A stretch of DNA of 61,887 nucleotides, taken from Sphingomonadales bacterium (GTDB taxonomy: Bacteria > Pseudomonadota > Alphaproteobacteria > Sphingomonadales > Sphingomonadaceae). The translations under genes were made by a program, and so were the position numbers. The notes under the pieces were generated by a model. The model was not told the origin of the DNA. It made no database searches and worked only from the letters and a program-made list of their open reading frames with translations. Below are positions 1 through 61,887 of the stretch, in pieces; positions within the stretch are counted from its first letter, which is position 1, and the number at the start of each line of letters is the position of its first letter. The DNA is taken from NCBI GenBank assembly GCA_947470185.1, contig CANIRZ010000006.1:1-61887 (forward strand), written 5' to 3'.

Positions 1-813
1 ACATCCGCGCAAGACAAGCGGAATATAACCAATCATGCTGTCTGCTGTCAGACCCGGCCCAGCGCGCACACCAATGTCGCCATGCAACCAAGTGGCTATG
101 GCGGCCGCGTCAAAGGACGGAACACCCTGCGCCAATAATCCGCAGATCAGCCCCGTCAGGACATCACCCGACCCCGCAGTCGCCAACCAAGGCGACGCAT
201 GACGGTTCACCAGATAGCTGCCATCGGGCGCGGCGATGCATGTCTCCGCGCCTTTTAGAAGGACCACGCATTGCGCCCGTTCCGCTGCACGACTAACGGC
301 TTTCTGCCAACCCTCCAATTTTATATCCGGAAAAATACGCTGAAATTCGCCTAGATGTGGTGTCATGACGTCAGTCGAAGCGACGGCGTTAAACAGTAAC
401 TCTGGGTGTTTTTCAAACGCCGTCAACGCATCGGCATCGAGCACTGTGGGAACACGGCATCCAAGCACTTTGAGGACGGCTTGCTGGGACCCTGCCCCTG
501 CCCCCGGACCAATGGCAAAGGCAGATACGCGATCGTCCACAAAGTCGAAAGACGGGTTAGCTTCCCGCAGCATGATTGCGGTAACGTGGGCGGCATGTTC
601 CGCCAGCGCAGCCCTCTCGCCAACGATGGTGACCAACCCTGCGCCCACGGCCAACGCCCCCTGAGCCGATAGCCGCGACGCGCCAGTGTGCAACGCTGGC
701 CCACTCCACACCATCGCGTGTCCCCTGCTATATTTATGCGCGTCAGATGGCGGCGGAATCAGGGTTGGCCGCAAGATCGTTCCGGCGGCAGAAGAGTTAA
801 GTGTAAATCCCAT
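1..813 (-). CDS. nnrD: ADP-dependent (S)-NAD(P)H-hydrate dehydratase, 3' end cut by window edge
   Basis: This gene repairs hydrated NAD(P)H: the YjeF C-terminal, ribokinase-like domain dehydrates the S epimer using ADP. The frame stays open from a start codon at 813 to base 1, giving 271 codons with the C-terminus outside the window. Visible family motifs are HKYSRGHA near residue 27, an IGPGAG stretch, LDADALT, TPHLGEF and the nucleotide/catalytic motif ATAGSGDVLTG. Only the kinase-type domain is present. Many bacteria fuse it to an N-terminal epimerase (YjeF_N) domain, but here the sequence upstream of 813 soon runs into trmFO on the opposite strand. The frame is also open upstream of 813 with no clear SD, so the exact start is uncertain. 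The family call is firm. Confidence 0.85.
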   Translation of the reverse strand, partial: MGFTLNSSAAGTILRPTLIPPPSDAHKYSRGHAMVWSGPALHTGASRLSAQGALAVGAGLVTIVGERAALAEHAAHVTAIMLREANPSFDFVDDRVSAFAIGPGAGAGSQQAVLKVLGCRVPTVLDADALTAFEKHPELLFNAVASTDVMTPHLGEFQRIFPDIKLEGWQKAVSRAAERAQCVVLLKGAETCIAAPDGSYLVNRHASPWLATAGSGDVLTGLICGLLAQGVPSFDAAAIATWLHGDIGVRAGPGLTADSMIGYIPLVLRGC

Positions 814-870
814 AGCCCATCTTGGCGCTTTTGCCTGTGCAGCGCCAAAGATTTTTGATAGCCGCGCCGA

Positions 871-2208
871 ATGAGCAAAAATTTTGATGTCCAAATTATC
901 GGTGGCGGTCTTGCTGGCTGCGAAGCGGCGTGGCAACTCGCGCAGCGCGGCGTGCGCGTAAAGCTGTCGGAAATGCGTGGAACCGGGGAAATGACGCCAG
1001 CGCACCAAACCGAGGGCCTGGCTGAACTTGTATGTTCCAACAGCTTCCGTTCGGACGATGCCGAAAACAACGCCGTTGGCCTTCTGCATCAGGAAATGCG
1101 CGACTTGGGATCGCTTATCATGCAAGCGGCTGAGGTCGCTAAGGTTCCTGCGGGATCAGCGCTGGCTGTTGATCGTGATGTTTTCTCAGAAACCGTAACC
1201 AAGCATCTTGAAAATAATAATAATATTGAAATTGTGCGTGAACGGGTTGACGTTATCCCATCGGGCCGCCCCGTCATAATTGCCACGGGCCCCCTGACCG
1301 CGACAAATCTTGCCGAAAGCATCATGGCTAAAACGGGCGAAGACCGCTTGGCCTTCTTTGATGCGATTGCGCCGATTGTCTATCATGACAGCATCGACAT
1401 GGACATCGCTTGGTATGCGTCGCGTTGGGACAAGGGCGAAGGCAAGGATTATATCAACTGCCCCATGGACGAGGCACAATATCGCGCCTTTCACCAAGGC
1501 TTACTCGATTCTGACAAAGCCGAGTTCAAGGAATGGGAAACCAACACCCCGTATTTCGAAGGCTGCATGCCAATTGAGGTTATGGCCTCACGCGGGTTAG
1601 ACACATTGCGCTTTGGTCCCATGAAGCCTGTGGGTCTGGATAATCCGAGAACAGGCCGCTGGGCGCACGCAGTCGTGCAACTGCGGCAGGATAATAAGCA
1701 GGGCACGCTGTGGAACATGGTCGGGTTTCAAACGAAGATGAAATACGCTGCTCAGGTTGACCTTCTGCGCTCGATACCAGGCCTTCAAAATGCAGAATTC
1801 GCGCGGCTTGGGGGCTTGCACCGCAATACCTTCATCCGGTCACCTATCCTGCTTGACCGTCAGTTACGGTTGAAGTCGGCGCCGCATATCCGCTTTGCAG
1901 GCCAGATTACGGGCTGCGAGGGCTATGTCGAAAGCAGCGCCGTCGGCCTTATGGCCGGTATCATGACAGCCGCCGACCTTGCAGGTCGCACGGTCACTGC
2001 GCCACCTTCTACGACGGCACTTGGCGCCTTGCTTGGCCATATAACCGGCGATGCCATGGCCGATGATTATCAGCCCATGAACATTAACTTCGGCTTGTTC
2101 GCGCCGCTCGAGGATAAAGTGCACAAGAAGTCACGCAAAGCGGCGATGACTGGCAGGGCCCGCACCGACTTGAACGCTTGGATCTCAGCCCAAGCGATAG
2201 CGGCTTAA
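871..2208 (+). CDS. trmFO: Folate- and FAD-dependent tRNA (uracil-54-C5)-methyltransferase TrmFO
   Basis: TrmFO makes 5-methyluridine at position 54 in the T-loop of tRNAs, using methylene-tetrahydrofolate as carbon donor and FAD as reductant. The 445-residue product has the usual length. It opens with a dinucleotide-binding [10 protein letters not shown] motif (about residues 11-20), followed by the family signatures TPAHQT and [12 protein letters not shown]. The C-terminal GCEGYVES region and SSAVGLMAG complete the FAD site. It is divergent from the nnrD-like gene. Its stop codon overlaps the stop of the convergent EF-hand gene, so the two genes share a tail-to-tail junction. The ATG at 871 lacks a strong SD but gives the expected N-terminus. 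Confidence 0.95.
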
Positions 2209-2669
2209 CAACGGCACCCTGGTTTAGCGACTAACTTGGGACGCGTTTGAGCAAACTCCTTACGGGTCAGTAACTTGTCCTTATTTCTATCCGCGCCGGC
2301 AAAGCGTTGCGCGGTCGCAGCAGCCCATTCTTCAAACGTCAGTAGATTGTTGCCATCGGTATCCAGCGCCTTAAACGCCTTGGTTCGGCTGCCCATCATC
2401 TCCAGCCGCGAAACCAGCTCGTCTCTGTTGCGATCATAGCGATTGAAGCGCACCTCTTCGCGGCTAGCCTTGGGCGCTTCTGGCGGTGTTGGCGGCGCGG
2501 GGCCAAAAGCTGGCGCGTTTGCCGCAGCTTCGGGAAGCGCGTCCGAAATAATGGCTGGCGGCGGCGCTGCGGGTATAACCGATTCCTGATTTGCTGCGGT
2601 TTGCCAAAATAATAGCCCTGCCAGCACCATGAGCAATGCTGCAACTCCGCCAATGAGAACTCGCTGCAT
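2205..2669 (-). CDS. Membrane-anchored EF-hand domain protein
   Basis: This is a predicted calcium-binding protein of about 154 residues. An N-terminal hydrophobic segment (roughly residues 3-23, [19 protein letters not shown]) acts as a signal anchor or signal peptide and is followed by a Pro/Ala-rich linker. Three EF-hand-like loops follow: [24 protein letters not shown] and [12 protein letters not shown]. The middle loop is the most canonical. A longer frame begins with TTG at 2687, but GGAGG (2678-2682) sits 8 nt ahead of the ATG at 2669, so I take 2669 as the start. It lies 44 bp downstream of the squalene-synthase-like gene on the same strand and is probably co-transcribed. The specific function is unknown. 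Confidence 0.8.
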
Positions 2670-2713
2670 TGCTTGCGCCTCCGTCAATACAGCCCAGTTA
2701 AAGCGCCATAATG

Positions 2714-3313
2714 CTAAAGACCCGTTAAAGCATGCCAGACCAAACGCGGGCCCGATGCGGTTCGCACAGACAAATTAAGTATCGACAAAGGCCGCAATGC
2801 ACGCCCCTTTGGCAGCGCAGTAAGTGGCGCAGAAATGCTATTGGCAACGCGTTGCGGAAAGGCTGTTCGTAAAGTCTCGATAGCCCAAAGCCGCCCGATA
2901 GGCCTAACGTCCTGCGCACTCCCCACCCAATTTGCGTACGTCTGGAATATCGCTTCAGCGCGCAACTGGGCATGCGTGTCCGTTACAACTTGGTTCCATT
3001 CCTCGCGGCCTAACAATTCCTCCCATGCGGACACCAGCGCCTCAAGGGCCGACAGTGGAATGACGCCCCCAACCGCGGTAAGCGCTTGCAATAAAGGCTC
3101 CCCCTTCGGGCGCAAATTCACCGCTTCGGCAAATGCGTCGCGCCACCACGCCATCTTAATTTGCGCGATCATAGGCTCCCGAGCTGTACGCACGATATCG
3201 CCAAAACGCATGTCAATCTGCAGCAACAACGTGAGCGCTGGCCGGAAATAAGCCGGCACATACGCGATAGCCAAACGGGTTGGAGGGAGAATTTCCAAAC
3301 TAGCATCCGTCAT
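2714..3313 (-). CDS. Short squalene/phytoene synthase-like protein
   Basis: The 199-residue product resembles the squalene/phytoene synthase fold near its N-terminus (RPALTLLLQIDMRFGDIV, then the QIKMAWWRDAF helix that is typical of the superfamily). It is clearly shorter than bona fide prenyl synthases (about 270-350 residues), and I do not see a paired set of Asp-rich DxxxD motifs. By analogy with the short NDUFAF6-like members, a non-catalytic or assembly role is possible, but that is inference. It is the first gene of a minus-strand unit with the EF-hand gene and is divergent from the Tad-type cluster. Confidence 0.7.
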   Translation of the reverse strand: MTDASLEILPPTRLAIAYVPAYFRPALTLLLQIDMRFGDIVRTAREPMIAQIKMAWWRDAFAEAVNLRPKGEPLLQALTAVGGVIPLSALEALVSAWEELLGREEWNQVVTDTHAQLRAEAIFQTYANWVGSAQDVRPIGRLWAIETLRTAFPQRVANSISAPLTALPKGRALRPLSILNLSVRTASGPRLVWHALTGL

Positions 3314-3442
3314 ATGGTTGTAACTTCATGTAAGGCGAAGTCTTTGTTAATATTAAAAAAACCCTTTATCTTCAACATCGAGAAACCTTGAAGGGTGTAA
3401 AAAGCAATATAAATCGCATGTGGGACTCTGGAGACAACCGCC

Positions 3443-5635
3443 GTGACTAAACATTTAGATGCCAAGCACTCCGTTGGCATTATGTCGCGTCTTGCAAGCA
3501 ACCAAGAAGGCAACATCATCGCCATCTTCGCGGCAGCGATTATCCCTGCGATCGGACTTGTGGGCGGCGCTGTAGACATGAGCCGCCTCTACCTCACTCA
3601 AGCGCGGTTGCAAGGCGCTTGTGACGCTGGTGCCTTGCTTGGCCGAAAAACCATGGGCGTTGGTACATGGGCTGCAAACAATAATGTGGCGAATGCGCAA
3701 GCCATACGCATGTTCGACCAGAATTTCGAAACTGGCGCTTATGGTTCAACTGGCTTGACCCGTGTGTATACAGAGTCAGGTGGCAACGTTGTAGGAACCG
3801 CTTCGGTTACAGTTCCGATGGCGCTCATGCAGGTATTCGGGCAAAGTTCGACAACTGTTTCAGTCAGCTGTCAGGCAGAATTACGGTTACCCAATACCGA
3901 CGTGATGTTCGTGCTGGATACCACAGGGTCGATGGGCGACCCGGCTGAGGGATCAGCCGAGCCGAAAATTTCTGGCCTGCGACGGGCGGTGAAATGCTTT
4001 TACGAGGCGTTAGCCAAGCAGAATATCGTAAATATTACGCCCGCCGATTGCGGTGAAACGTCAGATCCTGTCAACACAAACTCGCCTAATGTCCAACTGC
4101 GTTTCGGCTTTGTACCATATGCCATGAATGTGAATGTCGGACGGCTTTTGCCGCAAAACTATTTAGCCGATCAGTGGACATACCAGTCACGCGAGGCAAC
4201 CACGATACAAATCCCCGGCTCGACACCTATTTTTGGCACCGAAAGTTTTCCGACACCGATAAGTGCAGTCGTTACAAGCCTTGCCGATACTGGTTGGTTT
4301 AACACGCGCGCCGATATTAAGCAGAATAATGTCACATATGGTTGGTTTTACAGACCAAGCACCGCTGCGGCATGCGACGGCAGGGCAATTCCGTCTGTCG
4401 ACACCACACCGACAATTGGCGCCAACACACTCATTTCCCAAGCACCGGCCCAGCCCGTTGAGCCCGATTCCTCTCTTACCAAGACATATCAGAGAGATAC
4501 CTTAAATGCGACGCGTACCTATCAATATTTTTACACTGGGAACAGAAACAACCCAGCTGGAACCGGCGACTGCATCTTGCAGGTCAAAGCAACCAGACAG
4601 ACCAACACCCGCGTAACCACAACAACAGTGACGCCCATTACTTGGGCCACAACTAGAAGTGTTGCAGCTTGGGCTTTCAAACCTGTCACCTTCAATGTTC
4701 GCGGGTTAAAAGGGGCGAATGGTTCCTGGGCGTCTTCCGTTTCGCTCCCTCTCGGCACCGACGGCGCAATGACCCCCATAACATGGGCAGGATGTATCGA
4801 AGAGCGCGAGACTTTCCGTGGTCCTGATCTGGATCCGACCAATGACTGGGATCCTATTCCTGCATCGGCTCTCGACATGAATATCGATCTCGCACCAACC
4901 GATGATGTCACGACGAAATGGGGTCCTTATCTTAACACAGATGCAATCTGGCAACGATATGACATTAGTACCGATATTTTCGGGAATAACCCTATCTCGA
5001 CGAACACACGTACTTTGAACACCGTGGTTATTAGTCAGACCAATGTGGACACGCTTTTTTCTAACTCGCAAACGCGTTACCTCTGGAAACCAGATGTATC
5101 CAGTTGTCCAACATCGGCCAGAACGGTGAAATCTTGGCCCCCCGCAGATTTAAACGCTTATGTCGATTCGCTTACGATTGATGGAACCACATATCACGAC
5201 ATAGGCCTGTTATGGGGTGCGCGCCTCATGTCGCCCACCGGCATATTCGCGGCTCTAAATGCGCCCCCCAACGTCAACATGGAACGGCATATGATCTTTA
5301 TGACCGACGGTGAAACCGTTGTCGGGCCAAGCAACTACTCGGCTTATGGTATTCACCGATACGACCGGCGTCAGACGCCATTAGATTCTGAGCCAACTCA
5401 GGAGCAGCTTGTAGCCATGACAAACGCCCGGACAGCGGCACTGTGCACAGCAATCAAAAACAAAAATATTAACCTTTGGGTGGTATCCTATGGCGATATT
5501 GGCTCGGCAACCAACGACCGGCTAAGGGCCTGCGCCACGCCTGGTAAATTTTTTGAGGCCAGAAGTGTCGCCAGCCTTATTTCCAATTTCAAAGGCATTG
5601 CCGCAGAAATATCCGCACTGCGGATGACCAAATGA
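3443..5635 (+). CDS. TadG-like pseudopilin with von Willebrand factor A domain
   Basis: This 730-residue protein starts with a TadE/G-type prepilin-like segment (EGNIIAIFAAAIIPAIGLVGGAVD, split here as residues near 21-44), a hydrophobic helix that would anchor it with the rest in the periplasm. A VWA domain follows, with a MIDAS motif DTTGSMG near residue 160 and a second conserved strand MIFMTDGET near residue 615. Between them is a long insertion rich in Thr, Asn and aromatic residues, making it longer than typical TadG proteins. It starts at GTG 3443, with GGAG about 9 nt upstream. Its TGA overlaps the ATG of the next TadE-like gene (ATGA). No tadA, tadB, tadC or rcpA homologue is nearby, so the secretion machinery must be elsewhere. 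Confidence 0.85.
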   Translation: MTKHLDAKHSVGIMSRLASNQEGNIIAIFAAAIIPAIGLVGGAVDMSRLYLTQARLQGACDAGALLGRKTMGVGTWAANNNVANAQAIRMFDQNFETGAYGSTGLTRVYTESGGNVVGTASVTVPMALMQVFGQSSTTVSVSCQAELRLPNTDVMFVLDTTGSMGDPAEGSAEPKISGLRRAVKCFYEALAKQNIVNITPADCGETSDPVNTNSPNVQLRFGFVPYAMNVNVGRLLPQNYLADQWTYQSREATTIQIPGSTPIFGTESFPTPISAVVTSLADTGWFNTRADIKQNNVTYGWFYRPSTAAACDGRAIPSVDTTPTIGANTLISQAPAQPVEPDSSLTKTYQRDTLNATRTYQYFYTGNRNNPAGTGDCILQVKATRQTNTRVTTTTVTPITWATTRSVAAWAFKPVTFNVRGLKGANGSWASSVSLPLGTDGAMTPITWAGCIEERETFRGPDLDPTNDWDPIPASALDMNIDLAPTDDVTTKWGPYLNTDAIWQRYDISTDIFGNNPISTNTRTLNTVVISQTNVDTLFSNSQTRYLWKPDVSSCPTSARTVKSWPPADLNAYVDSLTIDGTTYHDIGLLWGARLMSPTGIFAALNAPPNVNMERHMIFMTDGETVVGPSNYSAYGIHRYDRRQTPLDSEPTQEQLVAMTNARTAALCTAIKNKNINLWVVSYGDIGSATNDRLRACATPGKFFEARSVASLISNFKGIAAEISALRMTK

Positions 5636-6264
5636 TTATATCTGCCCTCGATTGGTTGGGAATCTTTAGCCAAGATGAACGCGGCGCTTCGATCATGGAG
5701 TTCGCACTGATTGCGCCTTTAGCAATCCTTACGATATTTGGCACCATGGATATTGGTCACAGCTATTTTGTGCGCGCCACGCTTGATGGGGCAATGCAAA
5801 ACATGGGGCGCAGTTCTTCCCTCGAAAGCGCGGCGATATTAGCTCAGCAGGAGGTAATCGACCTTCGGGTTAAAGAAGCCGTTCTCGCTCTGGCACCCAC
5901 CGCTACGATCACGACAAACCGAAGCTACTACAAGACATTCTCAGAGGCCGCGTCCGCGCGCGCAGAAATCGTCATCGAAAACCCCGCGACAGCGAATTTC
6001 CGTTGCGATGTAGGTGAAAGTTTTTGGGACATAAACGGCAACAAAACATGGGACTCTGATGGGGGAGCGAAGGGTCAAGGGGGCGCACGCGACGTGGTCG
6101 TCATCACATATAAAGTCACATATCCAAGGCTCTTTCCTTTGGCAAAGTTAATGGGGTTGCCGGCAAATGTGGAATTGGAGTCTAACTCAATCCTCGCCAA
6201 CCAACCTTATGGGGAACAGGCCGCTAACGGCCTTCCTGTGCAAACCAACTGTCCAGCATTTTAA
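5632..6264 (+). CDS. TadE-like pseudopilin
   Basis: The 210-residue protein has a short cytoplasmic start and then the classic TadE signature: RGASIMEFALIAPLAILTIF, with the Glu placed as in prepilin-type segments, followed by a periplasmic domain with two cysteines (CDV and the C-terminal TNC). TadE proteins are minor pseudopilins of the tight-adherence (Flp pilus) system. The ATG overlaps the stop of the upstream VWA gene by ATGA, which points to translational coupling. A loop containing DINGNKTWDSDGG looks like a metal-binding or flexible segment. Confidence 0.85.
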   Translation: MIISALDWLGIFSQDERGASIMEFALIAPLAILTIFGTMDIGHSYFVRATLDGAMQNMGRSSSLESAAILAQQEVIDLRVKEAVLALAPTATITTNRSYYKTFSEAASARAEIVIENPATANFRCDVGESFWDINGNKTWDSDGGAKGQGGARDVVVITYKVTYPRLFPLAKLMGLPANVELESNSILANQPYGEQAANGLPVQTNCPAF

Positions 6265-6268
6265 GTCG

Positions 6269-7003
6269 ATGGGCAGGACACTCCACTCGACGCTGTATTG
6301 CTTGAAACGCAACCAAAGCGGGCTCGCAATGGTTGAACTTGCGGTATCGCTTCCGTTTTTTATTGGTCTCACCGTAGGCGGTATAGAAATCGCAAATTAT
6401 GCAGCCCTAAAGATGCAATTGAACCAAATTACACTGCACACGGCAGATGGGGCAGCACGCATTGGTTCAGCAACACCCAATGGGCACAAAACCATCTCCG
6501 AGGCCCAGATAAAAGACATATTTGAAGGGGCCAAGCGTGAGGGTGCCCGAATTGCTCTCACGGGAACCCATTCCTATGTTGATCCTGCAACAGGCGTTCA
6601 GTCCAACCGCGGCAATGCGCGCATCATCTTGTCTAGCTTTGAAGAGGTAGACCCCTTCAATGCCGACAGCCCACGTTACCGCATCCGATGGCAACGTTGC
6701 ACCGGATCCGCAAATTTTTACACGTCAAATTATGGCACCAAAGCGACTGCGACCAGCGTTACCGGTATTGGCCCAGAAAATCGCCAGGTAACACCGCCCC
6801 CGGGTGGAAGCCTGATGTTTGTCGAATTGCAGTATTATTTTAGACCAATAATCGTGAACGGATTTACGCGGCTAACGAACCATAGCATCAGCCAAGTAGC
6901 CTCAATGGTGGTCCGCGAAAAACGCGATTTGGTCGGACCTACTGGCAGTGACGGCATCTATAACGCTGAAAATGTTACCGCTGCGACCTGCCCGTGGAGT
7001 TGA
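6269..7003 (+). CDS. TadE/TadG family pseudopilin
   Basis: This third Tad-type pseudopilin has about 244 residues when started at the ATG at 6269, 4 nt after the previous stop. A longer in-frame extension from 6167 overlaps the upstream gene and is unlikely to be used. The N-terminal segment SGLAMVELAVSLPFFIGLTV is a TadE-type transmembrane helix with the conserved Glu. The periplasmic part includes a proline-rich TPPPGGS turn and two cysteines. It completes a three-gene unit (TadG-VWA, TadE, TadE/G) and converges on pdhB, whose stop is 25 bp away. Confidence 0.8.
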   Translation: MGRTLHSTLYCLKRNQSGLAMVELAVSLPFFIGLTVGGIEIANYAALKMQLNQITLHTADGAARIGSATPNGHKTISEAQIKDIFEGAKREGARIALTGTHSYVDPATGVQSNRGNARIILSSFEEVDPFNADSPRYRIRWQRCTGSANFYTSNYGTKATATSVTGIGPENRQVTPPPGGSLMFVELQYYFRPIIVNGFTRLTNHSISQVASMVVREKRDLVGPTGSDGIYNAENVTAATCPWS

Positions 7004-7027
7004 CGTGAATGCGAGTATGGCAGGGTA

Positions 7028-8377
7028 TCACGCACCCACAGTTTTTCGGACACCGGCCACAATCTTGTCGACATTAATCAGCGCCTCTTTTTCGAGGTTC
7101 GCTGCATAAGGCATCGGCACATCTTCGTTCGTAATACGCAGCACAGGCGCATCCAAATCGTCGAAGCCTTCCTCCATACATATCGCCAATATTTCGCTGC
7201 CAACCGAGCACACAGGCCATCCTTCTTCCGCCACAACTAAGCGGTTGGTTTTTGCAAGGCTTGCCAGTACCGTTGCCTTGTCCAATGGTCGGATAGTCCG
7301 CAAGTCGATGACCTCAGCGCTTATGCCCTCTTCTGCCAGTTTTGCTGCGGCTTCAAGTGACAGGCCGACACCGATGGAATAGCTGACGATCGTTACGTCG
7401 GTTCCTTCACGCATGATCCGGGCTTTGCCGATTGGTACGATATGATCATTCCCCGCCGGAACCTCGTACGTCCGGCCATAGAGCAACTCATTTTCCAGAA
7501 AGACCACAGGGTCCTCGCAACGGATAGCTGCTTTCAAAAGGCCTTTAGCGTCCGCCGCATCATAAGGTGCAATAACAATAAGCCCCGGAACACTGGCGTA
7601 CCAAGGCACGTAGTTCTGGCTATGCTGCGCGCCAACACGCGCCGCCGCACCATTTGGACCGCGAAAAACGATGGGGCAGCGCATTTGTCCACCCGACATA
7701 TAATTGGTCTTCGCAGCGGAATTGATGATGTGGTCAATCGCCTGCATGGCGAAATTGAAGGTCATAAATTCGATGATTGGTCTCAAGCCGCCCATGGCGG
7801 CGCCAGTGCCTATGCCTGCAAAACCATATTCGGTAATGGGCGTATCGATGACGCGGCGTGCGCCGAATTCGTCAAGCAGCCCCTGCGTGACTTTATAGGC
7901 GCCTTGATATTCGGCGACTTCTTCACCCATGACAAACACGCGGTCATCGCGGCGCATTTCCTCTGCCATGGCATCGCGCAACGCCTCGCGCAAAGTTACC
8001 GATTGCATATTACCATTGGAAACGATTGGGTCGGGCTTGGGCGCTACCGCAGCCGGTGTCTCGTCAGGCTGTGTTGCCGGCGCAGGGTCGGCCTTGGCGT
8101 TGACTTTTGGCGCTGCAGAAGGCGCCTGCTCTTCATCTTCGCTTAAAATCAGCGCAATGACCGTACCAACCTTTACGCCATCCGTGCCCTCGGCGACCGT
8201 GATAGACGAAATCACGCCCTCATCGACCGCTTCAAACTCCATCGTAGCCTTATCCGTTTCGATTTCAGCAAGGATATCGCCTGACTTCACACTGTCGCCT
8301 TCTTTGACCAACCATTTGGCCAAAGTGCCTTCTTCCATCGTTGGCGAAAGCGCGGGCATCTTAAGTTCGATTGCCAT
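7028..8377 (-). CDS. pdhB: Pyruvate dehydrogenase E1 component subunit beta with N-terminal lipoyl domain
   Basis: E1-beta pairs with E1-alpha (PdhA) to decarboxylate pyruvate with thiamine diphosphate and reductively acetylate a lipoyl arm. The 449-residue product has an N-terminal lipoyl domain ([17 protein letters not shown], lipoyl-Lys in [10 protein letters not shown] near residue 43), an Ala/Pro-rich linker, then the E1-beta transketolase domain ([32 protein letters not shown]) and C-terminal domain. The lipoyl fusion is a known trait of alphaproteobacterial PdhB. The ATG at 8377 overlaps the pdhA stop (TGATG). An open frame extends upstream through pdhA but is a shadow. No E2 (pdhC) follows; the next gene converges from the other strand. 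Confidence 0.95.
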
Positions 8378-9447
8378 CAATATTGCTCCACCAGAACGTC
8401 GGTATACAGTTCGGAAAGATTGGGTTCCGGTGACGTCTCGGCAAAGTCCGCGGCTTCGTTTACGATTGTCCGGATTTCTTTTTCGATCACCTTTAGCGCG
8501 TCTTCGCCGACACCCATCTCGGTGAGATACGCCTTGCAGCCTTCGATCGGGTCGCTGTTGTCGCGCACGGACTGGACCTCGTCGCGGCTGCGGTACTTGG
8601 CAGGGTCGGACATGGAATGCCCCCGATAACGGTAGGTTTTCATTTCCAACAATACAGGACCCTTGCCGCTGCGCACCCAATCCAGCGCAACCTCGGCTGC
8701 ACCTCGGACCGCAAGCACATCCATGCCGTCTACCTGAATACCGGGAATGCGGAAGCTTTCACCTCGGCGGTAAAGTTGATCTTCCGATGACGCACGGTTG
8801 ACGCTTGTTCCCATCGCATATTGGTTATTTTCAATCACGAAAATGATAGGCAGCTTCCAAAGCTCGGCCATGTTGAAGCTTTCGTACACCTGCCCCTGAT
8901 TGGACGCACCATCACCGAAATAGGCAAGGCACACACCGCCGTCGTTCGTATATTTATGCCCAAAGGCAAGGCCCGCACCCAGTGACACCTGCGCCCCAAC
9001 AATGCCATGTCCGCCGTAAAATTTGTGCGCGGTCGAAAACATGTGCATCGACCCGCCTTTACCCTTTGATATACCAGCTGCGCGGCCTGTCAGTTCTGCC
9101 ATAATGATATTTGGATCTATGCCATAAGCCAGCATGTGACCATGGTCGCGATATCCTGTTATCACGCTGTCCTTACCCGGCGTCAGCGCGGATTGCAGCC
9201 CAATCGCCACCGCTTCCTGTCCGATGTACAAATGGCAGAAACCACCAATCAGCCCAAGGCCATAAAGCTGCCCTGCCTTTTCCTCAAATCGGCGGATAAG
9301 AAGCATGTCGCGGTAGAACTTCAAAAGCTCTTCCTTGCGCGCTTTATACGGCTTCGGCTCATTCGGACGCTCGCGGTTGGCGCGGGCTGCATCCTCGCTA
9401 ACACTGGCCTTTTTGGATGATGTCTTCTTCACTGGGGTGGTAGCCAA
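8377..9447 (-). CDS. pdhA: Pyruvate dehydrogenase E1 component subunit alpha
   Basis: E1-alpha carries the thiamine-diphosphate site. Visible motifs include [25 protein letters not shown], the ThDP/Mg motif [17 protein letters not shown] and the phosphorylation-loop-like region [15 protein letters not shown]. The N-terminus is Lys/Ser-rich and disordered ([11 protein letters not shown]). I choose TTG at 9447 because AAAGGA lies 7 nt upstream. An in-frame ATG at 9486 would add 13 residues with no SD. The gene is translationally coupled to pdhB by TGATG. A 124-bp spacer with overlapping palindromes separates it from ftsB. Confidence 0.93.
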
Positions 9448-9510
9448 AATTATTTCCTTTTGTGGAATTTTTATTTGCGCATGCAAAGTGCCTAATCAAA
9501 ATGACCGTGT

Positions 9511-9537
9511 CTGAAAAGCGCTTTTCCGCTGCGGAAA
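9511..9537 (-). promoter_or_regulatory. Overlapping palindromes in the ftsB-pdhA spacer
   Basis: GAAAAGCGCTTTTC at 9513-9526 is a perfect 14-bp palindrome. It overlaps a second inverted repeat, CTTTTCCGC-T-GCGGAAAG (about 9521-9537). Read on the minus strand toward pdhA, the two hairpins share the GAAAAG segment and cannot form together. They lie 66-90 nt ahead of the pdhA TTG start. An attenuator or a repressor operator for the pdh genes would fit, but no T-run follows either stem and no regulator is known from this sequence. Confidence 0.35.
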
Positions 9538-9571
9538 GCAGTAGATAGCTATTCATTTTGTGCGCGGCATA

Positions 9572-9886
9572 TCACTTCAGTGGAACGACAACCTCATCAG
9601 GGGCAACAACGTTCAATTCCTTGCGCATTAATTCCCCGGCCAAGTCGGGGTCTACATTATCCCGATCCAGCAATAACTGCCGGTTACGAAGAGCGTCTCG
9701 TTCCTTTTTTAATTTTGCCAACTCGATTTTCCGTTCGCCCAGTGCCGAACGATAATCGGTCCAGGCGATAATACCCGTCGGGCCAAGCAAGGCGTATGAT
9801 GCTATGCCAAGCAAGGCAAAAAGCGCCAGTGCGGGGCCAACAACCGATTTTAAATATTCGGGTTTTTTATTGCTGCGGACCATCAT
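9572..9886 (-). CDS. ftsB: FtsB/DivIC-family septum formation initiator
   Basis: This 104-residue bitopic protein has a short N-terminus, one transmembrane helix (about residues 16-34, VGPALALFALLGIASYALLG) and a coiled coil rich in Lys/Glu/Leu (ERKIELAKLKKERDAL region), ending in MRKELNVVAPDEVVVP. That layout is the FtsB/DivIC family, which links FtsQ/FtsL in the divisome. It sits between eno and pdhA, an order common in alphaproteobacteria. Two start codons (Met-Met) are adjacent; I use 9886. Confidence 0.88.
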   Translation of the reverse strand: MMVRSNKKPEYLKSVVGPALALFALLGIASYALLGPTGIIAWTDYRSALGERKIELAKLKKERDALRNRQLLLDRDNVDPDLAGELMRKELNVVAPDEVVVPLK

Positions 9887-9929
9887 TTAACTGAATCATA
9901 TTTTACACGAAATGGCAAGAAAATCGGGC

Positions 9930-11294
<1,365 letters not shown>

Positions 11295-11403
11295 TTAAAA
11301 CTAAATTTGCGGTGCTATAGTTGACTAAGGCACCCGCAATACAAATATCAGCTTTAGCAAGACATAAGCTTTCGCCACCCCATGTTACAAAGGAGTCATT
11401 TTT

Positions 11404-11937
11404 ATGGCCGAAACCCAAAAACCCAAAGCCGTCGCCAAACCTGCGCCAGCAAAGAAGTCGGCAAGCAAGCCAGCAACTGCCAAGCCTGCTGTTAAAACTA
11501 CAGCAAAGTCGGCGACCGCTGCTGCACCAAAGGCTGTGGCAAAAACACAACCGCCAAAGGGTGAGGCTGGCAACGTCAAAGCGAAGGTCAAATCGGGCAT
11601 GGATGATTTCAAAGCGCAGGCAACCGACAGCGTCCGCGCAGCCGCCACAAAGGGCAAGGATCGCGCCACCGAAGCTGTTGATAGCATCAGCAAGCTTATC
11701 CGCGACAGCGCAGGCACCATCGATGATAATGTTGGGAAGCAATATGGCGACTATGCCCGAAGCGCCGCCGATATGGTTGAGGGCTTTGCCGGTAAGATGG
11801 ATGCCAAAGATGTTGACGCGCTTGCGGAAGATGCTCGGCATTTCGTTCGCAAAAGCCCGGCTATCGCCATCGGTGCTGCTGCCGCAATTGGCTTTGTTCT
11901 GGCGCGGCTTGTGCGTTCGGGCGGGAAAGACGCGTAA
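11404..11937 (+). CDS. YqjD/DUF883-like membrane-anchored protein with Lys/Ala-rich N-terminus
   Basis: The 177-residue product has three parts. Residues 1-60 are an Ala/Lys/Pro-rich, histone-H1-like tract (repeats of AKP, AKK and AKS). The middle is a charged helical region. The C-terminus (DALAEDARHFVRKSPAIAIG..., then AAAIGFVLARLVRSG) matches the YqjD/ElaB/DUF883 tail-anchor layout, known in E. coli for inner-membrane proteins that bind ribosomes in stationary phase. A strong SD (AAAGGAG) precedes ATG 11404. It heads a co-directional set of five small genes. The basic tract may bind nucleic acid; this is inference. Confidence 0.7.
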   Translation: MAETQKPKAVAKPAPAKKSASKPATAKPAVKTTAKSATAAAPKAVAKTQPPKGEAGNVKAKVKSGMDDFKAQATDSVRAAATKGKDRATEAVDSISKLIRDSAGTIDDNVGKQYGDYARSAADMVEGFAGKMDAKDVDALAEDARHFVRKSPAIAIGAAAAIGFVLARLVRSGGKDA

Positions 11938-11992
11938 ATCTTAAACACGGGCGGCATTGCAAAATGCCGCCAATGATTGATAAGCGGGTCCA

Positions 11993-12391
11993 ATGAAGAC
12001 AGATGATCCCAAATATGATGCGGCAGAAGACATTGCGCCGCCTATTGAACCAACCGCCAGCGAGCAGGTTACGTTGGTAATGGAGGATCTGCGTGCAATG
12101 GTGAAGGCAGAGATGCGCTATCACCGTTCGCGGCTTGACTACAGCCGACATGTGTTGAGCTTGTCGTTCCGTTATGGGGCCATAGCAGCATTTGCATTTG
12201 GCGGCGCCTCTATCGCACTGGTTCTTGGCCTAGTGCTTACATTATCCCCTCTGATTGGGCCATTAGGGGCTACCTTGCTCGTAACCATCAGCTTTGTAAT
12301 CATTGGCCTCATCTTCGGGACGATGGCTCGAAAATGGATGCGGAAAGTTTACTTTCCGGAGATACAGAAAAATGTCGACGATCTTACCTGA
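11993..12391 (+). CDS. YqjE-like (phage-holin superfamily) membrane protein
   Basis: This 132-residue protein has an N-terminal acidic segment, an amphipathic helix (LVMEDLRAMVKAEMRYHRSRLDYSR) and two hydrophobic helices (about residues 60-83 and 89-110), then a basic C-terminus. This layout matches the PF07332/YqjE holin-like superfamily. In E. coli, yqjE follows yqjD as it does here. The name holin reflects fold similarity and no phage genes are nearby. Its last 20 bp overlap the next gene. Confidence 0.7.
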   Translation: MKTDDPKYDAAEDIAPPIEPTASEQVTLVMEDLRAMVKAEMRYHRSRLDYSRHVLSLSFRYGAIAAFAFGGASIALVLGLVLTLSPLIGPLGATLLVTISFVIIGLIFGTMARKWMRKVYFPEIQKNVDDLT

Positions 12392-12707
12392 AGAGCCGGG
12401 CGTTACGGACCGCGAAAGTGTCATTTTATCAAATGCAGAACGGCGTTACTTGCGACGCAAGTTCAACGACAGCTTGGCTGTGACGCGTGAGATTCTCAAT
12501 CCGCGAAATCAGCTCGCGCGTTTAGTTGAACGTAAAACGACACAAGCGAAACAGGTTGCAGGCGAAACAGTTCAAATTGTGAAACACAATGCGCCCGTAA
12601 TCGGTATAGTCGGAGTGGGCGCATTGTTGTTTGCGGCGCGCCGTCCGATTTCCCGTTGGATTTCTAGCCTGCGAGAAAGTAAAATCAAAACGCCCAGCAG
12701 CGATTAA
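12372..12707 (+). CDS. Small DUF3618/YqjK-like helical protein
   Basis: The 111-residue product from ATG 12372 overlaps the end of the YqjE-like gene by 20 bp. It carries a charged N-terminal helix (NAERRYLRRKFNDSLAVTR), an ILNPRNQLARLVERKT segment that resembles DUF3618-type sequences, and one hydrophobic helix (PVIGIVGVGALLFAARRP) with a basic end. By position and architecture it could be the YqjK counterpart of the cluster, but sequence support for that name is weak. An in-frame start at 12303 lies deep inside the preceding gene and is unlikely. Confidence 0.6.
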   Translation: MSTILPEEPGVTDRESVILSNAERRYLRRKFNDSLAVTREILNPRNQLARLVERKTTQAKQVAGETVQIVKHNAPVIGIVGVGALLFAARRPISRWISSLRESKIKTPSSD

Positions 12708-12721
12708 TATAGGAACGATAT

Positions 12722-13207
12722 ATGAGCAAGATTGGCGACAGCATCAAATCCGCAGCCGATAGCGCGAAGGCAAAAACCGCGCAGTCAAGTGTCGCGGCGC
12801 GTAAAAAAGCTTCGGCAGCTTTTGAAAAAGGCAAAGATACCGCGGTCTCAAGCGTTGAGCAGTCTAAGGTTATCGCACGCCAGGCGAAGGCAAAGACAAG
12901 CGAAGGTATCGACAAGAACCCGCTTGCGATGATCATAGGTGGGATTGCTATTGGAGCTATCGTCGGCGCGCTTCTTCCGCGCACGGAACGCGAAACAAAA
13001 ATTTTGGGCAAGACCGGCAAAAAGCTGAACAAGAAGACCCGTAAAATGGCAGAAGCTGCAAAGTTGGCGGGCATGAGCCACGTCGACACGCTCGGCCTCA
13101 ACGGCGATGCGGTGCGTGCGCAATTCAAAGAATTTGTTAGCAAGGCTGCTCTTGCGTTAAGGGCCGCTGGTCAAGCCGCCACCGAAGCGGCCAAGGAAAA
13201 GAATTAA
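12722..13207 (+). CDS. Hypothetical protein with one membrane helix and phasin/YqjD-like helices
   Basis: I do not recognise a precise family. The 161-residue product starts with Ala/Lys/Ser-rich amphipathic helix (KIGDSIKSAADSAKAKTAQ...), has one glycine-rich hydrophobic helix (PLAMIIGGIAIGAIVGALLP, about residues 63-82) and ends with a Lys/Ala-rich tail. The first half plus helix looks like DUF883/YqjD proteins, but the C-terminal extension of about 75 residues is extra. ATG 12722 follows a possible SD (AGGAACG). It belongs to the yqjDE-like cluster, 14 bp after its neighbour. Confidence 0.65.
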   Translation: MSKIGDSIKSAADSAKAKTAQSSVAARKKASAAFEKGKDTAVSSVEQSKVIARQAKAKTSEGIDKNPLAMIIGGIAIGAIVGALLPRTERETKILGKTGKKLNKKTRKMAEAAKLAGMSHVDTLGLNGDAVRAQFKEFVSKAALALRAAGQAATEAAKEKN

Positions 13208-13217
13208 GGATAGTTTT

Positions 13218-13436
13218 TTGAACGATACAAAATTGCATCTGGTTTTTGGTGGCCGCGTTAAAAACCCACAGACATTGAAATTTACTGACCTCGAAAATCT
13301 GGATATAGTCGGCATGTTCCCGGATTATGCCAGTGCCGAGGAGGCATGGAGGGGCGCGGCCCAGCGAACAGTTGATGATGCCGAAATGAAATATGTCGTG
13401 GTGCACTTGCATAAGCTTTTGCAGCCGGAAGGCTGA
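13218..13436 (+). CDS. DUF4170 family small protein
   Basis: The 72-residue product has the compact layout of the DUF4170 family of alphaproteobacteria: LHLVFGGRV at the start, then MFPDYASAEEAWRGAAQRTVDDAEMKYVVVHLHKLL (read in two blocks). The function of the family is unknown. The start is TTG at 13218, supported by AAGGA 7 nt upstream. It is the last gene of the co-directional 11.4-13.4 kb set and converges on the rhomboid gene, 19 bp apart. Confidence 0.75.
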   Translation: MNDTKLHLVFGGRVKNPQTLKFTDLENLDIVGMFPDYASAEEAWRGAAQRTVDDAEMKYVVVHLHKLLQPEG

Positions 13437-13455
13437 CTAAACTGAGGTAGCTTGA

Positions 13456-14118
13456 TTACGCGCTTCGGTATCGCCACAACAACATTGGTCGCGCCAGAAG
13501 CAATCCTGCTATAAACCCACCAATGTGCGACCAGATTGCAATGGCGACACCAATTCCAGGGCCAACAAACCCCAAAGCTAGATTTAGACCCACCCACGCT
13601 AAAGTGAGATGGAAAGGCCGCGCATAAGCGGCGGGAATTGGTCCCCATGCCTTCGGCTTGTTGTTCGGAAACAACAGCGCATAAGCGCCAATAACGCCCG
13701 ATATGGCTCCGCTTGCACCAATGGCTGGCGCCATCATGTCGATGGATAACGGCAATGCCATAAACGACGCCAGCCATTCTGTTGCGGTGGCAGCGTAGGC
13801 AGACAAGAAATACAGGGACAGGTATAGGCCGCTGCCCAAAACGCGCTCCACCATTTTTCCAATCAGCAGCAACGTAAGCATGTTCATCAACACATGCGTT
13901 ATGCCTCCGTGCAGAAAAGCTGCCGACAACGGCGTCAAATATGTCGGAACCAAAAAACCGGTGTCCGGAAACGCCACAGCAACGTTGCTAAAGCGGATGG
14001 GGAAAAATCCACCCGCCATCACCGCATAGTTCCACCAAGACGGGACCAGCAAAACAGCCGCTATCACCAAATTGATAATGACCAATTTATTTGTAACGGG
14101 CCCACGCGGAAACTGCAT
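13456..14118 (-). CDS. Rhomboid family intramembrane serine protease
   Basis: This 220-residue multi-pass membrane protein has the core rhomboid motifs: HGGITHVLMNM (the HxxxxHxxxN pattern) in the second core helix, the nucleophile motif GASGAISG, and the catalytic His in a later helix within WSHIGGFIAG. Rhomboids cleave transmembrane substrates within the bilayer. It is the last gene of the minus-strand carA-carB-greA-rhomboid run, 36 bp after greA. Substrates cannot be inferred. Confidence 0.9.
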   Translation of the reverse strand: MQFPRGPVTNKLVIINLVIAAVLLVPSWWNYAVMAGGFFPIRFSNVAVAFPDTGFLVPTYLTPLSAAFLHGGITHVLMNMLTLLLIGKMVERVLGSGLYLSLYFLSAYAATATEWLASFMALPLSIDMMAPAIGASGAISGVIGAYALLFPNNKPKAWGPIPAAYARPFHLTLAWVGLNLALGFVGPGIGVAIAIWSHIGGFIAGLLLARPMLLWRYRSA

Positions 14119-14154
14119 ATCAGGCCACTCAGCGCTTCACACAGAAGCGCATGA

Positions 14155-14631
14155 TCAGATAAACTCGATTTTAGAAACGAGGTAATATTTGTCGCCAGAC
14201 GGCACCGTAACCTCGATTTCGTCCTCGACAATGCGTCCAATGAGCGCGCGCCCCAATGGCGAATTGTAGGAGATACGGCCCGCTTTTGCATCTGCTTCGG
14301 TTTCACCGACCAGTTGGTAGCGGACTGGCTTGTCATTTTCGTCCATCAAGCTGACAGTTGCACCGAAGACGATTTTGTCACCAGATAATGTTGAAGGGTC
14401 GATGATCTGCGCACGGCCGATCTTGTCCTCAATCTCGGAAATAGAGGCCTCAACCTGCCCCTGGCGTTCCTTGGCAGCATGATATTCGGCATTTTCCGAC
14501 AAATCGCCATGCGCGCGTGCTTCCTCGATTGCTTCCACAATCATCGGACGCTCGTCACGAAGGCGCTTCAGGTCGGTCGTCAGCTTTTCATAGCCTTCGG
14601 CCAACATCGGATATTTCTCAAAACTCGCCAT
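14155..14631 (-). CDS. greA: Transcription elongation factor GreA
   Basis: GreA rescues backtracked RNA polymerase by stimulating transcript cleavage. The product from ATG 14631 has 158 residues, the standard length. The N-terminal coiled coil ([42 protein letters not shown], seen in two parts) includes the [13 protein letters not shown] tip region. The C-terminal FKBP-like domain ends with the conserved [10 protein letters not shown] 19-residue upstream extension in frame is not part of the family. It lies 98 bp downstream of carB, an arrangement common in alphaproteobacteria. Confidence 0.95.
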
Positions 14632-14729
14632 CAGGCTAAAACCCTTCGTCACAAAAACGTCCCCACCGGACGAATGATGACCATCCATCCGATATGCAGC
14701 TCAATTGTTGGGGAAAGATACTGCTCGTG

Positions 14730-17700
14730 TTAGTAATAGTCTTGAAGTGGCCGAACTTCAAGTTGCCGTTGTTGCAGCGCGGCAATCGCCTGTGCAACTG
14801 CGACGCTGCCCGCAGCCGTGGTATATTGCGAAACCTTGCCCGCCAACGCGGAACGGCGAATTTCTTCGCTGTCCTTCAGGCTCTGCCAACCTTCTGTTGT
14901 GTTAAAGATAAGTTGAATCTCGCCATCCTTGATCTTGTCGACTATGTGCGGACGACCCTGTGCGACCTTGTTGACGCGCTCAACCTCTATGCCCTGCGCC
15001 AACAGATAGTCTGCCGTGCCGCCGGTCGCACAAACGGTAAATCCACACGCAATCGCTTGACGGACCGCAGGAACAATGACCGGCTTGTCTGTGTCTTTGA
15101 CTGAAACAAACAATTTCCCGCTCATCGGTGGCGGCATACGTGCCCCGATTTGCGATTTGGCAAAGGCGGTCGCAAAATCACGGTCAATGCCCATGACTTC
15201 TCCGGTGGACTTCATTTCTGGCGAAAGCACTGGGTCAACCCCGGGGAAGCGGTCAAACGGGAATACAGCCTCTTTCACTGCGATATAATCGATATCGAGA
15301 TTGATCGGCGGCAAATCCTTTAGCTTCTCGCCTGCCATGACGCGGGCGGCAATCTTGGCGATTGGCGCGCCGATTGCCTTTGCCACGAATGGCACCGTAC
15401 GGCTGGCGCGCGGATTTACCTCAATCAGGTAAACCTCATTATCCTTGACCGCAAACTGGATATTCATCAGGCCGCGCACATGCAAGTTCACTGCAAGCAA
15501 TTCAGTTTGCCGGCGAATTTCGGCAATTATGTCCGCCTGCAGACTGTAAGGCGGGATGGTGCACGCAGAATCGCCGCTGTGCACGCCTGCTTCCTCGATA
15601 TGCTGCAAGATGCCAGCGACGACAACCTCGTCGCCATCGCACAGCGCATCCACATCAACCTCAATAGCATCGCGTAAATAGCTGTCGATAAGGACTGGCG
15701 AGTCGCCCGATACGATCACCGCAGTCTGGATGTAGTTTTCCAATTGCGCCTGCGTGTCGACGATTTCCATCGCGCGGCCGCCAAGCACGTAGGATGGCCG
15801 CATCAAGACAGGATAGCCGATGGTGTCAGCAACTTTGATGGCCTCATCCCGACTACGCGCAATGCCGTTTTCTGGCTGCTTGAGGTTGAGCTTGTTGATG
15901 AGCGCGGCAAAACGTTCGCGATCCTCCGCCAAGTCGATAGCGTCGGGTGATGTGCCCAATATCGGTATACCCGCTGCCTCTAGCGCTTTGGCCAAGTTCA
16001 AAGGCGTTTGCCCGCCAAACTGAACGATGACGCCCTTTAACGTTCCATTTTGTTGCTCAACATGCAGGATTTCAAGCACGTCTTCGGCCGTCAGCGGTTC
16101 GAAATACAGGCGATCCGACGTATCATAATCGGTCGACACGGTTTCTGGGTTACAGTTAACCATGATCGTCTCATAACCTGCATCTGCCAATGCAAAGCAT
16201 GCGTGGACGCAGCAATAGTCGAATTCAATCCCCTGCCCGATGCGGTTCGGACCACCACCCAAAATCACGATTTTTTCGCGATCCGTAGGCGCGCTCTCGC
16301 ATTCTGGCACGCCAAAGCTTGGCGCTTCGTACGTCGAATACATATAAGGCGTTTTCGCCTCAAATTCGGCAGCGCATGTGTCAATGCGCTTGAACACCGG
16401 TCGCACGCCGAGTTTATGCCGCAGCGCACGCACTTCCATTTCGGTGACAGCACCCGCCATCGCGCGAGCGGCTTGCATAGCAATGCCAGAACCACGGCGG
16501 ATGGCAGTCTCCATCCCCGGACGCACATTGACCGATTCCACCGCCAGATAAGCCAGACGTTTGTCAGAAAAGCCCATGGCTTTCAGGCGACGCAGCGCTT
16601 CCGCCGTATTGGGCAGCCCGTTGTTCTTAACATCATTCTCGGCGGCAATGATTTCCTCAAGCCGTTCGAGGAACCATGGGTCGAACTTCGCAATTGCGTG
16701 GATCTCAGCTACGCTCATGCCCTCACGCAGCGCTTGTGCCGCAACCAGCAAGCGGTCAGGCGTCGCACGGCTTAGCTCGGCAGACAGTTCATCCTTGGAA
16801 GCGCCCTTAAGCGCGTCGATATAGTTGAAGCCCGACAGACCCGTTTCCAGACCACGCAGCGCCTTTTGCATGCTTTCATGGATGTTGCGGCCAATCGCCA
16901 TAACTTCGCCCACAGACTTCATGGCCGTGTGGAGAAGCGGTTCGGCACCCTTAAACTTTTCAAAGGCAAAGCGCGGGATTTTTGTGACGACATAATCAAT
17001 CGTCGGTTCAAACGATGCGGGCGTTGCGCCCGTAATGTCGTTGGTAATCTCGTCGAGCGTATAGCCCACCGCCAGCTTCGCCGCGACCTTGGCAATCGGG
17101 AAACCCGTCGCCTTTGACGCAAGCGCCGAAGACCGCGAGACGCGCGGGTTCATCTCGATGACGATCAAGCGGCCATCGGCGGGATTGACCGCAAACTGTA
17201 CGTTGGAGCCACCTGTTTCTACGCCGATTTCACGCAAGCAAGCTATGCTGGCATTGCGCATGATCTGATATTCTTTATCCGTCAGCGTCAGCGCTGGCGC
17301 GACGGTAATGGAATCGCCGGTATGCACGCCCATCGGGTCAATGTTTTCGATCGAGCAGATGATGATGGCGTTGTCCGCGCGGTCACGCACGACTTCCATC
17401 TCATATTCCTTCCAACCGAGCAGCGATTCTTCAATCAGCACTTCAGTGGTTGGCGAGGCATCAAGCCCGCCCGTGACGATCTTGATAAATTCGTCGCGAT
17501 TATACGCAATCCCACCGCCTGTGCCGCCCATGGTGAAGCTTGGGCGGATGATCGATGGCAGGCCGGTGCGTTCCAGAACCTCAAGCGCCTCTTCCAGCGA
17601 ATGCGCGATACCCGACCGTGCGGATTCCAGACCAATTTTGGTCATGGCGTCGCGAAATTTGATCCGGTCCTCGGCCTTATCAATCGCCTCGGCATCGGCG

Positions 17701-18050
17701 CCGATCATCTCGACACCATATTTCGCCAGCGTACCATCGTTGAACAACGCCAAAGCGACGTTCAGCGCGGTCTGCCCACCCATGGTCGGCAACACCGCGT
17801 CGGGGCGTTCTTTTTCAATGATCTTGGCGACGATTTCGGGGGTAATTGGCTCAACATAAGTCGCGTCGGCCATATCCGGATCGGTCATGATCGTCGCCGG
17901 GTTCGAATTGACGAGGATGATGCGATAGCCCTCTTCGCGCAGCGCCTTACACGCCTGCGTTCCCGAATAATCAAACTCGCACGCCTGCCCGATAATGATG
18001 GGGCCAGCGCCGATGATAAGGATAGATTTTATGTCAGTACGTTTGGGCAT
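14730..18050 (-). CDS. carB: Carbamoyl-phosphate synthase large subunit
   Basis: CarB makes carbamoyl phosphate for arginine and pyrimidine synthesis from bicarbonate, ATP and ammonia channelled from CarA. The 1106-residue product shows the duplicated architecture: the first ATP-grasp half ([47 protein letters not shown]), an oligomerisation region around 400-550, the second half ([30 protein letters not shown]) and a C-terminal MGS-like regulatory domain ([12 protein letters not shown]). CarA lies 105 bp upstream. Several long open frames on the opposite strand inside this gene are antisense shadows. Confidence 0.97.
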
Positions 18051-18155
18051 TTTAATTCATATTTCCAAAAACCCTGGCTGTCCGATCATGACTATGACGA
18101 GGTGTGGAGGAGATCGTTGCGCGGATCATTAAAAACGGATCATGTATCATGCGGC

Positions 18156-19313
18156 TCATCCCATCATCCCCGCGAATTTCTTGAACAGATAATGACTGTC
18201 CTGCGGGCCGGGTGAGGCTTCGGGGTGATATTGCACACTAAACGCTGGTTGGTCGGCAAGTTCGAAGCCGCAATTGCTGCCGTCGAACAGGCTGATATGC
18301 GTTGCCTTGGCGTTCGCGGGCAAGGTTGCTGCGTCTACCGCAAAGCCATGGTTCATGCTGGTGATCTCAACCGCGCCGTCGATGAGGCGCTTGACCGGAT
18401 GGTTTGCGCCGCGATGGCCTTGATGCATCTTCTCGGTCTTTGCCCCGACAGCGAGGCCAAGCATCTGATGCCCCAAGCAAATACCGAACAACGGCTTTTT
18501 GGTTTCCAGCCATTTTTTGATCACGGGCACGGCATACACACCCGTCGCTGCCGGATCGCCGGGGCCGTTCGACAGGAACAAGCCGTCGGGCGCGTGGCCC
18601 ATGATTTCCTCAAACGTCGCAGTTGCGGTAACGATCGTTACATCGCAGCCTACATCCACCAGATTGCGTAGGATATTGTGTTTGATACCATAGTCGATGG
18701 CGACGACCTTTTTGCGCCCCTTGGCTGGCGCTGCGTAACCCGCACCCAACTTCCAAAGCCCTTGGTCCCAGCCATAAGTCTGCAACGTCGTTACATCCTT
18801 CGCAAGGTCCATGCCTTCCAACCCAGCCCAGGCCTTCGCCCGCGCCAACATGGCCGGCACATCGAAATCACCGCTGGCGGAGTGCGCGATCACGGCATTT
18901 GGCGCACCAGCGACGCGGATAAGCCGAGTTAGCGCGCGGGTATCGATGCCCGATATGCCGATGCGACCATTGGCCTTCATCCATGCGTCAAAATGCTGCG
19001 TACTGCGGAAATTTGATGGGTCGGTCACGTCTTGCCGGACAATCGCGCCCAAGGCATGCGCGTTTAGCGCCTCGACATCCTCTGGGTTCGTGCCAACATT
19101 GCCGATATGGGGAAAGGTGAAGTTGATGATTTGCCCGGCATAAGAGGGGTCCGTCATCACTTCCTGATAACCCGTCATTGCGGTGTTGAAGCATACTTCG
19201 CCCACCGCTTGGCCCTCTGCGCCAAAGCCCCTGCCCCAGACAACTTCCCCGGACGCCAGAACCAATACCCCCGTCGCTCCAGAAGGCGCGCGCAAAGAGT
19301 TGGGGTCGGCCAT
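18156..19313 (-). CDS. carA: Carbamoyl-phosphate synthase small (glutaminase) subunit
   Basis: CarA hydrolyses glutamine and passes ammonia to CarB. The 385-residue product has the CPSase small-chain N-terminal domain (GEVCFNTAMTGYQEVMTDPSYAGQIINFT region) and a class I glutamine amidotransferase domain with the nucleophile in FGICLGHQMLG and the His/Glu pair in VQYHPEASPGP. ATG 19313 is preceded by AGGAG about 11 nt upstream. It is the first gene of the minus-strand run and is divergent from yqeY. Confidence 0.96.
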   Translation of the reverse strand: MADPNSLRAPSGATGVLVLASGEVVWGRGFGAEGQAVGEVCFNTAMTGYQEVMTDPSYAGQIINFTFPHIGNVGTNPEDVEALNAHALGAIVRQDVTDPSNFRSTQHFDAWMKANGRIGISGIDTRALTRLIRVAGAPNAVIAHSASGDFDVPAMLARAKAWAGLEGMDLAKDVTTLQTYGWDQGLWKLGAGYAAPAKGRKKVVAIDYGIKHNILRNLVDVGCDVTIVTATATFEEIMGHAPDGLFLSNGPGDPAATGVYAVPVIKKWLETKKPLFGICLGHQMLGLAVGAKTEKMHQGHRGANHPVKRLIDGAVEITSMNHGFAVDAATLPANAKATHISLFDGSNCGFELADQPAFSVQYHPEASPGPQDSHYLFKKFAGMMG

Positions 19314-19530
19314 GATGGGGTCGCTCCTGATAAACAGATTACAGCAATGTCGCTAAGGCACCGCGCCTAGAGATGGTCGGCACCAGCGTCAATGCCAATC
19401 TCGCCAACCTGAACGCGTTTCGGCATCTTAACTGTGGATGAAACCGGATTAAGACCCTCAACCCAAGTTCCGGGTGACGGAATCTGGATGTTGGTCTAAC
19501 AGTATCCTCCATCAAAATTCGGAACCTAAT

Positions 19531-19983
19531 ATGATTCGTGACACCATAAAAGCCGCCCAGATCACTGCCATGAAGGCAGGCGAGAAAGACCGGCTGGCCG
19601 CCGTGCGCCTGATCCTCGCCAAGATCAAAGACCGTGACATTGAATTGCGCACGGCATCGCAACTGCCCGATGATGACGCGATGGTCGTTGAGGTCATGCA
19701 AAAAATGATCAAGCAGCGCCGCGAATCAATCGCGCTTTATGAACAGGGCGGCCGCGCAGAGCTGGCGGCGGTTGAGGCGGCTGAACTTGTAATCATCGAA
19801 GAATTTCTGCCCGCGCAGTTGAGCGACGCGGAAACCAGCGCGGCGATTGAAGGTATCAAGACAGAACTTGGCGCTGAGAGCCTGAAAGACATGGGCCGCG
19901 TGATGGCAACGTTGAAAGAGCGCCATGGTCCGCAGCTCGACATGAGCAAGGCCAGTGGGCTGGTGAAAGCGGCCTTGAGTTGA
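19531..19983 (+). CDS. GatB/YqeY domain protein
   Basis: The 150-residue protein matches the YqeY family, similar to the tail domain of the GatB amidotransferase subunit (MIRDTIKAAQITAMKAGEKDR, IKQRRESIALYEQGGR, then LKERHGPQLDMSKASGLVK). The exact role of stand-alone YqeY is unsettled; it may bind tRNA. The ATG at 19531 is preferred to an upstream in-frame codon at 19474, which would add 19 residues unlike the family. It precedes dnaG and rpoD by a short gap, a conserved grouping. Confidence 0.88.
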   Translation: MIRDTIKAAQITAMKAGEKDRLAAVRLILAKIKDRDIELRTASQLPDDDAMVVEVMQKMIKQRRESIALYEQGGRAELAAVEAAELVIIEEFLPAQLSDAETSAAIEGIKTELGAESLKDMGRVMATLKERHGPQLDMSKASGLVKAALS

Positions 19984-20015
19984 TATTTGGGGCAGACATT
20001 ACAGGACGGCGATAG

Positions 20016-21881
20016 GTGTCTCTTACCCCACAATGGCTTGATGAGTTGCGTTCGCGAACGACGCTTTCTGCGCTGATCGGACGCACCGTAAAGGTGACTA
20101 AGGCGGGGCGCGAGTACAAGGCCTGCTGTCCGTTCCATAATGAGAAGTCGCCCAGCTTCACGATCAACGACGAAAAAGGCTTTTACCACTGCTTCGGCTG
20201 CTCCGCCCATGGCGATGCCATCCGTTGGATGACCGACCAGCGCGGCCTGTCGTTCATGGACGCAATTAAGGAATTGGCCGCCGAAGCCGGAATAGATGTC
20301 CCTGCCCCTGACCCGCAAGCTGCAATGAGGGCGGAGAAGGCGAACAGCCTGTATGACGTCATGACGGCAGCGCAAGCGTGGTTTGTGACACAATTGCTTG
20401 GCGTGGAAGGTTCTGCCGCGCGTGGCTACTTGAAACAGCGTGGTTTTACAGAGCAGACGATCCGGGATTTTGGTTTTGGTCTTGCCCCTGACAATCGCAC
20501 TGGCCTGAAGACAGCGCTTAGGCAATTTGGCGACCCGATGTTGATTGAGGCAGGGTTGCTCATCTCGGTAGAGGAGAAAGCCCCGTACGACCGGTTTCGT
20601 GGCCGGTTGATGATCCCAATCCGTGACCCACGTGGCCGCGTAATCGCCTTTGGTGGGCGTATTTTGGGCGAAGGGGAGCCGAAATATCTCAACTCGCCGG
20701 ACACGCCTTTGTTTGACAAGGGCCGCACGCTGTACAATCTGGACAAATGTTCTCCAGCTTCGCGGCAAACGGGGCGCGTGATTGTGGTTGAAGGCTATAT
20801 GGACGTCATTGCGTTGGCGCAGGCCGGCTTTGCCGACACCGTAGCGCCGCTTGGCACGGCACTTACAGAACAGCAGATCCAGATGCTGTGGCGGATGACG
20901 GAAAAGCCTTTATTATGCTTTGACGGTGACTCCGCCGGTCAGAAAGCCTCCATGCGTGCAGCTTTGCGAGCGCTGCCACTGTTAAAGCCAGGCCACAGCC
21001 TTCAATTCGTGACGCTGCCTGAGGGACAGGACCCGGACGATATTGTGAAGTCATCCGGCGCGACTGCCCTTACAAAGCTTCTAGAAGCCTCTCAGCCGCT
21101 CGTGGAGAGGTTGTGGAGGGCTGAGGTGACCTCTGGTCCGCTAGACACGCCAGAGGACCGTGCGGGGCTTAAACAGCGCCTTGGTGCGCATACGGCAAAC
21201 ATCGCTGATGGCGAAATCCGCCGCCATTATGCCGATGCCTTTCGCGAGCGGTTTGATAATCTGTTCGTGCAACGTCGAACCACACCACCTGCGCGCTCAG
21301 GGCCGTTTGTGCGTGGGCAGAACCGTGACTGGCGTAAACCGCAGATCTCGCCGCCTGGCGCCGAAACCAAAAGCTTCAATGCCAAGGGATCTGACTTTCT
21401 TATTCAGGGTGTACTCGGCGCGCTGCTCCGCCATCCGGCGCTCATCCGACAACATCACGAGGCACTTAGCGACTTCATTCCGCCCGACGCGAATCACGCG
21501 GCATTGCTAAACGTGATGCTCAACGAATCTTTTACCAAAGAATCGCTTGATACAGACGGGTTAATTACCATATTGGACGAGAAGTTGTATAATGTCGCTT
21601 CAACGCTCCTGCACAGCAACGGCACGGTATTTGCCTTTAACCGCGAAGAGTTGATTGGAGGAAGCGACGGGTTGTCCAACGCTTCAAAAGATTTGGGTGA
21701 AGCAATTCGGCTGATGAAGCAGCGTCCTGCGCTGGAAGAAGCATTGGAACGCGCCACATATTTGGCGAGTTTAGAAATGACGGACGAGACTTTTGCCGAA
21801 CAGCAAAGGTTGCGCCACGAAAAAAAGGTATTTGACGACCGCATCATCGAGTTCTTTCGGCGTGATGCGGACAGTTTGTAA
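20016..21881 (+). CDS. dnaG: DNA primase
   Basis: DnaG synthesises RNA primers at the replication fork. The 621-residue product has the N-terminal CHC2 zinc ribbon (CCPFHNEKSPSF, FYHCFGCSAHGD), the catalytic core, and a TOPRIM domain with VIVVEGYMDVIAL and FDGDSAGQKA carrying the acidic metal ligands. The C-terminal third is the helicase-binding region and is less conserved. The start is GTG 20016 with an AGGA about 10 nt upstream. It lies between yqeY and rpoD, like the rpsU-dnaG-rpoD macromolecular synthesis operon but without rpsU. Confidence 0.95.
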   Translation: MSLTPQWLDELRSRTTLSALIGRTVKVTKAGREYKACCPFHNEKSPSFTINDEKGFYHCFGCSAHGDAIRWMTDQRGLSFMDAIKELAAEAGIDVPAPDPQAAMRAEKANSLYDVMTAAQAWFVTQLLGVEGSAARGYLKQRGFTEQTIRDFGFGLAPDNRTGLKTALRQFGDPMLIEAGLLISVEEKAPYDRFRGRLMIPIRDPRGRVIAFGGRILGEGEPKYLNSPDTPLFDKGRTLYNLDKCSPASRQTGRVIVVEGYMDVIALAQAGFADTVAPLGTALTEQQIQMLWRMTEKPLLCFDGDSAGQKASMRAALRALPLLKPGHSLQFVTLPEGQDPDDIVKSSGATALTKLLEASQPLVERLWRAEVTSGPLDTPEDRAGLKQRLGAHTANIADGEIRRHYADAFRERFDNLFVQRRTTPPARSGPFVRGQNRDWRKPQISPPGAETKSFNAKGSDFLIQGVLGALLRHPALIRQHHEALSDFIPPDANHAALLNVMLNESFTKESLDTDGLITILDEKLYNVASTLLHSNGTVFAFNREELIGGSDGLSNASKDLGEAIRLMKQRPALEEALERATYLASLEMTDETFAEQQRLRHEKKVFDDRIIEFFRRDADSL

Positions 21882-21899
21882 GTTTAACGGGGAATTATT

Positions 21900-23942
<2,043 letters not shown>

Positions 23943-23964
23943 TCAGGCAGACAAAATTGAAAAT

Positions 23965-24002
23965 ACGGGCCCTTTCTTGCGTGCAAGATTGGGCCCGTTT
24001 TT
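23965..24002 (+). terminator. Rho-independent terminator after rpoD
   Basis: ACGGGCCC (23965-23972) pairs with GGGCCCGT (23991-23998). An inner stem CTTGC/GCAAG closes a 2-nt loop, and the outer arm runs into TTTTT (23998-24002). This is a textbook intrinsic terminator 22 bp after the rpoD stop. Confidence 0.92.
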
Positions 24003-24069
24003 GTTGCGCGTGGCGTAATGGGATCGCGCGCATTTTTTTATAACCTATTGCATAACGACAACGGGCAAC

Positions 24070-24093
24070 TTAACGAATTAATCGTTCGATTAA
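24070..24093. promoter_or_regulatory. Inverted repeat TTAATCG-TT-CGATTAA upstream of the MoxR gene
   Basis: A perfect inverted repeat TTAATCG-N2-CGATTAA occupies 24078-24093, 16 nt ahead of the MoxR ATG. A further TTAA lies at 24070-24073. The TTAA halves are spaced by 8 nt (TTAA-N8-TTAA), close to but not the same as the CtrA box TTAA-N7-TTAA. It may be an operator for a dimeric regulator, or overlap the start region of transcription. The assignment is tentative. Confidence 0.35.
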
Positions 24094-24109
24094 CTAACGG
24101 GGTACCTCC

Positions 24110-24955
24110 ATGCGCTTTCAAGGCACTGATGATTACGTAGCTACCGATGATTTAAAGGTCGCCGTTAACGCTGCGACAACATTGCGCCGGCCCTTGTTGG
24201 TTAAGGGTGAACCTGGAACGGGCAAAACCGTTTTGGCGTATGAAATAGCGAAAGCGCTCGGTACGCCGCTCATCGAATGGAATATCAAATCCACAACAAA
24301 GGCGCATCAGGGCCTGTATGAATATGACGCCGTTGCGCGTCTTCGCGATAGCCAATTGGGCGAGGCGCGCGTGCACGACATCAAAAATTACATCAAAAAG
24401 GGCAAGTTATGGGAGGCGTTCACTGCACCCCAACTGCCCGTGTTGTTGATCGACGAGATCGACAAAGCCGATATCGAATTTCCTAACGATTTGTTGCAAG
24501 AGCTCGATCGCATGGAATTCTTCGTTTACGAAACGCAGGAAACCATAAAGGCGGTTGAGCGGCCCATCGTTATCATCACGTCAAACAACGAAAAGGAATT
24601 GCCCGACGCGTTCCTGCGTCGTTGTTTCTTCCATTACATCAAATTCCCTGATCGCACGACCATGCAAGCGATTATCGATGTCCATTTTCCAGGCATCCAA
24701 AAAATGCTTGTTTCGAAAGCAATGGATATTTTCTACGAAGTCCGGGATGTTCCGGGTCTCAAGAAAAAGCCAAGCACCAGCGAGTTGCTAGACTGGTTAA
24801 AGCTGTTGCTGCATGAAGATATGCCATTGGACGTGCTTCAGTCGCGTGACCCGACAAAGGCCATACCGCCTCTGCACGGTGCGCTGCTTAAGAACGAGCA
24901 GGACATCATGCTGTTCGAACGGCTTGCTTTCATGGCGCGCCGTCCAAACAATTAG
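24110..24955 (+). CDS. MoxR-family AAA+ ATPase
   Basis: The 281-residue protein is a single AAA+ module. Walker A is GEPGTGKT (residues 33-40), Walker B is LLIDEID (112-118), sensor-1 region IVIITSNNEKELPDAF and the arginine finger area FLRRCFF follow. MoxR ATPases act as chaperones that mature or insert metal cofactors, usually with a VWA partner encoded next door, as seen here. The gap to that partner is 99 bp and holds a potential stem-loop. The specific target complex is not visible: no CO dehydrogenase, methanol dehydrogenase or nitric oxide reductase genes are in the window. Confidence 0.88.
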   Translation: MRFQGTDDYVATDDLKVAVNAATTLRRPLLVKGEPGTGKTVLAYEIAKALGTPLIEWNIKSTTKAHQGLYEYDAVARLRDSQLGEARVHDIKNYIKKGKLWEAFTAPQLPVLLIDEIDKADIEFPNDLLQELDRMEFFVYETQETIKAVERPIVIITSNNEKELPDAFLRRCFFHYIKFPDRTTMQAIIDVHFPGIQKMLVSKAMDIFYEVRDVPGLKKKPSTSELLDWLKLLLHEDMPLDVLQSRDPTKAIPPLHGALLKNEQDIMLFERLAFMARRPNN

Positions 24956-24968
24956 CATTCGTTCGATT

Positions 24969-25005
24969 GCGCTGGGGTTATCAATTGCCCCATAACAGCC
25001 AGCGC
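24969..25005 (+). other. Potential stem-loop between the MoxR and VWA genes
   Basis: GCGCTGG (24969-24975) can pair with CCAGCGC (24999-25005). A nested alternative TGGGG/CCCCA shares part of the left arm. There is no T-run, so it is not a typical terminator. It could tune the relative expression of the two genes by stabilising or attenuating the transcript. Support is only the complementarity. Confidence 0.3.
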
Positions 25006-25054
25006 CGCTAGACCGCTAAACGCTTAATCGGTCATTTTATACAGGAGCCCGCCG

Positions 25055-26239
25055 GTGTTTTTTTCATTCATGGAAGAGTTGCGGACAGCGGGCATCTCGG
25101 CATCGCTCAAAGAACATCTGGCGTTACTAGCAGCGCTGGATGCCGACGTCATTGGCCAGAGCCCCGAAGAATTCTATTATCTTGCCCGCGCTACTTTGGT
25201 CAAAGACGAGGCATTGCTCGACCGTTTTGACCAGGTTTTCGGAAAGGTCTTCAAAGGCATATTCACTGAATATGGACAGAATCCGGTCGACGTCCCTGCC
25301 GATTGGTTAAAAGCCATCGCCGAAAAATATCTGTCGCCCGAAGAAATGGCGAAGATAGAAAAGATGGGCAGCTGGGACGAGTTAATGGAGACGCTTAAAA
25401 AGCGCCTTGAGGAGCAGGAAAAGCGCCATCAGGGTGGCAACAAATGGGTCGGCACGGGTGGCACATCGCCTTATGGCAATTCAGGGTATAATCCCGAAGG
25501 CGTCCGGATTGGCGGCGAGTCCAAACATAAACGCGCAGTCAAAGTGTGGGATAAGCGCGAGTTTCAAAATCTCGACAACACGAAAGAATTGGGCACGCGC
25601 AATATCAAAATCGCAATGCGTCGCCTGCGCCGCTTTGCCCGCGATGGCGCAGCGGAAGAACTCGACATTGATGGCACTATTAACGGCACTGCGCGCCAAG
25701 GATGGCTAGACATCAAGATGCGCCCCGAGCGCCGCAACGCCATTAAATTGCTTCTGATGCTAGATGTTGGAGGATCGATGGATCCGTTCATCAAATTGTG
25801 CGAAGAACTCTTCAGTGCTGCCACGAGTGAATTCAAAAACCTAGAGTTTTTCTATTTTCACAACTGTCCGTACGAGGGCGTTTGGAAAGACAATAAACGC
25901 CGGTTTAGCGAACGCACGCAAATGTGGGACCTTCTCCATAAATTCCCGCATGACTATAAGGTCGTAATGGTGGGCGATGCATCAATGAGCCCGTATGAAA
26001 TTACCCATCCCGGCGGTTCGGTTGAACATTTCAATGAAGAATCGGGTGCGGTCTGGATGAACCGGATCACCAGTACCTACCCCGCAACGGTTTGGCTGAA
26101 CCCCGTCCCTGAAAAACAGTGGGGATATTCGCAATCCACGAAGATCATCAAAGAACTGATGAACGACCGCATGTATCCGCTGACGCTTGAAGGGCTTGAT
26201 GACGCGATGCGCGAGCTAAGCCGTAAACACGGCCATTAA
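25055..26239 (+). CDS. CoxE-like VWA domain protein, partner of the MoxR ATPase
   Basis: The 394-residue protein has a helical N-terminal region (FSFMEELRTAGISASLKEHLALL), a Gly-rich linker (QGGNKWVGTGGTSPYGNSGYN) and a C-terminal VWA-type domain whose MIDAS motif reads DVGGSMD with the first Asp at residue 237. The third MIDAS-related segment is VVMVGDASM. The family is the CoxE/YehP-like set that works with MoxR ATPases. The start is GTG 25055 behind AGGAG. It converges on the NamZ-like gene with overlapping 3' ends (4 bp). Confidence 0.82.
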   Translation: MFFSFMEELRTAGISASLKEHLALLAALDADVIGQSPEEFYYLARATLVKDEALLDRFDQVFGKVFKGIFTEYGQNPVDVPADWLKAIAEKYLSPEEMAKIEKMGSWDELMETLKKRLEEQEKRHQGGNKWVGTGGTSPYGNSGYNPEGVRIGGESKHKRAVKVWDKREFQNLDNTKELGTRNIKIAMRRLRRFARDGAAEELDIDGTINGTARQGWLDIKMRPERRNAIKLLLMLDVGGSMDPFIKLCEELFSAATSEFKNLEFFYFHNCPYEGVWKDNKRRFSERTQMWDLLHKFPHDYKVVMVGDASMSPYEITHPGGSVEHFNEESGAVWMNRITSTYPATVWLNPVPEKQWGYSQSTKIIKELMNDRMYPLTLEGLDDAMRELSRKHGH

Positions 26240-27435
26240 TACAGCAGATATTGGCGGCGTTCTTCGATCCAGCATTGCTCATCGACTGACGTCATGGCGT
26301 CAAATTCATCTGGCGTACTGTCTGGCGAATCAACCCATTCGCGCAACGCTGGCCCGCCATTGATGACATCAATCGCAAGCTTGCCGATTTCATATTCGTA
26401 TGGAAAGTCGCGCCATAGGTCATAATCGGGGTATAGCCTGCGAATGGCCTTGAACGCCAATGTCTGTAAGCGCCAAGGCTGAAACGCCTGATGATCATAG
26501 CTCGCGCCTTCGGCATGGATATGCACGCCGTGGCACAGTTGGTGCAAATGCTTGTGAAACGTCGGCTCGAACCAGATTTCCCTCAAGCTGCAACCTTTAA
26601 GCCACTGCGGCGCGAAACTTCGCATTTCAGCGATAACCTTGCGCGCATCGATGTCAGGTGCGCCAAATATCTCAAGCGGGCGGGTGGTCCCCCTGCCCTC
26701 CGACAATGTTGTGCCTTCAAGCAGCACAGTGCCGGCATAAGCGCGCGCCATATTGATATTGGGCGCATTCGGGCTTGGGTTAATCCATAAACGGTCAATT
26801 GGCCAACCGAAACCGGGCGCAGCATCCGGCGCATATCCCTCCATGGGAATCACCCGGTAATCCACATCGATATGGTAATGATCAATGAACCAATGGCCAA
26901 GCTCACCCAGCGTCATGCCATGCCGCATAGGTATTGGCCCCGCGCCAACAAAACTCTCCCATCCAGAACGCAATGTAAGGCCCTCTGCAGGGCGTCCAGC
27001 TGGGTTTGGCCTGTCGAGCACCCAAACTGTCTTTCCATGCTCTGCAGCAGCCTCCAGCATGTATAAAAGGGTCGTTATGAAGGTATAAATCCGACACCCC
27101 AAGTCCTGCAAGTCAATCAAGAGGACATCAAAGGTCTCCATCGATTCAGCCGTTGGGCGGCGCACTTCACCATAGAGGCTGAATACCGGGATGTTGTGAG
27201 CAGGATCCATAAAATCCGGCGATTCCATCATATTGTCCTGCTTGTCGCCACGCAGACCATGCTGCGGCCCAAAAGCGGCGGTCACATTGACGTCAATCAG
27301 AGCAGCGAGCGCATCCAACGAATGGGTCAGGTCAGCGGTTACAGAAGCGGGGTGCGCCAGCAAGGCAACGCGCCTGCCCTTCAGTGGTGCACGCAGTTCA
27401 GGCTCAGCCAAAAGGCGATCAATTCCAAATTTCAT
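26236..27435 (-). CDS. DUF1343 (NamZ-like) exo-beta-N-acetylmuramidase
   Basis: The 399-residue protein carries the DUF1343 signatures: KFGIDRLL at the start, LAHPASV, AFGPQHGLRGDKQDNM, PVFSLYGEVRRPT, IDLQDLGCRIYTFITTL, VLDRPNPAGR and LSEGRGTTRPLEI. Characterised members (NamZ of Bacillus and Tannerella) release terminal MurNAc from peptidoglycan fragments. No export signal is visible, so a cytoplasmic or unusual location is possible. The same window encodes AmgK and MurU, which consume MurNAc, so a recycling role would fit. Its ATG overlaps the stop of the upstream DOMON-like gene (ATGA). Confidence 0.82.
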   Translation of the reverse strand: MKFGIDRLLAEPELRAPLKGRRVALLAHPASVTADLTHSLDALAALIDVNVTAAFGPQHGLRGDKQDNMMESPDFMDPAHNIPVFSLYGEVRRPTAESMETFDVLLIDLQDLGCRIYTFITTLLYMLEAAAEHGKTVWVLDRPNPAGRPAEGLTLRSGWESFVGAGPIPMRHGMTLGELGHWFIDHYHIDVDYRVIPMEGYAPDAAPGFGWPIDRLWINPSPNAPNINMARAYAGTVLLEGTTLSEGRGTTRPLEIFGAPDIDARKVIAEMRSFAPQWLKGCSLREIWFEPTFHKHLHQLCHGVHIHAEGASYDHQAFQPWRLQTLAFKAIRRLYPDYDLWRDFPYEYEIGKLAIDVINGGPALREWVDSPDSTPDEFDAMTSVDEQCWIEERRQYLLY

Positions 27436-27992
27436 GCGCCGCTTCGTGCCTCCAGTTTAAGGGCAAAGCAATCCTTATGATGAAAATCGGGGCTGCCAGC
27501 CGGATGTGCCAATGCCCAATAAGAAATTTTCCCCCTTTTGGTGGCGACGACCGCGCTAATCCCGGCACATAGGTCGGCATCCCGCTTTGTGTCAGGCACA
27601 TAAAGCGTCACGGAAACGGTGAGAACATCGCCGCTTTGTTCCACGCTAATGACTGGCGCACGTGTCTCCAACTCTGCCATTCCTGCACGATAGCCTGAAA
27701 ATTGATATGCCGCCCATTGGCCTGAGGGCGCAAAATTATACTCGAGATAGGATTTGTCTTCGGAATTTCCCACAAATAATTCAAAACACGTATTTTTCCA
27801 TAAATCGTCGACGCGATCTGGTATTGCAGGATCTGCAATTTTTAACGCCTCTATTGCGCCAGTAACGCGATAGACCAATTTGAAATCTTCGCCTTGCCCA
27901 AGGGTGGCAGTGACATCGATAGCTTCGATCCCACCAGCATCGGACTGCGGATGGCACATCAACGGAACCTCGGTCATCGAAATATTGGCCAA
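27432..27992 (-). CDS. DOMON-like domain protein
   Basis: The 186-residue product has a beta-rich pattern with DDLWKNTCFELFVG, YLEYNFAPSGQWAAYQF and a C-terminal FHHKDCFAL, which is how the proteobacterial DOMON-like (carbohydrate/heme-binding fold) proteins read. No signal peptide is seen. The ligand is unknown. The start is TTG 27992 with GGAG 8 nt upstream. It is coupled to the downstream NamZ-like gene, so sugar binding would be a reasonable guess, but only that. It is divergent from tyrS. Confidence 0.75.
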   Translation of the reverse strand: MANISMTEVPLMCHPQSDAGGIEAIDVTATLGQGEDFKLVYRVTGAIEALKIADPAIPDRVDDLWKNTCFELFVGNSEDKSYLEYNFAPSGQWAAYQFSGYRAGMAELETRAPVISVEQSGDVLTVSVTLYVPDTKRDADLCAGISAVVATKRGKISYWALAHPAGSPDFHHKDCFALKLEARSGA

Positions 27993-28024
27993 TGTCGAAA
28001 CTCCATGCTAGGCGCGGACGCGTT

Positions 28025-29251
28025 ATGACTGCTTATACTTCCGATCTCCTCCGCCTGCTCGATGCACGTGGCTACATTCACCAAACAACGGATGCCACGG
28101 CGCTTGACGCATTGGCATCTAAAGAGATTGTGCCAGCCTATATCGGCTTCGACGCGACCGCGCCATCGCTTCATGTCGGCAATCTCGTGTCGATCATGCT
28201 GCTGCGCAGATTGCAACAGGCAGGGCATAAGCCAGTGGTCGTCATGGGCGGTGGAACAACGCGGATCGGTGACCCCACGGGCAAGGACGAGGTGCGCAAG
28301 ATGCTCACCGATGAGACAATCGAGTCGAACATCACTTCCATCCGCACCGCTTTCGAACGTTTCCTGACATTTGGTGATGGTCCAACGGACGCCGTGATGG
28401 TCAACAATCATGATTGGCTTGGACAACTCGGATATATTGAACTGCTGCAACAGGTCGGAACGCATTTCACGATTAACCGTATGCTCACCTTCGATTCGGT
28501 GAAGCTGCGGCTTGACCGCGAACAGCCCATGACCTTCCTTGAGTTCAACTACATGATATTGCAGGGCTATGACTTTCGTCATCTCAGTAAGACCATAGGG
28601 GTACGCCTGCAAATGGGCGGATCGGACCAGTGGGGCAATATAATCAACGGCATCGAACTCGCCCGCAGAATGGATGGGGCGGAGGTATTTGGTCTGACGA
28701 CACCGCTCATTACCAAGGCCGATGGCTCCAAGATGGGCAAATCGGTTTCTGGGGCGATATGGCTTAACCGCGAACAATTGCCCGATTATGATTACTGGCA
28801 GTTCTGGCGCAACACCGATGACCGAGATGTCGGTCGTTTCCTGCGTTTGTTCACGGATCTGCCGATGGACGAGATTGCACGACTTGAAGCGCTTGATGGT
28901 TCGGAAATCAACGCCGCGAAGATTGCCCTTGCCAACGCGGCTACAGAGTTATGCCGTGGCGCCGACGCTGCAGCACTTGCCGCCGAGACTGCGCGTAAGA
29001 CATTCGAAGAGGGCGCAAGCGGCGGGGACCTTCCTACTTTTGACGCATCCAGCGATATATCCGTCATTGATGCGTTGGTTGCATTGAACTTTGTTGCATC
29101 TAAAAAAGAGGCGCGCCGGATGATTCAGGGCGGCGGTGCACGCGTCGAAGGAGACGCCGTGACCGACGAAGATGCCATGATCGCACAGCAGGCTACCCCC
29201 GTTAAGATTTCGGCCGGTAAGAAGAAACACGGTTTAATACAATTTATCTAA
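28025..29251 (+). CDS. tyrS: Tyrosyl-tRNA synthetase
   Basis: This charges tRNA-Tyr. The 408-residue product has the class I signatures: a HIGH-like motif HVGN in APSLHVGNLVSIML, the tyrosine-binding QGYDF, the GGSDQWGNI motif and the KMSKS-like KMGKS. The C-terminal S4-type RNA-binding domain is KKEARRMIQGGGARVEG. I start at ATG 28025. An in-frame ATG at 27992 would overlap the first codon of the divergent DOMON-like gene and adds 11 atypical residues. Confidence 0.95.
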   Translation: MTAYTSDLLRLLDARGYIHQTTDATALDALASKEIVPAYIGFDATAPSLHVGNLVSIMLLRRLQQAGHKPVVVMGGGTTRIGDPTGKDEVRKMLTDETIESNITSIRTAFERFLTFGDGPTDAVMVNNHDWLGQLGYIELLQQVGTHFTINRMLTFDSVKLRLDREQPMTFLEFNYMILQGYDFRHLSKTIGVRLQMGGSDQWGNIINGIELARRMDGAEVFGLTTPLITKADGSKMGKSVSGAIWLNREQLPDYDYWQFWRNTDDRDVGRFLRLFTDLPMDEIARLEALDGSEINAAKIALANAATELCRGADAAALAAETARKTFEEGASGGDLPTFDASSDISVIDALVALNFVASKKEARRMIQGGGARVEGDAVTDEDAMIAQQATPVKISAGKKKHGLIQFI

Positions 29252-29345
29252 GTGGCGCTGGCTTGCCCGCGCGGCAACTTTACTATTTATTCGTAACTTG
29301 GGGGTAACCCGTTGCTTCAATCAACAAGCAAAGAGGGTTCCACGC

Positions 29346-29669
29346 ATGGCGAAAGCCTCCCCGAATTCGGATGCGGAGTTACGCAGCAAGGCTCGTCATC
29401 GTGCAAACCACAAAGTGATTGCGGAGAGCCGGCAGCATGGTGAAAAAACGATCCATATCGTGAATGTGTCAGCACATGGCTTTATGATCGATGGCAATCC
29501 TGGCTATCAGCGCGGGGAGCGTGTTGAACTAAGGTTACCCGTCATTGGCCGGATTGAGGCACTTGTCACGTGGACAGTGGAACAACGTGTGGGGCTGCAG
29601 TTTGAACGCGTGTTGCGCCTGCCGGACTTTCTGGCCCTGCTGGATATGATTGGTCCAAAAACCGGCTAA
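29346..29669 (+). CDS. PilZ domain protein
   Basis: The 107-residue product is a single PilZ domain with the RxxxR-type motif (RHRANHK) and an NVSAHGFMI segment corresponding to the (D/N)xSxxG cyclic-di-GMP motif, here with Ala-His before Gly. PilZ proteins bind c-di-GMP and control motility, adhesion or secretion. The second Arg of RxxxR appears replaced (RHRANH), so nucleotide binding should be treated with caution. ATG 29346 has AGAGGG about 8 nt upstream. It converges on recG with a 4-bp overlap. Confidence 0.78.
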   Translation: MAKASPNSDAELRSKARHRANHKVIAESRQHGEKTIHIVNVSAHGFMIDGNPGYQRGERVELRLPVIGRIEALVTWTVEQRVGLQFERVLRLPDFLALLDMIGPKTG

Positions 29670-31726
29670 CCGCCGCGCAGCGTCGCGACGCCTGCGTCAC
29701 GTTCAAATAGGTATAATGCCATCCGTGCCGCTTGGCCGCGTGCTCCATCAAGACCACCATCACGATCAAGCAACAGCCTTGCGTCATCGGCAGCAACGCC
29801 AATTAGCGCGCGCACTTGTTCAGGCGTCGCAACGCGAAAGGGGTTCTCGCCAGACTGCCTAGTGCCAAGCAATTCACCGGCCCCGCGCAGTTTTAAATCT
29901 TCCTCAGCGATGCGAAAACCATCATTGGTTTCCCGCATTAACGCCAATCGCGCGCGCGCAGTTTCACCTATGTGTGTACTGCGGACCAGGATACAGACCG
30001 ACTTTTCCGACCCTCGGCCAACCCGCCCGCGCAACTGATGCAATTGCGCAAGGCCAAACCGGTCCGCCGCCTCAATCACCATCAGGCTGGCATTGGGGAC
30101 ATCAACGCCAACCTCTATAACCGTCGTCGCAACCAGCAGACGCGTTTCGCCGGCAACAAAGCGTTCCATAACGGCATCTTTCTCGGGTCCGCGCATCCGT
30201 CCGTGGACCAATGCGACCTGATCTCCAAAACGCAACCGAAGCTGTTCCGCGCGTTGTTCGGCGGCGGCAAGATCGCTTTTGTCGCTTTCCTCAACCAAAG
30301 GGCAAACCCAAAATGCTTGTTTCCCAGCGGAGAGATGACGCGCAACGCCATCGACCAACTCGACAAGTCGGTCTTGAGACATCACGCGGGTTTCCACTGG
30401 CGTTCGTCCGGGCGGAAGCTCATCCAAAATCGAGCTATCCATTTCGCCATAAGCCGCAAGCGCAAGGCTACGTGGAATCGGCGTTGCGGTCATTACCAAC
30501 AAATGTGGCACGCCCCTGCCCTTGCGTGACAGCATCAACCGCTGCGACACGCCAAACCGATGTTGTTCATCAATCACCGCCACCGCAAGGGCCTTATAGG
30601 TCACAGCTTCCTGAAATATCGCATGGGTGCCTACAAGTATATGGATGGACCCATCGGCGAGCCCCATTAATGTCGCCTCACGCAAACTGCCTTTTTCCCG
30701 CCCAGTCAGGATTGCGATGTTAATCGGGAGCCCTGAAAGCAGTTTTTGCAGGCTGGCATAATGTTGCCGCGCGAGTATTTCGGTAGGGGCTAACATGGCA
30801 GACTGCATACCTGCTTCCACACCGCGCAGCAGCGCCATGAGCGCAACCATCGTCTTGCCCGCACCAACATCGCCCTGGAGCAACCTCAGCATGGGCCGTG
30901 ACTGCGCCAGATCGCCCTCAATTTCAGCAATGGCACGCTGCTGCGCGCCCGTCAGCGCAAACGGCAGTTGCAGCTTTGACACCAAAGAGCCGTCCCCGCA
31001 TATCGACACGGCCGTGCGTTTGTCCATCGCCGCGCGTATCAACCGCATCGCAAGTTGGTTGCTGAATAGCTCATCATAAGCCAGCCTATCCCGCGCGCCT
31101 TGGTCATCCTTGTTGTGCACTATGTTGATAGATGCGGACCATCCTGACCAACCACGACTGGATAGCAACGTCGGCTCAATCCAATCGGCGAGATCGGGTA
31201 CGTCCTGCAACGACGCCGCTGCCAACTGCCCCATACGTTTGTTGGTAAGGCCATCGGACAGTGGATAAATAGGCTCGGCAAGCCCCGGCGAGGCGTCGCT
31301 GCCAATTGGCACGACATGGTCAGGATGCACCATCTGCAATTCGTCACCATAACGGTCCAGCTTGCCCGAAATGATGCGTTGCTCGCCGACGGGAAGCTGT
31401 TTTCGAGCCCAGCCACCATTTCGGCCGAAGAATGTGAGCGTGATATAATTGCCGCCTGAATCAGCGGCAAAAATCCGTAAAGGTGCGCGCGGACTGCTAC
31501 CACCACGATGATCCATGACGGTGACAGTGAGGATGATGTTATTGCCAACATCGGCGACATCCAAGCACGAGACCGCCTTACGATAGGTCCAGCTATTGGG
31601 AAAATGGTATAATACGTCCTTCACCCACTCCAGCCCAAGCCGCTCCAACGGCTTGGCAAGACCAGGACCTACCCCTTTTAAGGCACGTACTTCTGCAAAT
31701 AACGGATTGAGTATATCGGGGCGCAT
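29666..31726 (-). CDS. recG: ATP-dependent DNA helicase RecG
   Basis: RecG remodels branched DNA such as stalled forks and R-loops. The 686-residue product has the N-terminal wedge/OB region (GVGPGLAKPLERLGLEWVKDVLYHFP), then SF2 helicase motifs: Walker A GDVGAGKT, DEQHRFGV (motif II), TATPIPRSLALAAYG (motif III) and QLHQLRGRVGRG (motif VI), with the TRG hook region at the end. It is divergent from sdhE-mfd, a conserved alphaproteobacterial order. Confidence 0.96.
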   Translation of the reverse strand: MRPDILNPLFAEVRALKGVGPGLAKPLERLGLEWVKDVLYHFPNSWTYRKAVSCLDVADVGNNIILTVTVMDHRGGSSPRAPLRIFAADSGGNYITLTFFGRNGGWARKQLPVGEQRIISGKLDRYGDELQMVHPDHVVPIGSDASPGLAEPIYPLSDGLTNKRMGQLAAASLQDVPDLADWIEPTLLSSRGWSGWSASINIVHNKDDQGARDRLAYDELFSNQLAMRLIRAAMDKRTAVSICGDGSLVSKLQLPFALTGAQQRAIAEIEGDLAQSRPMLRLLQGDVGAGKTMVALMALLRGVEAGMQSAMLAPTEILARQHYASLQKLLSGLPINIAILTGREKGSLREATLMGLADGSIHILVGTHAIFQEAVTYKALAVAVIDEQHRFGVSQRLMLSRKGRGVPHLLVMTATPIPRSLALAAYGEMDSSILDELPPGRTPVETRVMSQDRLVELVDGVARHLSAGKQAFWVCPLVEESDKSDLAAAEQRAEQLRLRFGDQVALVHGRMRGPEKDAVMERFVAGETRLLVATTVIEVGVDVPNASLMVIEAADRFGLAQLHQLRGRVGRGSEKSVCILVRSTHIGETARARLALMRETNDGFRIAEEDLKLRGAGELLGTRQSGENPFRVATPEQVRALIGVAADDARLLLDRDGGLDGARGQAARMALYLFERDAGVATLRGG

Positions 31727-31786
31727 GACTAGGGCCGCTTATAACCCGCAATTCATATTCCACCAGAAGCTTAAAGGATGCATGAT

Positions 31787-32074
31787 ATGGACGCTGACCC
31801 CTATCGTCGTAAATTGCATTATCGTGCGCACCACCGTGGCACGCGTGAGGCAGACGCCATGGTTGGTGGATTTTTCGACCATCATTCGGCTGAATGGGGA
31901 CCAGAACAGTTTGAATGGTTTGAGCGGCTGATTGATGAACAGGATGTAGACATCATGGCATGGGCGCTGGGCACAGCAGAACCCGACCCTGCCTTTGCTG
32001 GCCCATTGATGGATTTGATGATGCGGCTTGATTTCATCTCGCTCCCTGAAGGGCTTAGTACGCACAAGTCATGA
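31787..32074 (+). CDS. sdhE: Succinate dehydrogenase FAD assembly factor
   Basis: SdhE helps attach FAD covalently to SdhA. The protein of about 95 residues has the family's RRKLHYRAHHRGTREAD helix (the usual RGxxE element reads RGTRE), followed by FEWFERLIDEQDVDIMAWALG. I choose ATG 31787 because AAAGGA (31773-31778) is 8 nt upstream. The in-frame ATG at 31778 overlaps the SD. Its stop overlaps the mfd start (ATGA), so mfd is translationally coupled. Confidence 0.88.
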   Translation: MDADPYRRKLHYRAHHRGTREADAMVGGFFDHHSAEWGPEQFEWFERLIDEQDVDIMAWALGTAEPDPAFAGPLMDLMMRLDFISLPEGLSTHKS

Positions 32075-35000
32075 TTGACCTGCAGCGGATCATAAACAGC
32101 CGCCAAGCACTAACGCTTGCGTCGGTGCCAAATGGCTTTGTGCCTTTGTTGTTGGCCGACCTGACACGGGCGGCAAAAACACGCACGCTGTATATTGCGC
32201 CAGATGAATCGGCCATGCGCGCGATAGCCGACGCGACACCCTTTTTTGCCCCCGAACTTGAGATATTGATTCTCCCAGGTTGGGATTGCCTGCCGTATGA
32301 CCGAGCATCGCCATCGGTGGCCGTAACCTCGCAACGCATGGCAACGTTGCAGGCGCTTCAACAGCCCGCAAAAAAGAAGCAGCTGGTCGTCACGACCATT
32401 GGCGCAGTGATCCAGAAATATGTGACGCCATTTCGCATTCGCCAAACTGGCGAGCGTTTGGCCGCCGGCCGCGAAATAAGCCGCGAACGGCTTGCTTCCT
32501 TACTTCAATCCAATGGCTATTTCCGTGTCGATACCGTTGCCGACGCAGGTGAGTTTGCCATCCGCGGCAGTATCGTCGACCTGTTTCCGGCGGGAAGCGA
32601 AGTTGGCTTGCGCCTCGATTTCTTCGGCGACGAGATTGAAAGCATTCGCCGTTTCAACCCATCGGACCAGCGCAGCATCGATCAGGTTGAACATTTTGAT
32701 ATCTTGCCCGCCGTTGAAGCATTGATGGATGAGGAGGCCATTAAGCGCTTCCGCACGGGCTATCGCGAACGCTTTGGCGTGACCGCAACGGGCGATCCAC
32801 TCTATCAAGCTGTCTCCGAAGGCCGCCGACTGTCGGGTATGGACCATTGGTTGCCTTTGTTCGAAGAGCGGATGGCGACGATATTCGATCATGTTGGTGC
32901 AGATGCCCTGATAATTCGCGACAGCGGCGCGATTGCTGCAGGTCAGTCACGGCTCGATGCCATTACCGACTATCACGAAAATCGCGTGAAGGCGCAGGCG
33001 GCTGAACCTGGCAGCTATCGCCCCTTGCCGCCTGAAATGCTGTATTTAAGCGGCGATGAACTCGACCAATTATTTGCCGATAACGCTGCGCATCTTTTAA
33101 CACCCTTTGCGCAGCCAGACTCAGCGAGCATCATCGATTTTGGCCTTGGCGCGGCGCGTGACTTCGCGCCAGAGCGGGCGCAAAAAACGAATGTTTATGA
33201 AGCCGTAGCTGCTCATCTCAAGTCACTCCACGCATCCAAAACCAAGACAGTGATCGCCAGCTACTCCGTTGGCGCGCGGGAACGCTTAAAGGGCCTGCTG
33301 GCGGACCATAAGGCGCCCACCATAATCCTGGTCGATAGCTGGCAGCAGGCCTTGGGCGTTGCGGCGGGGCAAACCGCAATGGTAGTGCTCCCGCTTGACC
33401 ATGGCTATACCACGCCAGACCTCGTCGTCCTGAGCGAACAGGACATGCTGGGCGACCGGTTGGTTCGGCGCCAAAAACGCCGCAAATCCGCTGATGCTTT
33501 CTTGGCCGAATTGGCGGCGCTGACCCCAGGCGACCTAGTGGTGCACCAAGACCATGGTATCGGGCGCTACGAAGGCCTAATTTCCATCCCCGTCGGCAAC
33601 AGCCCGCATGACTGCGTTGCCCTGACCTATTCGGGCGGTGACAAATTATATGTCCCCGTCGAGAATATTGATGTCCTCTCACGCTATGGTTCGGACAGCG
33701 AGCATGTCTCTCTGGATAAATTGGGCGGCGAAGCATGGCAGCGACGTAAATCGAAGCTTAAAGAACGCATTCGTGCCATCGCTGGTGAATTGCTCAAGAC
33801 CGCCGCCGAACGTGCCTTGCGGGCAGGCTCGATTATCGAGGTTGACGGCCCTGCTTATGCAAGCTTCGTTGACCGCTTCCCCTATGAGGAAACAGAAGAT
33901 CAGCTTCGTGTAATTGAAGAAGTGCTTCAGGATTTGTCGGCTGGCAAACCAATGGATCGCTTGGTGTGCGGCGATGTTGGCTTCGGCAAGACAGAAGTCG
34001 CGATGCGCGCGGCCTTTGCAGCGGCCATGGCGGGTCTTCAGGTTGCGATCATTGCCCCGACAACATTATTAGCGCGGCAGCATTATTCGAACTTTGCCGA
34101 ACGTTTCCGTGACCTGCCGCTACAGCTTGGACGGCTTTCCCGGCTTGTGCCAACTGCAGAGGCCACGAAGACCCGCGAAGGATTGGCCGACGGAACGGTC
34201 GACATCGTCATTGGCACGCACGCCGTTCTGGCAAAATCGCTTCAGTTTAAACGGCTCGGCCTTGTGATCGTGGACGAAGAACAGCGGTTCGGTGTCAATC
34301 ACAAGGAACAGCTAAAAGCGCTCAAAACCGATGTGCATATGCTCACACTTACCGCGACACCAATCCCGCGGACGTTGCAGATGGCGATGTCAGGCTTGCG
34401 CGAACTGTCCGTCATTCAAACGCCGCCAGTCGACCGGCTTGCTGTGCGCACATATGTCATGCCTTGGGACCCAGTCGTGCTGCGTGAGGCGCTCTTGCGC
34501 GAACATTATCGCGGCGGGCAAAGCTTTTTCGTCGTGCCCCGCATTACCGACCTTACCGAGATTGAAGAATATCTGCGCACGGAAATACCTGAAGTGAAAT
34601 TTGTCACCGCGCACGGCCAAATGTCGCCGACCCAAGTTGAAGAGCGCATGAGCGCTTTCTACGAAAAGCGATATGACGTGCTGTTGTCGACCACCATTGT
34701 CGAAAGCGGTCTCGACATCCCAAGCGCTAACACCTTGATCATTCATCGCGCAGACCGCTTTGGTTTGGCACAATTATATCAGCTGCGCGGGCGCGTAGGC
34801 CGATCAAAGACCCGCGCTTATGCCTATCTCACCCATGAACCCAATCGGGTGCTTACCGAGACGGCGGAAAAACGCTTGAAGGTGCTGGGCGACCTCGACA
34901 GTCTGGGTGCAGGCTTCCAACTCGCGAGCCATGACTTAGACATTCGCGGCGCTGGCAATCTGGTGGGCGACGAACAGTCGGGCCATATCAAAGAAGTTGG

Positions 35001-35541
35001 CTTTGAATTATATCAATCGATGCTTGAAGAAGCGATCTTGGAGGCCCGCGCTGGCGCGCAAGGTCTGGCCAAACCGCGCGGCAGCTTCTCGCCGCAGATC
35101 ACCATCGACGCACCGATTCTTATTCCCGAGGATTATGTCCCCGACCTGTCGGTCCGCATGGCGCTGTATCGCCGCTTGAACGATCTCGAAGAAGGTCAAG
35201 ATGTCGAAGGCTTTGCAGCCGAAATGACCGACCGTTTTGGCCCTATCCCGGAGCCAACTCAAAACCTGCTCAAGCTCATCCAGATCAAGCAAAATGCGCT
35301 CATCGCACAAGTCGCAAAAATCGAGGTAGGTGCGCGCGGGACATTGGTCAGCTTCCATCAGGATACACCGCCCAACGTGACGGGATTACTGGCTTATGTC
35401 GACAAGCTTGGCCAAACGGCAAAGCTTCGTCCAGACAGCAAGCTGGTGATTAACCGCGTTTGGGGCGACCCTGTAGCGCGGCTAAACGGCTGTTTGCAGT
35501 TGTCACGCGGCCTTGCCAGTCTAGCGCGCAAATCCAGTTAG
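32071..35541 (+). CDS. mfd: Transcription-repair coupling factor
   Basis: Mfd displaces RNA polymerase stalled at lesions and recruits UvrA. The 1156-residue product has the UvrB-like module (GWDCLPYDRASPS, FRVDTVADAGEFAIRGSIVDLFP), the RNAP-interacting domain (GDLVVHQDHGIGRYEGL), the SF2 translocase with GDVGFGKT, DEEQRFGV, TATPIPRTLQMA and QLYQLRGRVGRSK, and the C-terminal TRCF domain. It is coupled to sdhE by ATGA. Confidence 0.97.
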   Translation: MIDLQRIINSRQALTLASVPNGFVPLLLADLTRAAKTRTLYIAPDESAMRAIADATPFFAPELEILILPGWDCLPYDRASPSVAVTSQRMATLQALQQPAKKKQLVVTTIGAVIQKYVTPFRIRQTGERLAAGREISRERLASLLQSNGYFRVDTVADAGEFAIRGSIVDLFPAGSEVGLRLDFFGDEIESIRRFNPSDQRSIDQVEHFDILPAVEALMDEEAIKRFRTGYRERFGVTATGDPLYQAVSEGRRLSGMDHWLPLFEERMATIFDHVGADALIIRDSGAIAAGQSRLDAITDYHENRVKAQAAEPGSYRPLPPEMLYLSGDELDQLFADNAAHLLTPFAQPDSASIIDFGLGAARDFAPERAQKTNVYEAVAAHLKSLHASKTKTVIASYSVGARERLKGLLADHKAPTIILVDSWQQALGVAAGQTAMVVLPLDHGYTTPDLVVLSEQDMLGDRLVRRQKRRKSADAFLAELAALTPGDLVVHQDHGIGRYEGLISIPVGNSPHDCVALTYSGGDKLYVPVENIDVLSRYGSDSEHVSLDKLGGEAWQRRKSKLKERIRAIAGELLKTAAERALRAGSIIEVDGPAYASFVDRFPYEETEDQLRVIEEVLQDLSAGKPMDRLVCGDVGFGKTEVAMRAAFAAAMAGLQVAIIAPTTLLARQHYSNFAERFRDLPLQLGRLSRLVPTAEATKTREGLADGTVDIVIGTHAVLAKSLQFKRLGLVIVDEEQRFGVNHKEQLKALKTDVHMLTLTATPIPRTLQMAMSGLRELSVIQTPPVDRLAVRTYVMPWDPVVLREALLREHYRGGQSFFVVPRITDLTEIEEYLRTEIPEVKFVTAHGQMSPTQVEERMSAFYEKRYDVLLSTTIVESGLDIPSANTLIIHRADRFGLAQLYQLRGRVGRSKTRAYAYLTHEPNRVLTETAEKRLKVLGDLDSLGAGFQLASHDLDIRGAGNLVGDEQSGHIKEVGFELYQSMLEEAILEARAGAQGLAKPRGSFSPQITIDAPILIPEDYVPDLSVRMALYRRLNDLEEGQDVEGFAAEMTDRFGPIPEPTQNLLKLIQIKQNALIAQVAKIEVGARGTLVSFHQDTPPNVTGLLAYVDKLGQTAKLRPDSKLVINRVWGDPVARLNGCLQLSRGLASLARKSS

Positions 35542-35708
35542 ACGAGGTTTCGGGCCATCGCTTCGAAGCTATCGGACGGCGTTGGCCACCAAATATTCGT
35601 CCCCCACCTAAAGTTCATGTCGCCCAACGCCCATATTGTCACTGGTTCATGCGGTGGCACCGATTAATTCAGCTTTGCCCGAAAGGCTTTTGCGCTTACA
35701 TCGCGCAA

Positions 35709-36695
35709 ATGATCGACGGTTTTGGACGCAATATCGACTATTTACGGATATCCGTGACTGACCGGTGCAACTTCCGTTGTACCTATTGCATGCCCGAACA
35801 GCAGACTTTTCTGCCGCATCGCGATCTCCTCACTTATGATGAAATCATGGAGCTGGTAGAGCGCTTCATCGCACATGGCATCCGCAAAATACGGCTTACA
35901 GGCGGCGAACCACTTGTGCGGCGTGATATTGAAGTTTTGATCGAAGCGCTTGGGCAATATGTAAAGGCAGGACATCTCGACGAGCTGACCATGACCACAA
36001 ACGGTAGCCGTTTGCAGCAATTTGCGCCGTTGCTTGCTTCTGCCGGAATGAAACGGATTAATGTCAGCCTCGACACGCTGGATCCTGACGCTTTCCGTCA
36101 GATCAGCCGTGGCGGCGACCTTGCAAGTGTGTTGGCTGGCATCCACGCCGCAAGGGCGCATGACTTGGACGTAAAAATCAACATGGTCGCGCTTAAGAAC
36201 GAAAACGAAGACGCGTTATTGCCAATGGCCGATTTCTGTGCCGAACATGGTTTGGATCTTACGCTTATTGAAACCATGCCTTTGGGTGCCGGCGTATTGG
36301 AACGCGAAGAGCGCTACATTGCGCTGGATGATTTTACCGCACCACTTCGCGCGCGATATGACTTTCATCCTTTGGCGCATAAAAGCGCTGGCCCGGCCCG
36401 TTACTGGCGCGTAGATACTTTGGGGCTTAGGCTTGGCCTTATTACGCCTATGAGCCACAATTTCTGCGACCATTGCAACCGCATCCGGCTCACCACCGAT
36501 GGTAAGATTTACATGTGCCTTGGCTCGGAACTACATGTCGACCTTCGCAAGGCGCTGCGCGATGGCGTGCCATCTGATGTCGATCATTTGCTTCAGACGG
36601 CATTGCGTCTTAAACCCCAACGTCATGAATTTGAAAGCCAACTTGCGCAGCCCGAATTGCGGCTCGCACGCCATATGAACGCAACAGGTGGATGA
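35709..36695 (+). CDS. moaA: GTP 3',8-cyclase (molybdenum cofactor biosynthesis)
   Basis: MoaA is the radical-SAM enzyme that begins molybdopterin synthesis from GTP. The 328-residue product from ATG 35709 has the first cluster motif CNFRCTYC, the GGEPLVRRD radical-SAM element, and the second cluster cysteines in FCDHCNRIRLTTDGKIYMC. It ends in Gly-Gly (NATGG), which is required for activity in the family. The open frame extends 83 codons upstream into mfd, but that part is unlike MoaA. Its TGA overlaps the nadK ATG. No other moa genes are in the window. Confidence 0.93.
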   Translation: MIDGFGRNIDYLRISVTDRCNFRCTYCMPEQQTFLPHRDLLTYDEIMELVERFIAHGIRKIRLTGGEPLVRRDIEVLIEALGQYVKAGHLDELTMTTNGSRLQQFAPLLASAGMKRINVSLDTLDPDAFRQISRGGDLASVLAGIHAARAHDLDVKINMVALKNENEDALLPMADFCAEHGLDLTLIETMPLGAGVLEREERYIALDDFTAPLRARYDFHPLAHKSAGPARYWRVDTLGLRLGLITPMSHNFCDHCNRIRLTTDGKIYMCLGSELHVDLRKALRDGVPSDVDHLLQTALRLKPQRHEFESQLAQPELRLARHMNATGG

Positions 36696-37468
36696 CTCGA
36701 TTTATGCAACTTGCCATTATTTCATCGGCAACCCCGCAAGCGCGGGAGGCAGAGGCGCTATTACGCGGAGTTCATGATTTCGTGCCACTCGACAGCGCCG
36801 ACGCGGTTATCGTGCTTGGTGGTGACGGTCACATGCTTCAGGTGCTGCACCAGTTACTGGAAAGCCGGCGCGATATTCCTGCTTATGGCATGAACCGCGG
36901 CACCATCGGCTTTTTGATGAACGGATGGGACTTACAAGATCTGCCAAGCCGGCTTCAGCGCGCAAAGTCATTTTCGGTCCGACCGTTAACGACAGAGATT
37001 ACGACAATCAGCGGACAGAAATTTACCTTACCCGCCATTAACGAGGTGTCTCTGTTGCGCGAAACGCGTCAGGCGGCGAAGCTCGAAATCGCCGTCAATG
37101 ATAGGGCTGTCATTCCCGAACTGATCTGCGACGGCATTTTGGTTTCGACGCCCGCTGGCTCGACCGCGTATAATCTATCGGCGAACGGGCCTATATTGCC
37201 GCTTGATTCCTCGCTGCTGGCGTTAACGCCCATAAGCCCGTTTCGCCCCCGCCGCTGGAAGGGCGCCATTTTGCCGGATCGCTATGTTATCCGGATTAAC
37301 ATCTTGGAGGCCAGTAAAAGGCCGGTAAGCGCCGTAGCGGACCAACGCGAAATCCGCGATATCGCCCAGATCGAAGTAGCCTTGGACCGCAGCCGCGCGC
37401 TTACATTATTGTTCGATCCCGAACACGCCCTTGATGACCGCATTGCGATGGAACAATTTATTGTCTGA
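36692..37468 (+). CDS. nadK: NAD kinase
   Basis: NadK phosphorylates NAD to NADP. The 258-residue product has the GGDGHML motif, the NRGTIGFLMN loop, the NE/D-type LPAINEVSLLR and the GSTAYNLSANGPILP motif. The length is typical of alphaproteobacterial NadK. It is coupled to moaA through a 4-bp overlap, an association without obvious functional logic. Confidence 0.94.
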   Translation: MTRFMQLAIISSATPQAREAEALLRGVHDFVPLDSADAVIVLGGDGHMLQVLHQLLESRRDIPAYGMNRGTIGFLMNGWDLQDLPSRLQRAKSFSVRPLTTEITTISGQKFTLPAINEVSLLRETRQAAKLEIAVNDRAVIPELICDGILVSTPAGSTAYNLSANGPILPLDSSLLALTPISPFRPRRWKGAILPDRYVIRINILEASKRPVSAVADQREIRDIAQIEVALDRSRALTLLFDPEHALDDRIAMEQFIV

Positions 37469-37542
37469 ACCGGCAATGGGCGCTTGCCAAAAGCAAAAAA
37501 GCGCTGCTATACGCGCGCCTCTGCCCGAGGATTTCGGGCTGT

Positions 37543-37617
37543 TCCCTGGTAGCTCAGTGGTAGAGCAGTTGACTGTTAATCAATTGGTCGGGGGTTCGAA
37601 TCCCTCCCGGGGAGCCA
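37543..37617 (+). tRNA. tRNA-Asn (anticodon GTT)
   Basis: A full cloverleaf can be drawn: acceptor TCCCTGG/CCGGGGA (one G-T pair), a D-arm with AGCTCAGTGGTAGAGC, the anticodon stem-loop TTGACTGTTAATCAA with anticodon GTT, the T-arm GGGGTTCGAATCCC, discriminator G and encoded CCA. The anticodon reads Asn codons. Confidence 0.95.
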
Positions 37618-37981
37618 TTTTTTCAATACCTTACGGGTTTTTGGAAATCGGCGTTATTGCTAGGTGAGAACCTAGGGAACAATCCTAAATTTTCTTGTGT
37701 TTTTGCTTGTCAAACGGCCTGACAGCTGCTCCTCGGCTCACATCTCGTCTGCCACGATAGGTTCCTCAGACACACCCAGTCAAATGACACGCACTTTAGT
37801 GTGCACGTCGCCTTGCAAGGTTGACTGTGCTTGGCAGTCGGCGACGAAAGCGACTGCGTTAAAAATAATTTCCAATCCGTGGAACCTATGCATTTGGCGA
37901 ACGTTTAGCCTCGTACATCGCTTTCTAACGAGCGATACGGGGGGTCATCATCATGTCTAATTCACGCCAGATTTCGAGCTG
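37618..37981. other. Gene-free stretch of 364 bp downstream of tRNA-Asn
   Basis: I see no credible gene here. An 87-codon open frame at 37697-37960 has atypical composition (rich in Ser, Thr and Cys) and no SD. The stretch holds an inverted repeat CTAGG-N6-CCTAG at 37660-37675, a GGAAC with a poor -10 partner at 37676, and a good EcfG-type promoter at 37881. The rest is unassigned and may contain the leader of the response-regulator gene. Confidence 0.6.
37881..37905 (+). promoter_or_regulatory. EcfG-type (general stress response) promoter
   Basis: GGAAC (37881-37885), a 16-nt spacer, then CGTT (37902-37905) exactly match the alphaproteobacterial general-stress-response consensus GGAAC-N16/17-CGTT recognised by EcfG sigma factors. 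It lies about 75 bp ahead of the response-regulator start at 37982, in the correct orientation, in non-coding DNA. Confidence 0.72.
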
Positions 37982-38344
37982 ATGGCCACAGTCCTTGGCG
38001 TCGAAGACGATGCTTTCATTCTGCAGAATCTTGAGTGGGTACTTGAGGATATCGGACATAGGACCTTGCCGGCAAGTGATCTGGCTGGAGCGCTGGTGCA
38101 TTTATTGGCAGAGCAACCAATCGACGCGCTTTTCGTGGACATCAGGCTCGGATCCCTGCCCTTTGGCGGCTATGACGTGGCCGATCAGGCAATCCGCCTC
38201 AGGCCCCATTTGCCAGTGCTTTACATATCCGGAAGCCCATTAACCGATGAGATGACTGCCCGGTTCGTGCCCGGGGCGCGGTTCGTGCAGAAACCATATT
38301 CTCCCGCGCAAATCGAAGCTTTCTTCACCGAGGCTCCTTGCTAG
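37982..38344 (+). CDS. Single-domain response regulator
   Basis: The 120-residue protein is a lone receiver domain: acidic pair VEDDAF near residues 7-12, the phospho-acceptor Asp in LFVDIRLG, the Ser/Thr switch in LYISGSP and Lys in VQKPYSP. It has no output domain, so it would act by protein contact or as a phosphate sink/relay. The downstream hybrid kinase overlaps its end, suggesting they work together. The EcfG-type promoter upstream suggests stress-induced expression. No SD is obvious ahead of 37982. Confidence 0.85.
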   Translation: MATVLGVEDDAFILQNLEWVLEDIGHRTLPASDLAGALVHLLAEQPIDALFVDIRLGSLPFGGYDVADQAIRLRPHLPVLYISGSPLTDEMTARFVPGARFVQKPYSPAQIEAFFTEAPC

Positions 38345-41223
38345 CACGTTCAAAGCCAAATCGAATTTCCGCAGAGACCCTGCCATCCACCAAGTCAGGA
38401 CTTGTCATCACGAAATTACCAACCAAAGTTGTGGCAAATACCATGCCGTCCCCCGTTTTCGGCACCGTCGCGGGACAAACGGAAGAATCTATTATTAAAG
38501 CCGACGCGCTGCAGCGGGCCATCTTTTACAGTGCTAACTTCTCCAGCATCGCCACGGACGCCAAGGGCGTAATACAGATTTTCAACGTCGGTGCGGAGCA
38601 GATGCTCGGCTATACAGCTGCCGAAGTGACCAACATGATTACGCCAGCGGATATTTCGGATCCGCAAGAGCTCATCGCCCGCGCCCAGTCGCTCAGCGCG
38701 GAATTGGAAACACCGATCACGCCGGGTTTCGATGCGCTGGTATTCAAGGCCTCGCGCGGTATTGAGGACATTTACGAGTTAACCTATATTCGTAAAGACG
38801 GAACGCGGCTTCCGGCTGTTGTTTCGGTAACAGCGCTGCGCGACGGGTTCGACGTAATCATCGGCTATCTGCTGATCGGCACGGACAATACCGCGCGCAA
38901 GGCAGCCGAAGAGGCTCTGTTGCAAGCCGGAGCTTTGCAGAGCGCAATCTTTAACAGCGCAAACTTCTCCAGTATTGCTACCGATGCGCTCGGCGTGATC
39001 CAGATTTTCAACGTCGGAGCCGAACGCATGCTCGGCTACACGGCCGCCGAAGTGATGAACACCATCACCCCCGCGGATATCTCGGACCCTCAAGAGCTAA
39101 TCGACCGCGCACAGGCGCTAAGCTCAGAGCTCGCCACGGCCATCACGCCCGGCTTCGAGGCACTGGTTTTCAAGGCGTCGCGCGGCATCGAGGATATTTA
39201 CGAACTAACCTACATCCGCAAGGATGGCACACGGTTTCCGGCCGTTGTTTCGGTCACTGCGTTACGCGATGCAGCTGGCACGATAATCGGTTATCTATTG
39301 ATTGGCACTGATAACACCGCGCGCAAATTGGTAGAGCAGGAACAGAAGCGATCAGACCAACGCCTGCGTGACCAGCAATTCTACACCCGCTCGCTAATCG
39401 AATCCAACATCGACGCATTGATTGCCACCGATCCGGCGGGCATCATAACGGATGTCAATAAGCAGATGGAAGCACTGACCGGGAGCACACGCGACGAATT
39501 GATCGGGGCGCCATTCAAGGATTGCTTCACCGACCCCAACCGGGCTGAGGCCGGGATCAAAAGGGTACTCAACGAAAAATCGATCACCGACTACGAACTC
39601 ACGGCACGAGCTCGCGACGGCACGCAGACGATGGTCTCCTATAACGCAACCACGTTCTACGATCGTAATCGCACATTACAGGGGGTTTTCGCCGCCGCGC
39701 GCGATGTAACCGAGCGCACGCGTTTCGAGCAGGAGCTGCAACTCGCCAAGGCAGCTGCCGAGAGCGCGAGCAGAACCAAGTCGGATTTCCTCGCCAGCAT
39801 GAGCCACGAGATCCGTACGCCAATGAATGCGATCATGGGCATTTCCGACCTACTGGCCAAGACATCGCTCACGCCCGAACAGGACAAATATGTCCAAATT
39901 TTTCGTCGCGCTGGGGACAATTTGCTCAATCTGATAAATGATATTCTTGATCTCTCGAAAGTCGAAGCCGCGCAGCTTGATCTCGAACAAACAGGTTTTT
40001 TGCTTGGCGATCATGTGGAGAAAGTGATCGAGATAATACTCCCGCGCGCGCAGGAGAAGAACCTCGACCTGCGGTGTGAGATTGCACCCGGCGTCTGTAA
40101 TGAACTTGTTGGGGATCCGGCGCGGCTGCGGCAGGTTCTCCTCAACCTGCTCGGTAATGCCATAAAATTCACTGAGACTGGCGAGGTCTTGCTGACCGTG
40201 GAGCCAGGTCAGATTCACGCAGGGCCAAATGCCTTGCGGTTTACAGTTAGTGACACAGGCATAGGCATTGCCGGCGACAAGCTCACATCGGTTTTTGAAC
40301 GTTTTGCCCAGGCAGATTCGTCAACGACACGCCGGTTCGGCGGCTCAGGCCTTGGGCTGACGATTTCCAAGCAGTTAGTCGAATTGATGGGCGGCCGAAT
40401 CTGGGCCACTAGCGAAATCGGCAAGGGCAGTCTCTTTGGTTTCATTGTACCGTTCGAAATCTGGACCGAGGACAAACGGTTGGTCAATATGCCTACAGAC
40501 GCCAATAGCGATACCCCCCTGCAACCGCTGCGTATTTTGATGGCAGAAGATGGGCCCGACAATTGCACAATTGCCTTGGCGTATCTCGCCGACACGCCTT
40601 ATCAGGTCGACGTTGCCGAAACAGGCGCCATTGCCTGTGAGATGTTCAAGGTGGGTCATTATGACCTCGTGCTGATGGACCGGCAAATGCCAATAATGGA
40701 CGGATTGACTGCGACACGGAACCTGCGCGCATGGGAGAGCGCCAATGGTCGGACGCCCGTTCCTATTATCGCCTTGACGGCTTCAGCCCTGAAGGGCGAC
40801 CGCGAGACTTGTCTGGCGGCAGGATGCACGGCCTATCTAACCAAACCGATCAAACAGGATGTCCTGTTGCAGGCGATTAAGGACCATTCAGAGGCAGAGG
40901 AACACTCTTCGCGAGCGGACGACGTCACAGACAGCAAGACCCAGCGGTCCGCCCAAAGATTGGCGGAACGGATCCCCGCATATCTTGAAAACTGCAGCCA
41001 CAATGTCACCATCATGCAAGAGGCCCTCGACCGCGCTGATTTTGAAGCCGTAGCGATACTAGGCCACAATTTGCGAGGGTCTGGAGGGGCTTTTGGTTTT
41101 CAAGCGATAACCGACTTTGGCGCAGGTCTTGAGCTGGCATCAGAGGACAATGACCTAGACAAAGCCCGCACGTTGTTGCGCGCGTTATCCAGCTATCTGA
41201 AAGGCATCGAAATCCCAGCTTGA
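38338..41223 (+). CDS. Hybrid sensor histidine kinase (PAS-PAS-PAS-HisKA-HATPase-REC-HPt)
   Basis: The 961-residue soluble kinase carries two nearly identical PAS units (residues 57-198 and 199-340), a third distinct PAS (about 345-465), then HisKA with phospho-His 490 in SMSHEIRTPMN, HATPase_c (NLLGNAIKFTETG, DTGIGIAG, GGSGLGLTISKQL), a receiver with Asp 781 in VLMDRQMPIMDG and Lys in LTKPI, and a C-terminal HPt with His 910 in GHNLRGSGGAF. It thus has a complete phosphorelay. No transmembrane helix is seen, so it senses a cytoplasmic signal. The start is unclear: TTG 38338 overlaps the response-regulator gene by 7 bp (GAGG upstream); ATG 38443 is an alternative without a clear SD. Confidence 0.9.
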   Translation: MLARSKPNRISAETLPSTKSGLVITKLPTKVVANTMPSPVFGTVAGQTEESIIKADALQRAIFYSANFSSIATDAKGVIQIFNVGAEQMLGYTAAEVTNMITPADISDPQELIARAQSLSAELETPITPGFDALVFKASRGIEDIYELTYIRKDGTRLPAVVSVTALRDGFDVIIGYLLIGTDNTARKAAEEALLQAGALQSAIFNSANFSSIATDALGVIQIFNVGAERMLGYTAAEVMNTITPADISDPQELIDRAQALSSELATAITPGFEALVFKASRGIEDIYELTYIRKDGTRFPAVVSVTALRDAAGTIIGYLLIGTDNTARKLVEQEQKRSDQRLRDQQFYTRSLIESNIDALIATDPAGIITDVNKQMEALTGSTRDELIGAPFKDCFTDPNRAEAGIKRVLNEKSITDYELTARARDGTQTMVSYNATTFYDRNRTLQGVFAAARDVTERTRFEQELQLAKAAAESASRTKSDFLASMSHEIRTPMNAIMGISDLLAKTSLTPEQDKYVQIFRRAGDNLLNLINDILDLSKVEAAQLDLEQTGFLLGDHVEKVIEIILPRAQEKNLDLRCEIAPGVCNELVGDPARLRQVLLNLLGNAIKFTETGEVLLTVEPGQIHAGPNALRFTVSDTGIGIAGDKLTSVFERFAQADSSTTRRFGGSGLGLTISKQLVELMGGRIWATSEIGKGSLFGFIVPFEIWTEDKRLVNMPTDANSDTPLQPLRILMAEDGPDNCTIALAYLADTPYQVDVAETGAIACEMFKVGHYDLVLMDRQMPIMDGLTATRNLRAWESANGRTPVPIIALTASALKGDRETCLAAGCTAYLTKPIKQDVLLQAIKDHSEAEEHSSRADDVTDSKTQRSAQRLAERIPAYLENCSHNVTIMQEALDRADFEAVAILGHNLRGSGGAFGFQAITDFGAGLELASEDNDLDKARTLLRALSSYLKGIEIPA
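38506..39357 (+). repeat. Tandem duplication of a 142-residue PAS unit
   Basis: Two in-frame copies of 426 bp each (38506-38931 and 38932-39357) encode PAS units that differ at about 17 of roughly 130 aligned residues by eye, for example SANFSSIATDAKGVIQ versus SANFSSIATDALGVIQ. The nucleotide copies differ more, mostly at synonymous sites. The linker after each begins NTARK. Confidence 0.9.
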
Positions 41224-41332
41224 GCTAAAAAGCTACAAAAGTTGGGCTAGTTGGGGCGATTGCCGTCAACGGCGCTTGGGAATGCCGATGAACATATTTT
41301 CCATCAATGATGCACACAAAGCCGTCGCGCCA

Positions 41333-42079
41333 CTAGGCTGAACCATAAGCCTGCCAAAGCAATCTCAAAGCCGCATACCCCACGAGCAACGCGGTTACGG
41401 TGCGCAATAGCCGCGGTGATAGATAGCGCATGCCGAACAGGCTGCCCAATTGTCCTCCGACCAACACCGCGCCCAATAATAGGCCATATTGCATGGCTGG
41501 TTCGGCAAGCGCGTGCGCGCCCGATTTAATGATTTGGCCAAATAGCCCCGCGGCCGAGTTTATCAGAATATAGAGCGACGCAAATGCTGCGATCCGGCGC
41601 GCCTCTGCCCAACGGATGAGATGCAAGACAGGTGCCATGAATATGCCGCCACCGATGCCCGACAAACCCGCCAGCAGTCCAACACCGCCTGAAATAACTA
41701 ACAACATCGGCTTGGACACATTGCGCGGTGCCATCTTGTCCGCTTGCATGAAGAGGGCGATAGACGACGCCAACAAAGCCCCGCCCAATATTGTTAAGAA
41801 CACGACTTGTTTTAACGGCACCAGCCCCCCTGCAAATGCAAGTGGCGCCGATATCAAAAGCAAAGGTAGTACCTGCGGCCATGACACAAGCCCAGCACGC
41901 ACGAAACGGATGCTACCGCCCGTAACGACAATGATATTGCAGAAAAGCGCAATGACCGGGATCAGGCGATAATCAACGCCCCATAAGGCGAGCAAGGCAG
42001 TATATGTTGAGCCTCCGCCGAAGCCTACCGAGGCGTAGACCAACGCAACAACCCCAAAAAGGCCAGCTAACCAGAGCAT
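41333..42079 (-). CDS. TauE/SafE family sulfite/sulfonate exporter-like permease
   Basis: The 248-residue protein is a multi-pass membrane protein with the family's two repeated halves: a Gly-rich ASVGFGGGSTYTALLAL near the N-terminus and GLLAGLSGIGGGIFMAPVLHL in the middle. About eight helices are predicted by eye. Family members export sulfite, sulfoacetate or similar organosulfur anions, but the substrate here is unknown. It lies 24 bp downstream of secA on the same strand and converges on the hybrid kinase gene over a 109-bp gap with no clear terminator. Confidence 0.85.
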   Translation of the reverse strand: MLWLAGLFGVVALVYASVGFGGGSTYTALLALWGVDYRLIPVIALFCNIIVVTGGSIRFVRAGLVSWPQVLPLLLISAPLAFAGGLVPLKQVVFLTILGGALLASSIALFMQADKMAPRNVSKPMLLVISGGVGLLAGLSGIGGGIFMAPVLHLIRWAEARRIAAFASLYILINSAAGLFGQIIKSGAHALAEPAMQYGLLLGAVLVGGQLGSLFGMRYLSPRLLRTVTALLVGYAALRLLWQAYGSA

Positions 42080-42103
42080 CTGCGCCCTCCCCTTATTGTC
42101 GCA

Positions 42104-44833
42104 TCAATACGCCCCGTGACAGTGCTTATATTTCTGCCCCGAACCACATGGGCACGGATCATTACGCCGCAGGTCCGGATTGCCAGCATAAGGGTCGTTT
42201 AATCCCGAAGCTATTGCCGGACGCGGTATCGTTGTCGTGACGAACCCCGATGAACCAGCATCAATGTCGTCGCTATTATCTTCACCGGTAAAAGGATCGA
42301 TATGCGTCGTCAGAAAATCTGGCAATGCGGGCAAGTCCGGTGGAACGAATTCTTCTTCGGCCCGGAAGTCATTCGTCGCGATCGTCTTCGTCACACCTTC
42401 ACGAATTGCGGACAACATCCGCTCAAACAGGCCAAAGGCCTCTTGCTTATACTCGTTTACTGGGTTCTTCTGCGCGTAGGCGCGTAGATATATAACCTGA
42501 CGCAAGGCATCGAGCGTGGACAGATGTTCTTTCCAGTGATGATCAAGCGTTTGCAGCAATATACTCTTTTCAACCTGCCGCCAGACGGCCTCATCAAGCA
42601 CAGCGCCCTTCGCTTTGAACTTGGCATTGGCCATTTCCGACACACGGTTTTCAATGGTTTCCGGATCAAGTCCGTCTTCCTGTATCCAGCTGTCAATATC
42701 TGGGGCAAGGCCAAGCAATTCAGCGCATTTTTGCTTAAGGGACTCAACGTCCCATTGTTCCGGATAGGTACCCTCGGGGCAGTAATCGCCGACAAGAGTA
42801 TTCACGGTGTCGTTAAGCATGTCCTCAATGATATCATCGACGCCTTCGGAATCCATGATCTCGCTGCGCTGATCATAGATAACCTTGCGTTGATCGTTCA
42901 TAACATCGTCATATTCAACGAGTTGCTTACGAATGTCGTAGTTACGCGCTTCCACCTTGCGTTGCGCCGTTTCGATTGCCTTCGATAGCCACTTGCCGCC
43001 AATCGCTTCGCCGTCTTCCAAGCTTGAGTTCATCATCCGCGAGAACAAAGTCTCCGAACCAAAAATGCGCAACAGATCGTCATCAAGTGACAGATAGAAG
43101 CGCGAAAGACCCGGGTCACCCTGTCGACCCGAACGACCGCGCAACTGGTTATCGATGCGGCGGCTTTCATGGCGCTCGGTGGCAAGAACGAACAATCCGC
43201 CAGCCTCTATCACCTTGGCTTTTTCGGCCGCAATTTCGGCCTTCAGCGCGTCGATAGCGGCTTCACGTTCTTGCCCCTCGGGCATGTCGCGTAATTCATC
43301 TTCAAGGCGGAATTCAAAGTTACCACCAAGCTGAATATCCGTTCCACGGCCAGCCATGTTGGTGGCGATCGTTACGCTATCCAAACGCCCCGCTTGGGCG
43401 ACGATACGTGCTTCACTTTCGTGGAAGCGTGCATTCAAGACGCTATGCTTGACGCCTTCCTTCTCCAAAAATTCCGAAAGCAGCTCGGACTTTTCAATGG
43501 ACACTGTGCCCACCAGAACGGGCTGACCACGATCATTGGCTTCTTTGATCGTCTTGGCGATTGCGCCAAATTTGTCTTGCGTGTTTTTGTAGAACTGGTC
43601 GTCCTCGTCAATGCGCTGGACTGGCAGGTTCGTTGGTATTTCAACAACGTTGAGCTTGTAGATCTCATGGAATTCGCCTGCCTCAGTTGCGGCGGTTCCC
43701 GTCATGCCCGACAGCTTCGGGTACATGCGGAAATAATTCTGGAATGTAATGGTCGCCAACGTCTGGTTTTCTGGCTCAATCTCCACGCCTTCTTTCGCCT
43801 CGACAGCTTGGTGAAGCCCGTTCGACCAGCGGCGTCCGTCCATCATACGACCGGTAAATTCGTCGATGATGATAACTTTGCCTTCTTTCACGATGTAATC
43901 AATGTCGCGCTTGAACATCACATTGGCTTTGAGCGCTTGGTCCAAATGATGCACGACCAGTGTGTTTTCATAGTCATACAGGTTTGACCCCGTCAGCAAG
44001 CCAGCGCCTTCCAATATACGCTCGGCTTTTTCTGTGCCATCTTCGGTAAGCGTCACATTGCGGCTTTTTTCGTCTTTATCATAATCGCCCTCGTCCAGTT
44101 GAAGGACAACGGCCTGGACCAGCATGTAAAGCTCTGATTTGTCGTCTGTTGGACCAGAAATGATCAACGGCGTGCGTGCTTCATCAACAAGGATAGAATC
44201 AACCTCATCGACAATTGCGAAGTTGAATGGACGCTGCACCATTTGCGCGCGTTCATATTTCATATTGTCGCGCAAATAATCGAAACCAAGCTCATTGTTG
44301 GTTGCGTATGTGATGTCGCTTTCATACGCGGCACGGCGTTCATGCTCGGCAATGTTTGGAACAACCACGCCCGTAGTGAGACCGAGGAAGCCATATATAC
44401 GGCCCATCCATTCGGCGTCGCGGCGTGCCAAATAGTCGTTCACGGTTACGACATGGACACCCTTGCCTTCAATGGCGTTGAGGTAGCAGGCCAATGTTTC
44501 GGTCAGGGTCTTACCTTCCCCCGTGCGCATTTCGGCGATCTCGCCGCGATGCAAAACAATACCGCCAACCATCTGCACGTCAAAATGGCGCATGCCCATA
44601 ACGCGCTTTGATGCTTCCCGCACTGTGGCGAAGGCCTCAGGCAGGATATCATCAAGCGTTTCGCCAGCGGCGAGCCTGTCGCGGAATATCTGCGTTTGAC
44701 CCTTCAACCGGTCATCATCCATGACCGAGATTTCGGCTTCAAGCGCGTTGATCTGGTCAACGATCTTCATGATTGATTTAACGTAACGGTCGTTCGACGA
44801 CCCAAAAATGGCTTTGGCAAGTCCGCCGAGCAT
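42104..44833 (-). CDS. secA: Preprotein translocase ATPase SecA
   Basis: SecA drives proteins through SecYEG. The 909-residue product has Walker A MRTGEGKT, the DEAD-type [21 protein letters not shown], the preprotein cross-linking region, [16 protein letters not shown] (motif V), [13 protein letters not shown] (motif VI), the helical scaffold and wing domains, and the C-terminal zinc-binding tail [14 protein letters not shown] used to contact SecB and ribosomes. ATG 44833 has AAAGGA 7 nt upstream; that SD can pair with the spacer behind the small exported-protein ORF upstream. Confidence 0.97.
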
Positions 44834-44841
44834 AGATAATT

Positions 44842-44909
44842 CCTTTGAAATATGTGGGAGACGCGCACGTTTGGCGCGCGGTAGGTAGCTATTAAACGCA
44901 CCCCAAAGG
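44842..44909 (-). promoter_or_regulatory. Potential secA SD-sequestering pairing in the secA leader
   Basis: On the minus strand, CCTTTG (44909-44904) is the exact reverse complement of CAAAGG (44847-44842), which contains the secA SD. The pairing can be extended by G-T and A-T pairs on the loop side. The left arm begins about 12 nt after the stop codon of the 90-residue ORF and can also form a local GCGCCC-TTTG-GGGTGC hairpin. Thus a ribosome sitting at the end of the upstream ORF could free the SD. This is a structural reading only. Confidence 0.4.
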
Positions 44910-44920
44910 GCGCAGAAAGC

Positions 44921-45193
44921 CTAACCTAAGATGATATCGTGCCGGTCAACCGGCGTATCTGACTTTACGGGAGCCAGGTTCGCTTTACCGACGGCGGGTG
45001 CAAGTGACGCCTGCGCCTTCGCGGTCTCACGGACCACGGGTTCGCAAGCGGCAACAACTTCAAGCCCAGACGCAGCAACATAAGCCTGCGCAACTGCTGA
45101 ATCCACTGATGCTGACGCAGAAGATACCGGACGCGCCGCCTCTGCAACGGAAAATCCGCTCATCATTGCCAGTAAATAGATCAGTAACCGCAT
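44921..45193 (-). CDS. Small exported protein encoded directly upstream of secA (possible SecM-like leader)
   Basis: The 90-residue product has a clear signal peptide (MRLLIYLLAMMSGFSVAEA, cleavage likely after AEA) and a short Ala/Ser/Val-rich mature part ending DTPVDRHDIILG. I do not recognise the family. It is on the same strand as secA and ends 87 bp before the secA ATG. That position and the export signal resemble E. coli SecM, whose secretion state controls secA translation. However, SecM's key arrest residues (W, I and the GIRAGP end) are not present, nor the RAPP/RAPG ends of the ApdA/ApdP type. ATG 45193 has an AGGCG 6 nt upstream. It may simply be a small periplasmic protein. Confidence 0.65.
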   Translation of the reverse strand: MRLLIYLLAMMSGFSVAEAARPVSSASASVDSAVAQAYVAASGLEVVAACEPVVRETAKAQASLAPAVGKANLAPVKSDTPVDRHDIILG

Positions 45194-45368
45194 ATGTCGC
45201 CTAGTTATGTGCCTGATGCATATAGGAGGGCAAAGCCTATCCGTCTATCCCGAAGCGACGTGTTTTGGGTGCATTGTCGGTTGCGCCAAAAGCGGCCAAC
45301 AGATAAACGACATGCTACATCCCCGCGTCATCGCCTTATATTTATAATTATTACAAGGTTTCAGATAC

Positions 45369-46592
45369 TTGTCTACAATTTCTCCATTATCCGTTCCCTT
45401 TCCCATCATGCCAGAAATCGCTGGCGTAACGCCGCGCGTTGCGCGCGCTGGGTATAAGGATTGGGACCGTAGCGACCTGACCTATGTCGTTTTGGATGAA
45501 GGAACGACCGTGGCCGGCGTGACTACACAGAATCTGTGCTGCTCGGCCGAGGTTGAACTGTGCCGCGCGCATCTGCCGCATGGCCGCGCACGGGCATTGG
45601 TCGTCAATGCAGGCAACAGCAATGCCTTCACGGGGCAGCGTGGCAAAGATGCTGTCGATGCGATCACTGCGCAGGTCGCTGCGCAATTAAACTGCGAAGA
45701 GGCAGAAATATTCGTGTCTTCAACCGGTGTGATTGGCGTCCCCCTGCCCGTCGACAAGGCGCAGGCCGGGCTTCGCGCTGCGTTCGATGCTGCACAGTGC
45801 AGTTGGGAAGACGTCACGCATGCTATTGGGACCACAGACACCTTTGCCAAAGGCGCCACAGCCAGCGCTATAGTCGATGGTCGCAAGGTGCATATTGTGG
45901 GCGTGATCAAGGGATCAGGCATGATTGCACCCGACATGGCCACCATGCTGGGCTATATCTTCACCGACGCCGCAATCGACGCCGCTTTTCTGCAGCATCT
46001 CTTATCTGGGGCCAATCAATCCAGTTTCAGCTGCATCACCGTCGACAGCGACACCTCCACCAGCGATACGGTGCTCGCATTTGCAACCGGCAAGGCAGGC
46101 AATGCGCGGCTGACCTCGTTCGATGACGTTGGAGCCGATGCTTTTGCTGCCGCGTTGAGTGACGTCTGCCGCCAATTGGCCCATTTGGTAGTTCGCGATG
46201 GCGAAGGCGCGCAGAAGTTTATCGAAATCCAAGTGTCTGGCGCCGCCAGCGACGAAAGCGCCCGGCGCGTAGGTTTGGCGATTGCCAATTCGCCCTTGGT
46301 AAAAACCGCGATTGCGGGCGAAGATGCCAATTGGGGCCGTGTCGTCATGGCGGTTGGGAAAGCCGGCGAGCCAGCAAACCGAGACACGCTCTCCATCCGC
46401 TTTGGCGCGACTTTAGTCGCACACAACGGACTTGCCGTTGCCAATTATGACGAGGCGCCCGTTGCGCGTCATTTGCAGCAAAAGGAAATCGAAATCGGCG
46501 TTGATCTGGGCCTCGGGTCTGGAAACGCCACAGTGTGGACATGTGATCTGACCCACGGTTATATCAGCATCAACGCCGATTATCGCAGTTAG
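45369..46592 (+). CDS. argJ: Bifunctional glutamate N-acetyltransferase / amino-acid acetyltransferase ArgJ
   Basis: ArgJ recycles the acetyl group of N-acetylornithine to glutamate in arginine synthesis. The 407-residue precursor contains the self-cleavage site in IAPDMATMLGYI (cleavage before the Thr of ATML), which gives alpha and beta chains. Other signatures are LVVNAGNSNAFTG, VSSTGVIGVPLP and the C-terminal ATVWTCDLTHGYISINADYRS. The start is TTG 45369 behind AAGG; the ATG at 45408 (MPEIAGV) is an alternative. It is divergent from the small ORF ahead of secA and converges on trxA (9 bp). Confidence 0.94.
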   Translation: MSTISPLSVPFPIMPEIAGVTPRVARAGYKDWDRSDLTYVVLDEGTTVAGVTTQNLCCSAEVELCRAHLPHGRARALVVNAGNSNAFTGQRGKDAVDAITAQVAAQLNCEEAEIFVSSTGVIGVPLPVDKAQAGLRAAFDAAQCSWEDVTHAIGTTDTFAKGATASAIVDGRKVHIVGVIKGSGMIAPDMATMLGYIFTDAAIDAAFLQHLLSGANQSSFSCITVDSDTSTSDTVLAFATGKAGNARLTSFDDVGADAFAAALSDVCRQLAHLVVRDGEGAQKFIEIQVSGAASDESARRVGLAIANSPLVKTAIAGEDANWGRVVMAVGKAGEPANRDTLSIRFGATLVAHNGLAVANYDEAPVARHLQQKEIEIGVDLGLGSGNATVWTCDLTHGYISINADYRS

Positions 46593-46601
46593 TTCGCGCG
46601 A

Positions 46602-46922
46602 TTAAAGCGCAGCTTCGAGCCAGCTTTTCAACTGCGCCTTGGGCGCTGCTCCGACCTTGGTGTCAGCAATTTCGCCGCCCTTGAACAGGATCATCGTTGG
46701 TATCCCGCGCACGCCATATTTGGCAGGCGTGTCGGGATGATCGTCAATGTTCAGCTTCACGATCTCAACCTGACCGGCCAACTCTTCGCTGATTTCTTCA
46801 AGGCTTGGACCAATCATCTTGCATGGGCCGCACCATTCGGCCCAAAAATCGACCAATACGGGCTTGCCGGATGCCAGCACGGTTGCGGCGAAATCACTAT
46901 CACCTACGGATTTTGTAGCCAT
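46602..46922 (-). CDS. trxA: Thioredoxin
   Basis: The 106-residue product has the WCGPC active site in FWAEWCGPCKMIGP, the cis-Pro loop RGIPTMILF, and a typical length. It reduces cytoplasmic disulfides. ATG 46922 has GGAG upstream. A 17-residue in-frame extension upstream is rejected. It lies 81 bp after addA and is probably the last gene of the minus-strand run that starts at divL. Confidence 0.95.
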   Translation of the reverse strand: MATKSVGDSDFAATVLASGKPVLVDFWAEWCGPCKMIGPSLEEISEELAGQVEIVKLNIDDHPDTPAKYGVRGIPTMILFKGGEIADTKVGAAPKAQLKSWLEAAL

Positions 46923-47003
46923 GTTAATCTCCTTTGTTAGGTCCCATGTATTCTTGCCGCCTTGGGCTGACAAGGACCATGCGCAATAGTTTTGCTTAAC
47001 CCG

Positions 47004-50000
47004 TTAGGAGGCGGGGTAATAAGGTGCCAAAATAGCGTCGGAAAGCGTAATGAAACGCGGTGCATGCGTGAACAGCAGGGACACCTCCACCCGCGCACCT
47101 GGAAAAATTGCCTGTAATGCCGCGCGGTAATGCGCCATTTGCCGCAAATGTGGGATTGGAACGCCGGTTTCATCCCTTGGTGCCTGACGACCCGTCTTGA
47201 AGTCGACGGCACGCACCAGCCCTGGTTCGACAATCAGCCTATCGATCCGTCCGTTGATGACGGTCTCACCCACCACGGCGACTAGGGGAATTTCGGCGCG
47301 TGCCGAAGGACCGAAAAACGCGGCCAAATGGGCATCATTCAATATTGTGCGTATCTCGGCGATGATCTGCGCCGGATCAATATCATGTTCAGGCGTCTGC
47401 GCGTTCAACCACTGCTCGGCCTTTTGCAGCGATGCAGGGCCGGTAATACGTTCCAGCAACGCATGAATCAATTTGCCGCGGTTTGCCGCCTTGCGCATTG
47501 CCGAAGACGCTGGCGCATCGCCATAATCGTCATCGTCTAACTGCGAGGGGGCCAAGGGACGCGGTGGTCGTTGTTCCGCCGGCGCAGGTGCAAAGAGCCA
47601 CTGGGGCCTACTCAAGGGTGCTTCGGCCCGCGCAGTCGCGTTGGTGCTGCTTTCTGGAGCCGCCAAAGAAACCCCTTGTATCCCGACATGGCGCATCACC
47701 CTGCCCCAGCGCGAGTCATCTTCCCAATCGCAACCAAGCGCGACCATCCCTTTTTGCAGGAGCGCACACCAGCTTTCGGCTGGCGGTTCGCCCTTGCGAC
47801 TAATGCCAAGCGATCCAGCCATAATTAGCCGCTCTTCGGCCCGCGTGATAGCGACATAGAGCAAGCGTTTATGTTCCTGCAGCTCGCGGGTCTTTTGCAT
47901 CTCAATGATGCCCTGCAACCGTCCGGACTGCTCGGCTTTGCGAATGGGCAATAATGGCGTGCGATGTCCCTCATCCATCAACAGCTCAACCGATTGGTCC
48001 GGCTTCTTGGTCGGGTCTGACGTTATATCCGCCAAAATGATGACAGGTGCCTGTAAGCCCTTTGCACCATGGACGGTCATGATCCTGACCTCTTTACTGC
48101 TGCTGTCACCTTCACGTTTAATTTCCGTGTCGCCACGGTCGAACCAGGCGATAAATTTCTGCAAGCCTCCGCCATGCTGCTGTTCAAACTGCAACGCTGC
48201 GTTCAACATTTCCTCTATCGGGACCAGCACCTCGCTGCCCAAACGCGCCGTGAATTTGCGCCGCGCGCCGATTGGCCCAGATAATATCTGTTCAAGGAAA
48301 TGATAGACTGTCGTGAAATCGGCCATAGCGAGCATATCGCGCAGTGGAGTCATTTGCTCGGTAAGCTCGGGCCGGTCGCGAATATGTTGCCACAAGCTGC
48401 CCTTGCGATCGCCGACATAGCCATATTGGAGGAGGGTTTCCTGCGACCAACCAATGATGGGAGACACAAGTATACAGGCCAGACTGAAATCATCATTGGG
48501 CTGCAGCACAAATTTGATCGCCGCCAGCAAATCCTGCACCACCAAAGGCTGCAGCAAACGCAGCCTGTCGATACCCGCGACGGGCACTTTACGCTCATGC
48601 AATTGCGCAACCAGCATCGATGCCATCTCGCCCCGGCTGCGCAAAAGGAACATGATATCGCCGGGTTCAAGGGGTCGGCCTTTACTCACCAGCCACGGTT
48701 TTGCGTCAATCAGCGCTTTGACATGATCCGCAAGCTTTTCGGCAAGCGCACGTTTTTCGTCGCTGAACCAATCCTCTTCTTCGTCCGCCGAAGCTCCGTC
48801 ATCCTGCGATTTTGGTTTTGCACAAATGGGTTCAAAAAGCTCAACCATCCCGATCTGCGGCTTCTCGCTATAATGCTCCGCGATGTCCCCGCTCACGCCA
48901 AAGCTTGCAGGGCCAGCTTCATCAATAACGGCATTGACGAAATCAAGGATTGGCGCTGTGGACCGAAAACTCTGCGAAAGGGTAAGCCGGTTTAGCTCAG
49001 ATCCCGATGCGTCGATACGCTCTGCGAAATAGACGCCTGCCGCTTCATAGCGTTCGGGCGCGGTACCTTGGAACCCGTAAATGGCTTGCTTGAAATCCCC
49101 AACGGAGAAAAGGGTGCGGGTCTTGTCGGGGTGCACGCCCATGCCGCTGTAAAAATCGTCACTGAGCGCGCTGATTATGTCCCATTGGGCCGCGTTGGTA
49201 TCCTGTGCTTCATCCACAAGAATATGATCAATCTGCCGATCCAGTTTAAACCGCACCCAATCCGCCATATGGCTATGCTTCAGCAAGGCTGCGGTGCGCC
49301 GGATCATATCGTCAAAATCAACCGCGCCAAGGGCCTGCTTGGCTTTGCCATATTGCGCAGAAAATTCCTTACCCACCAACAAAGCCCTCGCGAGCCGGTC
49401 GGCATATTCTGCCCGCGCGACTTCGCCTATCAGCTGGTTCGTCCATTCGAACATTTCACCCGCCAGCAAGGCATAGGCGTCATTCATCGGGGTATGGCCC
49501 TTCGAAGATGTCTGAGGTTCCCCCTTTCCGGTTGACCAACAACTGTGGAGTTCTTTTAACTGTATCGCCCGTTCCATTGGCGTGCGCGATAGCCAGTCCT
49601 GCAAGGCCGCTGACCGCTTGCCGCCTCGGCTGTCGGCTTTGTTATCGCACCACAAAAGATTGGCGTCGATAACCGCTTGCAGCGCCGCACGCGGAATATG
49701 TTCATCGGCAAACGCTGCCTCCAACATATCCTCTACGGAGCCTGTAAAGCTCACATCCGCCAAACGCCGCGCCCAGACTATAGCGCCTGCATCATCAGGA
49801 ATTGAGGCCATCACATCGGGCGCTGCCGCCGTCCGGTGCAAGAATCGCAGGGCCCCCTCCTCCCCCATGTTCAGGCTGAGTTGCTGCAAACTGTCGATTA
49901 TCTTGGTATTGCCGCGTCCCTCGGCATCCAGGACCAAGTTTGCGAGTGCCACGTCGAGCAATTCCCTTTGCTCACGGCCTTCAACCGGTTTGAAGCCAGG

Positions 50001-50438
50001 CACCAATCCGGCTTCTTCGGGAAAGCTGCCGAGCAGAGATTGGCAGAAGCTATGGATGGTCAATATCTGCAAACCGCCGCCGGGTGCGTCCAGCACCTTT
50101 GCAAACAATTGCCGCGCCTTTTTGCGCGCCTCTGGACCAGCCTCTGCGCCAATAGCCTCAAGATCATGGAACAGAATTTTGTCGTCCAATTGGACCCATG
50201 ACGCCAACAACTGATTGATCCGGTCCGCCATTTCGGAGGCACCGGCCTTTGTGAACGTGATGCACAACAGATTTTCCGGCTCAACATCATTTTCCAACAG
50301 CAACCGGATGACACGGGCGGTCAGCACCTGCGTTTTTCCTGTTCCTGCCGATGCGCTCAGCCAGATATTGTCGTGCGGAACGACGGCGCTTCTTTGTGCT
50401 GATATAAGCGGGTGGAGCGTTTTGGCAGCTTTGCTCAT
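47004..50438 (-). CDS. addA: Double-strand break repair helicase-nuclease subunit AddA
   Basis: AddA is the UvrD-type helicase and one nuclease of the AddAB complex, which processes DNA ends for RecA. The product from ATG 50438 has about 1144 residues. Motifs are Walker A SASAGTGKT, LLCITFTKAGASEMADR, HILVDEAQDTNAAQW, TLSQSFRSTAPIL, IMTVHGAKGLQAPVIIL and LLYVAITRAEERL. The C-terminal nuclease motif is AVDFKTGRQAP. It overlaps the end of addB by 4 bp (ATGA). Confidence 0.94.
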   Translation of the reverse strand: MSKAAKTLHPLISAQRSAVVPHDNIWLSASAGTGKTQVLTARVIRLLLENDVEPENLLCITFTKAGASEMADRINQLLASWVQLDDKILFHDLEAIGAEAGPEARKKARQLFAKVLDAPGGGLQILTIHSFCQSLLGSFPEEAGLVPGFKPVEGREQRELLDVALANLVLDAEGRGNTKIIDSLQQLSLNMGEEGALRFLHRTAAAPDVMASIPDDAGAIVWARRLADVSFTGSVEDMLEAAFADEHIPRAALQAVIDANLLWCDNKADSRGGKRSAALQDWLSRTPMERAIQLKELHSCWSTGKGEPQTSSKGHTPMNDAYALLAGEMFEWTNQLIGEVARAEYADRLARALLVGKEFSAQYGKAKQALGAVDFDDMIRRTAALLKHSHMADWVRFKLDRQIDHILVDEAQDTNAAQWDIISALSDDFYSGMGVHPDKTRTLFSVGDFKQAIYGFQGTAPERYEAAGVYFAERIDASGSELNRLTLSQSFRSTAPILDFVNAVIDEAGPASFGVSGDIAEHYSEKPQIGMVELFEPICAKPKSQDDGASADEEEDWFSDEKRALAEKLADHVKALIDAKPWLVSKGRPLEPGDIMFLLRSRGEMASMLVAQLHERKVPVAGIDRLRLLQPLVVQDLLAAIKFVLQPNDDFSLACILVSPIIGWSQETLLQYGYVGDRKGSLWQHIRDRPELTEQMTPLRDMLAMADFTTVYHFLEQILSGPIGARRKFTARLGSEVLVPIEEMLNAALQFEQQHGGGLQKFIAWFDRGDTEIKREGDSSSKEVRIMTVHGAKGLQAPVIILADITSDPTKKPDQSVELLMDEGHRTPLLPIRKAEQSGRLQGIIEMQKTRELQEHKRLLYVAITRAEERLIMAGSLGISRKGEPPAESWCALLQKGMVALGCDWEDDSRWGRVMRHVGIQGVSLAAPESSTNATARAEAPLSRPQWLFAPAPAEQRPPRPLAPSQLDDDDYGDAPASSAMRKAANRGKLIHALLERITGPASLQKAEQWLNAQTPEHDIDPAQIIAEIRTILNDAHLAAFFGPSARAEIPLVAVVGETVINGRIDRLIVEPGLVRAVDFKTGRQAPRDETGVPIPHLRQMAHYRAALQAIFPGARVEVSLLFTHAPRFITLSDAILAPYYPAS

Positions 50439-53400
50439 GTCGCACCCTCCACAATCGCCTGACGGCCGTTCCATTCCTGCACGCGCATCAATTGGTCATA
50501 GTCTCCATAAAGCGCAAATTCCGGATGCAGCTTGGCGGTGAAGGGCGTATTGCCCAATATCCAATTGCTAATCGCGGCCTCCGCTTGCGCGACCGCGAAA
50601 GCAATGAAGTCTTCCCGTTCGGGCTTTTTGTCTGCAGGACGTGTGCTTGTGGGTATCGCGATAGAACCAAAATCCTTGGCTTTGTTTTTGGCCAAGCTCC
50701 AATATTCGAAATGGCTCGCCGCGCCCGACACGCCTTTAAAGGCCAACTCCTCTGCCATATAACCGATGAGACCCAATTGTAGCGCGAAGCCCGCGTTGAT
50801 CTGCTTAGTCGATGGCGGCATGCCGGTTTTATAGTCGATAATAACAAGGTCGCCTTCTGCAGTCCGGTCAATACGGTCCACACGGCCCCTGACCGCGATG
50901 CCTTTGATGTTGACCGTGCCGGGCTGCTCGGCAACCGCAACCACGCGGCCTTCTTCAGTCATCAACCGCTTCGTTTCATCCGCCACCCAGCGTAAACCAG
51001 CGGCGATACGCGGCTGCCATAATGCGCGCAGCAGCGGGTCCGTCGCCTCCTGTGCCAACAAGTCGTCCGCACGCTTCGCGAGCATGTCGACCGCGCAAGC
51101 ATCCTGTGTGAACCATTTTTCCAATATATCGTGCACAAGGCTTCCGCGCCACGCATAGCTTGGCTCTGCATCAACCTTTTCCAGCACAGGAAGACCAAGA
51201 ATGCGCTTTGCGTAAAAGGAATATGGGTCGGACTTCAACTGGTCGAAATCGGTAACGGACAGGGATACCAGACGTTGTTCCGCATTTGGCATAGGCAAAG
51301 GCCGCTTAGCGAAGGGCACGGACTCCGCGGGCCGATCAAGCGCATTTGCCCATGACAAAAGCGCCTCATCCGCCTCAAGCGTTTCTGCCGTAAGCGCCTT
51401 AATCCGCAACAGAAAGCGCGAAGCAACGGTTGGCCCGCCACGATCACGGCGGGCGCGGGTCAGCAGCACCTCTTGCGCGCCCAAGGCCGTGGCAAGATCG
51501 TGCGCCGACAGGCCGATGTTCCGGTCCAACGTCGGCAATTTCAAATGCCGCCGGATCGCGGGCGCCAACCAAGGATCAGGCTGCGTAATTTGTGGCCATG
51601 TGCCCTCGTTCAACCCCGAACAAATCAGCAAGTCCGCTTGTTGAAGACGCGCTTCGAGCAACCCGTATATCGCCACGCGGGGGTGCCCACCATAAGGCGG
51701 GCGCACGACAGCACTGGAGAAAATCTCCTTAAATGTCGCAACTAGGCCTGTAGCCTCCACGCGGCCAAGGATGGTAAGATCGCCAAGCGTCACCTCCTCC
51801 CACATGCGTGCTAATTCACGGCCGCTCACGCCGCGCCAAATGGCACCATCGGTCAAGCTTGTCGCTACATCGCCAAGCGTTGCTAGGACGTCGTTAAACG
51901 GCTTGCTATCGGTCCGTTCCAGTGGCGCCAAGAGCGTCGCAACTTCGGACCACCAAGTCATAAGCTGTTCATTGGGCTTTCGCGCAGCCTGCAACCGTCT
52001 CGTGATCGCCGACAGACCGACGCCATTCGGGGTGCCGCGCAATGCAAGATCAAGATCCCGCACATGGTCCAACCACGCAAGCCGTTCGGCGCCTGCAAAA
52101 GCCAATGGATGCTTGGCTATTGCCAATATAGCCGATGCGGAGAATCGGCTTGAAATCGCGTCGACCAACGCGAGCGCAAGCGTGCCCGGCGGAGTTTGCA
52201 GCAAGGGTATGCCGGCGCTATCGTCGACCTGTATGCCCCATCTGCGCAATTGCCCGGCAACGCGGACCGCCAATTCACGATCGGGCGTGATGAGGGCGGT
52301 GCGCTTTTGTGCAACCTCCAGCGCGCCTCGGATACGCACTGCAATCGCCTTTGCCTCTTGCGCGCTATCCTCTGCTTCTAACCACTTCGCATGCGGCAAG
52401 CTTTTGCGCACCGCAGGCAGGCCCTGCCATTGGACACTATGTTCCGGCAGGCAAAATATCTCCGAAATAGCTGCGCCTTTCGGTTCCGACTGGGCTGTCG
52501 GCAGGACATCAATCTCGCTACGGTCTATGCCCATCAGTTCGAGCAGATGTTTCAAATGAAACTGCGGATGCACTTCAACATTGCGGCGGCGGCCAAAGCC
52601 TTGCGCGTCGTCGGTGGCGGCCGACAGGTCATCCCAGCGTTCGTCAGACAACGCAAGGTCGACACCCGGCAAGATGACGTGCCCATTCGGCATCAGCGCC
52701 ACACGGCGCAGCACGCGCGCCACGGCTTTGGCGGATGTGGTTATGCCAACCGCTATTATCGGGCTTTCAACCATATTCTCGGCAAGTCGCCGCTCCAGCG
52801 CTGCAAGCAAATGGTTCCGACGTTCTGCGGGGCCCATGAGTTTGCGCGCGGTCAACGCCGCATGATATGCCGGCAAAATCTGCAAAAGCTGACCATAAGC
52901 GCTTTGCCAATGGCCCGCCAAGTCTCCGTCGATCGCGATATTCGCTATCTGGGTAAAATCGACCAGATCAACCTCAAGCTCGTCAATCAAGTCCGCCAAT
53001 TTGCGCGCTAACTGCAATGCTTCTGCAGGTGAGAGCGCTGCATCGCGCGGTTTATGATCATTGACCAGCTTTGCCAGTAGCATCAGCCGATCAAAGGACC
53101 CAATGGCTGGCAAAATAGTGATGTCCGCGTCGATAGGGTCAAGCATTGGCCCCAAGGCCTCGTCCAATTGCATGTCACCCACAGCGACCATCCGCGGCAA
53201 CAGCATGCCCGGTGCGGCCTGCCGGACAAACGCCTCGGTCATCGACTTGATCGCGCGGTTGTTGGGCAGTAGCAATATGTTGTTGCTGATAGCAAGCGGA
53301 TCAGCACCCGCCGACTGCAATACCCACTGCGCAGTTACATCGCACAGATCGTTGCCCAACGGGACATTGAATATATGAACCCGCGGGGCGGAGATGTTAT

Positions 53401-53464
53401 CCGGCACGATGTTCTGCCAGCCGTGCTTCTGTGGCGGCAATTGCGGCTGGGTAGCCGACGTCAA
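50435..53464 (-). CDS. addB: Double-strand break repair protein AddB (alphaproteobacterial type)
   Basis: AddB is the scaffold and second nuclease of AddAB. The 1009-residue product begins with VHIFNVPLGNDLCD and NILLLPNNRAIKSMTEAF, typical of the alphaproteobacterial form, and ends with a RecB-family nuclease domain (LKSDPYSFYAKRILGL, DLVIIDYKTGMPP). I see no Fe-S cluster cysteine set as in Bacillus AddB. The TTG at 53464 is supported by AAGGA 7 nt upstream and overlaps murU by 68 bp; GTG 53407 is an alternative. Confidence 0.9.
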   Translation of the reverse strand: MTSATQPQLPPQKHGWQNIVPDNISAPRVHIFNVPLGNDLCDVTAQWVLQSAGADPLAISNNILLLPNNRAIKSMTEAFVRQAAPGMLLPRMVAVGDMQLDEALGPMLDPIDADITILPAIGSFDRLMLLAKLVNDHKPRDAALSPAEALQLARKLADLIDELEVDLVDFTQIANIAIDGDLAGHWQSAYGQLLQILPAYHAALTARKLMGPAERRNHLLAALERRLAENMVESPIIAVGITTSAKAVARVLRRVALMPNGHVILPGVDLALSDERWDDLSAATDDAQGFGRRRNVEVHPQFHLKHLLELMGIDRSEIDVLPTAQSEPKGAAISEIFCLPEHSVQWQGLPAVRKSLPHAKWLEAEDSAQEAKAIAVRIRGALEVAQKRTALITPDRELAVRVAGQLRRWGIQVDDSAGIPLLQTPPGTLALALVDAISSRFSASAILAIAKHPLAFAGAERLAWLDHVRDLDLALRGTPNGVGLSAITRRLQAARKPNEQLMTWWSEVATLLAPLERTDSKPFNDVLATLGDVATSLTDGAIWRGVSGRELARMWEEVTLGDLTILGRVEATGLVATFKEIFSSAVVRPPYGGHPRVAIYGLLEARLQQADLLICSGLNEGTWPQITQPDPWLAPAIRRHLKLPTLDRNIGLSAHDLATALGAQEVLLTRARRDRGGPTVASRFLLRIKALTAETLEADEALLSWANALDRPAESVPFAKRPLPMPNAEQRLVSLSVTDFDQLKSDPYSFYAKRILGLPVLEKVDAEPSYAWRGSLVHDILEKWFTQDACAVDMLAKRADDLLAQEATDPLLRALWQPRIAAGLRWVADETKRLMTEEGRVVAVAEQPGTVNIKGIAVRGRVDRIDRTAEGDLVIIDYKTGMPPSTKQINAGFALQLGLIGYMAEELAFKGVSGAASHFEYWSLAKNKAKDFGSIAIPTSTRPADKKPEREDFIAFAVAQAEAAISNWILGNTPFTAKLHPEFALYGDYDQLMRVQEWNGRQAIVEGAT

Positions 53465-54125
53465 ACCACAATCCTTCGTGCACGATGCCCATGCAACGGC
53501 CCTCAGCTATCGCGCGGTCCCAGAAAATATTTGTTGAAAACACATCCGCTGGTGGATCAACGATCAGCCGCTTTGAAAGCATTTGAATGCCTGTCCACAC
53601 ATAGTTCGCTGGCAAATCGCCTTGACGACGCGACAACCGACCATCTTTGTCCATGTTGAAGTCGCCCATACCTTGGCTGTTGTAAGCGGCCTCCAGCGGG
53701 ATGAGGAGCATTAGGACATCCATATGGTCATCATCCCATGCCGCCATCAGCCGCGAAATCGCATTCTCGCCTGCATTGGTCCACCAATTGTCGGCGTTGA
53801 CGCACAGGAACGGATCATCCGAAATGATAGGCAGCGCGTGAACCAAGCCGCCGCCAGTATCGCGCAGCAAATCCCGCTCGTCCGATATACGCACGTTGAG
53901 ATCGGATGCAGACACGGCCAGATGCTGCTCCACCTGCGCCGCGAGATAATGCACGTTGACGACAATTTTGCCGATGCCCGCATCGCGCAAATGGTCAAGT
54001 ACATGATCAAGCAAGGCAATCCCACCCACCTCGATTAATGGCTTTGGACGGTCGGCAGTCAGCGGCATCATCCGCGTGCCCTTGCCGGCCGCCATGATCA
54101 TCGCTGTATCGACATGCTTACCCAT
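53397..54125 (-). CDS. murU: N-acetylmuramate-1-phosphate uridylyltransferase (MurU-like nucleotidyltransferase)
   Basis: MurU converts MurNAc-1-phosphate to UDP-MurNAc in the fosfomycin-bypassing cell-wall recycling route. The 242-residue product has the nucleotidyltransferase signature MAAGKGTRMMPLTADRPKPLIEVGG (split: residues 10-34) and the metal-binding NADNWW region. The name rests on its position directly after AmgK, with which it overlaps by 8 bp, as in the known AmgK-MurU pair. By sequence alone it could be another sugar-1-phosphate nucleotidyltransferase. The ATG at 54125 gives the expected N-terminus. Confidence 0.84.
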   Translation of the reverse strand: MGKHVDTAMIMAAGKGTRMMPLTADRPKPLIEVGGIALLDHVLDHLRDAGIGKIVVNVHYLAAQVEQHLAVSASDLNVRISDERDLLRDTGGGLVHALPIISDDPFLCVNADNWWTNAGENAISRLMAAWDDDHMDVLMLLIPLEAAYNSQGMGDFNMDKDGRLSRRQGDLPANYVWTGIQMLSKRLIVDPPADVFSTNIFWDRAIAEGRCMGIVHEGLWFDVGYPAAIAATEARLAEHRAG

Positions 54126-55113
54126 CGATATGCGATTCCGTGGGCATCGCGTTGCGCATTTCAACTGGAATATGTGTGTCGAACCAGTGTTTCACTGGCG
54201 CAAGGTCTGGATGGGCCAAGTCACGCTCGAGCAAGCCCCACATGCGCGGTAGGAAGGACAAATACCGTTCCTTGCCATCGCGTTTCCACAGACGCGTGAA
54301 GATACCGATAATCTTGGTATTCCGTTGCGCACCCAATAACGCATAATGCGCATCAAAGTCAGCGTCCGGCTGGGCCGTTTCATCATAATATGCGCGCATT
54401 TCTGACTCAAGCGTTGGCGACACGTCACGCCGCGCGTCTTGCAGCAAGGACACCAAATCATAAGCCGGATGGCCAACCAAAGCATCCTGAAAATCGATCA
54501 TGCCTTGCTGCCCATCATCGAGCAGCATGATATTTTCGGCGTGATAGTCCCGCAAAACGGTCACTTTCTGATAATCTGACAGCGGCGCCAAGGCTTGCGC
54601 CCACACGCGGTCAAATTCACCACTATCAAAATCAAGGCCCATTGCGGGCATGTACCACTCAGAAAGTAGCTGCACTTCGCGCATATAAGTCGCCATGTCA
54701 TAGGGCTGTGTCTGTACAGGGGGCGTTGCCGAGAGCCGCACAATAGCGTCGATCGCGGCGCGGTATACCGCAACCTCATCTTCGGGATACGCGTCCAAAT
54801 GCTCCCGCATCCGCCGGTCACCAAAATCCTCCAATAACACAAAACCGCGCGTCAGGTCGGTTGCGAAGATTTCAGGCGCGCGGAACTGATACCCGTTAAG
54901 ATATTGCGCAATATGGATGAAGGGACGCGGGTCTTCATGCGGTGGCGGCGCATCCATCAAGATCGCTTTCCCGCGCGCTGCGCAATCAACGCGGAAATAG
55001 CGACGGAAGGACGCATCGCCAGCAACGGGGGTGACTTGCGCGCCCGCCCATCCATGCGTTGCCAGAAAATCGTTCAAGCCAGCGGGCGGAATCATATCAA
55101 TTACGGGTGTCAT
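54118..55113 (-). CDS. amgK: Anomeric MurNAc/GlcNAc sugar kinase AmgK
   Basis: AmgK phosphorylates MurNAc and GlcNAc at the anomeric carbon in the peptidoglycan recycling path. The 331-residue product belongs to the APH phosphotransferase fold: GDASFRRYFRV (nucleotide loop), FVLLEDFGDRRM, the catalytic loop LRDYHAENIMLL (HxxxN) and the metal-ligand IDFQDALVGHPAYDLVSL. It overlaps tsaE by 17 bp at its start and murU by 8 bp at its end, suggesting coupling. Older annotation would call it an aminoglycoside phosphotransferase; the neighbour argues against resistance. Confidence 0.88.
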   Translation of the reverse strand: MTPVIDMIPPAGLNDFLATHGWAGAQVTPVAGDASFRRYFRVDCAARGKAILMDAPPPHEDPRPFIHIAQYLNGYQFRAPEIFATDLTRGFVLLEDFGDRRMREHLDAYPEDEVAVYRAAIDAIVRLSATPPVQTQPYDMATYMREVQLLSEWYMPAMGLDFDSGEFDRVWAQALAPLSDYQKVTVLRDYHAENIMLLDDGQQGMIDFQDALVGHPAYDLVSLLQDARRDVSPTLESEMRAYYDETAQPDADFDAHYALLGAQRNTKIIGIFTRLWKRDGKERYLSFLPRMWGLLERDLAHPDLAPVKHWFDTHIPVEMRNAMPTESHIDG

Positions 55114-55528
55114 TTTTATCCATTTTCAAAGTCAAAATTCGGGTCCCATCCGCTTGCGGTAATATATCGATGGTGTGGCTTGGCACCACATAAGCAGGTC
55201 CGAAGCGTTCGGCCCATTCGACCAATGTAATACGATCAGTGCGTTCATCCGCCAGCCCCAGTTCGTCCAGTTCGTCGGCGTTGTCCAATCGATACAAATC
55301 GACATGGGCGACGGCAATAGAAACCTCTGGTGGCTCGTAGCTATGGACTATCGCATAAGACGGGCTGGCAACTTCGCCTTCAAAACCCAAACCCGCCAGG
55401 ATGCCAGCGCACAATACGGTTTTACCAGCACCAAGTGGGCCATTGATTGCTACCCAATCTGAGCGTTCTAATTCCTGCGCAAGCTTTTGGCCAAATGCGC
55501 GCATGTCTGCGTCGGTAGCGATGATCAT
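55097..55528 (-). CDS. tsaE: tRNA threonylcarbamoyladenosine biosynthesis ATPase TsaE
   Basis: TsaE is the ATPase that cycles the TsaBD complex when t6A is formed at position 37 of ANN-decoding tRNAs. The 143-residue product has the P-loop GPLGAGKTVL, the family SPSYAIVHSYE and HVDLYRLDNADELDELGL. It overlaps the stop of the divL-like gene by 4 bp and the amgK start by 17 bp. Confidence 0.94.
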   Translation of the reverse strand: MIIATDADMRAFGQKLAQELERSDWVAINGPLGAGKTVLCAGILAGLGFEGEVASPSYAIVHSYEPPEVSIAVAHVDLYRLDNADELDELGLADERTDRITLVEWAERFGPAYVVPSHTIDILPQADGTRILTLKMDKNDTRN

Positions 55529-57879
55529 TTTTGGGGCAATGCCATAATGATTGTGGTTCCCTGCCCTGCCTCGGAATGCAGGTGGAAAGTACCGCCGTGT
55601 GACTCAATAATCTGCCGTGCCAAAGGCAAGCCAAGCCCGCGAGTCATCGCGCCAGCATAGTCTTCGCCGATTGCATCGCCATCATTTGGCGATAGGCGCT
55701 GAACGTCCTTCTCACTTATGCCCACCCCATTATCGGATATGACAAGTTCAAGAACTTCATTCTGCCACCGCGTAAAAAATAGCACTTCGCCTCCCTGACG
55801 GTGGTAGCGGATGGCATTGTCCAGAACTTGGCCCACTGCTTGGCCAACCCGTTTGGCATCCAACAATATCGTTCCTTTGACTTCGCCGCATTCCACTTGC
55901 AACGAAACGCCAGCTGCCGCCGCCATCTGCGCCTTGGCCTCGGCAATCTGTGTCACCATCGTCGGGACATCCACATCCTCAAGTGCAAGCGGCAAAGCCC
56001 CAGCCTCCGCCTGGCTATAGTCAAGCACGGTGTTAATCTGTTCCGAGAGACGATCCGCCGATTGCACTATGGCGTCGACATATTCCATAGCCTTAGGCGG
56101 AATTTCTCCCGCAATTCCCGCCTTCAGCAAATCTGCAAAGCCGCTTATTGATGTCAGAGGCGTGCGGAATTCATAGCTCATATTTGCGAGGAACTTGCCT
56201 TTAATGGCATCAGCATCCTGCAATGCGCTATTCCGGTCACGCAAGGCCTGTTCAATGTTCAGTGTGTCGGACATATCCAGCATGGTAAGCAGCGTATTGC
56301 CATCGGGCAACGGAACGGTCGCCATCTGGAACATGCGGCCATCGGCAAAAATGGCCTTGCTCTTGCTCTGGGCCCGGTTGGACGATGTCATGCGAACAAG
56401 TTCACCCAACGCGGTTATCTGCGTCGGGCTTTTTAGATGCTCCGCCAGCAAAGGCAGAAGCTCATCCAACCGTGGGTGCTTAATCAGCTGATCGTCAGAC
56501 AGCTTCCACGTCTCTGCAAACAAACGGTTCCAGATACTCAAGCGACCGTCAGCCGAGAACACCGCAATTGCTTCGAACAGATTATCGAACGTTGCACTGC
56601 GCACACGCAGCAAAATATCGCGAGCGCTTGCAAGTTGTGCCTGTTCCGTGCGGTCTTCGAAGATCATGAGAAGCCCGCCATCCGGAATCGGTTGCGCCAA
56701 CACACGCAAATGGGTGCCGTCCGGCAATAGCCAATTCTCTTCGGTTGGATCAGACGCGCGAAACCATTCCTCGCGATCCTTGCGCCATGCCGGAAAATCC
56801 CGCACTTCAGGCAGCTTTCCATTTTCACGCATGCGGTCAAGAACGCGGGCGAATTCGGGCCTTTCTGACAGCCATTGGTCACGGAATGAAAATAGACTTT
56901 GAAATGGAAGGTTTGCAAAGCTGAGTACATACCGGGAATCGAACTGCGCAACGCCTGCTGACATCAGGTTCAAAAGGTCACGTTGCGCCTCCGAAAGCTC
57001 GCGCACTTCGGATTTGGTATCGACCAGGTCCTGCACATCAATGGCAAGGCCAGCAACCCCTGACGCGCCGAGCGGGATATCATACACACGCAACTGACGG
57101 CGTTCGCCGTTCAGCGTCGCCGATACAACCCGTTCCTTCTGGATTTCCTCCGCGGCAGCCTCGGCCGCAAAATCTGCTGCGCTTTTGCCATTTTCCGGCT
57201 CAAGCAGTTCAACGCCCTCCTCCACAACTTGAAGCCCATTAGTTGCGCCAACCGCTTTGACATATGCATGATTTACAAAATGCAAGTTCATATCAGGACG
57301 GCGGTGCCACATGGGAATAGGCGCTGCTTCGATCAGGCCAGCCAGCGCAGAAAATGCTGACCGCGCCGCTTCCGATTCCTGCTCCCGCTTCTCAAGTTCA
57401 CTCAGGCTTTCGGTGGAATCAAAAAACCACAATAACGCAGCGCCATTGGGGTAAATAACCGTATCTGCGATGTTACCGACAACGGTCAGCTTGCGGCTTG
57501 AACCTTCAATAGCCAATGGAAGCGTAAAACCCTTCCCCGTGCGTTGAGTTTCGCGCACTTGGGCTTCAAGCTCGGCAAGATCCTCAATTGTAAGCCCGGC
57601 ATTGTCATGCCCGCCAAGATCCGAAAGCGCCGTCGCGGGGGTATCCAAGCCAAGAAGTCGCGCAAAACGATCGGATGCCTCAATCCGCCCATCACCTTTG
57701 ACCACCACAGGGAGTGCAGGAGCGGTTTCCAACAGACGCGCTAGACGCGTTGTCTGGCGCAACATCTTGTTCGACTGGGTGCGCATGGATAGCCCAATCA
57801 AAATGGCGACAGTCGCTCCGACAAGCCAAAGCGCCATCAGAATCCCTATCAGTGCAATTGGCAGGCCGGTGCCTGTCAT
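55525..57879 (-). CDS. divL: DivL-like PAS-containing pseudo-histidine kinase
   Basis: The product has about 784 residues. It has an N-terminal transmembrane helix (LPIALIGILMALWLVGATVA), several PAS-like regions with a coiled segment (about 60-530), a HisKA dimerisation helix and a complete-looking HATPase_c (DNAIRYH N-box, DNGVGIS, RGLGLPLARQI). In the HisKA motif the phospho-accepting His is a Tyr (ANMSYEFRTPLTS, Tyr 569, codon TAT at 56173-56175), the diagnostic feature of Caulobacter DivL, which works with CckA, DivK and PleC in cell-cycle control. ATG 57879 is preferred because GAGGG lies 9 nt upstream; ATG 57885 is nearly overlapping. It is the first gene before tsaE (ATGA). Confidence 0.88.
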   Translation of the reverse strand: MTGTGLPIALIGILMALWLVGATVAILIGLSMRTQSNKMLRQTTRLARLLETAPALPVVVKGDGRIEASDRFARLLGLDTPATALSDLGGHDNAGLTIEDLAELEAQVRETQRTGKGFTLPLAIEGSSRKLTVVGNIADTVIYPNGAALLWFFDSTESLSELEKREQESEAARSAFSALAGLIEAAPIPMWHRRPDMNLHFVNHAYVKAVGATNGLQVVEEGVELLEPENGKSAADFAAEAAAEEIQKERVVSATLNGERRQLRVYDIPLGASGVAGLAIDVQDLVDTKSEVRELSEAQRDLLNLMSAGVAQFDSRYVLSFANLPFQSLFSFRDQWLSERPEFARVLDRMRENGKLPEVRDFPAWRKDREEWFRASDPTEENWLLPDGTHLRVLAQPIPDGGLLMIFEDRTEQAQLASARDILLRVRSATFDNLFEAIAVFSADGRLSIWNRLFAETWKLSDDQLIKHPRLDELLPLLAEHLKSPTQITALGELVRMTSSNRAQSKSKAIFADGRMFQMATVPLPDGNTLLTMLDMSDTLNIEQALRDRNSALQDADAIKGKFLANMSYEFRTPLTSISGFADLLKAGIAGEIPPKAMEYVDAIVQSADRLSEQINTVLDYSQAEAGALPLALEDVDVPTMVTQIAEAKAQMAAAAGVSLQVECGEVKGTILLDAKRVGQAVGQVLDNAIRYHRQGGEVLFFTRWQNEVLELVISDNGVGISEKDVQRLSPNDGDAIGEDYAGAMTRGLGLPLARQIIESHGGTFHLHSEAGQGTTIIMALPQK

Positions 57880-57941
57880 GGTCATGCGCCCTCTATGTTG
57901 CCGCGAATATGCTAATGCCCAAATGCTTGGCCCACGCAACG

Positions 57942-57973
57942 AAAAAAGCCCGCCACGTTTCCGCAGCGGGCTT
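57942..57973 (-). terminator. Rho-independent terminator after ahcY
   Basis: On the minus strand AAGCCCGC pairs with GCGGGCTT (57966-57973 with 57946-57953) across a 12-nt loop, and is followed by TTTTTTC. It ends ahcY transcription ahead of divL, so divL probably has its own promoter. Confidence 0.9.
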
Positions 57974-57998
57974 ATTCACGTCACAACCCTTAGGGCTA

Positions 57999-59393
57999 TT
58001 AATAGCGATAATGGTCTGGCTTGAACGGGCCTTCGGTTGACACGCCAATATATCCTGCCTGCTTGTCGGTCAGTTTGGTGAGCTTAACGCCCAGTTTTTC
58101 GAGGTGCAATGTCGCAACTTTCTCATCGAGATGCTTTGGCAGAACGTAAACTTGGTTTTTATAATTTTCACCGTTCGTCCAAAGCTCAATTTGCGCGAGC
58201 ACTTGGTTGGTGAAGCTTGCCGACATGACAAAGCTTGGATGACCGGTGGCACAACCCAGGTTCACCAAACGGCCCTTGGCAAGGACTATGATCTGCTTTC
58301 CGTCCGGAAATTCCACCAGATCGGTTCCAGGCTTAACCTCGTCCCATTTGTAGTTGGACAAAGCAGAGATTTGAATTTCGCTGTCGAAATGACCAATGTT
58401 ACACACGATGCTCATTGGCTTCATATTCATCATATGCTCGGCGGTTATGACGTCTGCGTTGCCAGTGGCGGTGCAGAAAATATCTGCGCGCTGCACTGCA
58501 TCTTCCATTGTTACCACTTCAAAGCCTTCCATCGCGGCCTGCAATGCGCAGATCGGATCGACTTCAGTGACCATGACGCGTGCGCCACCATTACGGAGCG
58601 ACTGGGCTGAACCCTTGCCAACGTCGCCAAAGCCAGCAACGCAAGCGACCTTACCAGCGAGCATGACGTCAGTAGCGCGACGAATGGCGTCGACGAGCGA
58701 TTCCTTGCAGCCATAAAGATTGTCGAACTTTGATTTGGTCACGCTGTCATTGACGTTGATCGCAGGAAAAGGCAGCTCGCCCTTCTTCGCGATTTCGTAC
58801 AAACGATGGACACCCGTTGTGGTCTCTTCCGAAACGCCCTTGAGGTTCTTAACCGTCTCAGTGAGATAGCCCGGCTTCTTGGCGACAAACGCCTTCAACG
58901 CGCGCTGAAACTCAACTTCTTCCTCATTCTCTGGCTCGCCAAAGGTTTCGCCGCGTTCAAGCTTTGCGCCCCACAAGGCGAACATGGTGGCATCACCACC
59001 ATCGTCGAGGATGATGTTCGCAGTCGTGTCGTCACCCCAATCAAAGATGCGACCGACATAATCCCAGTAATCGGCAAGGCTTTCACCCTTTATGGCAAAC
59101 ACAGGAATGTCGCGCGCGGCTATCGCGGCCGCGGCATGGTCTTGCGTCGAGAAGATGTTACACGTTGCCCAGCGGACGTCAGCGCCAAGCGCCGTCAAAG
59201 TTTCGATGAGAACAGCCGTTTGAATTGTCATGTGCAGCGAACCAACGATCCGCGCCCCCTTTAGCGGCTGTGAAGCACCAAATTCTTCGCGCAAGGCCAT
59301 AAGGCCCGGCATTTCGGTTTCTGCAATATTGATTTCTTTACGGCCAAAATCGGCCTCGCCGATATCGGCAATGACATAATCGTTAAAAGCCAC
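57999..59393 (-). CDS. ahcY: S-adenosylhomocysteine hydrolase
   Basis: AhcY splits S-adenosylhomocysteine into adenosine and homocysteine in the methyl cycle. The product has about 464 residues from GTG 59393, which has GGAG 9 nt upstream; the in-frame ATG at 59429 lacks a SD. Motifs are [32 protein letters not shown], the NAD-binding [28 protein letters not shown], and the C-terminal KPDHYRY. The length fits the bacterial type with an extra segment. It ends with a terminator and is divergent from the Prx5 gene. Confidence 0.96.
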
Positions 59394-59455
59394 AGGCTTA
59401 TTCTCCGGGAGGTTTAGACTGGCCCGCACATAACTGTGGATTACACCAAAATCAA

Positions 59456-59475
59456 ATATAAAGATTGCTTTATAT
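59456..59475. promoter_or_regulatory. Inverted repeat ATATAAAG-ATTG-CTTTATAT upstream of ahcY
   Basis: A perfect 8-bp inverted repeat with a 4-nt centre (59456-59463 and 59468-59475), flanked by ATC/GAT, lies 63 bp ahead of the ahcY start and within the divergent promoter region. Its AT-rich dyad form suits an ArsR-family dimer; ArsR-type regulators of the methionine/SAH cycle (SahR class) are known to control ahcY in Proteobacteria. The match to a specific consensus is not verified. Confidence 0.5.
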
Positions 59476-59630
59476 GATTTGGTATATGAGTGGCATGGCC
59501 AGCGCCATATGACTGGGGCGATTCAGAGTTATCATTGGTCTTAAAAATTGTGGCATCCAGCGACGCCTACTTGACTTGGCAAAGCGGGTCCCGGATGACG
59601 AACACATACCTCTCTTAAAGGAAAGAACAT

Positions 59631-60110
59631 ATGAGCATCTCTGTTGGCGACAAAATACCGGACGTTAAGCTGGTGAAGGCAACCGCCGAAGGTCCGCAGC
59701 CCATTCAATCAGCCGAATATTTCGCAGGGCGTCGCATCGCGTTGTTCTCCGTCCCCGGCGCCTTCACGCCAACATGTTCAGCGCGCCATCTTCCAGGCTT
59801 CGTCGAGAAGTCTGATGAACTTGCTGCAAAGGGCATCGATGAAATCGCCTGCACCGCCGTGAACGACGCCTTTGTGTTGGGTGCATGGAACAAGTCGGGC
59901 GGGTCGGACGCGATCACTATGCTTGCAGACGGCAATGGCGACTTTGCCGCGGCGCTTGGGCTAGAAATGGACGGAAGCGCATATGGCATGGGCAAACGCG
60001 GCCAGCGTTTCTCGCTCGTCGTGAACGATGGCGTAGTTGAACACGTCAATGTCGAAGCGCCAGGCGATTTCAATGTTAGCTCGGCAGAATATATGCTCGG
60101 CCAACTCTGA
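59631..60110 (+). CDS. Prx5-type peroxiredoxin
   Basis: The 159-residue thiol peroxidase reduces hydrogen peroxide and alkyl hydroperoxides. The peroxidatic cysteine is Cys 49 in PGAFTPTCSARHLPGF; a second cysteine is at 74 (EIACTAV). RFSLVVNDGVVEHVNVE completes the family. ATG 59631 follows AAAGGAAAGA. It is monocistronic, closed by a strong terminator, and divergent from ahcY. Confidence 0.93.
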   Translation: MSISVGDKIPDVKLVKATAEGPQPIQSAEYFAGRRIALFSVPGAFTPTCSARHLPGFVEKSDELAAKGIDEIACTAVNDAFVLGAWNKSGGSDAITMLADGNGDFAAALGLEMDGSAYGMGKRGQRFSLVVNDGVVEHVNVEAPGDFNVSSAEYMLGQL

Positions 60111-60144
60111 TGGCACATTAAACCTACCAAACTGGTACATGAAC

Positions 60145-60168
60145 GGGAGGGGCAACCCTCCCTTTTTT
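60145..60168 (+). terminator. Rho-independent terminator after the Prx5 gene
   Basis: GGGAGGG (60145-60151) pairs with CCCTCCC (60156-60162) across a GCAA tetraloop, followed by TTTTTT (60163-60168). It lies 35 bp after the stop codon. Confidence 0.95.
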
Positions 60169-60203
60169 GTTGCCAAAATCGTAAAATTCGGTGAAGCTTG
60201 TTT

Positions 60204-61649
60204 ATGCCCAGCCAACAAACACAAAACATCATTAATCAACTAGTTACCGAATATGAATCTTCGGTGAAACGGCTCCAGACGGCGCTCGCAGCTTATTTAA
60301 AGGACAAAACCGCTCCGTCGGCAGACCAGCGCGCGAATAATGATTTTTGTTACCCGGAGCTCATAATCACGTACGCTGGCAAGACGCGCGCGAGCAAATC
60401 CAACCTTGCATTTGGCAAACTGGAGAAGGTCGGCACGTTCCGTACAACCTTCACTAAACCCGACCTTTTCGCCGAATATATTGGTGAGCAGCTTGATTTG
60501 TTGGTCGAACAATATGAACTCGACATATCCGTCGGCCGCAGTAGCCAAGAAATCCCCTTCCCTTATGTCATGGATGGGTCAGCCGACCTTGAGCTTGGCA
60601 CCATTAGCCCGAATGAATTGGCGCGTTATTTCCCGACAACAGAACTAGCAGACATTGGCGACGAGATTGCCGATGGCCTTCTGCGGGTGAGGGGTAATAG
60701 CAGTTCGCCGCTCGCGCTCTTCGACGGATTACGTACGGACTTTTCGCTCGCCCGGCTTCGCCATTATACAGGTGCGCCCGCCGAACATGTTCAGCACTAT
60801 ATCCTGTTCACCAACTATCACCGTTATGTCGACGAATTCGTCAGTTGGGCCTGCAAGCAAGTCGGCAACGGCCGCTATACCGCTTTGTCGGGTGCCGGTG
60901 GGCTATATGTCGACAAGCCAACAGACAATGCCACGCAGCTTGTCGCCGACAGCACTTGGCGCAGGCACCAGATGCCCGCGTACCATCTCATCGCACCGGA
61001 TCGGTCGGGGATCACACTGGTTAACATTGGCGTTGGCCCGTCCAATGCCAAAACTATTTGCGACCATTTGGCCGTCCTTCGGCCCGAAGCTTGGTTGATG
61101 ATTGGCCATTGCGGCGGGCTTCGTGAGACGCAGCGCATTGGCGATTATGTTCTTGCGCATGCCTATTTGCGCGACGACCATATATTGGACGATGTTCTGC
61201 CGCCGGAAATTCCCATCCCGCCCATCGCCGAAGTGCAGCAAGCGTTGGCGAGCGCGGCAGAATATGTTTCGGGCACCAGCGGAGCAGACCTGAAACGGCG
61301 CATGCGAACCGGGACCGTTGTCACCACCGACGACCGAAACTGGGAGTTGCGTTATTCCGCCTCCGCGCTGCGTTTCTCACAAAGCCGTGCCATTGCTATC
61401 GACATGGAGTCAGCGACCATTGCAGCACAAGGCTATCGTTTCCGGGTGCCCTATGGCACATTGTTATGTGTTTCGGACAAACCATTGCACGGCGAAATTA
61501 AGCTGCCAGGACAGGCAAACCGCTTTTATGAAGAGGCAATTGCCTCGCATTTACAAATCGGCATTCAAACCTGCGAGTTGCTACGCGAGGCTGGAAACAG
61601 CCTGCACAGCCGCAAGTTGCGCGCATTCAACGAGCCGCCTTTTAGATAA
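60204..61649 (+). CDS. amn: AMP nucleosidase
   Basis: Amn cleaves AMP to adenine and ribose-5-phosphate, lowering the adenylate pool. The 481-residue product has the N-terminal regulatory domain (CYPELIITYAGKTR, EIPFPYVMDG, DFSLARLRHYTGAP) and the catalytic nucleoside-phosphorylase-like domain (NIGVGPSNAKTI, MIGHCGGLRETQRIGDYVLAHAYLRDD, seen in parts, and IDMESATIAAQGYRF). ATG 60204 is preferred; a TTG two codons upstream is also in frame. It has no partner gene here. Confidence 0.93.
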   Translation: MPSQQTQNIINQLVTEYESSVKRLQTALAAYLKDKTAPSADQRANNDFCYPELIITYAGKTRASKSNLAFGKLEKVGTFRTTFTKPDLFAEYIGEQLDLLVEQYELDISVGRSSQEIPFPYVMDGSADLELGTISPNELARYFPTTELADIGDEIADGLLRVRGNSSSPLALFDGLRTDFSLARLRHYTGAPAEHVQHYILFTNYHRYVDEFVSWACKQVGNGRYTALSGAGGLYVDKPTDNATQLVADSTWRRHQMPAYHLIAPDRSGITLVNIGVGPSNAKTICDHLAVLRPEAWLMIGHCGGLRETQRIGDYVLAHAYLRDDHILDDVLPPEIPIPPIAEVQQALASAAEYVSGTSGADLKRRMRTGTVVTTDDRNWELRYSASALRFSQSRAIAIDMESATIAAQGYRFRVPYGTLLCVSDKPLHGEIKLPGQANRFYEEAIASHLQIGIQTCELLREAGNSLHSRKLRAFNEPPFR

Positions 61650-61715
61650 GCACGTAGGAACGAAACCCCCGCCAAACGATTATTGTGAGTGATTACAACC
61701 AAGGAGGAACCCCCC

Positions 61716-61887
61716 ATGCAGAAAAAGCCCACAGAAACCGGAACATTCGACAAGGTTTTGAACAAACTGCGGAGTATCGCAAATGGCCTTACCGGGGGTG
61801 CGCGTTCAGCGGTTGATTCCGCGTCCACCACTGCCAAATCAGCGGTGGAATCTGCATCAAATGCTGCTGTTAGCGCGGGCGCAGCGA
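61716..61887 (+). CDS. Ala/Ser-rich small protein, 3' end cut by window edge
   Basis: A frame of 57 codons open to the window end starts at ATG 61716 with a perfect AAGGAGG SD (61701-61707). The visible sequence is MQKKPTETGTFDKVLNKLRS followed by an Ala/Ser/Val-rich repeat of about seven residues (SAVDSAS, SAVESAS). This predicts a long amphipathic helix such as in phasin- or LEA-like small proteins. I do not recognise the family. Confidence 0.6.
   Translation, partial: MQKKPTETGTFDKVLNKLRSIANGLTGGARSAVDSASTTAKSAVESASNAAVSAGAA

Follow-up and report, generated by a model that had tools for sequence, protein, structure and literature searches.

The secA locus and its leader reading frame

The window analysed here, a stretch of 61,887 nucleotides from an incomplete metagenome-assembled genome of the genus Sphingorhabdus (1.48 Mb, completeness 63%), carries on its minus strand the gene secA (42104–44833, with its start at 44833). 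On the same strand, ahead of secA, lies a short open reading frame of 90 codons (44921–45193) that begins with ATG, ends in a TAG stop codon (44921–44923) and has orthologues in the same position. That this frame encodes 90 amino acids with a signal-like N-terminus and is separated from secA by 87 nt had been predicted originally, and both points are confirmed. The spacer contains the secA Shine-Dalgarno (SD) sequence AAAGGA (44841–44846, minus strand), with AAGGAATT unchanged across 21 aligned sequences, and a gene that we take to be argJ runs in the opposite direction farther upstream of the leader.

Codons 1–20 (45134–45193, minus strand) encode a Sec signal peptide, as judged by composition, which reads MRLLIYLLAMMSGFSVAEA and is followed by ARPV after a cleavage site placed by eye. 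At the other end, codons 80–90 (44924–44956, minus strand) encode TPVDRHDIILG, a C-terminus conserved among 21 members of the window's clade and the candidate arrest segment of the leader. About 60 residues separate the end of the signal from this segment, and about 70 separate it from the stop codon. The closest Sphingorhabdus records (11 loci) share 74–89% leader identity with the window. In Pfam and NCBIfam the window ORF had no match below E 0.14 and a set of 38 leaders gave three stray one-member matches (E 0.0014 to 0.0094), an Rfam search of 44700–45500 returned nothing better than E 6.3, and structure prediction from a shallow alignment of 13 sequences gave no confident fold for the leader (mean pLDDT 57.7, pTM 0.21).

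Distribution of the leader family and its association with secA

The leader sequence alone retrieves only near relatives, and SecA was hence located first, in 290 of 298 family genomes. From these, 110 secA-upstream regions were taken (30 loci and 80 stretches) from the higher ranks of a list ordered by SecA similarity, with some rows skipped, so that the leader frequency that follows is not an unbiased one: a leader is present in 72 of the 110 regions (71 distinct sequences, spanning 36 genera among the regions examined, with genus labels typed from tables). Leader ORFs were chosen by signal, length and position, and their ends were not used; three were added by hand with a relaxed start codon (L043, L044 and L046), the starts of L038 and L097 were trimmed, a TonB_C protein (L084) was removed before counting, and two ORFs of 155 residues with an EEGAP-stop ending (L040 and L047), which lie beyond the length limit, were counted as leaderless. 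The 72 leaders measure 90.8 ± 4.3 residues and lie 105 ± 15 nt from secA. The remaining 38 regions have no leader by these criteria; in three (L040, L047 and L084) a different ORF with a signal occupies the place.

A profile built from 38 leaders was run on 296 genomes of the order and matches in 131, all in Sphingomonadaceae except for one weak partial match. At the level of the class it matches in 4 of 289 genomes, three of them in Sphingomonadaceae (the window genome included) and one weak, and within the window's genus it matches in 39 of 45 genomes. In the genomes searched, the leader family is thus confined to Sphingomonadaceae, weak matches aside. The original prediction would have been refuted had the ORF not stood next to secA in relatives, but it does: of the 133 profile matches in the order, 124 fall in genomes with a located secA (the other 9 are not assessable), and 122 of these 124 lie 86–163 nt ahead of secA on the same strand, the remaining two being second matches in genomes that also have a secA-adjacent one. 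Six of the 45 genomes of the window's genus have no profile match, two of the six being only 85–86% complete; together with the 38 leaderless regions, these genomes indicate that the control exerted by the leader would be dispensable. Presence and absence of the leader both occur inside a single genus. Among individual records, G465:C1:1790773-1790988 is a weak profile match with an internal stop and a possible remnant, and one genome (G511) has two profile matches on separate contigs, C10 and C96.

Promoter position and transcript

Upstream of the window leader we find a candidate −35 element, TAGACG (45242–45247, minus strand), followed after 17 nt by a candidate −10 element, TATATG (45219–45224, minus strand). 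TAGAC or TGGAC occupies the −35 place in 28 of 29 genus members as counted by eye, L182 being the exception. In 43 of 72 cases (0.3 expected) the 80 nt preceding the leader contain the promoter pattern used for the family (TTGAC-N15-20-TA[TC]NT); the window promoter is one base off this pattern and is therefore not among the 43. The same pattern occurs in none of the 72 spacers between leader and secA (0.15 expected), so that leader and secA are probably co-transcribed. In leaderless genomes secA itself has the pattern in the preceding 160 nt in 30 of 37 cases (0.05 expected), with the −10 element ending 53–106 nt from the secA start, which suggests that loss of the leader is accompanied by a promoter near secA; examples of leaderless regions are L034, L036, L041, L048 and L051–L055.

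For 27 of the 43 matches to the pattern, no more than 6–13 nt separate the end of the −10 element from the leader start codon, and at so short a distance the leader mRNA may begin at or beside that codon. A second promoter-like site (TAGACA-17-AATAAT, 45375–45347, minus strand) lies farther upstream of the window leader.

Constraint on the leader protein

Across 21 distinct members of the window's clade, dN/dS is 0.061 for residues 2–24, 0.173 for 25–45, 0.565 for 46–77 and 0.070 for 78–90; constraint on the leader is thus U-shaped, the signal and the C-terminus being held while the middle drifts. Residues D79, T80, P81, R84, H85, D86, L89 and G90 are invariant in all 21 members, and their codons vary. 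Codon 89 (44927–44929), which encodes the penultimate leucine, is TTA in 20 of the 21 while other codons vary, and either a rare-codon effect or pairing within the helix P1 described below could account for it.

The same concentration of constraint at the end appears across the family. Over 71 leaders the last five residues are most often D (52), R (52), A (35), L (31) and E (49), which gives a family ending D-R-A-x-E-stop, of which TPV-x-RHD-IILG-stop is the variant in the window; of this family motif the window's clade retains D(−5) and L(−2), having lost R(−4), A(−3) and E(−1). Intermediate endings exist, namely RHDVLHE and RHDLSRE in another genus (L045 and L060) and SRAERARE in the window's own genus (L037). 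Mean pairwise identity is 0.42 in the last five residues as against 0.14, 0.11 and 0.11 in the three preceding blocks, among leaders that had not been picked by their ends (L043, L044 and L046 being the hand-added ones). The C-terminal conservation on which the original prediction had staked its case is therefore borne out both within the clade (dN/dS 0.07 for residues 78–90 against 0.565 for 46–77) and, by D(−5), R(−4) and E(−1) in 52, 52 and 49 of 71 leaders, across the family, with kinship handled by genus tally only in these counts as in those of stop codons. At the N-terminus, all 71 leaders have an 11-residue stretch with a hydropathy of 2.07 or more and a site loosely resembling AxA, which is partly a result of selection, and a basic residue at positions 2–8 is found in only 56 of 71.

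A scan for SecM and RAPP-like motifs found none in the 71 distinct leaders, the window included, and RAPP, RGPP, QAPP, HAPP, RAGP and RAPG are likewise absent near the C-terminus of all 71, so that the earlier statement that the window ORF has no SecM or RAPP-type end holds for the other leaders scanned as well.

Six of the 71 distinct leaders, in genera g52 and g89, end in GDK...EGAP-stop or GDR...GKP-stop and may represent a second kind of leader; they were kept in all counts, and their stops are TAG (4), TGA (1) and TAA (1), a small sample. In one genus (L040 and L047) the ORF ahead of secA is the 155-residue protein already mentioned, composed of a signal and a TonB_C domain and ending in GDKHELEEGAP-stop (PF03544, E 1.3e-8 for L040; L047 alike by eye), and in another genus (L059, L063, L071 and L089) leaders of 94–107 residues end in GDKLEH[EQ]EGAP-stop, of which L059, the one tested of that class, has no Pfam match. 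The EGAP-class leaders may have descended from a shortened TonB-like protein.

Stop-codon preference

The leaders terminate in TAG in 51 cases, TAA in 17 and TGA in 3 (n = 71), against a baseline of 49 TAG, 53 TAA and 144 TGA among 246 ORFs of at least 200 residues from 20 stretches of 20 kb. A naive binomial test places the TAG excess at 5e-21, a figure that treats as independent relatives that are not so; when the 36 genera are tallied instead, TAG is the commonest stop outright in 27 and shares first place in 3. The final Glu(−1) is encoded by GAA in 44 of 49 leaders, as against 54% GAA overall. Since a mature protein cannot sense its own stop codon, the TAG bias points to termination or to the RNA.

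This observation bears directly on the reading of the ORF as an ordinary small periplasmic protein that chances to precede secA, a reading that leaves the stop-codon preference of the family unexplained. A signal peptide is what such a protein would carry, and in one family genome at least (L084) secA does follow a periplasmic protein with a TonB_C domain, but the leader has no known domain and, from its shallow alignment, no confident fold, its middle is almost free to vary, and it is tied to secA. We regard this reading as quite unlikely.

RNA structure in the spacer

Within the window's genus the spacer has a fold that, as far as aligned sequences can tell, is conserved and consists of three elements, all on the minus strand. 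Helix P1 pairs TAGGT in the final leader codons (44924–44928) with ACCTA in the spacer (44882–44886) through five pairs, one of which is U-A in one subclade and G-C in another. Hairpin A (GCGCCC-TTTG-GGGTGC, 44898–44913) begins 7 nt after the stop and has 93.6% of cells paired over 21 sequences, and hairpin B (CGCGCGC-CAAAC-GTGCGCG, 44862–44880) has 95.2% paired over the same number. Taken together over the 21 clade members, P1, A and B have 95.5% of cells paired, against 92.7% in shuffles and 22–62% in slid versions, and 7 double-change cells against 1.7, although the three elements were drawn from the same sequences used for counting, which favours them. Pairs with double changes number 2 against 0.9, a value reached by 19 of 500 shuffles, and of these two pairs one reflects a single change between subclades and the other comes from one sequence; further pair types show no excess over shuffles (7 against 6.6), and the RNAalifold covariation term is small (−0.52).

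The original prediction had placed the SecM geometry elsewhere, in the spacer sequence CCTTTG (44904–44909, minus strand), which was held to mask the secA SD until a paused ribosome frees it. The two segments, CCTTTG (44909–44904) and CAAAGG (44847–44842), are indeed complementary over six bases, CCTTTG starts 11 nt past the stop, and its CCTTT core is present in 20 of 21 clade spacers, at two places in two subclades. When the spacer is dinucleotide-shuffled 2000 times, a perfect complement of at least 6 nt to the 14-nt SD region nevertheless arises in 12.7% of cases. The original prediction had named a lack of covariation as refuting it, and the pairing shows no double change among the 21 clade members and no more paired cells than shuffles (81.7% against a mean of 82.1%); CCTTT is found in none of the 8 other genus members, and the bases concerned lie in or beside the loop of the better supported hairpin A, with which the proposed pairing clashes. 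In a model of the window with a stalled ribosome, moreover, the predicted accessibility of the SD falls, by 0.30. This exact geometry is very improbable.

Other routes from the leader end to the SD were also considered. In family-wide partition-function folding with a ribosome on the stop codon, SD accessibility changed by 0.034 on average, and by 0.016 in shuffled sequences (p = 0.75), so that relief of SD masking by a stalled ribosome shows no family-wide excess; predicted SD accessibility rises by 0.23–0.51 in a few lineages (L061, L095, L099, L107, L125, L127 and L130). Pairing between the leader end and the SD region was slightly stronger for own than for swapped partners (−7.94 against −7.27 kcal/mol; permutation p 0.0054 and mean rank 0.447, among relatives that share sequence), but in a stricter control, pairing with downstream RNA, the leader end shows no excess over interior segments (mean z −0.38 against −0.42). 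The best partners of the leader end overlap the SD in 5 of 72 cases (about 7%).

A further alternative is a cis-acting RNA leader working by transcription attenuation or helix switching, in which the conserved end matters chiefly as RNA, the ribosome acts as an ordinary translator and no peptide-specific arrest occurs. The spacer fold kept in the genus is what such a leader would show, as is the stronger folding of the first 42 nt after the stop (mean z −0.66 relative to shuffles, and −0.02 for the last 42), and the preferences for GAA and for TAG act at the nucleotide level; the TTA held at codon 89 speaks for it too. Of the 72 spacers, 12 contain terminator-like sites, some beginning 6–12 nt after the stop, where shuffling yields 5.3 ± 2.4, but the window has no intrinsic terminator-like site between 44780 and 45480, so that attenuation is possible in some lineages only. 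Against an RNA-only control stand also the C-terminal codons, which vary synonymously while the residues stay constant, the conserved signal peptide, and the family-wide equality of leader-end pairing with the interior control. On balance we find this alternative unlikely.

Comparison with known secretion monitors

Taken together, gene order and direction, promoter position, U-shaped constraint, the conserved C-terminus, the stop codon and the spacer fold of the genus form the basis for reading the window ORF as a secretion monitor. We consider it likely, on these sequence features, that the ORF belongs to a family of Sphingomonadaceae leaders that monitor Sec secretion and regulate secA through a ribosome pause at the stop codon or close to it. 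Against this reading weigh the null results on SD accessibility and leader-end pairing, the family-motif residues lost in the window's clade, the genomes that do without a leader, the leaders without an early basic residue and the narrow range of leader length. What survives of the SecM-like monitor first proposed is a putative new arrest end near the last residues; the SecM geometry through the CCTTTG anti-SD is not supported.

The likeness to Escherichia coli secM-secA lies in an exported leader that stands before secA, probably on one transcript, with constraint on signal and C-terminus, and the distance from signal to end, about 70 residues in the window, is similar to that of the short SecM class, whose homologues have a median of 71 residues (PMC10987492). 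The leader differs from SecM in having no F-x4-WI-x4-GIRAGP end, in a conserved end that abuts the stop codon, and in an SD stem-loop that is unsupported. The stop-codon arrest leaders of Bacteroidota and Clostridia, which end in NSP, NAP or DGMK and for which toeprints of the first two put the stop codon in the A site, the third being judged likely to behave alike (PMC10987492), are closer: they too are exported, lie ahead of sec genes and have conserved residues directly before the stop, here D(−5), R(−4) and E(−1). They differ from the present family in their endings, which here are D-R-A-x-E or RHDIILG, and in the strong UAG preference seen here, of which the excerpted text of PMC10987492 describes no equivalent for them. 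During a putative pause in the leader family the stop codon would likewise occupy the A site, as the stop-codon bias suggests.

Members of the ApdP/RQH family are likewise exported leaders of Sec genes, and ApdP is alphaproteobacterial (PMC10987492); ApdP, however, precedes secDF, and the RAPP-like motif of that family is absent from all 71 leaders here. CutF of Rhodobacter capsulatus is an alphaproteobacterial exported nascent protein whose C-terminus, together with an mRNA stem-loop, controls the next gene, but it differs in sensing copper, in controlling cutO and in its proline-rich C-terminus (PMC9973294). Like the monitoring substrates sought in PMC10987492, as the excerpted criteria describe them, the leader is a short ORF without assigned function that immediately precedes a sec/yidC gene, with an N-terminal signal (judged here by hydropathy and the loose AxA-like site), a conserved C-terminus and a stretch of over 30 residues from the signal to that C-terminus; its length varies less than that of most Sec monitors (PMC10987492). 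On present evidence, then, it would appear to work like a monitoring substrate, most like the stop-codon arrest leaders and, by motif, neither SecM nor RQH. The excerpted texts of two linked screens (PMC7897499 and PMC10987492) name no Sphingomonadales secA leader, nor do those of PMC12992588 and PMC9973294, and no title on such a leader stands among the openly licensed papers listed.

A proposed model of secretion-released arrest at the stop codon

The monitor reading can be spelled out as a sequence of steps, in which we infer the pause itself, its release by secretion, the role of release factor 1, and both the sign and the route of the effect on secA. The signal peptide would direct the nascent chain to SecA/SecYEG, and the conserved last residues would keep the ribosome waiting on the stop codon, in most cases UAG, or immediately ahead of it. 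Rapid secretion would pull on the chain and so end the pause; under slow secretion the ribosome would stay on the stop codon and melt RNA structure in which the last codons and the first spacer bases take part, in the window's genus helix P1 and hairpin A, and secA expression would rise. In its most specific form, which we put forward tentatively and as a whole, the nascent D-R-A-x-E (RHD-IILG in Sphingorhabdus) would block release factor 1 at UAG until translocation pulls on it, and in the window's clade the waiting ribosome would open an RNA helix to which the last codons and the stop contribute and so turn secA on. That same tentative reading would make the leader a force-sensitive termination arrest without proline, with a family-wide shift from UGA to UAG as its genomic sign.

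The lineages covered by known Sec monitors are few. If the model is true, a termination-stage arrest released by secretion would become testable in a large environmental family, and the stop-codon bias suggests itself as a simple genomic sign by which such leaders may be found.
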